Shown: positions 1 through 34,604 of the stretch, piece after piece
Position numbering within the stretch: the first letter of the stretch is position 1
Layout of the letters: the number at the start of each line of letters is the position of its first letter
Virus record (IMG/VR): IMGVR_UViG_3300001681_000003
Location: 1-34,604 of that record
From: a virus
Length of the DNA stretch: 34,604 bases
Reading direction: 5' to 3' (one strand)
Notes under the pieces: model-generated
Database searches by the model: none
Told to the model about the DNA's origin: nothing
The model's input: only the letters and a program-made list of their open reading frames with translations
Made by a program: the position numbers and the translations under genes

Positions 1-91
1 ACCAACTAAGGAGTTAGAGATATGAATAATGTAGATACAAATGGTATAAGAAATCTGGTTGAGAAGTTGCTTGAAGTAAATGAACTTAGTT
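1..91. repeat. Terminal direct repeat, left copy
   Basis: These 91 bases recur exactly at 34514-34604. The repeat carries the ribosome binding site and first 23 codons of the first gene. An identical overlap at both ends is what a de Bruijn assembler leaves on a circular molecule, so the unique genome is about 34,513 bases. A physical short terminal repeat cannot be excluded. Confidence 0.97.
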
Positions 92-210
92 GCAGCACTT
101 GGTTAGATGATGACGGCAATCTGGTATTGAGTGTAGATGATATGAAAGAGAGTATAGAGATAGGATTAGAAACTTATTCTCCAGCAGCAGATGATTGGAA
201 GGTTGTATAA
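22..210 (+). CDS. Small acidic hypothetical protein
   Basis: A 62-residue acidic protein that I do not recognise. It starts at ATG 22 behind AAGGAG at 8-13 with an 8-base gap. It is the first gene after the sigma70-type promoter at 34459-34487 once the contig is closed, so it probably belongs to an early transcript. The C-terminal half alternates Asp/Glu and hydrophobic residues and contains the run LDDDGNLVLSVDD. No membrane segment or Cys motif is visible. Its stop codon overlaps the next start (TAATG), so the two are probably translationally coupled. Anti-host or regulatory roles are common for genes in this position, but nothing in the sequence shows one. Confidence 0.8.
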   Translation: MNNVDTNGIRNLVEKLLEVNELSCSTWLDDDGNLVLSVDDMKESIEIGLETYSPAADDWKVV

Positions 211-320
211 TGAACAGTGATAAAAAGAAAATAATTGATATAGGCTTTGGACCTGGTGTAACTTATGAAAGATATAGAGAGTGGGTAAAGTTGGTTGGAA
301 GGTTGACTAATGAACAGTGA
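210..320 (+). CDS. Very small hypothetical protein (36 aa)
   Basis: The ATG at 210 overlaps the previous TAA, and a 36-residue frame runs to TGA 318-320. GGAAGG at 197-202 is a plausible binding site. The protein is basic near its N terminus (MNSDKKKIIDIGFG) and contains an aromatic stretch, YERYREW. The first 29 bases around the start (195-223) are nearly identical to those of the next gene (295-323), exactly 100 bases downstream, so the pair share the first residues MNSD. I do not recognise a family. The overlap on both sides supports translation, but the short length leaves doubt. Confidence 0.55.
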   Translation: MNSDKKKIIDIGFGPGVTYERYREWVKLVGRLTNEQ

Positions 321-492
321 TAACTACGAAGATAAGACAGAAGAGATCGAGTACCCATTTGAACCTATGGATAATTATCTCCCATCAGCGGCAGATTGGG
401 AGGATTTTCGGCTATACAATTCAGCCCATATTCCTATATTTATATATGCCCAAAACCGGGTGACGAAAGGAGATGAGAATGATTCTAAGTAA
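310..492 (+). CDS. Small hypothetical protein
   Basis: A 60-residue frame starting at ATG 310 inside the end of the preceding 36-codon gene, with GGAAGG at 297-302 in the same relation to the start as in that gene. The protein begins MNSDNYEDKTEEIEYP and is acidic and aromatic in the first 40 residues. No domain is recognisable. Its last codons overlap the start of the next gene, whose ribosome binding site AAAGGAG lies inside this frame at 466-472. Confidence 0.6.
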   Translation: MNSDNYEDKTEEIEYPFEPMDNYLPSAADWEDFRLYNSAHIPIFIYAQNRVTKGDENDSK

Positions 493-640
493 TGGCGCAG
501 TAGGCAGATTCGACGAGAATGATAAGTGGATTGAGACAGAGGCAGGATTATCAGAAGAGCAGATGATAGAATTAAATAAAGAAAGTCTATTAGACAAAGT
601 GCTAAGAATGATGAAAGGAATCAGCGGTGGAGTGAAGTGA
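479..640 (+). CDS. Small hypothetical protein (53 aa)
   Basis: ATG 479 is preferred over ATG 473 because AAAGGAG at 466-472 then has a 6-base gap. The frame gives 53 residues to TGA 638-640. The N-terminal part (MILSNGAVGRFDENDKW) looks like a small beta hairpin. The rest is helical and amphipathic, with several Met and Lys residues. I do not recognise it. The next gene starts at GTG 637 within its stop codon (GTGA), in keeping with the coupled layout of this cluster. Confidence 0.6.
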   Translation: MILSNGAVGRFDENDKWIETEAGLSEEQMIELNKESLLDKVLRMMKGISGGVK

Positions 641-927
641 TATTGTATGTGACCAATATTCAGTGGGACTATCATAATATGTACGGTCTGACAGAAGAAG
701 AGATTGAATCAATACCAACAAGACTAAAGATAGAGATAGACACAGATATCTGCGAGAGCAAAGAAGATATTAAAACTTATTATACAATGGATGTAGATGA
801 ACAATGCGATATAGCAGACTGTATAGACTTTGACTATAGTTTTCTAGGCTTTGATTTAGATATCACTCAGTGGATTACTACTCAGACACATCACGATGCT
901 TTTAATCATCAGTGGATACAATATTGA
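637..927 (+). CDS. Acidic hypothetical protein
   Basis: A 96-residue, strongly acidic protein read from GTG 637, overlapping the previous TGA. GGTGGAG just upstream could serve as the binding site. ATG 679 is a possible later start that would drop 14 residues. The middle is rich in Asp, Glu, Tyr and Thr, and the C terminus ends in an aromatic/His segment (HHDAFNHQWIQY). The high negative charge is reminiscent of DNA-mimic type early phage proteins, but that is only a composition argument and no family is recognised. Confidence 0.65.
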   Translation: MILYVTNIQWDYHNMYGLTEEEIESIPTRLKIEIDTDICESKEDIKTYYTMDVDEQCDIADCIDFDYSFLGFDLDITQWITTQTHHDAFNHQWIQY

Positions 928-1106
928 TAAGGCACTGTCCTCTATGTGAAAAGCAATTAACTTATAAGAATAAAGTTTCTTATACAATAGCAGTCAAACA
1001 AAACCGACTGTGTAAGCTCTGCTCAACACATAGAGGACAGAAGGAGGAGATGGAAGCAATAGAGAGGAGTATCAAAGCAATACTATCCAGCATAGGCAGA
1101 AAGTGA
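912..1106 (+). CDS. Zinc-ribbon protein
   Basis: A 64-residue basic protein with two Cys pairs, CPLC and CKLC, about 23 residues apart, followed by STHRGQ. This is a four-Cys zinc-binding ribbon or treble-clef fold of the kind found in HNH-type and recombination-endonuclease phage proteins. The catalytic HNH His-Asn pattern is not evident, so a nuclease role is not supported. The C-terminal part is a charged helix. GTG 912 gives the full frame. TTG 924, overlapping the preceding TGA, is an alternative that keeps both Cys pairs. It probably binds nucleic acid or protein. Confidence 0.7.
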   Translation: MDTILIRHCPLCEKQLTYKNKVSYTIAVKQNRLCKLCSTHRGQKEEMEAIERSIKAILSSIGRK

Positions 1107-1243
1107 CGTCTATGGACCTTACACACCTTACCCTACGTTACCACTCATATGATGAAGCAGGATGCTGTAGAGAGCTTATTACAGCTACCTCAGAGCAATC
1201 TAAGAGTACACTGACTAACCTACTAACGCTACCAGCTAATTAG
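1103..1243 (+). CDS. Very small hypothetical protein (46 aa)
   Basis: A 46-codon frame from GTG 1103, overlapping the previous TGA as GTGA, with an internal ATG at 1112 as an alternative start. It contains a Cys-Cys pair within YDEAGCCREL and is otherwise Thr/Leu/Ser rich. The binding site is weak (AGGCAG upstream). It fills most of an otherwise empty gap between the zinc-ribbon gene and the terminase region. I do not recognise it, and the case for translation is the coupled start only. Confidence 0.35.
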   Translation: MTSMDLTHLTLRYHSYDEAGCCRELITATSEQSKSTLTNLLTLPAN

Positions 1244-1332
1244 AGTGCTTACTTATAGCCCCCTACCCAAACCCCCAATATTCGTGCGTTATGTTAGTGG
1301 ATATTGCTTTACACGAGAGGAATACCTAAATT
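1244..1332 (+). other. Spacer with C-rich tract
   Basis: Short non-coding spacer between the small-gene cluster and the terminase genes. It holds a C-rich stretch at about 1259-1276 that is unusual for this AT-rich genome. It also holds a weak inverted repeat (CAATAT and ATATTG around 1276-1305). No clear promoter is visible. The position next to terminase genes would suit a packaging signal, but nothing proves that. Confidence 0.3.
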
Positions 1333-1602
1333 ATGGCTAGAAAACCAGCAAATAAGCTATCATTAACAGATTTAATCAATGCTTTACCCACAGTCGACGT
1401 AGCTTCTTCTGATTTGAAGGCATTGATTTTACAACTTATTTTAGATACTCCTGTTGATGACCCTACGAAACCCTATGCTAACCGTAGCAGAGTAAAGCTA
1501 GAAGCATTAAAGCTATTGTCAGATATCAACAGGCAAGATAGCGTATCTGATTACGAAGCAGAGCTATTAGATATATTAGGACCGGAAGAAGATGAAGAGT
1601 AA
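1333..1602 (+). CDS. terS: Probable small terminase subunit
   Basis: An 89-residue helical protein just upstream of the large terminase. The middle segment, roughly residues 45-70, reads PYANRSRVKLEALKLLSDIN. It resembles the helix near the oligomerisation core of small terminases, where a basic residue is followed by VKALELL-type helices. The C terminus is acidic (GPEEDEE). Small terminases recognise the packaging site and load DNA on the large subunit. The protein is shorter than most, and no helix-turn-helix is obvious, so the call rests on position and this local resemblance. GAGAGGA lies upstream with a long gap. Confidence 0.5.
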   Translation: MARKPANKLSLTDLINALPTVDVASSDLKALILQLILDTPVDDPTKPYANRSRVKLEALKLLSDINRQDSVSDYEAELLDILGPEEDEE

Positions 1603-2014
1603 TAACTTTGTACAAATAGGGTTACAGGCTAATCTACTTAATCTTTATAATCTACTATACAATGGGACAAGCCGCCATAATCATCAGCCTCTTTCAGAGT
1701 CTTCAGATTCTGTCACGGCTAAAGTAATTAAAGAAAAGATAAGTAAGATAAATAAGATATGTACATCTTCAGGTTACTTGGTAGGCGATCAGGTTAGTCA
1801 GGTAGACTACTTAGCTACTAGCTTGGAAACTAACTTGGAAACTATCTGGTACTGTCAGGTGGATCCTGTTCCAGTTACTAGTGCTACTAACAACTACTTA
1901 TATGTTCCTCAGCACCATCCATACGATGCCTACGATAGTAACCATACATCATACCCTCAGAAGTCCTCAGACGACCATAACGATGGGTGTGTAATAACAA
2001 TAGAGATGACATGA
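1592..2014 (+). CDS. Hypothetical protein between terminase genes
   Basis: A 140-residue frame beginning at ATG 1592 inside the end of the preceding gene, with GGAAGAAG upstream. The N-terminal half is helical (residues 5-55). The C-terminal half is very rich in Tyr, Ser, His, Asn and Asp, for example PQHHPYDAYDSNHTSYPQ, and looks disordered. I do not recognise it. The gene lies between the candidate small terminase and the large terminase, so a packaging accessory role is possible. The odd composition also allows a non-coding frame with few stops. Confidence 0.5.
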   Translation: MKSNNFVQIGLQANLLNLYNLLYNGTSRHNHQPLSESSDSVTAKVIKEKISKINKICTSSGYLVGDQVSQVDYLATSLETNLETIWYCQVDPVPVTSATNNYLYVPQHHPYDAYDSNHTSYPQKSSDDHNDGCVITIEMT

Positions 2015-2048
2015 TGATATATAATACCCATCAGAATAAAAGTAGTGT

Positions 2049-2077
2049 TTCACAACATTGAATAAAGTTGATATGGT
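2049..2077 (+). promoter_or_regulatory. Candidate sigma70-type promoter before terminase
   Basis: TTCACA at 2049-2054 and TATGGT at 2072-2077 are separated by 17 bases. This lies in the roughly 100-base gap before the large terminase gene, the only gap of that size between the early cluster and the structural genes. It would place a start site near 2084 and could drive the whole late operon. The -10 box is only a 4/6 match. Confidence 0.4.
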
Positions 2078-2115
2078 ACTTTCAATACGCACCCTATTTT
2101 TAGTAACTAAATTTT

Positions 2116-3717
2116 ATGCATAGTAGAACGCAAAAAGAAATAGCCAAGTGTCGAGATGACTTCGAGTACTTCTGTAAAAAGTATCTTAAGATCGTAGACA
2201 AGGCTGGGAAGCTAGTTCATTTACAACCCAATACAGCCCAACAAAGGTTTTTATATACCTTAGCAGATAACCCATGGCTCTATGTACTGAAGGCTCGTCA
2301 GTTAGGTCTGACAACTGTCATAGCAGCTAAGTTATTCCATAAGTGTCTGTTTACCCCTAATCATAAGGTGGCAGTCATTGCTCATACCAGGGACGCAGCT
2401 AAGACTATCTTTGAAATTTATAAAAGATATTATAATAACCTTCCCAAGTTCCTCCAGTTCAAGACTGAGGCAGCTAACGTAAATGAGTTAGTCTTCTTCC
2501 ATGGAGGCTATATCAAGGTAGGCTCTGCTTCTAGTAATAGTTTCAGAGGCAGTACATATAACAGTCTGCACCTTAGTGAGTTTGCCTTCTACGATGATAT
2601 TACCTCAGCTATCCAGTCAGTGTTCCAGACGGCAACGCCTAATGCTGAGATCATACTGGAGACAACAGCCAATGGTATTAACAATGCTATGGATATATGG
2701 AATGATCAAAACGGTTTCGAGAAGCTATTTATATCATGGTTGGATGGTACTGAGTATAGTTCAAAGAAAAAAGTTCGGTTCTCTTCAGCAGAGAAATCCT
2801 ATAAAGAGGAGTATGAACTCGACCCCCAAAAAGCAAACTGGTTCGCAGAGACGCTGAGGGGTAAGTGCCTTAATAACATAAATACTTTTAATCAAGAGTA
2901 TCCCATAACTGCAGAGATTGCATTTATTACCTCGGGGCAGAAGTTCTTCCCCGTTACTTATCAGGCAGCAGGTACAGTTGAAAAGATTGGATGGTCATAT
3001 TATAAGGAAGCTCAAAAATATCGGACGTACCTTGCGGGGGTGGACACTGCTTCTGGTTCTCCTACTGGTGATTTTAGTGCAATGGTGATCCTTGATGTTA
3101 CAAACAGAGAGAAAGCAGAAGTAGTTGCTACTTTCTATGATAGAGTCCCTCTCAGAGATTTCACGTCTCAGGTGCAGAAGGGGCTCACAGCTTATAACCC
3201 ACTGGTGGTTGTAGAGTCTAATAGTTATGGCTTGGCGATTATCGAGAACCTTCGTGACGACGGTTATGTCCATATGTATCGTCGGACGAAGTATGATAAG
3301 ATCTCTAGTCGTTGGTCAGAACATTTAGGGTTCTCTACAACTCAGCAGTCTAGACCTATCCTTCTATCTAGATTGCACCAGTGGGTTTCTAAACAAACCC
3401 TTGATCCTGTATGCCCCAGACTTAAGACAGAGATGAATACTTTTGTCTATAACGAGAAGGGAAGACCTGAGGCAGACAAGGGTAAGCATGATGACTTGGT
3501 GTTCGCTGTAGGGTTAGCCCTGATGGGTCTAGACCAAGTTGCAGACTATGAAGAAGAAGTGCAGAAGTCTGTTAGACCTAGTGGAATAAGGGGGAGACTA
3601 GAATGGGAACTGAGTACTGGCAAGTTATACAAAAACAACGAAGAAAACTTTTTGGATGGCAAATCATCCTATCATGATTCAAGTACCTCATCACCACTCA
3701 ATGAAGTGATGAAGTAA
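2116..3717 (+). CDS. terL: Large terminase subunit (packaging ATPase/nuclease)
   Basis: A 533-residue DNA-packaging motor. The N-terminal ATPase shows the Walker A-like KARQLGLTT at 59-67, a Walker B-like LHLSEFAF at 151-158 and the coupling motif LETTAN at 181-186. The phrase FNQEYPITAEIAFITSG at 258-274, typical of the family, precedes the RNase H-like nuclease. That nuclease carries metal-binding acids in GVDTASG (D310), VVVESNS (E368) and KHDDLVFAV (D459/D460). All motifs are present, so it should be active. No Shine-Dalgarno sequence is seen before ATG 2116, unlike most genes here. The last 60 residues are low-complexity, Ser-rich and probably disordered. Confidence 0.96.
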   Translation: MHSRTQKEIAKCRDDFEYFCKKYLKIVDKAGKLVHLQPNTAQQRFLYTLADNPWLYVLKARQLGLTTVIAAKLFHKCLFTPNHKVAVIAHTRDAAKTIFEIYKRYYNNLPKFLQFKTEAANVNELVFFHGGYIKVGSASSNSFRGSTYNSLHLSEFAFYDDITSAIQSVFQTATPNAEIILETTANGINNAMDIWNDQNGFEKLFISWLDGTEYSSKKKVRFSSAEKSYKEEYELDPQKANWFAETLRGKCLNNINTFNQEYPITAEIAFITSGQKFFPVTYQAAGTVEKIGWSYYKEAQKYRTYLAGVDTASGSPTGDFSAMVILDVTNREKAEVVATFYDRVPLRDFTSQVQKGLTAYNPLVVVESNSYGLAIIENLRDDGYVHMYRRTKYDKISSRWSEHLGFSTTQQSRPILLSRLHQWVSKQTLDPVCPRLKTEMNTFVYNEKGRPEADKGKHDDLVFAVGLALMGLDQVADYEEEVQKSVRPSGIRGRLEWELSTGKLYKNNEENFLDGKSSYHDSSTSSPLNEVMK

Positions 3718-3780
3718 ATAATTTTCTGGGTATATTAAAACCCTGTCAACCGTCAATCGACGTAAAAGGAGTTAGAGAAC

Positions 3781-4638
3781 ATGCTTGATAAAGAGCAGAG
3801 GGCAAAGATGGTAGAGGCTGCTGGTCAGCTTAATACTGTAACTGAGCCTTCGTCAGATACCTTAACTGTGGATGCCACTCTGGGAACAGATAGTGGTGCT
3901 AAGGTAGAAGACGTTAAACTAGAACCATCCGTTAAGATTGAAGTAGAGGATGTAGAACGTGTAGAGGCAGTAGCCTCAACTGAGGAGACTGATAATAGTC
4001 CTTCTCAGAAGGGACATAGTGTTCCTTACTCTCGTTTCAAGAATGTATTGGAAGGAAGGAATAAGTTCCGTAGTGAAGTAGAAGGGTATAAGACTCAGCT
4101 ATCCTCACTGGAACAAAAACTTTCTAACTTACAGACTAGATCGCAAACCCCCGTTCAGCAGACTCAAGTAGAAGAAAGTAATTGGCTCGATGAATTCTTG
4201 GCTGATGATACAACAACCCAAGTCCCAGATTGGCAAGGGAAGTATCAAGGCTTAGATGATCGTCTATATAAGTTCGAAGTTGCACAAGAAGAGAAATCTT
4301 TGAAGGCAGAACTTGTATCGATCAAAGAGCAGTATCCTGGTGTCCCAGAGCAATTCTTACTTCAGGCTGTTATCAAAGATCCCCAAGTGGATATGGCGAA
4401 AATCGCTGGTGACTATCACAGCTTTATATCAGGTATCGAAGAACAGGCTATTGCTAGGTACTCGCAAGGACATAACGTTTCTGAAACGGCTCATGCTCCT
4501 GATGCACCACCTAGACCCAAATCTGTTGGAACGTCACCTACAAAAGTTATTGGTAAACCAGAGAAACGCCCGGGCAGTCTCAAAGATGCATCTAGTGCAT
4601 TGAGGGATCTGCTTTCAAAGGATAATCCTTTTAGATAA
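3781..4638 (+). CDS. Scaffolding protein
   Basis: A 285-residue acidic, helical protein directly before the major capsid gene, the usual place for a scaffold. Residues 1-75 are acidic and disordered. VPYSRFKNVLEGRNKFR at 81-97 is a phrase I associate with podovirus scaffold-like proteins, and it runs into a coiled coil at about 90-120. The C terminus (SLKDASSALRDLLSKDNPF) is a basic/amphipathic helix suited to binding capsid protein. It would direct procapsid assembly and then leave or be degraded. AGGAG at 3767-3771 precedes the ATG, in a 16-base leader repeated at 31322-31337. Confidence 0.85.
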   Translation: MLDKEQRAKMVEAAGQLNTVTEPSSDTLTVDATLGTDSGAKVEDVKLEPSVKIEVEDVERVEAVASTEETDNSPSQKGHSVPYSRFKNVLEGRNKFRSEVEGYKTQLSSLEQKLSNLQTRSQTPVQQTQVEESNWLDEFLADDTTTQVPDWQGKYQGLDDRLYKFEVAQEEKSLKAELVSIKEQYPGVPEQFLLQAVIKDPQVDMAKIAGDYHSFISGIEEQAIARYSQGHNVSETAHAPDAPPRPKSVGTSPTKVIGKPEKRPGSLKDASSALRDLLSKDNPFR

Positions 4639-4646
4639 AAAATGCC

Positions 4647-4662
4647 GTTTATACATATAAAC
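4647..4662 (+). promoter_or_regulatory. Hairpin upstream of capsid gene
   Basis: GTTTAT and ATAAAC form a 6-bp stem with an ACAT loop, ending just before the AAGGAG of the capsid gene. It may stabilise a processed 5' end of the capsid message or tune its translation. It has no U-run, so it is not a normal terminator. Confidence 0.35.
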
Positions 4663-4684
4663 AATAACATAAGGAGAAATAAAA

Positions 4685-6067
4685 ATGGCAGCATCATTAG
4701 CTAGTTTTGCTAGTATCTTAAAAGAATTCTATCTCGGACCGATTCAGGATCAGCTTAACGAGGAAACTCTAGTCTGTGAAATGTTCGAGAAAGCTTCTGT
4801 CGATTGGAATGGTCGACAAGTAATCATTCCAGCCCACGTATCGAGAAATGCGAACGTCGGGTGGACTGCGGAAGGTGGACTCCTTCCTGGTCCTGCTATC
4901 GGTGTTATAGCCGGTGGCTCCCAGCAGGGGTATGTAAACCTTACTCTTACCGCACAAAATCTCTATGGTAGATTCCAGATTACTGGTCCCGCCATGGCTG
5001 CTGCAGGTAAGGGAGGAGCAAACTCTTTCGTTGGTTGGGTCGACGGGGAAATGAATCGCCTCGTTGCTGATGTTAAAAACAACTGTAACCGTACTGCCGT
5101 ATCAGGTGGAGATGTTGTTGGGTTCGTCACTAGTACTGGTACCATCGCTGGTGCAGGTGTTCAGGACGTCCTTGTTGATGGTGATGCGACCAAGATTGCT
5201 GCATTAGCCAATGACAACATTGCCACTGGTGTACATCTTGTCCGATTGGACACGTATGCTGTAATGGATCCGGCTGGTTGCCGGGTAGGTCCCCCTGCGG
5301 TACCTGCTCCTGGTGCAATCAGTATCACAACTCCAACGGGATTCACATTCCCAGTGGATGCTGCGGGTGGATCTGTTCCATTGGCTCTAACAGTTAACGC
5401 TGTCGGCGCTGCTGGTGCTATCTATGCTGCTCTTGGTACTGCCAATGAACCGGCAGGGATCTACCAGAACTTGGGTGCAAACGGTGCAGGTAACGCACTT
5501 GGTCAGGGTGGAGTTTGGTTCCTAGTGGATCGTACTACTGCTACTGGTACTGCAAATGCTCTGCAAATGTCGGACGGTGCAGCCGTACCAACATCAAATG
5601 CTCTATCAACTGTAACTGCGGCGACTACTCGTCAGGCTATTACTTTGGTTCAGCTTCAGACTCTGATGGATCGTATCCAGTTAGCTTCTGATGATGCTCC
5701 TGACATTCTGTTGGTTAACCCGTTACAAAGGACTCGTTTAGCAGCGATGCTCCAGGCTAACGTTCAGTTCCAAACTAGAGTTGATGGTGGAAAACCAGGC
5801 ACTGGTGACGGTGGGTTCAGTGACTTTGCTTTCGCAGGTATTCCTGTCAAGGCTTCACGCCACATGGATAATGGTCTGATTCTGGCTCTGAGTACTAAGC
5901 ATTGGAAGATGTGTGAACTTGAGGCTGGTAAGTTTGCTGATGAGGATGGCAATGTGCTATCCAGAGTCGGTACTCGTGATGCATACGAGGGTTTCTACAA
6001 GTGGTATTATAATACTGTTTGTACACGTCCTAATGCTAACGGACTTATTGCAGGTCTTACCCTTTAG
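4685..6067 (+). CDS. Major capsid protein (HK97-type fold)
   Basis: A 460-residue shell protein behind a strong AAGGAG. The N-terminal helix (ASILKEFYLGPIQDQLNEET) is followed by beta strands with IPAHVSRNANVGWTAEGG. The C-terminal third (ILLVNPLQRTRLAAM, GIPVKASRHM, then CELEAGKF) follows the P-domain/A-domain layout of HK97-type capsids encoded by podoviruses. A Gly/Ala/Thr-rich stretch around residues 190-320 looks like an inserted domain. GC content and codon choice are visibly higher than in neighbouring genes, as expected for the most abundant protein. The gene is bracketed by hairpins at 4647-4662 and 6083-6104. Scaffold lies upstream and portal downstream. Confidence 0.9.
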   Translation: MAASLASFASILKEFYLGPIQDQLNEETLVCEMFEKASVDWNGRQVIIPAHVSRNANVGWTAEGGLLPGPAIGVIAGGSQQGYVNLTLTAQNLYGRFQITGPAMAAAGKGGANSFVGWVDGEMNRLVADVKNNCNRTAVSGGDVVGFVTSTGTIAGAGVQDVLVDGDATKIAALANDNIATGVHLVRLDTYAVMDPAGCRVGPPAVPAPGAISITTPTGFTFPVDAAGGSVPLALTVNAVGAAGAIYAALGTANEPAGIYQNLGANGAGNALGQGGVWFLVDRTTATGTANALQMSDGAAVPTSNALSTVTAATTRQAITLVQLQTLMDRIQLASDDAPDILLVNPLQRTRLAAMLQANVQFQTRVDGGKPGTGDGGFSDFAFAGIPVKASRHMDNGLILALSTKHWKMCELEAGKFADEDGNVLSRVGTRDAYEGFYKWYYNTVCTRPNANGLIAGLTL

Positions 6068-6082
6068 GGTGAATATGGGTGT

Positions 6083-6104
6083 TGTCCCCTCTTCGGAGGG
6101 GGCA
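6083..6104 (+). terminator. Strong UUCG hairpin after capsid gene
   Basis: TGTCCCCTC (6083-6091) pairs over 9 positions, with one G-U, to GAGGGGGCA (6096-6104) around a TTCG tetraloop. It begins 16 bases after the capsid stop. A short T-containing stretch follows but no long U-run. It could be a partial terminator, or a 3' stabiliser that raises capsid mRNA over downstream genes. Confidence 0.65.
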
Positions 6105-6117
6105 GCATCCTTCTTGT

Positions 6118-6300
6118 ATGCACGTACTACTTATAATTTTCCTCATACTCGCCTGTTTTTTGACCTCACAAGGGATCCTAATAGCATGGATGGTGTTGGG
6201 GCTCAAGAGGCAAGAATTAGACGATAGTCGAAACATTAATAGGGAATGGAACACCCCTATGCAAAGTGTTCTAGAAACCGAATACACAGGAGGTGAGTGA
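6118..6300 (+). CDS. Small single-pass membrane protein
   Basis: A 60-residue frame starting at ATG 6118, just after the capsid hairpin. It has a long hydrophobic segment at residues 2-26 (MHVLLIIFLILACFLTSQG, then ILIAWMVLGL) followed by a charged tail. It fits a signal-anchor or small inner-membrane protein. No clear Shine-Dalgarno precedes it, and the hairpin upstream may limit its expression. The stop TGA overlaps the ATG of the next gene at 6300, and AGGAGG at 6288-6293 for that gene lies inside this frame. The role is unknown; a minor virion or lysis-related protein is possible. Confidence 0.5.
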   Translation: MHVLLIIFLILACFLTSQGILIAWMVLGLKRQELDDSRNINREWNTPMQSVLETEYTGGE

Positions 6301-6788
6301 TGGGATACAAGGAATTAATAGCAGAATCTAAGAATAAAAAATTATTGTTAGAAGAAGAAGCTGCAAATAAGAAGATCAAGGAAGATCAAGATTCTGCAGA
6401 TGGTTGGGGTGCAGCATTTGATGCAGCAGTCGCCATTGGAGCGGGAGTTGCTGCTATCCCTACGGGTGGTATGTCACTAGCTGCTATCCCAGCAGTCTTA
6501 GGAACTGCAGGTGCTGCCAAGGCTGCATCTACAGGTATTAGAGAAGGTGTAATGGAGGGCGATGCAAACAAACTAGTATCAGGGGTAGCCTCTGGTGCTG
6601 CAGCAGCCGGTGGAATTACTGATGCCAAGACCTTAGCAGCCACAAACCTTCTAACAAAGTTTGAACAAGGTGGTGGTATGGAAGGTGGCATGGATGTACT
6701 AACTACAGAAGAGATCGATCGCTTGTTGGAACTAGAAGAGACTCAGACTAGGAAAGAAAAGAAAGCCAAAAAGAAAATCTGGAGTTAA
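6300..6788 (+). CDS. Gly/Ala-rich protein between capsid and portal
   Basis: A 162-residue protein from ATG 6300, preferred over GTG 6297 because AGGAGG at 6288-6293 gives a 6-base gap. A charged N-terminal helix of about 35 residues is followed by a long Ala/Gly stretch, about residues 38-105, with motifs such as AIGAGVAAIPTGG. This resembles glycine-zipper or membrane-inserting segments. The C-terminal 35 residues are highly charged (EEIDRLLELEETQTRKEKKA). A membrane-active or ejected virion protein is likely from composition and position. No family is recognised. Confidence 0.65.
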   Translation: MGYKELIAESKNKKLLLEEEAANKKIKEDQDSADGWGAAFDAAVAIGAGVAAIPTGGMSLAAIPAVLGTAGAAKAASTGIREGVMEGDANKLVSGVASGAAAAGGITDAKTLAATNLLTKFEQGGGMEGGMDVLTTEEIDRLLELEETQTRKEKKAKKKIWS

Positions 6789-6790
6789 TC

Positions 6791-8725
6791 ATGGCAAAAA
6801 TAGAATTAGAGGGGTTCCCAGCGGACTTCAAACAACTAGTAGATACCTCAGACTATCGCAAAACAACCGAAAGAAAGATTTGGGATTTAGCTTTACTGTT
6901 TCTTGAGGGTCGTCAGTGGGTCCAATATGATAACTTAGCTAAAACTAATATTGCCTCTCAGGGATCTCAGGGTCCGGCATGGAAGATTACAGTTAATCTT
7001 CTTATTAATATTTACAGAAACCTCCTTTCAAAACTATCAACAGAGTATCCATCAGTAGCAGTTACCCCTGCAACAGCAATGACAGATGATATTCTTAAAG
7101 CTCAGGCTACAGAGTTAGCTCTTAAGTATTATTGGAACCAACAGGATCTTAAAGGTAAGTTAACTAAGGCTTTCTCCTGGCTCCTTACAGCAGGTACAAC
7201 TGCACTACACTCTTATTATGATCCAGATCTAGATACTGTGACCACAGAGGTCGTCAGTCCCTATGATTTAATCTTTGAACCTTATGTTGACTCTCCAGAA
7301 GAATCAGACTGGATTGCCATACGAAGACATGTAAAACGATGGGAACTAATTAAACAGTTTCCAAAATCTAAGAAACTAATCGAGGAATCTTCAGATAGCC
7401 TCAACCCCACATCTAGACCAGGACAAGCCAGTTTAGAACAAGTCCCTGCTAATAGACTAGAAATTTACGAAGTCTATTGGAGAGATGGTAAACATGCCTT
7501 TGTCCTAGGCAGCGAGTACCTCTATAAGGGTACAAATCCATTAGTTGATATTCCTATCAGGATCATCAGATATACTGAAGTACCAGGAAAACTTTGGGGA
7601 GTTGGTCTACTAGCTCCTCTCATTGATATGCAGTGGCTTTACAATAAGTCTAGAAGCCAGGTTATTCAGAACATTGAACTAATGTCCAATCCAAAGTGGT
7701 TGATTCCTAAAACGTCAGGGATTAATCCAAATGCAATCACAAACAGAGCAGGTGAAAAGGTATTTTATAATGCTGCTGGTGGTACTCCCACACAGATAGC
7801 TGCTGCACCTCTTCCCTCCCACGTCTTTGATAATATCACTCGTCTCCAATCTGAGATGATGGACGTATCAGGAATCCACTCTACAAGCCTCGGCAAGAGA
7901 GCCGTAGGTATTACCTCGGGTAAAGCTATGCAAACCCTTGCAGAGCAGGATATGAGCCAACTGCAGGTAACCCAGCTAAGGATCGAGGAGACTATGCGAG
8001 GGGTGGCTAGAGATGTTATCAGATTGATGAAGAATTATTATAAAGAAGATAAGATGGTCCGAATGATGGATGGTCTAGGGAAGCTCATCTTTAAGCAAGT
8101 TACAAATGCAGATTATGTAGATGACCCTGAAGTCTTTATTGAAACAGGATCCTTATTCAGGTCTGAAGCTCAAGACAGGGATGCTAAGATCCTTCAGCTT
8201 TATGAACTTAAACTATTACCACCTGAAGAGGCTCTCAAGGAACTCTCGTACAAGACAGGTAACAGATTCGTTATTGAACGTATGGAAGATATGGCTCATG
8301 CTCAAGAACTTCTTGAAGCAGCAACTAGAGGTTATGAGATCGAGGTCTTTAGAACAGATAACTTAGAAGTATTCAAAGAGGTCTTTGGTGGTTATATGAA
8401 ACAACCAGAGTACTACTCTCTAGATGAAGAGACACAGAACTACCTCAGAGATATTTTTGTTGCTCTAGAGTCTGGTGGACAGCCAGTAGAACCTGAGAAC
8501 GCTCCTTCACAAGATCGAGTCTTCCCTAGAGATGTAAGTCCAAAGATTGAAGAAGCTGATGCAATCGGTGAGGTCTTTGGTCAGTCTTCTCTTAGAGGAC
8601 AACTACAAACAACAGACGCAATTGCCGGTGCTAAGGGAGCCTCGGCTGATTTTGCTAGAGCAGAACAACAGATGGCTCAGAGAAGCGAAGCATTAATATC
8701 TAAGAAGCCAGGAGGGTTTGGTTAA
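6791..8725 (+). CDS. Portal protein (P22-like)
   Basis: A 644-residue portal, the ring at the capsid vertex through which DNA enters and leaves. It opens with the family pattern of a helix followed by WDLALLFLEGRQWVQYD. Then come a NLLINIYRNLLSKLSTEYPSV segment (residues about 66-90) and a VSPYDLIFEP segment near 155. The DVSGIHSTSLG and SGKAMQTLAEQ region around 356-390 is also typical of P22-like portals. The C-terminal 60 residues are Gln/Ala-rich, like a barrel extension. It begins 2 bases after the previous stop and overlaps the adaptor gene by one base. It lies downstream of the capsid gene, the reverse of the P22 order. Confidence 0.92.
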   Translation: MAKIELEGFPADFKQLVDTSDYRKTTERKIWDLALLFLEGRQWVQYDNLAKTNIASQGSQGPAWKITVNLLINIYRNLLSKLSTEYPSVAVTPATAMTDDILKAQATELALKYYWNQQDLKGKLTKAFSWLLTAGTTALHSYYDPDLDTVTTEVVSPYDLIFEPYVDSPEESDWIAIRRHVKRWELIKQFPKSKKLIEESSDSLNPTSRPGQASLEQVPANRLEIYEVYWRDGKHAFVLGSEYLYKGTNPLVDIPIRIIRYTEVPGKLWGVGLLAPLIDMQWLYNKSRSQVIQNIELMSNPKWLIPKTSGINPNAITNRAGEKVFYNAAGGTPTQIAAAPLPSHVFDNITRLQSEMMDVSGIHSTSLGKRAVGITSGKAMQTLAEQDMSQLQVTQLRIEETMRGVARDVIRLMKNYYKEDKMVRMMDGLGKLIFKQVTNADYVDDPEVFIETGSLFRSEAQDRDAKILQLYELKLLPPEEALKELSYKTGNRFVIERMEDMAHAQELLEAATRGYEIEVFRTDNLEVFKEVFGGYMKQPEYYSLDEETQNYLRDIFVALESGGQPVEPENAPSQDRVFPRDVSPKIEEADAIGEVFGQSSLRGQLQTTDAIAGAKGASADFARAEQQMAQRSEALISKKPGGFG

Positions 8726-9519
8726 TGAACACACAAAATGTAGCAACCTTATTCAGAACGTATTGTGATGAACCAGATGAGAGTTTCTTATCAACAGCGG
8801 ATGTGGCTCTTTACTGTAAGATTGGTTATGATCAGTTCTTAGCTTTCATCGATGAAGTTAATCCATATGTCAGACTCCGTGGTACCCCTGTTATTTTAGC
8901 CAATGCTAGAACATATGATCTAGGTCAGGGAGAATCAGTTGCCACCGCTGCAGGTACCCCTTCGATATTAGGTCCAAACCCTAATGTACAGAACAATGCT
9001 GGTAACTTTGATGAATTACCACGAATGACAAGACTGATAGAGATCTATTCAATGGTTGGTCCTGCTAATCCAACGCCGGTTACAACTTATAATGTTGTTA
9101 ATAACCTAAATGCTGTACACCCTAACGGAAAACAGAACGTCGTTCAGTGGAGTGGTAACCAATTAACGTTTGCAACTAATCAAAACCTTACACTAATGGT
9201 TCTTTATAACTATGAGCAGGACATTGGTCTAACACTCAACAACCCTATAGGTGTACCAGTGGGACAACCAGGACAGTCTTGGTTAACTCTTGCTGGAGGA
9301 ATCATTAACTCAGTCATCGACGATAATATGCAACAGTGGCATGACATGATTCCTTTATTCGCATATGCCCAATATGCCATAGCCGATGCTGCCACTAGTG
9401 CTCAGATAGTATCTAGATTAAACGAAAGAAAAGTAGAACTAAGAGATTATCTTATGCAGAGATCTTTTGGTGCAGTTCATCATGTGCATTTCAATTATGA
9501 CCCCTCGGAGGTCTTTTAA
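8725..9519 (+). CDS. Head-tail adaptor (connector) protein
   Basis: A 264-residue protein starting one base before the end of the portal gene. The first 45 residues are helical (FRTYCDEPDESFLSTADVAL, then YCKIGYDQFLAFIDEV), followed by a beta-rich middle (RTYDLGQG, then RLIEIYSMVG). A C-terminal helical part (AYAQYAIADAATSAQIVSRL) completes it. This helix/beta/helix plan, immediately after the portal, fits the adaptor ring that docks under the portal in podoviruses, as T7 gp11 and P22 gp4 do. Confidence comes from position and fold pattern rather than a diagnostic motif. Confidence 0.75.
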   Translation: MNTQNVATLFRTYCDEPDESFLSTADVALYCKIGYDQFLAFIDEVNPYVRLRGTPVILANARTYDLGQGESVATAAGTPSILGPNPNVQNNAGNFDELPRMTRLIEIYSMVGPANPTPVTTYNVVNNLNAVHPNGKQNVVQWSGNQLTFATNQNLTLMVLYNYEQDIGLTLNNPIGVPVGQPGQSWLTLAGGIINSVIDDNMQQWHDMIPLFAYAQYAIADAATSAQIVSRLNERKVELRDYLMQRSFGAVHHVHFNYDPSEVF

Positions 9520-12482
9520 TGGCACAACCCTCCCCAGAAGTAGAAGTTATTGGAAGAGGTATTGTTACCTCAGACTCCAATTCAGATTCATTCTGTCAGA
9601 ATATGTTTTGGCATGATGGAACATGGAGAGTACGGAAAGGGTTTGGAGTGTTGGGAGAGTTTGATTCTACTCTAACTAAGTATACCTTTTCTCCTAGGAT
9701 CACAACAACAGTAGAGGGTCTAACTAAACATTTAGGTTCTCATTATATTAGTACTAGATTTGGTCATGAACAGATCATATCTGTTTTTGAAATATTGGGA
9801 TGGACTAACTTAGCCAATGATAAAAACTCAGAAAGGGTATTTACATACTCAGTTCAGATATACGACATTACTACAAATGATCATTGGGAAGAGTTACTAA
9901 TTCACAGTACAGAAATTAATAGTAAAAAACTACCAATCCTCCATGGACATTACGAGGCTGCCAGTGCATATGCAAGACCAGTAGTCAGGTTAGGTCAACA
10001 GAGTACAGGGCTGAACTTCGTAGAATTTAATGATACAGTGTTCTTTGCCTCTGAGGACATTGGAGTTTTCTACTACAGACCTGCAATGTTCAGGGGAAAC
10101 AGATGTAAAGCACTTTCTTCTGTAAATGCACCCCATGTATACTCTGATAATACCCTAGTTAAAAACTTAGTTCTTAGCGAAAACCCTTCTCATTCAGGAT
10201 CATATCAGTATTACACTGATTTCCCAGAACCTATCAAGACAGTGGGCTTGGTCCTAGGAAGATTAGCTTTCATATCTGATAAGTCTATCTTCTTTTCTGA
10301 TCCCTTTAATAAACCAGGATGTATAGTTGTTGGCAACGCTACCAACATCAACAGTGAATATGACATTACTGCCATTATGGAAGTAAATAATACTCTCATG
10401 ATCTTTACAGAATTAGAAACTTACTTGTTCTCATTTTCTGATAAGCACATAATCTCTGGTCGATTACTAAAAATATCAGAAACCATTGGTTGTTCTGGTG
10501 TAAAAACAATCACAAAGTTTGAAAATACAGTTATGTGGTCTGATAATAATGGTGTTTACCAGTATTCAGGGAATATGGAGATTAAGAAAGTCTCAGGTAC
10601 GATCGATCCATTCTTTGATAGTTATCTAACCAACCCATTGGCTTATTTCCATGTAGGTAACCACAATGGTACCAGTTCTGCACTTGCTAATCAGCCAAAG
10701 ATCCAAGTAAGTTATAGACCCGAGAACTCCTCAATGACTTATTTCCCCAGACTTAAGTTAGTTTTATTAACTGTACCAGAAGAAAGAATAACACTGTGCC
10801 TCTCTACTAACGGAGAATGGTCACTATGGTCGTATGATTCTGCAGCTTATTTTGAGGATGACGGAGGTACCCAAAGACCTTCAGTCGGTATTAGAGAGAA
10901 CATGACATGTGATCAAATCGTTTGTAGTGATTCTGAGATGTACGCTATAGGTTCTGAACATACACTAAAAATAACTAATGACAAAGCCTCCACATGGATC
11001 CCTCCTGTCTTAGCTCCTCCAGGGCACTATGAACAAGATATTAATAGAACCCAATCCTTTAGAAGTTATTACATCACACAGTACGGCAGAGGTGGAGGGA
11101 TTGATCGTTCAGAAGAGGAAGAAGACTATCGATATGGAATTGGCGAATGGGATTCTCAAGGGCTCACTGTTAACAATGCAACAGTTGGTACTCTAAATGC
11201 TAACGCTGAGTGGGATCTCTATATAGGAGAACCTGTATACTTACCTAAAGCCAATACTAGTGGGTTTGAATCTGATTCTGCAGATGTTTTGATTCCTATA
11301 TATGCAAAGACAACAACCGGTGTACTAGGGTTGAGCGTCACCGATCCATGGCAGTACACACCAACAGCTATTAATATTAACTTTCAGTTTGATAGTCTAA
11401 ATTGGGGACCAGTATCAGCACTTAATGCAGGTGGAGACACAGTTGTTTCCCTCCTTACCCCCACTCCAATGGAACGACTTGGAAGTGGTGTAGGTTATGC
11501 AACACCTAATTTCCCTGCAGTAGCAGGTGCACGGGCAGTATACACTGCTACTATTAGTGAAATATCTATTGATTGGTCTGCATCTACAGCTAACTTAGCA
11601 GCACCATATGGGATGCAGCACTTCTTTAATCAATGGAGTCATGCTGAATCAATACTAGGTAATCCAGGGGTACCCCTCTTTCAGAGTTGTCTACCACTGA
11701 ATACGCATCGTCGTGAATTGTTATTCTATATTCCATTTAAGAAGTTAGATGCAGGTGCTTCTGTCAGTAGTATGAATGTACATGCTGTCGAAGGGTATAT
11801 GTATTTTGACTCTTTTGGTGCAGTACCAGTCGCTGGTGATCACTACTTCAAATCAAACAACTGGGTATTTAACTTCAGTTCCCTAGCTCAAATTGATCGT
11901 CCTACCCTAGATAAGAAAGCCCAAGCAGTTGACTGGTGCTATGTATCATCTCCTGTTGCTCTAGATAAGCCTGGTCAATTGAAAGCTAGAGGTGTATTTA
12001 CTCAACTTAAATCAAAGGGCACTGCAACAAACGAGATCGTCAATGGTTGGGGTACAGGTGGTGCAACATACAGTAGACCTAGACTATTTAATAGTGTGAT
12101 CTCCTCAGACAATAGACGATGGAATGGTCAGACAATAGATTTCAGTGGTGCACCTCCAGGGATAACAGAGTCTCAGGCTTTAGATACTATCACCACACAG
12201 AATTCCATTAGGACAAAGGTCCGAGATACAAACCAACAAATGAGTTATCAAGTATATGATGACCCTGATCTTTTATGGGGCGATGTAGGTCTAGCAACTG
12301 GAAATGTCTTAGTAGATGATAAACAGTTTGGTACCTTGGCTGATTCAAACTCTACCAAAGGATCTTGGTTTACTTGGATGTTCTTTGGATATGTACTTGA
12401 TAAGGCTGAGGAGTTAGTCATACGTTCAGCAAAAGCAGCAGTACGAAAGATCTCTGGTGGACGCAGAAGGAAGGGACACTGA
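9519..12482 (+). CDS. Tail nozzle / tail tube stabilisation protein
   Basis: A 987-residue beta-rich protein following the adaptor by a one-base overlap. The N terminus (GIVTSDSNSDSFCQNMFWHDG, then WRVRKGFGVLGEF) and repeated strands match the propeller-like nozzle or stabilisation proteins of podoviruses (T7 gp12 and P22 gp10 class). Examples are VGLVLGRLAFISDKSIFFSD and ITAIMEVNNTLMIFTELETY. Residues 1-480 make the propeller. The C-terminal half has further beta domains, perhaps for receptor or fibre attachment, and ends in a basic tail (SGGRRRKGH). It would form the distal end of the short tail through which DNA leaves. Confidence 0.75.
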   Translation: MAQPSPEVEVIGRGIVTSDSNSDSFCQNMFWHDGTWRVRKGFGVLGEFDSTLTKYTFSPRITTTVEGLTKHLGSHYISTRFGHEQIISVFEILGWTNLANDKNSERVFTYSVQIYDITTNDHWEELLIHSTEINSKKLPILHGHYEAASAYARPVVRLGQQSTGLNFVEFNDTVFFASEDIGVFYYRPAMFRGNRCKALSSVNAPHVYSDNTLVKNLVLSENPSHSGSYQYYTDFPEPIKTVGLVLGRLAFISDKSIFFSDPFNKPGCIVVGNATNINSEYDITAIMEVNNTLMIFTELETYLFSFSDKHIISGRLLKISETIGCSGVKTITKFENTVMWSDNNGVYQYSGNMEIKKVSGTIDPFFDSYLTNPLAYFHVGNHNGTSSALANQPKIQVSYRPENSSMTYFPRLKLVLLTVPEERITLCLSTNGEWSLWSYDSAAYFEDDGGTQRPSVGIRENMTCDQIVCSDSEMYAIGSEHTLKITNDKASTWIPPVLAPPGHYEQDINRTQSFRSYYITQYGRGGGIDRSEEEEDYRYGIGEWDSQGLTVNNATVGTLNANAEWDLYIGEPVYLPKANTSGFESDSADVLIPIYAKTTTGVLGLSVTDPWQYTPTAININFQFDSLNWGPVSALNAGGDTVVSLLTPTPMERLGSGVGYATPNFPAVAGARAVYTATISEISIDWSASTANLAAPYGMQHFFNQWSHAESILGNPGVPLFQSCLPLNTHRRELLFYIPFKKLDAGASVSSMNVHAVEGYMYFDSFGAVPVAGDHYFKSNNWVFNFSSLAQIDRPTLDKKAQAVDWCYVSSPVALDKPGQLKARGVFTQLKSKGTATNEIVNGWGTGGATYSRPRLFNSVISSDNRRWNGQTIDFSGAPPGITESQALDTITTQNSIRTKVRDTNQQMSYQVYDDPDLLWGDVGLATGNVLVDDKQFGTLADSNSTKGSWFTWMFFGYVLDKAEELVIRSAKAAVRKISGGRRRKGH

Positions 12483-13012
12483 TGGACATTATTAATAAAG
12501 CAGATAATGTAATCGGGTTCTTTAATAAATTATATTATTCAAATGAAGAAGAGATTGCAGCAAAAAGTAAACAACTTAATCCAGGGGATTCAATCTCTAG
12601 TGCTGAGATAAAGATCTCTAATAATACTGTCATATTAACCGAAGGGGATTACTCAGCCCTAATTACAACAAAACCAAATACTAATATCACTGGACTCGGA
12701 GAGGTAACCTTTAAGTCTACAAGAGGGGAACCTCAGAGCACATCAGGGGAGCTTACACTAGACTCTAGAATTGAGGGTGCTAGGTTTGAGGGGACTATTA
12801 ACATACTTAATAATGCAACAACCATATTTCAGAACTGTGTGTTCACCTTTACTGTAAACGTACAACCCGGGTCTAACGCACACTTCATCGGATGCTTATT
12901 CCAGGATAATGGATTTGTTCTTAATGCAGGTACAGCTTATATCATCGGCTGCTCTAGAAAATCCCCGATAGCCCATGTAGGGATTACCGCAACATATGGA
13001 GAAACAACTTAA
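12482..13012 (+). CDS. Small beta-solenoid virion protein
   Basis: A 176-residue protein, overlapping both neighbours by one base. After a short helical N terminus, the sequence is repetitive and beta-rich. Turns such as ARFEGTINILNNATTIFQNC and SNAHFIGCLFQDNGFVLNAG have the stepped N/C-x-(I/V/F) pattern of a right-handed beta-helix. It is too short for a whole tailspike and may be a fibre tip, an adaptor for a fibre or a capsid-surface protein. It lies in the tail module between the nozzle and two large unknown virion genes. Confidence 0.6.
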   Translation: MDIINKADNVIGFFNKLYYSNEEEIAAKSKQLNPGDSISSAEIKISNNTVILTEGDYSALITTKPNTNITGLGEVTFKSTRGEPQSTSGELTLDSRIEGARFEGTINILNNATTIFQNCVFTFTVNVQPGSNAHFIGCLFQDNGFVLNAGTAYIIGCSRKSPIAHVGITATYGETT

Positions 13013-14313
13013 TGGCTTCTAATAGAAAAGTAACTAAATCTCAGTTTAGTGCAGGTACAACTATTGATGGTGCAGATATTGATGCAACTATTGATGAGTT
13101 TGTAGATTATCATAATGAGGTTCCAGGTGGGTTTACAGATGGTCGTCTCACTGCAGTCAACTATGTATCACATTGGAGTCCTGCTAAAGCTCACTATAGT
13201 AACAGTGAAGAACCACCGGCTACCTCAGGAGGGCTGACACAATTAGGACGACATATCCCATCAAATATGACAGCGTGGACAGAACATAACTTTCCTTTCA
13301 TGGTCTGCAGAAATTGGCTAGATGAAACATATCCTTTGGCTTTGACAACTGCAAACCCTCCCACACTCTTTAATGAATACAGACATAAGGGGTTTGCAAC
13401 ACAGATAGATCTAGATCGTCATGAGATCTGGGTTAGAGGTACCCCTTCTGCTACTGGTCTTGCAACATATACTAGTAATGATCCTGCTATTCCTGATAGT
13501 ATGGATATTGTACCTTACAATAACGGATTTTCTAGTGTTGCCAAACATATTAATGTTGCAGCAATGCCTGTGCCTATTGCTCATCCAATGAATCAAAAAT
13601 ACTTAGCAGCAACATTCAGTTACTATTTCGAGAAGCCGGTTGTTTTGAGTTCTCTTAATATTGTTGCAGCATCAGAACACCCCATTTCTTATTTTGGTGG
13701 AGGAAGAGATCTTGTTGATCCTCTTAAAACTTATTTTACAATGGATACATTAAATGACAGAGACTACAAGGCAGCCGATGCTGTCGTAGCCAGAACTGCC
13801 ACACAATGGGATGACCCAACTATCCCTACAACCATAGCCACTAAGTGGATTGAAGATCAAACAAACTCAACAAACAATAATATTGGAGAGACAGGTAATG
13901 TCTTCCCAGGACCGGACTCAATGGGTTTGGGAGGTTCTGTAGCAGGTAACTTTTATCCTACAGTACAACTAAGTATTGATAATGAATTTAATACTGAGAA
14001 AAGAGAACTAAATAATATAGCAATTCAGGTTAGAGAGATGGGTCATAATGGTTCAGCTTATAAGTTTAATCGTTTACATCCTACATCCAGACGAAGAGTC
14101 TCCCAGCCAGAGGTTGGAGTGACCTTCACAGACATGCAACCAGAATATCCAGGAGGTGCTACATGGGGAATATTTATTACAGAACAAGATCTAAATACAC
14201 CAATTCCTGCAAAGAGTAGAGTTAGATTCTCAATTATAATCAAGGGTTGGATGGCTGCCCATGCATTTGAATGGAACTCCAATCTTACTGTTCTGGAGGA
14301 GGTTGAAGAATAA
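13012..14313 (+). CDS. Virion protein, unknown
   Basis: A 433-residue protein that I cannot assign. The N terminus has KSQFSAGTTIDGADIDATID followed by EFVDYHNEVPGG, a pattern seen at the start of tail-fibre-associated proteins. The rest is beta-rich with many Asn, Thr and Pro residues and few charged helices, typical of secreted or virion surface proteins. It overlaps the previous and next genes by one base, so it is made together with them. The following 722-residue gene has the same general composition, and the two may form one structure, such as a tail appendage. Confidence 0.65.
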   Translation: MASNRKVTKSQFSAGTTIDGADIDATIDEFVDYHNEVPGGFTDGRLTAVNYVSHWSPAKAHYSNSEEPPATSGGLTQLGRHIPSNMTAWTEHNFPFMVCRNWLDETYPLALTTANPPTLFNEYRHKGFATQIDLDRHEIWVRGTPSATGLATYTSNDPAIPDSMDIVPYNNGFSSVAKHINVAAMPVPIAHPMNQKYLAATFSYYFEKPVVLSSLNIVAASEHPISYFGGGRDLVDPLKTYFTMDTLNDRDYKAADAVVARTATQWDDPTIPTTIATKWIEDQTNSTNNNIGETGNVFPGPDSMGLGGSVAGNFYPTVQLSIDNEFNTEKRELNNIAIQVREMGHNGSAYKFNRLHPTSRRRVSQPEVGVTFTDMQPEYPGGATWGIFITEQDLNTPIPAKSRVRFSIIIKGWMAAHAFEWNSNLTVLEEVEE

Positions 14314-16481
14314 TGTCTAAGATTAAAAGAAAGAAATCTGCTAGAGGCACTAAGTTAGCTCCTCAACAAGTATGGACTGATGGTCTAGGTACTATCTCTA
14401 CCAACTTAGGATCAGCTAACGTTGGAGGTACCGAGGGGATGATTGTTCCTCAGTATCAAAAACAGAGTGGTACCTTCAGGCTTAACTTCAGCATACCCTA
14501 TATTGGCTCTGAATGGACTCGGAACAACGGGGTTGATAAACCATACGTTATTCCCTTCATGTTGCCTCCTCTGCAGGAATTCTGGGATGTAGAGGGCAAG
14601 TCTAATGATGCTACCCCTAGTGTTGTATTGACAGAACTCTCTTTTGGATTTGATCAAAGAGATGAAGGTGGACTAGTCACTGATCAGTTCGCAGCCGACT
14701 GGGATGATTTAGTTCAAGCCAACATTACTGCTGGAGGTGGTAACCCTGTATTAGCAGGAGATGCATGGTTAGGGTGGGCACAAAACCTCAATCATGGTAA
14801 GATCTACAATCAGCTTGAACTACTTATTAGAGGTGTAGACAATGTTAGTGTCTTTGATCACCAAATGGCTTTTCATATTATTCAGAAGGAAGCAAACTAT
14901 TATGGGGGAAGTCTAAATAGTAATAAAGAAACAATGCAAGAGATATATAAGCTTCCAATTAGTATTGCTTCTTTTATTAACGAGGGTTATAAAACTAATC
15001 CTTATGCAGAAACTAACCTATCAATCAACATTGATCCCTATAAAACATATATGTTAGGTATCACTCCCTTTATATTACATTCAGATGCAGCTACATTATT
15101 TGCAAATTTGGCGATGGTCAATATTAATGTAAGTCTGAAGTTCAAACATGTCTTAGTTACTAGAGACTCAAATCGTGTAGCAGGAGAACATCCCTGTAAT
15201 ATGCCAGGTCAGGGTAACTTTAAGAACCAAGATCCAACTACTCTACAAGTACCATTACCAGGTACCCCCATTGAAGCAGAGTCTGCTGATGGACTACAGA
15301 CTAGTACAACTATATTAGATAAAACCTTTAGAGACAAATTACAGGGTGGTCTAAATGCACTCAGCGACAGAGGAACTGTAGAACATCTTTGTCAAGATGC
15401 TGGGTATGAGGTAATTGCAATCCCTATGTGGAATAACCAGTGGGGTAATGAATTAACAATTAAAGATATTGTTTCTGATGTTACTGCCCCATATGCTGTT
15501 GGACAGGACTCTGCTTCTAATAATCTGCCCAGCCCCCTAGGGGGTCCTTCATTACATATTGATAATAACTTAGATGTATCATCAAATGTATCAGATAGAG
15601 CAATTATTCCCCTTAGCTTTCCGATGACAGTTCATCATGTAATCGTTGCTCATAATAACTTTGCCACAGCGATTAATAATGTTTCCCATGTGTTAGAACA
15701 ATATCGTTATTATAGAAGTCCAATCCCTGCAAACGAAACAATAGCACTTACTACCAATACTACTGCCACACTTGTTAACCATAAGATTGGTGTTGCAGTA
15801 GGTACAGGCTGCAGAGGTACCTTCTATGGATATAGACAAATTGCCAACTATGAGGGTACCCTGACAGATGGTGTGGTTGATGAGATAAGAATGGATTATA
15901 ACTGCAGTTCTTCACCCACTGATGCAGCAGGTAATCTGATTAGACCCGATGGTCTTAATGGTTATCCTAGTGTTGATCAAGTACCAGAGTGGAGACTTAA
16001 TTATTTACCATTGGTTAACCAAGGTAATCAAGTGGCACCAGGATTATTTGATAATGCAACACCACCAGTCAAGGCTACTGTAGCCACTTCACAAAATATG
16101 CAGGACACACCTATGTTTATAGGTAACTCCTTTCAGACTCCAGATCATGCTGGTGCTGCTACTGCCCCAAATCTAACAGCCTATAAAGGCAGTTCAATCC
16201 GAACAGACGATGAGTCAAGTACTACTGAACAAATTAGTGCTGATCAATGGATTGAGATAAGATGGAATGTCGGACCTAATGGGTTCGCCCCGGCAGATAC
16301 CTGGCAATCATTTAATACAACTGGGGAATCAGCACCTGTGGCTAATACTGGTGGAGATCAAAGCAAAGTTATCAATGGTTATGGTGGGTCTTGGATCTAC
16401 ATCATTGGTAAAAAACATACAGTCTCAGATCAAAATCTGAAGGCACCATACCTACAACAAGGAGCAAACATTGTTACATAA
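14313..16481 (+). CDS. Large virion protein, unknown (tail appendage candidate)
   Basis: A 722-residue beta-rich protein coupled by one base to the preceding gene. It has a basic start (MSKIKRKKSARGTKLAPQQV), then long beta domains with little helix. Many Asn/Thr/Gly loops are seen, as in GTISTNLGSANVGGTEG. No catalytic or known fibre motif is visible. The size and position after the nozzle and the solenoid protein suggest a tail appendage or receptor-binding structure, together with the 433-residue gene. The basic N terminus could attach to the virion. Confidence 0.65.
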   Translation: MSKIKRKKSARGTKLAPQQVWTDGLGTISTNLGSANVGGTEGMIVPQYQKQSGTFRLNFSIPYIGSEWTRNNGVDKPYVIPFMLPPLQEFWDVEGKSNDATPSVVLTELSFGFDQRDEGGLVTDQFAADWDDLVQANITAGGGNPVLAGDAWLGWAQNLNHGKIYNQLELLIRGVDNVSVFDHQMAFHIIQKEANYYGGSLNSNKETMQEIYKLPISIASFINEGYKTNPYAETNLSINIDPYKTYMLGITPFILHSDAATLFANLAMVNINVSLKFKHVLVTRDSNRVAGEHPCNMPGQGNFKNQDPTTLQVPLPGTPIEAESADGLQTSTTILDKTFRDKLQGGLNALSDRGTVEHLCQDAGYEVIAIPMWNNQWGNELTIKDIVSDVTAPYAVGQDSASNNLPSPLGGPSLHIDNNLDVSSNVSDRAIIPLSFPMTVHHVIVAHNNFATAINNVSHVLEQYRYYRSPIPANETIALTTNTTATLVNHKIGVAVGTGCRGTFYGYRQIANYEGTLTDGVVDEIRMDYNCSSSPTDAAGNLIRPDGLNGYPSVDQVPEWRLNYLPLVNQGNQVAPGLFDNATPPVKATVATSQNMQDTPMFIGNSFQTPDHAGAATAPNLTAYKGSSIRTDDESSTTEQISADQWIEIRWNVGPNGFAPADTWQSFNTTGESAPVANTGGDQSKVINGYGGSWIYIIGKKHTVSDQNLKAPYLQQGANIVT

Positions 16482-17235
16482 TAAATTCTTAAAAGATGAC
16501 GAGGATAAAGCCCTCGGTAAAGCTGGTAAAGAGAAGTCAAGAACCCCTAGGGCTCAGGCAGCCAAGAACCTAGAAGATCCTGCAGCACCAGCATCAGCAG
16601 GTGAGGCACAGAAGAGTCCGGCAGATCTTCAAGCAGAACGTGAGAAGACCTCTGATCTGTTTATAGGTGGTCTGGAACAAGAAGTAAGTGCAGCAGAGAC
16701 TGGAGTTGAGGCAGCTAAGACTGCTTCTGCAATAGGAATGTCTGAGGCAATCGGAGCCATGGGTGGAGATCCTACCCAAAGAATGGGAGCTAGAGAAAGT
16801 GCTGCCATGACTATAGAAGCACAGCAGAGAGCAGGTGAAGACATTGCTGAAGCAGAGATGACACTTGGAGAAACTGAGGTACAGGCTGCTGAGGATAGAT
16901 TAGAGGCAGGTCATGATCCTCTTACCACAGAGGCTAAGGCTGAAGCAATGGATATGACTTCCACCTGGAACAAACAGTGGGATGCTATTAAGGATGCTAA
17001 TACTCATTTTTATGGTAATAGTGAAGGTAAGGCATACAACGAAATGATGGAGGTGCTTGATAAGACTGCACAAGATGTATTCGGTGGTTCCATACGTGGT
17101 GACGACCCGGGTAACCGAGCTAGATGGCTTAGAATCAAGGACCTAGCTAAGGGAATTGGCGAAGGTACTGCCCGAGAGAAAGAAATGGCTAAGGCTATTG
17201 TGGCACAATACAATACTGCACAGAAGAATTTCTAG
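16471..17235 (+). CDS. Ala/Glu-rich coiled-coil protein, ejection candidate
   Basis: A 254-residue protein read from TTG 16471, supported by AAGGAG seven bases upstream and an 11-base overlap with the previous gene. It is almost entirely helical and very rich in Ala, Glu and Lys (VEAAKTASAIGMSEAIG, AQQRAGEDIAEAEMTLGET). The C-terminal 90 residues are more globular (WNKQWDAIKDANTHFYG). It opens a block of three increasingly large helical proteins (254, 812 and 1348 residues). This recalls the three ejected internal proteins of T7 (gp14-16) and P22 (gp7, gp20, gp16). That role is inferred from size, order and composition. Confidence 0.6.
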   Translation: MLHNKFLKDDEDKALGKAGKEKSRTPRAQAAKNLEDPAAPASAGEAQKSPADLQAEREKTSDLFIGGLEQEVSAAETGVEAAKTASAIGMSEAIGAMGGDPTQRMGARESAAMTIEAQQRAGEDIAEAEMTLGETEVQAAEDRLEAGHDPLTTEAKAEAMDMTSTWNKQWDAIKDANTHFYGNSEGKAYNEMMEVLDKTAQDVFGGSIRGDDPGNRARWLRIKDLAKGIGEGTAREKEMAKAIVAQYNTAQKNF

Positions 17236-17258
17236 CATGTACACAAGGAGTAATTATA

Positions 17259-19697
17259 ATGGGTAGAATTAGAGGCAGCGGATTTCGTAGAAGGTATGTT
17301 GAAGACTACGATAAGCGTAATATAAGCCAGGAAAACTTCGATCAGAACATGAAGAATGTAGGTACTGCTCTTACCGTTGGTACTGCTCTCTATAATAGTA
17401 ATTTGTCTCGTGACGCAGCAGCAGGAATCGAATCTTTATTTACTGGTAGTGAAGAGGAAAAGAAAGAAGTTGCTGCAACCGCAGGTTCTGCTATATCCCT
17501 GCAGCAAGAAGCAGCCAAAGCTAGACTTGCTGCATCCAGAATAGATGCTGAAAAGGAACTAGAAGGTATGCCAGTAGGTCCTCCTCAGGGACCGCCAGGT
17601 GCTATTCCACAACTCCAGTTAGACACTAGTCCTCTAGAAGAAACACAGCGATTAAGAGATCAAGCTGAAGCAGCTATAGCAGATAAAGAAGCATTTAGAA
17701 CAGAACAACGAGAGAAGATGAGTCGGAGATCAAAAGCCCTCGCTCATGATCGTATACCAATGGAGAACCAATTAAAGGATATTAGCCAGGCATTACCTTT
17801 TGAGACTAAAAAGCTTAAAGATATTCAATCACAAATGAAAACTATTGGAGATCTAATGGCGCTTAGTATGGAAGATAGAACATCACTTGGTAAAGAGAAG
17901 TACAAAGAACTTGAAGATCAGTGGAATGTATTAGCCGATGAGGCGGCTCCAATAGAAACCCTTATCTCAGATCTTAAAGCAACCAAGAAAAAGCTAACTA
18001 TTGATGTTGAAAATCTTAAAAGATTAGATCCAATGACTATACCTGGTAAAGAAACTCTTAGAGATGAAGCCGGGGATAAGGAAGGAGCTAAGGTCTTAGA
18101 GGATCTTCAGGCTAGAGTTATACGAGAGTCAGCTAAGTTGGCTGGAAAGCAAGAAGAAGAAATCTTGGCTATTGTTGAGAAAGTTAGAGAAGGAAGACTG
18201 ACACTAGGTAAAGAACAAAATGCATATATTGAACAACTGTTACTAAAGATTGATCCCAGCACTGGCAACGTTGCAATATCTACTGAAGAAGCAAATGATT
18301 TAATGGGTGATCCTAATAAACAAATCCTATTTGCTATAGCCCTTGATAAAGCAAAACAACTTACTGCAACATATGCTACAGGTGGAGATATAAGTACAGC
18401 CCAAGCTGCCCTAGATGAAGAAGGCTATGATACTTCAGAAGCAGCCCCAGAAGGCATCCAGGAAGACGTAGCTATAGAACCACCAGGGGTAACACCTATG
18501 GATGTCGTAGAGGCACCAGTACCAGCCCCTGTAGCCGCAACAGGAGGGGGATTACCCGACCTCAAGGTTCCTCAAGGCGTTAGTAATACAGAATTAGAGA
18601 AAACTTATAGACAAGTGGCTGCTACATTAGGGGAAGACTTTAATGAAGTCAGACCAAACATCAATGCCTTACTAGCAGATGAGAGATTAAAAGCTTCTCT
18701 AATAGGAATGGATGAAGAAGAAAGGGCTAGAACCTTAATCACCATGGCTAAGTACATGCAACCTGTAGGTGCCACAGCACTAGTCGATATTCCCACAGAC
18801 CTGACAGGGAAATCAATTGCAGATGCCCAGATCCTAGCTATGGAGATTGCATCAAGTAATGCTCCAGGTCATGCTAAGGCTAGAGCTATTAGAAATCTAT
18901 TAGAACAGGCAGGGGATCTATCAGATGTACGATCTAGATTTGCTTCTGGAGGAAGTCTTGGTTATCAACATGAGGGTCAAGCTAGACAAGCAATCTTATC
19001 TGCATATGCAGGATCCAAACCCAAAGTAGCCAGAGAACAAACATCAGCCGAGCTATTACGTTGGACCAAAGAATATGGGGCAACACCCTTGTCTGCAGTT
19101 GAACTCGCTGCAAAACAAGAGAAATTAGCCAAGGACAAAGCCACGGCTGCAGTTAAGATTCGTAATGAATATATTAAAGGCTTCACACTTTGGAACCAGA
19201 TCAAGAAGAAAGGAGGCAATAGAAAGGGAGGGAGTGGTAGTGTTCCTAATGATCTAGAAGAGTTCAGAGAAGAGCTACTAACAGACAGTGGTCAGGCTCT
19301 TAAATTCTTCCAGGCTCAGGAAACGAAAGCTCGGGATCGTATAACCAGGCTTCGCACCTCCTCTATACCATGGGCGTCCTTGCCAAAGACACCTGAGGAG
19401 ATTGTTGAACTATATGGAGCAGACATGCCTAGGTTTCGGGCAGCGATACGAGAGGGGAAGGAACAGGCTGTCATCGCATCAGCATTTGAAAAGGATGCAG
19501 CGATACTCAAAGCTAAGTATGAGCAACGCATAAAGGATACTAACAGACAGAAGGGACTAGTTGCAGATCAAAAAGCAGTACTTAAACGATTAAGCGTCGA
19601 CCTAGGTGCCAAGAAGAGACTAGACCCAAAGAGACGTGCAATACTGCTCAAACAGTTAGAAGCTATTAACACCAAGATTCTTAAACTACAAAAGTAA
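17259..19697 (+). CDS. Large coiled-coil internal virion protein candidate
   Basis: An 812-residue helical protein behind AAGGAG. It starts with a basic segment (MGRIRGSGFRRRYVEDYDKR) and a Gly/Ala stretch. A Pro-rich linker (VGPPQGPPGAIPQ) sits near residue 107. Long coiled coils follow at about 125-340, then a second Pro/Val-rich linker near 400-425 and further helices to a basic C terminus. No enzyme motif is recognised. It is the second of three large helical genes that probably encode the proteins injected to carry DNA across the envelope. Overlap with the next gene is absent but spacing is a single base. Confidence 0.65.
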   Translation: MGRIRGSGFRRRYVEDYDKRNISQENFDQNMKNVGTALTVGTALYNSNLSRDAAAGIESLFTGSEEEKKEVAATAGSAISLQQEAAKARLAASRIDAEKELEGMPVGPPQGPPGAIPQLQLDTSPLEETQRLRDQAEAAIADKEAFRTEQREKMSRRSKALAHDRIPMENQLKDISQALPFETKKLKDIQSQMKTIGDLMALSMEDRTSLGKEKYKELEDQWNVLADEAAPIETLISDLKATKKKLTIDVENLKRLDPMTIPGKETLRDEAGDKEGAKVLEDLQARVIRESAKLAGKQEEEILAIVEKVREGRLTLGKEQNAYIEQLLLKIDPSTGNVAISTEEANDLMGDPNKQILFAIALDKAKQLTATYATGGDISTAQAALDEEGYDTSEAAPEGIQEDVAIEPPGVTPMDVVEAPVPAPVAATGGGLPDLKVPQGVSNTELEKTYRQVAATLGEDFNEVRPNINALLADERLKASLIGMDEEERARTLITMAKYMQPVGATALVDIPTDLTGKSIADAQILAMEIASSNAPGHAKARAIRNLLEQAGDLSDVRSRFASGGSLGYQHEGQARQAILSAYAGSKPKVAREQTSAELLRWTKEYGATPLSAVELAAKQEKLAKDKATAAVKIRNEYIKGFTLWNQIKKKGGNRKGGSGSVPNDLEEFREELLTDSGQALKFFQAQETKARDRITRLRTSSIPWASLPKTPEEIVELYGADMPRFRAAIREGKEQAVIASAFEKDAAILKAKYEQRIKDTNRQKGLVADQKAVLKRLSVDLGAKKRLDPKRRAILLKQLEAINTKILKLQK

Positions 19698-19698
19698 T

Positions 19699-22600
19699 AT
19701 GCCAGAACTATCATTAGAAGACTTTGTGCAAAAGGCACAGGTAGCAAATCTCTCACCAGAAGAGTTTCAGGAAGAACTGAAGCTTCAGTATGGTATTGAT
19801 CTAGATACAATTAAACAAACTACAGAAGGTATTCAGACCCAAGTAGGACAAGTATTTGGTGAAGACCCTGAAGTACCACCAGACATGAGAGAGAAGACCG
19901 GACTAGAAGAAGTCTTGGAACCTATCACCACCACTGCCGGAATTGTGGCAGGTACAACAAAGAAGCTTGGTGAGACTTTAGTCCCAACTGCATTAAGAGA
20001 CATGGGTATTCCTTCAGCAGAAACTCCAGGCAGTGTACAGGCTAGGAAGGATATACAAGAAAGACGAAGTGATATTGATGCACTCTTTGAGGAACGTCTT
20101 GGATCTCCAGCACTTCAGAATGTACGTAATGATCTTACTGATAACCTTGAAGGTATTATGGAGATTGTTAGAGTCATTAGAGGTACAGAAGACTTTACTG
20201 CAAAAGATAAGAGTACTGTTGAACACCTATGGGGGAAAGCTGAAGAAGGTGCTGCAATGGGAGGAGACTTAGCCTCTGGTCTATTAGCAGATATTACTAA
20301 GATGGGTGATGATCCTCTAGACTATATAAGATCCAGACCAATCACTGCTGCCATGATCCTAGCTCCCTCTATTTCAAGGATTGCTTCTTTAGCTGAACTA
20401 GGGTATGGACCTGCATGGAGAGCTACTAAAAGCTCAACCTATAAGTCAGCCGCTGCTGCCGTAGAAGCTGCTGCTAGGAAGTTCAAGGGTTCAGAGACAG
20501 GGGCTAGAGTAACTAGGGCTGCAGAGAAGACAGGAAGGGCAGCTAAAGAGAAACTACATTCTATGAAAAGATTTGTATCTGATCCTACTGTACAAGCTAC
20601 AGAGAGGGCTTCTAAGTTTGTACAATCTCTCATGGACGAAGTTAAAAAGACTGGACTATCTATCGAAGTTATAACTAAACGTTGGGCAGAGGCAGTTAAA
20701 AGAGGACATGAGGAACCAATTGTCCCTGTAGCTGAGGGTGAAGGACATAAGGGTCTAAGGTTTGAGGCTCAGAAAACTGCTGATCTATTAGGGGAGGGAG
20801 TACTTAAAGAAGGTTGGATCAGTGAGACTGGTGCTAAAGTACTTACTCAGGAATATGATTATAGCCCAGGTGCTAAACATGTAGGTACCTCTGTAGAGGC
20901 AAAACAGTTAATTGCTGAAGGTCAAAGTACTCCACATGGTCCGGCAATAGAGAAGATGATCCTATCTCAAGATGCAAAACCTATCGAGATAAAAGTTCGT
21001 ATTGCAAAGTTATCAGATGTAGTTAATAGATTCCTAGAGGACGTAGTAAAAGTTGAAGGTGTCGATAAGATTGAAGCCTTAAAATCATTCATTAAAAACT
21101 ATGTTGATATTGGTAGTGGGATGCTTCAATCAGATGTTCTCAGAGGGAAGGTTGTTGAGTTAGCGATGAGTAAGCTCAGGGAGAGTGGTGTATTACTACC
21201 AGATCAACTGATCAGAGCAGAAGAGGCTATTACCAGATTTATTGAGGAGATGAATAAAAGAGATCCTAGTTCAAAGTCATATCAAAACAATGCAGTCATT
21301 AATTTTGGTAAAGAACCTATTTTTGATCCGGTTACAGGAGAGATCAAAGCGGTTACAGACCCCAAGCTTAGTTTGAATATTCAGGAACTTGCTATTGAGT
21401 CCATAGAGGCAAATCCGAACCTTCGTGCCAAGATTCATTCTGAATTATTACAGACAACTGGTACAGAGATAGCTGCTCAGGCTCGAAAAGCCAAGATTGC
21501 CCAGGCAGCAACAGAACATATGGGTTTCACTACCACAATGAGTGAGTGGATAGACCAAAACCTGGCTTCATTAATAGCCGGAGAAGAAATGCCCTCTGCT
21601 ATACCCCAGAATCCTCATAGAATTGCAGCACAACTTAGAGACGCTGCCCCAACATATATTAAACAGTTAGCAGAAAAGGGAATCATAGCAACCCCCGAAC
21701 AAATAGGGGAAGTAGCCTTTAAGTTACAGGGTTATAAGAGGATGCCAACAGAATTGGCTAAGTATTTTGGTTTAGAGGACTATTTAATAGAGAACAGACC
21801 AAAACCGAAAGCAGGTACCCCAGCTAAACTGGCTAATGAAGTATTTGCACCTGAAGGAGTTATCTCTACATTAGATTATGAGATGGCAGCCACACTAGCT
21901 GTTACAGAAGCAAAAGGTTTCTGGTTAAAACTAATTCGTGGCATAAAGGGAAACATTACTGTTCGTAATGTAGCCTCAGGACTTAATAATATTGTAGGCA
22001 ACTTTGGTTACCAGACTTATCGTAGAACTTCCCCGTTCTTAGCTGCTAATCTAATGTCTATGGTTACAAAATACCATGGGTGGAGGACAGGAAAACAATT
22101 AGTTGCTGGTAAAGTATCACCTTACAAAATCAATCCTGTTGAGAAGGGATTCTTCGAGGCTATGGAACGTACAGGATACTTAGAGACTACTGTTGCTGAT
22201 GTTGAATTGGGAGGCATTGGCAAGAGTCCTCTAATGGCAGAGGTACCTGTAATTAAACATATTACCAAGGCTAAACCAGTAGCATGGGTAAACAATATAC
22301 TAGAGAAGTTTTATAAGAGTGGAGATAATATCTTCAAGTTAGAAGATGCCTGGCATAATTATAAGAAACTAATTGATTATCTTGAAGTACTTAAACCAGG
22401 ACAGTACTTGAAACTAAACGTAAGAGGTAAAGGAATACAAGAGCTTAGACGTACACCAAGAGGATATACTCTAGATGGGAAAGTAATTACCAAATCACAA
22501 CTCGATGATGTTCTAGCTTCTACTTCTTCACAACCAGGGCGTAGAGTCTTTGTTGATTATTCAGACATACCTAATGCTGTTAAGTGGGTTAGAGCCTCGA

Positions 22601-23745
22601 AGGCTTTAGGGATCACGTCACCTTTCTTTACATGGATGTATCAAGTTATGGACATACCAGGATTTAAGAAGGGTCTTATCTCAGAACTTATGACAGATAG
22701 TGTCAGCGTTATTACTAATAGTCCAGAACTAAATATTAGATTACAAGCTTCTGCTGCAGCAACAGGAGTGAAGAGGGCTGCTGTATTGGCTGGTATCAGA
22801 GAGGCTGTTATAGAAGAGAACAATAGTGAGGTCCTCAGAAAGGTCTTGGCATTTGCTCCTAGAGAGATGAATATACAACTCTTGGAGTTAACAGGCAGCC
22901 CCTACTATATTGGCTATGACTCCATGGAAGCAGCGAATCAGTTTGGTCCTTCAGATATGATCATCAGAGGATTGATGGCATTACAAACTACCAAAGTATT
23001 ACCTGAATGGTTGGGAGGAGTCAACGGTAGGGACATTCAGAACTTAGCTAAACTATATGTAAAAGAGCCAGGAATAAAAGGTCCACGTATTGACTTTGAC
23101 CTCTCTACGATTAAAGATCCAGAGCTTAAAAAAGAGATCATAATCAGAAGAAAACTAATCAAGAAGCAGCTTTCAGGGGAAGGCTTCACCACTGGAGACT
23201 TTGCATCTCTGGTTGCACTATCAGGTACCCCCATAATGGATGCTGTTATAGCCCTTAAAGAAGCTGAACGTTCAGGTAAGTCAATCAATAAGGCTAGACT
23301 AATACAAACTGTTACAACTGCCCTTATGGGTGGCACAGCAGCTAGAGCTTTAGAGATTGGAATGGCTGCTTTATATCCAGTACAGACTAGAGCATTTACT
23401 ACTAGAAAATGGGCAGAGAATTCTATAGGTGAACCACAAGAAAGTTTAATTAAGTGGGGTATGCGTAGGATGACGGGTATTGGCTTCAGACCTCTAGATG
23501 TAGCTACAAGATCTAAGTGGTACTGGAGAAATAAAGAAAAAGAATGGAAGGCATCTTTAACTGGTGATCTCCGAGAGATGTTAGATGATCCTGAATTGGG
23601 ACTCTTAGATCAGGACAGAGAGAATATCAATATGCGTATTGTAGAACTAGAGAAGATCGTCGAAGGTGAAATAATGTTAGAAAAGATTCACTTCGATGAG
23701 GTCTATCAGAAATTGGTTAAACAGATTAAGAAAAAGAAGAGGTAA
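19699..23745 (+). CDS. Giant internal virion / ejection protein candidate (1348 aa)
   Basis: The longest gene, 1348 residues. The N-terminal 130 residues are acidic and helical (SLEDFVQKAQVANLSPEEF). A hydrophobic segment (ITAAMILAPSISRIASLAEL) lies at about 214-233, followed by a basic Ala-rich coiled coil. The second half includes NITVRNVASGLNNIVGNFGY near 755 and the FYKSGDNIFKLEDAWHNYKK region near 873. Both recall phrases from large phage internal proteins and polyvalent proteins. It ends in a very basic tail. No lysozyme or protease catalytic motif is visible, so a peptidoglycan-cutting role is not shown. Size and order suggest the gp16-type ejection protein. Confidence 0.65.
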   Translation: MPELSLEDFVQKAQVANLSPEEFQEELKLQYGIDLDTIKQTTEGIQTQVGQVFGEDPEVPPDMREKTGLEEVLEPITTTAGIVAGTTKKLGETLVPTALRDMGIPSAETPGSVQARKDIQERRSDIDALFEERLGSPALQNVRNDLTDNLEGIMEIVRVIRGTEDFTAKDKSTVEHLWGKAEEGAAMGGDLASGLLADITKMGDDPLDYIRSRPITAAMILAPSISRIASLAELGYGPAWRATKSSTYKSAAAAVEAAARKFKGSETGARVTRAAEKTGRAAKEKLHSMKRFVSDPTVQATERASKFVQSLMDEVKKTGLSIEVITKRWAEAVKRGHEEPIVPVAEGEGHKGLRFEAQKTADLLGEGVLKEGWISETGAKVLTQEYDYSPGAKHVGTSVEAKQLIAEGQSTPHGPAIEKMILSQDAKPIEIKVRIAKLSDVVNRFLEDVVKVEGVDKIEALKSFIKNYVDIGSGMLQSDVLRGKVVELAMSKLRESGVLLPDQLIRAEEAITRFIEEMNKRDPSSKSYQNNAVINFGKEPIFDPVTGEIKAVTDPKLSLNIQELAIESIEANPNLRAKIHSELLQTTGTEIAAQARKAKIAQAATEHMGFTTTMSEWIDQNLASLIAGEEMPSAIPQNPHRIAAQLRDAAPTYIKQLAEKGIIATPEQIGEVAFKLQGYKRMPTELAKYFGLEDYLIENRPKPKAGTPAKLANEVFAPEGVISTLDYEMAATLAVTEAKGFWLKLIRGIKGNITVRNVASGLNNIVGNFGYQTYRRTSPFLAANLMSMVTKYHGWRTGKQLVAGKVSPYKINPVEKGFFEAMERTGYLETTVADVELGGIGKSPLMAEVPVIKHITKAKPVAWVNNILEKFYKSGDNIFKLEDAWHNYKKLIDYLEVLKPGQYLKLNVRGKGIQELRRTPRGYTLDGKVITKSQLDDVLASTSSQPGRRVFVDYSDIPNAVKWVRASKALGITSPFFTWMYQVMDIPGFKKGLISELMTDSVSVITNSPELNIRLQASAAATGVKRAAVLAGIREAVIEENNSEVLRKVLAFAPREMNIQLLELTGSPYYIGYDSMEAANQFGPSDMIIRGLMALQTTKVLPEWLGGVNGRDIQNLAKLYVKEPGIKGPRIDFDLSTIKDPELKKEIIIRRKLIKKQLSGEGFTTGDFASLVALSGTPIMDAVIALKEAERSGKSINKARLIQTVTTALMGGTAARALEIGMAALYPVQTRAFTTRKWAENSIGEPQESLIKWGMRRMTGIGFRPLDVATRSKWYWRNKEKEWKASLTGDLREMLDDPELGLLDQDRENINMRIVELEKIVEGEIMLEKIHFDEVYQKLVKQIKKKKR

Positions 23746-23749
23746 GATC

Positions 23750-23971
23750 TTGAGACATGTTGTTGCAATCGTTATAGCTTTGTTCTTCATTATGAACTTA
23801 GTTGGTTGTGGCGGAGTCCAGATCCCTCGTAAGTCTTTTGTTAAAATAATGGCTACCTTTGAAGCAGAGCATTGTCATGAAGGTGAATGTCTGGCATATA
23901 AGAAATCGTTTCACATGACTGGAAGACATACATCCTTACTGCCGGTCATGTTTGTGATAAAGAATATATAG
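23750..23971 (+). pseudogene. N-terminal part of a frameshifted lipoprotein serine protease
   Basis: Read from TTG 23750, behind AGAGG in the end of the previous gene. The start is chosen because it gives a clean lipoprotein signal peptide: MRHVV, then a hydrophobic core and the lipobox LVGC, with Cys at residue 20. The text continues KSFVKIMATFEAEHC, like the first strands of a trypsin-fold protease, up to about 23905. After that the sensible protein moves to another frame, and this frame ends at 23971 with unrelated residues. The catalytic part follows in the frame that is open from 23902. Together they would make an exported, membrane-anchored protease. Confidence 0.6.
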
Positions 23972-23994
23972 AAGACAATGTTAGAGTAGATGGA

Positions 23995-24417
23995 TTGACT
24001 ATTACTTATTATGTTTTAGATACTAATGGGATTTCCCATAAAGCAAAGGTATACAGATTGGATAGAGCTAATGACCTATGTATTCTAGAAACAAATAGAT
24101 TAGGATTTTTACCAATTAGAGTTAGAAACTTTGGTCCTGCCTATGGAGATAAGCTATATAACTTGGCTGCTCCAGCCGGATTAATGCAGAGAGGATTCCT
24201 ACCAATACTTGAAGGTAGGTACTCAGGTATAACAGAGAGTGCCATGGTATTTACAATACCTGCTATGGGAGGATCTTCAGGATCTCCTATATTTGATGAG
24301 CAAGGAAGACTAGTAGGTATGATCATGTCGGTTAATAGAAAGTTTCCCTTCATATCATACTCCCCACATCATGCTGCAATATTAGACATATTAAAGGATT
24401 TACCAACACATGAATGA
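23995..24417 (+). CDS. Trypsin-like serine protease, catalytic part (frame open from 23902)
   Basis: From ATG 23995 this frame gives 140 residues with two of the three catalytic residues. Asp is in RANDLCIL (residue 27) and the nucleophile Ser in GGSSGSP (residue 95). The His motif LTAGHVC lies upstream in the same frame at about 23935-23952, before this ATG, so the true protein must begin further upstream. No ATG, GTG or TTG lies between the stop at 23899-23901 and the His motif. The signal peptide and first strand lie in the preceding frame. A single gene disrupted by a frameshift, or read by -1 slippage, is the best explanation. An active product would need all three parts. Confidence 0.7.
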   Translation: MTITYYVLDTNGISHKAKVYRLDRANDLCILETNRLGFLPIRVRNFGPAYGDKLYNLAAPAGLMQRGFLPILEGRYSGITESAMVFTIPAMGGSSGSPIFDEQGRLVGMIMSVNRKFPFISYSPHHAAILDILKDLPTHE

Positions 24418-24625
24418 TTGGATGAAAAAGAACGTAGTAACATTACTAATGATTACAGGTGGTTGGCTATTCACAGTAGCAACCGTAAAAGCACAGACAG
24501 AGTGGAGGCTTGATAGTCTAGAAGCAGATGTAGCTGAGATACAGAGGATTGTACATCGGCTAGAACTAACTGCTATTAAGTTAGAAACTGTATCTGATAG
24601 ACTAGAGAGGATGACTAGACAATGA
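24410..24625 (+). CDS. Small membrane-anchored coiled-coil protein
   Basis: A 71-residue protein whose start overlaps the end of the protease gene. MKK at residues 5-7 is followed by one membrane segment (VVTLLMITGGWLFTVATV) and then a heptad-like helix (LDSLEADVAEIQRIVHRLEL) with a charged end. ATG 24422 is a possible start. This plan, one inner-membrane anchor plus periplasmic coiled coil, matches i-spanin-like proteins. It also matches a common class of small phage membrane proteins of unknown role. It overlaps the next gene by four bases (ATGA). A lysis role is possible but unproven. Confidence 0.6.
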   Translation: MNDWMKKNVVTLLMITGGWLFTVATVKAQTEWRLDSLEADVAEIQRIVHRLELTAIKLETVSDRLERMTRQ

Positions 24626-26640
24626 AACCAGCAATAGAAAAATGGCTAGACTTAAAACTTGACGAAGTAGGTCTTGGTGCTTCGAAGGCACAAGCTAAAA
24701 AAATACTTAATAGTGATGATACAAGAATCATTAAACTATATGGTCGTGCTTTGAAGAAAGGGGATCAGGAAGTTATTAAAATGGTGGAGGCTGTCTTTGA
24801 AGCTATTAGATTATCAGGTGAAACTTCTCCACGGAAGGGTGATCGCCTCAGTAATGATGCTATGAAGAGAGCATTAATTGGAGAAGAATTCCAGTACGAT
24901 AATGATATACTTAATAAAATTCAGAGTGCCATGACAGGTGATAAAGCTTCAGAAGGTCTTACCTATGGGAAAGGGAGGGGTGACGTTCCAGGGATCCCCA
25001 GCTTTGGTATGCCTCCTGATATTGGACCTTCTAAATATGAATGGTTCAGAGAGACATTCGCTATTACATCAGAGGGAGACAGGGGTAGTAATCCTAGGTA
25101 CTGGTCTGATGAGCAGATAGATTCTGTCTTGGCAGATACTGCAGATTTTAATAGTAAACAGAATATTCCTGCCTTAATAAAAAGTACTCAAAAAGATATA
25201 GACAAAGTACTCAAAAAACTAATTAAAGTAAGAGGTAAGGGTGGGTTAGCAGGTGCTACCCGGTTAGCAGGTGACGATGTAAAAATGAGTAAGATGATTC
25301 GTCTCCGTCAACAAATCGAGTTCCTCAAAACAAAACTAAAAGGATTAAGTGGCAGCCAAAGAGGGGCTGTTAGACTTGACGTACTCTTTAATATAATGTC
25401 AGGTGGAGCATGGAGTACATGGGATGCACTTAGAAAGATGAAGTGGATGGATAAGTGGAATACCAGAGATGCTGATATGCCGCCCGGAATCGTTTCAGAG
25501 TCCGAGGTTATGGATGTTACTGAAGGACTAATAATGGAACTTGAAGCTACAGGCGGTGAAGGTACAGAGCTTATGGAAAGAGAATTCCTTGAGTCCCCTG
25601 ATTATGATGAGTTCTTAGATTACGCAGCGGAGGATGCTCAACGTCGTGAATTAGCTGAACAGGGGGTTGCTCCACCAGAATATGGAGGAGCCAATATTGA
25701 ACGTCGTCAGGTATCAAATGCACTAATACCTGATCAGATAGAATTCTATAAGGCTCAATTAGCTACACAGTCTGATGCTGAAAAATTCCCACCATCGACT
25801 TCTGAGGCTGATAAACTGAAGGGAGAGATTGTAGAACAGTTGAGAACTATTAACCCTCCATCTGAGTTAACAGGGGAACCATTAAAAAGAGCTATTATAG
25901 AAGATCTTCGAAGTATAGAAACTCCTAGGTTAGAAGGTCAGGAACTAATGGACTCTATTGTGGAACAACTAAATGATATGGAGCCGACTCAAACATTTGA
26001 TGAGTATATGGAAGTGCTTGATAATGTAGGTCCAGGAGAAACAGCTCGGGTACAAGAGTGGGCTAAACAACTATCCGACATGCAGCGTCGACGTACAGCC
26101 CCACCTCTCTTACCAGCCCCACCACAAGCACAGGCACCACCAGGAAAAGCTAGGCTTGTACGGCGACCCGCAGGGTCCTACTCCAGGGGGATGCTCCAAC
26201 GTACCATCCCCCTATATCCTGAAACCATTGGTGGAAAAAGATACACACCTAAGCCAACAGGACTACATAGACCGGTCACAGGTGAAGGAGCGTTAAAAGC
26301 TTTAGGACGTGCTGGTGGTGCTACAGTGCCTCCTCTTATAGCAGTAGATATTATGGAGGCTATACGTACAGGATCAATGGATCCTCTAGCACCATGGGCA
26401 CCATGGTTTGGTGCTGCTTCAGATATTATAACCCCTGAACAAATAGCTATCGACCGGGGAGAACGAAGAGGAAAGGAAAAGAGTGAAAGAGATAAGCTAA
26501 TTCAAGAAGCCTCCGAAAGAATGGCTAGGTTATCAGGTTATGAACCATCAGGAAACTATGGTCCGGCAATCAAAGCTGAACCTATATCAGACGAAGAAGC
26601 TATAGCAGAAGCCCTTGAACTAATAGGAATAAAGGAATAA
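24622..26640 (+). CDS. Large helical virion protein candidate with internal repeats
   Basis: A 672-residue acidic, mostly helical protein starting in an ATGA overlap. Three similar units of about 22 residues run from residue 399 to about 465. They share the pattern I(V/I)E(Q/D)L and are marked by IVEQLRTI, IIEDLRSI and IVEQLNDM. A Pro/Ala-rich linker (PPLLPAPPQAQAPPG) follows near 494-508, then a basic stretch and an Ala/Gly/Pro hydrophobic region near 565-610. No enzymatic motif is seen. The composition resembles the upstream ejection candidates, so it may be a fourth internal protein, but its place after the protease and membrane genes leaves this open. Confidence 0.6.
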   Translation: MKPAIEKWLDLKLDEVGLGASKAQAKKILNSDDTRIIKLYGRALKKGDQEVIKMVEAVFEAIRLSGETSPRKGDRLSNDAMKRALIGEEFQYDNDILNKIQSAMTGDKASEGLTYGKGRGDVPGIPSFGMPPDIGPSKYEWFRETFAITSEGDRGSNPRYWSDEQIDSVLADTADFNSKQNIPALIKSTQKDIDKVLKKLIKVRGKGGLAGATRLAGDDVKMSKMIRLRQQIEFLKTKLKGLSGSQRGAVRLDVLFNIMSGGAWSTWDALRKMKWMDKWNTRDADMPPGIVSESEVMDVTEGLIMELEATGGEGTELMEREFLESPDYDEFLDYAAEDAQRRELAEQGVAPPEYGGANIERRQVSNALIPDQIEFYKAQLATQSDAEKFPPSTSEADKLKGEIVEQLRTINPPSELTGEPLKRAIIEDLRSIETPRLEGQELMDSIVEQLNDMEPTQTFDEYMEVLDNVGPGETARVQEWAKQLSDMQRRRTAPPLLPAPPQAQAPPGKARLVRRPAGSYSRGMLQRTIPLYPETIGGKRYTPKPTGLHRPVTGEGALKALGRAGGATVPPLIAVDIMEAIRTGSMDPLAPWAPWFGAASDIITPEQIAIDRGERRGKEKSERDKLIQEASERMARLSGYEPSGNYGPAIKAEPISDEEAIAEALELIGIKE

Positions 26641-26644
26641 ACAA

Positions 26645-26836
26645 ATGACTGACGAACAAATATCACAGATCTGTACAGAGCTTACAATACTACCTGTATC
26701 AGATGATGTGAGAGAAGAGGTATTAAAGATACATTCCAAGTTCAAAGATCTTGGTACCTTGTCTTGGTATTATAAGAATAAACTTAAAGCACTAAGAAAA
26801 GAGATCGACGAGTATGTCGGACCATGGAATGGGTAA
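26645..26836 (+). CDS. Small hypothetical protein
   Basis: A 63-residue protein from ATG 26645, close behind AGGAA/AAAGGAA at the end of the previous gene. It is helical and mixed-charge (EVLKIHSKFKDLGTLSWYYK). It has no Cys motif or membrane segment. The next gene, the holin-like one, starts inside it at 26814, or at ATG 26829, so the two are coupled. I do not recognise it. Proximity to a holin-like gene makes a role in late events possible but nothing more. Confidence 0.65.
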   Translation: MTDEQISQICTELTILPVSDDVREEVLKIHSKFKDLGTLSWYYKNKLKALRKEIDEYVGPWNG

Positions 26837-27011
26837 GATAGATAAACAACTAACTAAATGGTTTTCCAGGAAACTGTTTGTATTTTTAACCAGCACATGT
26901 CTTATAGCCTTTGGCTCATTAGCCTCTGAGGACTGGACAGCAGTTGCTCTGGTTTACATAGGCAGTCAAGCTGCTGTTGATATTGCTGCAACATGGAGGC
27001 ATGGCAAATGA
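26814..27011 (+). CDS. Holin-like membrane protein
   Basis: A 65-residue protein with two hydrophobic segments, about residues 20-37 (LFVFLTSTCLIAFGSL) and 41-58 (WTAVALVYIGSQAAVDIAA). A basic N terminus precedes them and a short RHGK tail follows. This layout, including the VYIGSQAAVDIA phrase, resembles small phage proteins annotated as holins. It would form membrane lesions at the end of infection. ATG 26829, residue 6, is an alternative start and would give the dual-start pattern some holins use. No endolysin gene is recognised nearby or elsewhere, which is unusual for a holin context. Confidence 0.6.
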   Translation: MSDHGMGKIDKQLTKWFSRKLFVFLTSTCLIAFGSLASEDWTAVALVYIGSQAAVDIAATWRHGK

Positions 27012-27289
27012 AAAAAGATAAAGAAGTAGATATAACAGATACCTTCTCAGAAAAAGAGAAATTTCAGAAGATGGTAGAGGCTGTAATAGAGGCGAATAAG
27101 GGTAGAGAACGTTTCAACCGCTCTGGTATGATGTATTTCGATGAGCTAACTCAGATCCTAAAGGATGCTAAGGACCAAGGTAGACTACCTCGTCAGAGAC
27201 ATAAGCCTCCCTTCTGGGCTAAAGGAAAGAAGAACACACCTAAACAGGATGCTGCAATAAAGATCATCATCAATAAGGAGGAAAGCTAA
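27008..27289 (+). CDS. Basic hypothetical protein
   Basis: A 93-residue protein from ATG 27008, preferred over ATG 26993 because GGAGG at 26995-26999 gives an 8-base gap, while it would fall inside the longer frame. It begins MKKDKEVDITDTFSEKEKFQ. A C-terminal basic, Pro/Trp segment (RQRHKPPFWAKGKKNTPKQD) looks unstructured and could bind nucleic acid or another protein. The start overlaps the end of the holin-like gene by four bases (ATGA). I do not recognise it. Confidence 0.65.
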   Translation: MKKDKEVDITDTFSEKEKFQKMVEAVIEANKGRERFNRSGMMYFDELTQILKDAKDQGRLPRQRHKPPFWAKGKKNTPKQDAAIKIIINKEES

Positions 27290-28327
27290 ATGGCTACGCT
27301 AAATGTACCAGGTACATATGCTACTATCCTAGCTGCATATACAGCAGCAGTTAATGGAGACAGGATCCTCATTGCTCCAGGTACCCATATTATGAACTCC
27401 ATAACTATGACCGTACCAAACCTGACTATTGAAGGATCGTCTGGTAATCCGGCTGATGTTATTATTAAAAATGGTGCACCAGGATATGCCTACATTGTTG
27501 TTAAAGCAACCAACTTTACATTCAAGAATCTAACAATAGATAATACTATTTCTACTTCAGTAGGTGGCTATGCACTGTGGTTTAATTCAGGTACTAATCA
27601 AAAGATCTTGAACTGTAAAGTGATATCAAATGTTGCAGGTATTTATATATCTACAACCGGCTACTTAATAGATAGACTTCACTTTCATAGTGTAAGAGCA
27701 CTTACAGATCCTAGCCCTCATTGGGCAGTCATAGGGTTTACTGCCTCTCAGGGGGTAATAACTAATAGTCTAGCAACTGGGTATTACTATGGAGGGTTTG
27801 AGGATACAAGCAACTCAGGGAATACTTTGATATATAACTGTACTGCTTATCCGGCAGCAGGACCAACATGGGCAGGACCCTTTCAGTATGGTATTAGAGG
27901 GAAAGGACATGTATATAACTGTGCTGTACAGGTTGATCATTGGATCGGTGGTGTAGGTATTAGTTATTATCCTAATGCCGGTGGTTCCTTTGGTTACAAT
28001 GTCTCTAACTATGTAGGTACCGGTGTGTCCTATAACTATGCAGGTCCGAAGGCAACAGACTTTGATGCTGCTGATGTAGCAGCCAGTGGTCTTGGAATAT
28101 TCAGGCAACCTGCAGTACTAGACTTTCACCCTATTCCAAACAGTTTAATAGATCAGAATGGTGATACATCTAGAACATCAAGTACAGACCTAGATGGTGT
28201 GACTTGGAAGAATCCTCCATCAAGAGGTTGTTATGAATTCGTACCATCAGGTGGTGGGGGTGGTGGACACAAGAGAAGACGTAAAATAATAAACAACATG
28301 AACAACCTCAACAACTTAAAGCTATAA
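27290..28327 (+). CDS. Right-handed beta-helix tailspike/fibre candidate
   Basis: A 345-residue protein behind AAGGAGG. The N terminus (VPGTYATILAAYTAAVNGDR, then ILIAPGTHIM) is the typical lead-in of pectate-lyase-like beta-helices. It is followed by stacked rungs such as NLTIEGSSGNP, FTFKNLTIDNT and QKILNCKVISNVAGIY. The C-terminal part (about 270-310) resembles the end of such helices, where short segments mention position-like turns (DFHPIPNSLIDQNG). A Gly run and basic tail (GGGGGGHKRRRK) close it. Tailspikes of this fold bind or cut surface polysaccharide; catalytic acids cannot be assigned by eye. It is the best candidate for host recognition. Confidence 0.75.
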   Translation: MATLNVPGTYATILAAYTAAVNGDRILIAPGTHIMNSITMTVPNLTIEGSSGNPADVIIKNGAPGYAYIVVKATNFTFKNLTIDNTISTSVGGYALWFNSGTNQKILNCKVISNVAGIYISTTGYLIDRLHFHSVRALTDPSPHWAVIGFTASQGVITNSLATGYYYGGFEDTSNSGNTLIYNCTAYPAAGPTWAGPFQYGIRGKGHVYNCAVQVDHWIGGVGISYYPNAGGSFGYNVSNYVGTGVSYNYAGPKATDFDAADVAASGLGIFRQPAVLDFHPIPNSLIDQNGDTSRTSSTDLDGVTWKNPPSRGCYEFVPSGGGGGGHKRRRKIINNMNNLNNLKL

Positions 28328-28353
28328 TATTTAACACAATAGGAGAATAAATA

Positions 28354-28683
28354 ATGGGCTTATCACAAAAACAATATGTAAATAATCCGATAGTCAATCG
28401 TAGAACAGAAGTAGTTACACTAGCTGCAGCAGCAGTTAATACAAATACTATCTTCGCAGGGATCAATGCTGCTACCACTAGTGATCTAAGTGGTCTATCA
28501 GGCATCTTACTATCAGCCAGTACAGGAGACATATTCATATCTTCTGCTGCACCAGCGGCTGTTACTGGTATCGGTGTATTGATCAGTAGTGGTACAAGTT
28601 TGTTCCTACCCTGTGATGGTAACACACACAGTTTAGTATACGAATGTGCTACTGCACCTACAGCGATGCTGTTCTTTGACTAG
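28354..28683 (+). CDS. Small beta-rich virion protein candidate
   Basis: A 109-residue protein behind AGGAG in a 26-base gap after the beta-helix gene. After a short N terminus (MGLSQKQYVNNPIVNRRTEV) it is beta-rich and Ala/Ser/Thr/Gly-rich with almost no charged residues (GILLSASTGDIFISSAAPAA). This is like small capsid decoration or fibre-associated proteins. I do not recognise the family. Its stop TAG overlaps the GTG start of the next gene by one base, so it is part of the same operon. Confidence 0.65.
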   Translation: MGLSQKQYVNNPIVNRRTEVVTLAAAAVNTNTIFAGINAATTSDLSGLSGILLSASTGDIFISSAAPAAVTGIGVLISSGTSLFLPCDGNTHSLVYECATAPTAMLFFD

Positions 28684-29027
28684 TGAAACTGTTAGACAAC
28701 AGATCATTAATTAGAATACATGTACTCAATATCTTATTAGTGCTGTCTCTATTCAGTATGATGTGGCTTTTAGAAGGTTGCACTATTGAGCTAGAGACAG
28801 AGCCAATAGTAATAGAAGTACCAGCAATTGAAATATCTTTAACTGAATCTATGGATTGTGACAAACATGACTTGGCACAGTATCTTATGTATCCTATCTG
28901 TGAGGAGTATAAGAGGAGTGACTGCTGTAACCTAAGGTGGTCAACCACCTGTATGATTAGTTTTTGTGACGGTTGTATAGGATTAGAACAAGCTTGTTTG
29001 GAGGATAGTGATGAAGAAGAAAGATAA
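28683..29027 (+). CDS. Cys-rich exported protein, possible lipoprotein
   Basis: A 114-residue protein from GTG 28683. A basic N terminus and hydrophobic core (VLNILLVLSLFSMMWLL) lead to LLEGC, a near-lipobox with an unusual Glu at -2. After this come an acidic beta stretch and a C-terminal half with nine more Cys residues (CDKHD, PICEE, DCCNLRW, TTCMISFCDGCIG, ACLED), which would suit disulfides outside the cytoplasm. Zinc binding is an alternative. The role is unknown; spanin-like, superinfection-exclusion or envelope-targeting functions are possible. The tail DSDEEER overlaps the next gene. Confidence 0.65.
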   Translation: MKLLDNRSLIRIHVLNILLVLSLFSMMWLLEGCTIELETEPIVIEVPAIEISLTESMDCDKHDLAQYLMYPICEEYKRSDCCNLRWSTTCMISFCDGCIGLEQACLEDSDEEER

Positions 29028-29613
29028 AGATCCAAAGATAGAAGCAGCTAAACAAATCTCAGAAGAGTTCGAACTTCGTACCCTTCCAGGTGGAGTTACA
29101 GGTGGGATGACTGTTGATCCTATTACAGGAGAACAGATAATCTCTTTTCATTCAACAAAGGAGGTGAAGCAGCCAACGGTGGTAGAGCATAAGATAAGCC
29201 CTGAAGAGTTAGCTAAACATAAAGCTTCAGAGGCAGAGTGGTTAGACTATGAGGCTGAGGATGATTATGATGCGTATGAGGATGGTTGGGATGCATCCTT
29301 TGTACCAGAACCAGAGAACTTTCGTGAAGGACCTATGGGCTTTGGTCTAGATCCACAAGAACATTTAGAGATGTTGAAGGCAGATGATAAAGAAGGACAA
29401 ATGTATAGAGATGCTGTGATCAATAGCTTTGAACAAGAGATCAATTCTTTCCAAACAATGTTAGATATATATGAAGAGGACGATGATATGGACGGAGCCA
29501 AACAGTATTTCATAGATGGTATAGAAGGAATGGCAGATGAGATTGATTACATTCTAAATATAGAAACAGTAATGAATGAACGACGACATAAAAATAACAA
29601 CAAGGAGAATTAA
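29011..29613 (+). CDS. Acidic hypothetical protein
   Basis: A 200-residue very acidic protein. ATG 29011 is preferred over GTG 29008 because GGAGG at 29000-29004 gives a 6-base gap. It starts KKKDKDPKIEAAKQISEEF and then becomes Asp/Glu/Tyr-rich (DYEAEDDYDAYEDGWD), ending in helices. It contains LPGGVTGGMTVDPITGEQII at about 25-45. No motif assigns a function. The next gene's ribosome binding site lies at its end. It could be a virion-associated or anti-host acidic protein. Confidence 0.65.
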   Translation: MKKKDKDPKIEAAKQISEEFELRTLPGGVTGGMTVDPITGEQIISFHSTKEVKQPTVVEHKISPEELAKHKASEAEWLDYEAEDDYDAYEDGWDASFVPEPENFREGPMGFGLDPQEHLEMLKADDKEGQMYRDAVINSFEQEINSFQTMLDIYEEDDDMDGAKQYFIDGIEGMADEIDYILNIETVMNERRHKNNNKEN

Positions 29614-29614
29614 T

Positions 29615-29935
29615 ATGCCGAAAAGTTTAGTAAATAAAGATGAGAGAGATGATATGGTGGTCCTATTAGAAGGGATGCCGGAAGGAGATATAGATGCAGA
29701 GTTACCAGAGGGTGATGAGAGTGAATCTATTGAAGAGGCTATGGAGGCTGCGATACCAATGGAGGGTGGAGGTCTTCCTGATCAGGTGTCAGCTCTTGCT
29801 GATTCTTGGGAGCCTACAACGCCTGAAGGTGAACAATATAAAATGGAACTTCAAGAACTACTGGCTTCAGACCTCTACAGAAGCCCCAAGGTGTATCCCA
29901 AGGTAACCATCCTTCAACCAAGGAAAGTCCCGTAA
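29615..29935 (+). CDS. Acidic hypothetical protein
   Basis: A 106-residue acidic protein from ATG 29615, which has AAGGAG at a good distance. An upstream ATG at 29576 in the same frame lacks such a site and would overlap the previous gene. The start MPKSLVNKDERDDMVVLLEG is followed by an acidic linker (PEGDIDAELPEGDESES) and a short C-terminal segment with Pro and Lys (RSPKVYPKVTILQPRKVP). I do not recognise it. It continues the run of acidic proteins at the end of the late operon. Confidence 0.6.
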   Translation: MPKSLVNKDERDDMVVLLEGMPEGDIDAELPEGDESESIEEAMEAAIPMEGGGLPDQVSALADSWEPTTPEGEQYKMELQELLASDLYRSPKVYPKVTILQPRKVP

Positions 29936-29967
29936 AGGATACAAAACCTACCCAGTCTGGAGGTTCT

Positions 29968-30087
29968 ATGGATGGCTGTGGTAACAGTATGTCTACGAAA
30001 GATATGGTACAGTTGGTAATGGCTATGCAAATGCTAGAAAAGATCAATGAGATCTCGTCAAAGATAATTGAAAAATACATAACATGA
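29968..30087 (+). CDS. Very small hypothetical protein (39 aa)
   Basis: A 39-residue frame from ATG 29968 with GGAGG five bases upstream, ending at TGA 30085-30087. It begins MDGCGNSMSTKDMVQLVMAM and continues as a Met-rich amphipathic helix. The end overlaps the ATG of the next small gene (ATGA). The strong binding site and coupling support translation. No function can be suggested. Confidence 0.5.
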   Translation: MDGCGNSMSTKDMVQLVMAMQMLEKINEISSKIIEKYIT

Positions 30088-30236
30088 CTTGTAACGTTGA
30101 ACATTGTATATACTCTGTAAGATTCATAGTTCAATCCCCAAAACAAAAACTCAATACCTGTGAAGAACATCTACTACGGACCATAGAAGATGCCAGAGGT
30201 ATTGAGTTTTATGTTGTTAAAATTGATGTAGTCTAG
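30084..30236 (+). CDS. Very small Cys/His protein (50 aa)
   Basis: A 50-residue frame starting in an ATGA overlap at 30084. It contains three Cys and two His (CNVEHC, then CEEH) in an arrangement that could bind one zinc ion, followed by a beta-like end (IEFYVVKIDVV). The codons for residues 22-42 also form the arms and loop of a 14-bp inverted repeat at 30146-30210. The stop is separated by one base from the stop of the minus-strand operon. It is the last gene of the rightward late block. Confidence 0.5.
   Translation: MTCNVEHCIYSVRFIVQSPKQKLNTCEEHLLRTIEDARGIEFYVVKIDVV
30146..30210. terminator. Bidirectional terminator-like inverted repeat
   Basis: AAAACTCAATACCT at 30146-30159 is the exact reverse complement of 30197-30210. 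The 37-base loop can hold a further 5-bp stem (CATCT with AGATG). The A-run on the left and T-run on the right give U-rich ends in both directions, and the minus-strand end is especially U-rich. It sits at the junction of two convergent operons, as expected for shared termination, though the loop is long. Confidence 0.55.
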
Positions 30237-30237
30237 A

Positions 30238-30447
30238 TTAGATAGAACAAACCAAAGTACCCCTCTTATTTCTTTTAGGAGGTTCTAGATTAATCACTAG
30301 CCTAGATGGTGAATCATAAAAGTACTCCTCCACTTCTATCTTCGCTCTCCAATTCCATTCCTTTCTCCGGTCCAATTCCATTAAGAACCTTTCCTCCGTC
30401 TTCTGCCAAGACTCCACTACTCTCGATTTGTTTCCTTTCAATCTCAC
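30238..30447 (-). CDS. Small basic protein overlapping the GIY-YIG gene
   Basis: A 69-residue frame on the minus strand starting at GTG (30445-30447) behind a perfect AAGGAGGT at 30453-30460, the strongest binding site in this operon. The first 134 bases lie inside the 3' end of the GIY-YIG gene in another frame. The protein is basic and well formed (VVESWQKTEERFLMELDRRK, then EWNWRAKIEVEEYFYDS). The end of the GIY-YIG frame over the same bases is low-complexity, so this frame may be the conserved one. I do not recognise a family. Confidence 0.6.
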   Translation of the reverse strand: MRLKGNKSRVVESWQKTEERFLMELDRRKEWNWRAKIEVEEYFYDSPSRLVINLEPPKRNKRGTLVCSI

Positions 30448-30994
30448 AGTCTACCTCCTTATAGGTTACATAGTTGAGACACTTCGCTCCGTACACAGAC
30501 TTGAAGTGTTTAATCAAAGCATACTCATTCATACGGAGATCTCGCTCCTTATCAATAAACATAAGAACATGACCTGTAATGTCTTCAGGTTCATAGAAAT
30601 TAAATAGTTTATTAGTATGCGTATTCTTAGCGACCTTAGCCCTATGTACTGCCAACCTAGCATCAAAGTTCTGGATGGTACTACCAATGTAGGTTGACCC
30701 ATCAGTGAAGAACAACTGATAGACTGCTGGTTTCTTTTTCTTCTTACTAGACTTCGCACAGTTCTTACGATGACAGGGTTTGCAAAACCTATTAAGAGCA
30801 TCCTTCTGACGTATGTCACTACCGAAGTCTGTTGCTGGTAATACCGCATGGCATTTCTTACAACCCTTCATATCCGAAGGTAACTTCTTATCCCTTTCAG
30901 CCATCTCTACTTGTGTGAAACTTTTCATATGTGTTTCCCCTGTTGGTTTCCCTGCAAAATCTAAGACAGGTACTCTAACGTTAAATATCTTCAT
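30314..30994 (-). CDS. Zinc-finger GIY-YIG endonuclease
   Basis: A 226-residue protein with a four-Cys zinc finger at residues 45-74 (CKKC, then CKPC) followed by a GIY-YIG nuclease domain at about 90-175. VYQLFF and TYIGST (102-107 region) are the signature strands. R113 and E157 in NEYALIKHF fit the catalytic Arg and metal-binding Glu. Such proteins are typical homing endonucleases of phages, cutting intronless or endonuclease-less alleles. The start ATG overlaps the stop of the upstream minus-strand gene, with AAAGGAG nearby. Residues after about 182 are overlapped by another frame and look unlike a domain. No intron is seen around it, so it would be free-standing. Confidence 0.85.
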   Translation of the reverse strand: MKIFNVRVPVLDFAGKPTGETHMKSFTQVEMAERDKKLPSDMKGCKKCHAVLPATDFGSDIRQKDALNRFCKPCHRKNCAKSSKKKKKPAVYQLFFTDGSTYIGSTIQNFDARLAVHRAKVAKNTHTNKLFNFYEPEDITGHVLMFIDKERDLRMNEYALIKHFKSVYGAKCLNYVTYKEVDCEIERKQIESSGVLAEDGGKVLNGIGPEKGMELESEDRSGGVLL

Positions 30995-31188
30995 TACTTA
31001 TAACTCCTTTCTAGTAATGCCCACCTATCTGGTTGGGCTTCTCCAACTGTAACACCTGTTGACATAGCTATCTTTAGTATGTTCAGGTCCTTCTCTAGTC
31101 TTTCTAATAATATCATCCCTCTCTTCACCTCTCCTTCTATCAGCGTAATTGTGGCTACGTAGCTGTTCGTGTTTTCTATTTTAGACAT
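30994..31188 (-). CDS. Small helical hypothetical protein
   Basis: A 64-residue protein, first gene of the minus-strand operon, behind AGGAGG a few bases before its ATG at 31188. It is mostly helical (GEVKRGMILLERLEKDLNIL), and the C-terminal segment contains QPDRWALLERSYK. It overlaps the GIY-YIG start (TAATG). A regulatory or coiled-coil interaction role is possible, but no family is recognised. The promoter is probably the minus-oriented member of the divergent pair at 31221-31321. Confidence 0.65.
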   Translation of the reverse strand: MSKIENTNSYVATITLIEGEVKRGMILLERLEKDLNILKIAMSTGVTVGEAQPDRWALLERSYK

Positions 31189-31220
31189 ATGATCCTCCTA
31201 TTAGTCAAGTCCTTATATAG

Positions 31221-31235
31221 ATAACTATACCACAA
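31221..31235 (-). promoter_or_regulatory. Leftward promoter / inverted repeat arm
   Basis: On the minus strand this reads TTGTGGTATAGTTAT, with TATAGT as a -10 box. It lies about 33 bases upstream of the minus-operon start at 31188. The same 15 bases occur on the plus strand at 31307-31321, so the pair form a perfect inverted repeat across an A/T-rich centre. A -35 box 17 bases upstream is weak (TTAAAC). Confidence 0.45.
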
Positions 31236-31290
31236 TTCTAATAATTGTTTAATAAATATAATATATATTTTAATAAATATAAAAAAAGGA

Positions 31291-31321
31291 TGTACAAATT
31301 CTGTGGTTGTGGTATAGTTAT
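31291..31321 (+). promoter_or_regulatory. Rightward promoter / inverted repeat arm
   Basis: TGTACA at 31291-31296 and TATAGT at 31313-31318 are 16 bases apart on the plus strand. The -10 lies inside the 15-base arm 31307-31321 that mirrors 31221-31235. It would start transcription near 31325, at the beginning of the stem-loop-rich region, and run into the second GIY-YIG gene. Confidence 0.45.
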
Positions 31322-31645
31322 AGGAGTTAGAGAACATAGCAGCAACATCACTGGCTGCAAACCTAGAGCAGATAAAAGCTCATTGTGGGAGAGACCCTCC
31401 CAGTTCAGGATAATGTTTGACCTCATTAGAGGTAAGCCAAAGCAACAAACGTATGGATGGCAATGAGATGAAAGGGGAAGGCAATGTCCCCGGTATGATG
31501 TGTGGTTAGGAGTTGTAGTAGGCACTGTGTTGCATAGCCTATGAGTTACAAAGCCCACAGAAACCCTGTTAGATTTTAGAGACCAACCCCTTGAAGGATT
31601 CTAGAAACGAAGTAAGGTGCCTCAAGCGTAAACTAATAGGATAGC
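31322..31645 (+). ncRNA. Candidate structured non-coding RNA
   Basis: About 325 bases without a convincing gene, G/C-richer than the flanks, and packed with short perfect inverted repeats in series. They are GCAGC/GCTGC at 31339-31358, TGGGAG/CTCCCA at 31386-31402, ACCTC/GAGGT at 31420-31433, GGGGA/TCCCC at 31474-31491, TAGGC/GCCTA at 31519-31541 and CTTGA/TCAAG at 31590-31626. A promoter candidate ends just before it, and a GIY-YIG gene follows at 31654. It matches no tRNA, tmRNA, RNase P or intron core that I can recognise. It could be a new phage RNA, a decayed intron or a long 5' leader. Confidence 0.4.
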
Positions 31646-31653
31646 TGTATCTA

Positions 31654-32088
31654 ATGAAAACTAAACCAACAAAATCAGGAAAGAAAAACAAGAAGATATC
31701 TTCTGGAAGAATTTATAAAGTGACTTGTCCTGATAAGAAATATTATATTGGATCTACTAGAAAGAAACTAAAACAAAGACTGAAGTCTCATTTTAGATAT
31801 AAGAATACTAGTCTCTATAACTACTGTCTTAAAAATAACTTTGATATCAAAGATCTTATAATAGAAGAACTAGAAAAACATGCAACATACAAGTCTGCTG
31901 AAACTAAAGAATATAAAATACTGAATAAACTAAAGTCAGACTGTAACTTATTGAATAAATTATTTAAGAAACCAACAGAGAAGCTAACTAAAAAGAAAGA
32001 GTCTAAAGTAATAAGAAGAAAGAAACAAACTCTAAGTTCTAAATCTAGACTAGAACTAGATAGAGTCAGAGCAGAACTAGAGAGCTAG
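31654..32088 (+). CDS. GIY-YIG endonuclease, small
   Basis: A 144-residue very basic protein. GRIYKVTCPDKKYYIGSTRK at about 18-37 holds both signature strands. R42 and H46 in LKQRLKSHF and a Glu in KSAETKEYKIL (about 83-86) match the catalytic set of GIY-YIG nucleases. The C terminus after residue 105 is a Lys/Arg-rich helix, probably for DNA binding. It lacks the zinc finger of the minus-strand GIY-YIG protein, and the two are not close copies. The binding site is weak (AGGAT). It lies directly after the structured-RNA candidate, a position that recalls intron-encoded homing endonucleases. Confidence 0.85.
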   Translation: MKTKPTKSGKKNKKISSGRIYKVTCPDKKYYIGSTRKKLKQRLKSHFRYKNTSLYNYCLKNNFDIKDLIIEELEKHATYKSAETKEYKILNKLKSDCNLLNKLFKKPTEKLTKKKESKVIRRKKQTLSSKSRLELDRVRAELES

Positions 32089-32136
32089 TAGTATTAAATA
32101 AATTAAAGAAAGTATGTATTATATTATAAACCCTAC

Positions 32137-32159
32137 GTCTCTTCACTACGTTCAGAGAC
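32137..32159 (+). terminator. Hairpin after second GIY-YIG gene
   Basis: GTCTCT and AGAGAC form a 6-bp stem with an 11-base loop in the 142-base gap before the next gene. No U-run follows, so it may act as a processing or weak termination site rather than an intrinsic terminator. The rest of the gap is A/T-rich and holds nothing else I can name, apart from AAAGGAGG for the next gene. Confidence 0.3.
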
Positions 32160-32230
32160 TTCGATGGTTAATTAAAATAAAAGAAACTTAAATAAATTTC
32201 CAGTAACTACTTATTAAAGGAGGTAGATTA

Positions 32231-32527
32231 ATGAAGAAGAAAAGAATAAAGAAAGAAATAAAGGTGCCTGTTCAGGAGCCAGTAATACATCCTGAGAGCA
32301 AAGCATTGCTCCCTCCTCAGCCGCCGAAGGCAACTGATCAGGGACCTGTACTGTATCTGGATGCTATAGAGCTAATGCTTTCAGCCCTTCAGTCTGAGAC
32401 TGGATATACCAGAGAGGAAATAATAGAATCAACTCTATTTGGATTGCTGACTGACAGTGCCTCACTATTCGGAGGAGCAACACAAAGGACTATATTTAAT
32501 TATGAACAAGTCAAATACAGAAAATGA
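32231..32527 (+). CDS. Hypothetical protein
   Basis: A 98-residue protein behind a strong AAAGGAGG. It has a basic N terminus (MKKKRIKKEIKVPVQEP), a Pro-rich linker (ALLPPQPPK) and a helical domain (YLDAIELMLSALQSETGYTR, then EEIIESTLF). The helical part could be a small helix-turn-helix-like or oligomerisation domain, but no clear recognition helix can be assigned. The next gene starts inside its last codons. It opens the rightward block that runs to the contig end. Confidence 0.65.
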   Translation: MKKKRIKKEIKVPVQEPVIHPESKALLPPQPPKATDQGPVLYLDAIELMLSALQSETGYTREEIIESTLFGLLTDSASLFGGATQRTIFNYEQVKYRK

Positions 32528-32750
32528 AATTAGATTAGGAGACTTAGTTACTATCAGCAGACTGACTCCTCTTCTTAATAATATGGTAGCTGAAACTAAT
32601 ATCAATTCTTATAGACACTTTCCACCAGACACACTAGGATTAGTAGTAAAGAAAATAGATAGTTCAGAAATAAAAGGGTGTCTGTTTCAGATACTTATTA
32701 AAGATAAACTATTAATATTCCCAGACCATATTTTACGGAGAGTAATATGA
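32502..32750 (+). CDS. Small SH3-like beta-barrel protein candidate
   Basis: An 82-residue protein from ATG 32502. An upstream in-frame ATG at 32457 has no binding site and would overlap the previous gene more deeply. The pattern IRLGDLVTISRLTP, then LGLVVKKID, FQILIKDKLLIFP and a closing HILRRVI is common in small phage proteins with a Tudor/SH3-like barrel. Their usual order is GDLV, GIV, then a strand ending in -VI. The function of that class is generally unknown. The stop overlaps the ATG of the following gene (ATGA). Confidence 0.6.
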   Translation: MNKSNTENEIRLGDLVTISRLTPLLNNMVAETNINSYRHFPPDTLGLVVKKIDSSEIKGCLFQILIKDKLLIFPDHILRRVI

Positions 32751-32944
32751 AACATTATCAGAAAGGATCATTAGGTCCAGAGTTAAATGACTTGAGGTTT
32801 GAAGTAATACAACAAGCAAATGATATTCTAGAAAGGATACTAGATCTAGAAACTAGAGTGGATTATCTTGAAAAGAAACTTTGTTTTATTATATTCCCAC
32901 ACGAGCAGAATAAAGAAGACGATGACTATACAGGAGGAGAGTAA
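32747..32944 (+). CDS. Small coiled-coil protein
   Basis: A 65-residue protein starting in an ATGA overlap. Residues 12-45 form a likely coiled coil (FEVIQQANDILERILDLETR, then VDYLEKKL), followed by a hydrophobic patch (CFIIF) and an acidic tail (NKEDDDYTGGE). The tail codons contain AGGAGGAG, the binding site of the next gene. The role is unknown; dimerisation with a neighbour product is plausible. Confidence 0.65.
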   Translation: MKHYQKGSLGPELNDLRFEVIQQANDILERILDLETRVDYLEKKLCFIIFPHEQNKEDDDYTGGE

Positions 32945-33295
32945 GTGAGTGCTGCCTTATCAGATAACAGTTTCAAGTTGAAGAAAGTATTAGAAGATTT
33001 GAGAAATTATTTTCCCAGCATAAAATGGAACGCATATTTGAATTCTAATATGATAAGAGGATACTATGGAGAGATACCTTATGAGGCAGATCAGACGCAT
33101 GTGTTACTTACATTCTTCTCTTGTTCCAAAACCTTTGAAGCTTCTCTACGTGGTTACAAAGTTATAGCTAGTGCCTTTGGTATGGATCCAGTAACCGCTA
33201 TAACTAAATTGGAAGATAAGATAAATGATAAACAAAAGATCCTTACGGAAGCAGTTGAAGCGATCACTAAGAAAGGAGTTGATAATAATGAGTGA
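32945..33295 (+). CDS. Hypothetical protein
   Basis: A 116-residue protein from GTG 32945, immediately after the previous TAA, served by AGGAGGAG about 6 bases upstream. It appears to be a mixed alpha/beta protein (SFKLKKVLEDLRNYFPSIKW, HVLLTFFSCSKTFEASLRGY) ending in a charged helix. No catalytic or Cys motif is seen. Its last 8 bases overlap the next gene start. I do not recognise it. Confidence 0.65.
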   Translation: MSAALSDNSFKLKKVLEDLRNYFPSIKWNAYLNSNMIRGYYGEIPYEADQTHVLLTFFSCSKTFEASLRGYKVIASAFGMDPVTAITKLEDKINDKQKILTEAVEAITKKGVDNNE

Positions 33296-33863
33296 AGAAA
33301 TAAAAGGAATGGAAGGAGATCTACTGGTTGAAGAAGCATTAGCTGATGTAGGTATGGCTGCGTTAGTAGCAACAAAGCCGAGAATGAAAAAAAGAAAGTA
33401 TCTAAAGAAGACAGCAGTATTACCTAAAGAGTTAGTAGAAGGTATGCTTATTCAGACTATGACTCAGTTTAATAATGCTATGAACTCTATCTTTCTAATC
33501 TTCTTTGATAAGGAGACAGGAGATAAAGAAAGTTTTAATACACAACAGAAGAAGTTAGATGCTGTAAAGGGTACTCACTATATCTTTATGAGTGAACTAG
33601 AAACTATAGTCCATTGTCTAACACCATACAAAGATGCTAACCTGAATCATAAACATAGAGCAGTTAGAAGGGTAGCAGTAGAAGGACATAAAAGATTAGG
33701 CGAACTAACTGAAGGATTAAAAGAAGCAAAACAGATGAATCATTCATCAGTAAACTCATTAGCAAAAGAGTTATGCCTCTTCACTACAAACTTTCACGTT
33801 ACATTACATCAAGAAACGCCATCGAAAGAACGCCGAAGAGTGGTAAAGGAATACTGTGAGTGA
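33288..33863 (+). CDS. Helical hypothetical protein
   Basis: A 191-residue protein from ATG 33288, chosen because AAGGAG lies just upstream; the longer frame from 33225 lies mostly inside the previous gene. It is nearly all helical, with a basic patch near residues 31-45 (KPRMKKRKYLKKTAVLPKEL) and several His residues near 105-125 (YKDANLNHKHRAVRRVAVEG). It ends in a basic helix. A nucleic-acid-binding or regulatory role is possible from the charge pattern, but no family is recognised. Confidence 0.65.
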   Translation: MSEEIKGMEGDLLVEEALADVGMAALVATKPRMKKRKYLKKTAVLPKELVEGMLIQTMTQFNNAMNSIFLIFFDKETGDKESFNTQQKKLDAVKGTHYIFMSELETIVHCLTPYKDANLNHKHRAVRRVAVEGHKRLGELTEGLKEAKQMNHSSVNSLAKELCLFTTNFHVTLHQETPSKERRRVVKEYCE

Positions 33864-34435
33864 AGAAATGTGGAAGACACGGTAGTAAATACCTAATAGA
33901 TAAGAGTTCTGTATTATGTGCGCATCCAGAATGTATAAAAAGAATAGTGTTAGCTATAGGTAAGAAGAGCACAAGCATAATGAAACTAACACAGATTATT
34001 CAGGACCATCATTCGTTTGATGATATGGTAGGCTATCTTGTTGAGCGATTATTATTAGAAAGAAATGAAGGTAAACCAGTAGTAATTAATCCAACGTTCT
34101 TATGGTTCACACTGAATAGATTTGTAAGAGATGAGATGATACAGATTGCTATTGAAGATGAACTACAACAGATAGTAGAAGACGTACCAGAGAGTTTATG
34201 TGGATGGTATGTTAGGAAGAACGCAATTACTGCTGAACACATACTAATAGGCAGAGACTTATTATCTTTTGTATCAGAGAGATGGGGAGAATCATATGCT
34301 CTGTACTATTCAGGTAAGATTAGTAAGTCAGACCTACTGAAGATAGAAGGCGGAGGGTACAGAAAATTAAAAGGAAAACTGGATAACATACAAGAAGTCT
34401 TCGAGGAAATGTTTGGTGATGGATCCTCCAAATAA
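33860..34435 (+). CDS. Possible sigma-like transcription factor
   Basis: A 191-residue protein from GTG 33860 in a GTGA overlap, with AAAGGA nine bases upstream. The N terminus has a Cys/His set (C4, H7, C20, H22, C25) that may bind zinc. Residues 53-93 (FDDMVGYLVERLLLERN, then TFLWFTLNRFVRDEM) follow the region 2 pattern of sigma factors, where an aromatic W-x-x-x-x-x-R is followed by an acidic DE. Residues 131-185 (RDLLSFVSERWGESYALYYS, KISKSDLLKIEGGGYRKLKG) could be a region 4-like helix-turn-helix. The resemblance is weak but ordered. If right, it could switch on late promoters. Confidence 0.5.
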   Translation: MKKCGRHGSKYLIDKSSVLCAHPECIKRIVLAIGKKSTSIMKLTQIIQDHHSFDDMVGYLVERLLLERNEGKPVVINPTFLWFTLNRFVRDEMIQIAIEDELQQIVEDVPESLCGWYVRKNAITAEHILIGRDLLSFVSERWGESYALYYSGKISKSDLLKIEGGGYRKLKGKLDNIQEVFEEMFGDGSSK

Positions 34436-34458
34436 TATACAAATATAAAATATATTCC

Positions 34459-34487
34459 TTTACATTTGAGACAAAGGTTGTTATAAT
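34459..34487 (+). promoter_or_regulatory. Near-consensus sigma70 promoter
   Basis: TTTACA at 34459-34464 and a perfect TATAAT at 34482-34487 are 17 bases apart. It reads across the contig junction into the first gene. A 10-base palindrome, ATAGTACTAT at 34486-34495, overlaps the -10 and probable start site and could be an operator. This is the best promoter in the window. Confidence 0.8.
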
Positions 34488-34499
34488 AGTACTATAAGA

Positions 34500-34520
34500 A
34501 GTTGGAAATGGACACCAACT
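34500..34520 (+). promoter_or_regulatory. Leader hairpin before first gene
   Basis: AGTTGG at 34500-34505 pairs with CCAACT at 34515-34520 around a 9-base loop. It lies at the 5' end of the transcript from the promoter at 34459 and just before AAGGAG of the first gene. It may protect the mRNA or affect translation. Confidence 0.5.
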
Positions 34521-34604
34521 AAGGAGTTAGAGATATGAATAATGTAGATACAAATGGTATAAGAAATCTGGTTGAGAAGTTGCTTGAAGTAAATGAACTT
34601 AGTT
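34514..34604. repeat. Terminal direct repeat, right copy
   Basis: Exact copy of bases 1-91, including the start of the first gene (ATG at 34535 here). It should be merged with the left copy when the genome is closed; the partial gene at this end is not a second gene. Confidence 0.97.

Follow-up and report, generated by a model that had tools for sequence, protein, structure and literature searches.

A putative early-leader RNA and a free-standing GIY-YIG endonuclease gene in a genomic slot that related phages fill with a different structured RNA

The region under study lies at 31322-31645 of the window (the whole stretch of 34,604 nucleotides analysed here, IMG/VR record IMGVR_UViG_3300001681_000003), between two divergent promoter-like sites and the gene of a predicted free-standing GIY-YIG endonuclease, and its features are collected in Table 1. 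The first 91 bases of the record are identical to the last 91 (1-91 and 34514-34604, a terminal direct repeat), and the record is therefore a circularly assembled phage genome of 34,513 bp, which is probably complete. Genes for terminase, portal and capsid could be recognised in it, and no polymerase, helicase or primase was recognised among the proteins scanned, which were the larger ones. The terminase is only about 26% identical to those of the nearest GenBank phages among those listed, and the relatives used for comparison (L004, L010, L017 and others) are metagenomic contigs; we infer a marine origin for the phage. A terminase tree places the window beside L003/L010/L008 as their sister (support 94/99) and L017 in a separate clade. 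Elsewhere in the genome, a strong terminator-like hairpin (15 pairs, 9 of them G-C) is found at 6077-6110, directly 3' of the major capsid protein gene, and a strong promoter-like site (TTTACA-N17-TATAAT with TG, 34459-34487), conserved in L017 at 7509-7536, is probably where the late transcription unit begins.

Table 1. Coordinates of the features at the leader slot and around it (positions are those of the window unless a contig is named).
Feature	Position	Strand	Remarks
Mirror copy of the promoter core (TTGTGGTATAGTTAT)	31221-31235	-	15-bp inverted repeat; would drive the leftward genes 30238-31188
Sigma70-like early promoter, extended -10	31291-31318	+	TGTACA-N16-TATAGT with TG; promoter-like by sequence
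Putative non-coding hairpin-rich early leader RNA	31322-31653	+	332 nt to the nuclease start codon; hairpin excess, no coding signal, G+C contrast, homology break at 31322
Hairpin 1, GCAGC/GCTGC	31339-31358	+	pairing probability 0.84
Hairpin 2, GAGC/GCTC	31366-31381	+	pairing probability 0.84
Hairpin 3, TGGGAG/CTCCCA	31386-31402	+	pairing probability 0.87
Hairpin 4, ACCTC/GAGGT	31420-31433	+	pairing probability 0.94
Hairpin 5, GGGGA/TCCCC	31474-31491	+	pairing probability 0.88
Extended hairpin 6, TTGTA/TACAA plus GTAGGC/GCCTAT	31513-31551	+	pairing probability 0.79-0.88
3' domain closed by CCTGTTAG/CTAATAGG (31565-31572 with 31633-31640) plus ACAG/CTGT	31557-31648	+	helix probability 0.89; overlaps the AGGA 5' of the nuclease start codon
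Free-standing GIY-YIG endonuclease, 144 aa (predicted)	31654-32088	+	PF01541; missing here in relatives
Conserved hairpin after the cassette, constant loop TTCACTACGTTC, variable stem	32129-32169	+	L010 ~5846-5886; L017 ~5576-5615
Family A RNA	L004 4212-4500; L010 5515-5804; L017 5272-5545		structured, compensatory changes

Upstream of the stretch, a perfect 15-bp inverted repeat (31221-31235 with 31307-31321) provides the core for a divergent pair of promoter-like sites, of which the leftward one reads TAAACA-N16-TATAGT with TG (31251-31224). A promoter candidate immediately upstream had been part of the original prediction, and the rightward sigma70-like site found there is conserved in relatives. 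The 27-nt promoter core of L004 is identical to that of the window, the rightward promoter of L017 (TTGACA-N16-TATACT, 11/12) is a better match than the window's, and promoter-like sites face both directions in all three phages with the region (window, L010 and L017). Judged from the position of the rightward site, transcription would start at about 31324, which is also where the similarity to L004 and L010 stops (31322).

The gene downstream of the stretch matches PF01541 with 35.3 bits (cutoff 22.6), in agreement with the GIY-YIG assignment made originally, and it also matches the homing endonucleases of phrog_314. It is intergenic, lies outside any intron or intein, and is lacking at that place in the relatives, where the sole GIY-YIG match of L010 and of L017 is the leftward gene. 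On the grounds of domain and location, the protein is predicted to be a free-standing GIY-YIG homing endonuclease of the Seg type. No relatives of it were found in the viral contigs, and tblastn gave no match among the phage records of the collection. The window also codes for a second GIY-YIG protein (30314-30994, minus strand), with a CxxC-type zinc-finger-like part and matches to endonuclease VII/HNH profiles, and this gene is kept opposite the divergent promoter in L004/L010 and L017.

Hairpins in the stretch were counted as perfect stems of at least 4 bp with at least 3 G/C and a loop of up to 14. The six consecutive inverted repeats described originally are indeed present, against a mean of 2.07 in shuffled sequences (p = 0.003), and are accompanied by a seventh, weaker hairpin (GCCA/TGGC, 31436-31461); only 1.2% of equal windows of the genome reach six. 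Stems of at least 5 bp number 5 against a shuffled mean of 0.95, a count reached in none of 300 shuffles, and the perfect core of hairpin 6 is TAGGC/GCCTA (31519-31541). The G+C content, also as predicted, is higher than in the flanks (45% against 22-28%), with 0.446 in the stretch, 0.218 upstream, 0.278 in the GIY-YIG gene and 0.246 downstream; 16% of the windows of the genome are equally G+C rich. Twelve of the first 16 bases of the stretch (31322-31337) also precede the first gene of the genome, at 22.

The view that the stretch holds no convincing gene is borne out by its codon usage, which gives no gene signal (p = 0.41). By this measure the nuclease gene and 32231-32527 stand far above shuffles and are clearly coding. 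No Pfam family matches the stretch, and PHROGs gave a single chance-level match (E 0.15). A conserved protein, for which the original prediction had pointed to the 58-codon frame from 31290, was not found, as tblastn of this frame against phages returned chance-level matches only, and what is conserved in it, at its beginning, belongs to the promoter. Protein reading frames across the stretch were rejected on these results. Neither tRNA nor tmRNA was detected in the window or in L002-L012, a scan that included L004 and L010. The covariance search against Rfam (15) likewise gave no match for the window region at the gathering score and nothing above chance at E up to 10. Homologues of the window RNA were then sought by sequence: an exact 27-mer of it is absent from the viral contigs, blastn of the region against GenBank phages gave nothing beyond a chance 23-mer, and the only plasmid match, of 30 bp, is due to chance, so that no homologue was found in the viral contigs, GenBank phages and plasmids scanned.

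The homology of the window with L004/L010 ends at 31322 and restarts at 32085, which gives a slot of 763 bases in the window, compared with about 285 in L004/L010 and about as many in L017. On its flanks, the zinc-finger/GIY-YIG gene, the promoters and the rightward early genes are common to the window, L004/L010 and L017, the leftward small gene is also shared between the window flank and L004, and the flanks are 69-80% identical to those of L010. Since L004 and L010 are 99% identical in this region, the comparison of the slot comprises three distinct genomes (window, L004/L010 and L017). In L004, L010 and L017 the slot contains no nuclease gene and is filled by a different non-coding RNA of about 275-290 nt, here called family A, for which an alignment of about 239 nt between L004 and L017 shows 76% identity. 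In its predicted fold, 10 of the 80 pairs are changed on both sides yet still paired, and 95% of the cells are paired, values that were reached in none of 500 shuffles; when the partners were slid by one to three columns, pairing fell to 33-50%. The signal of compensatory changes is clear, and comes from few sequences (three, two of which, L004 and L010, are nearly identical). At E up to 10, no family of Rfam 15 matches the L004 copy, and blastn of the L017 copy against GenBank phages was without match. Family A is thus well supported as an undescribed RNA family with covariation. A two-motif pattern of it, searched for in 84,980 genomes, had one match, in an Acidobacteria contig, which was put down to chance as the covariance model gives it no support. 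Midway in the family A RNA of L017 there is a terminator-like hairpin followed by a U-rich tail; an attenuator reading was not adopted, because the conserved paired sequence runs on past this hairpin.

The RNA of the window is no detectable member of family A, because the covariance model scores members at 364 and 266 bits and the window RNA at only 7.5 bits, and blastn between the window RNA and that of the relatives shows no similarity. Folding against shuffled controls gave a divided result for the predicted structure. Taken as a whole, the stretch folds no more stably than shuffled sequence (z = -0.43), an outcome that the original prediction had named as a refutation and that counts against the explanation preferred below, while the energy of the 5' half (31338-31494) is somewhat below it (z = -1.9, p = 0.03). 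The test has little power here, because the family A RNA of L004 also reaches only z = -1.15 despite its support from compensatory changes. The original proposal of an undescribed structured RNA at this locus accordingly stands most firmly for the relatives, whose RNA combines compensatory changes with the lack of an Rfam match, and for the window's own RNA it is favoured indirectly, by the excess of hairpins, the G+C contrast, the lack of a coding signal and the position.

Beyond the end of the slot, a hairpin with a constant loop is conserved in the three phages, with compensating stems that differ between them: GTCTCT/AGAGAC in the window, GACTCT/AGAGTC in L010 and GAGTCT/AGACTC in L017. 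Its 17-mer TCTTCACTACGTTCAGA occurs exactly in at least 120 places in the viral contigs. Among the matches listed, 80% of the 79 distinct contexts have at least 3 further perfect flanking pairs, a T run is present in just 2, and the G+C content of the contigs spans 30-66%. It looks like a widespread conserved-loop hairpin, and the scan of viral contigs with the 17-mer, swamped by this unrelated motif, revealed no new phage relatives among the matches listed.

The explanation that we prefer, with about even confidence, is that the early-leader RNA slot was swapped together with a free-standing homing endonuclease, and that the RNA is the 5' leader of the early operon, most likely one that would act in cis. 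The stretch would be transcribed from the rightward arm of the divergent sigma70-like promoter, in a lineage that would maintain a structured non-coding RNA in the slot, and in the branch leading to the window the ancestral RNA would have been replaced by an unrelated, hairpin-rich one along with the GIY-YIG gene. By parsimony, family A is most simply the older state, and the window RNA with its nuclease the replacement, since the window is sister to the L010 clade and L017 lies outside, both with family A; the direction of the swap rests on this one comparison. The original suggestion that the RNA travels with the nuclease would hold to the extent that the two jointly occupy the replacing segment. 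Most likely, the nuclease would have cut a co-infecting relative, whose repair would have carried over the nuclease gene together with flanking DNA (intronless homing with co-conversion). The free-standing GIY-YIG nucleases of T4-like phages cut relatives that do not have them, and long stretches of flanking DNA are copied along with the nuclease gene during repair (PMC2988022). One such gene, segB of T4, is located between tRNA genes and favours their transmission to progeny (PMC2988022); in T6, SegB causes a tRNA gene to be amplified (PMC13096335). The layout of the present locus is in keeping with this pattern.

As for its action, the window RNA would most likely act in cis on the early transcript. 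This is favoured because the RNA would be the first product of the early promoter in all three phages, and the window stretch has no intrinsic terminator-like site on its plus strand. Action in cis is our leading guess, and it could take the form of an effect on RNA polymerase just past the promoter, as exerted by the put RNA of HK022, whose place is likewise directly 3' of an early promoter (PMC9378689); another option would be a processed or regulatory leader, and the 3' part of the RNA may in addition mask the ribosome site of the nuclease.

This masking could also be all there is to the stretch, which would then have no function of its own and be the mere 5' untranslated leader of the incoming GIY-YIG gene, with hairpins that curb translation of the nuclease as in T4 I-TevI, segB and Aeh1 mobE. 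Such ribosome-site-masking structures are documented for homing endonucleases (PMC2988022), and the 3' helix overlaps the AGGA before the start codon with high probability (0.89). We regard this as unlikely, though it is the strongest of the alternatives: the cost of opening the ribosome site, 3.1 kcal/mol, exceeds that of the median gene (1.3) but not that of shuffled leaders (p = 0.27), masking would need far less than 330 nt and six hairpins, and relatives without this nuclease still have an RNA in the slot. We give less credence again to the idea that the window RNA is a family A homologue with the same function, diverged past recognition, whose divergence shields it from its own nuclease. 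The slot and the promoter are the same, and length and G+C content are similar. In intronless homing of the T4 type, moreover, the nuclease usually adjoins a resistant version of its own target. Against this, the 7.5 bits of the family A model in the window RNA equal the score inside the nuclease gene (7.4 bits), and flanks still 69-80% identical to L010 leave such divergence of the slot standing apart.

The remaining possibilities are weaker. That the stretch is a decayed protein gene which arrived with the nuclease is very unlikely, given the absence of coding signal and of any family match, and the hairpin excess with its high G+C; it draws on a borderline resemblance, in which the first 16 bases are those of the ribosome site of gene 3781 (3767-3782; AGGAGTTAGAGAACAT; p ~0.025 against shuffles), a match that would put a mutated start codon (ATA) ahead of a 25-codon frame. 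Even less probable, in our estimation, is that the RNA and the GIY-YIG protein form one working unit, a mobile element other than an intron in which the RNA would be needed for the nuclease or guide it, and which would home into the early-RNA slots of phages. Finally, many group I introns consist of a structured RNA with a GIY-YIG gene (PMC2988022), and the two could in principle be parts of a mobile intron. No Rfam intron matches even at E up to 10, which leaves it without a catalytic core, and no gene is interrupted, as the site in relatives that lack the cassette consists only of promoter, RNA and intergenic DNA and offers no gene to be split. The intron reading was therefore rejected and is close to refuted.

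Among known systems, the put RNA of HK022, an antitermination RNA that binds RNA polymerase and suppresses terminators with no protein involved, resembles the RNAs described here in being a structured RNA right behind an early sigma70 promoter of a phage (in our case a promoter-like site), but it has about 70 nt and two stem-loops, against 275-330 nt here, with at least six hairpins in the 332 nt of the window RNA. With segB of T4 and T6 our locus shares the pairing of an RNA gene with a free-standing GIY-YIG nuclease, and relatives lack the segment or have it in another version; the RNA next to segB is a tRNA, while the one found here is not, and the nuclease of the window has no counterpart in the phage records searched. 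The Rfam structured RNAs of phages and marine bacteria are likewise non-coding, folded and several hundred bases long, but neither the window RNA nor the L004 copy of family A has a match among their families.

Genes fill phage genomes densely, so the presence of a non-coding RNA at this place in all the relatives seen, though of more than one type, suggests that the slot serves a function. Family A adds to this an undescribed RNA family, supported by covariation, from a small phage in which replication genes are not recognisable. If the nuclease-linked swap took place as proposed, it would extend to an RNA other than tRNA the theme set by segB and its tRNA genes, that of selfish nucleases which move and multiply RNA genes.
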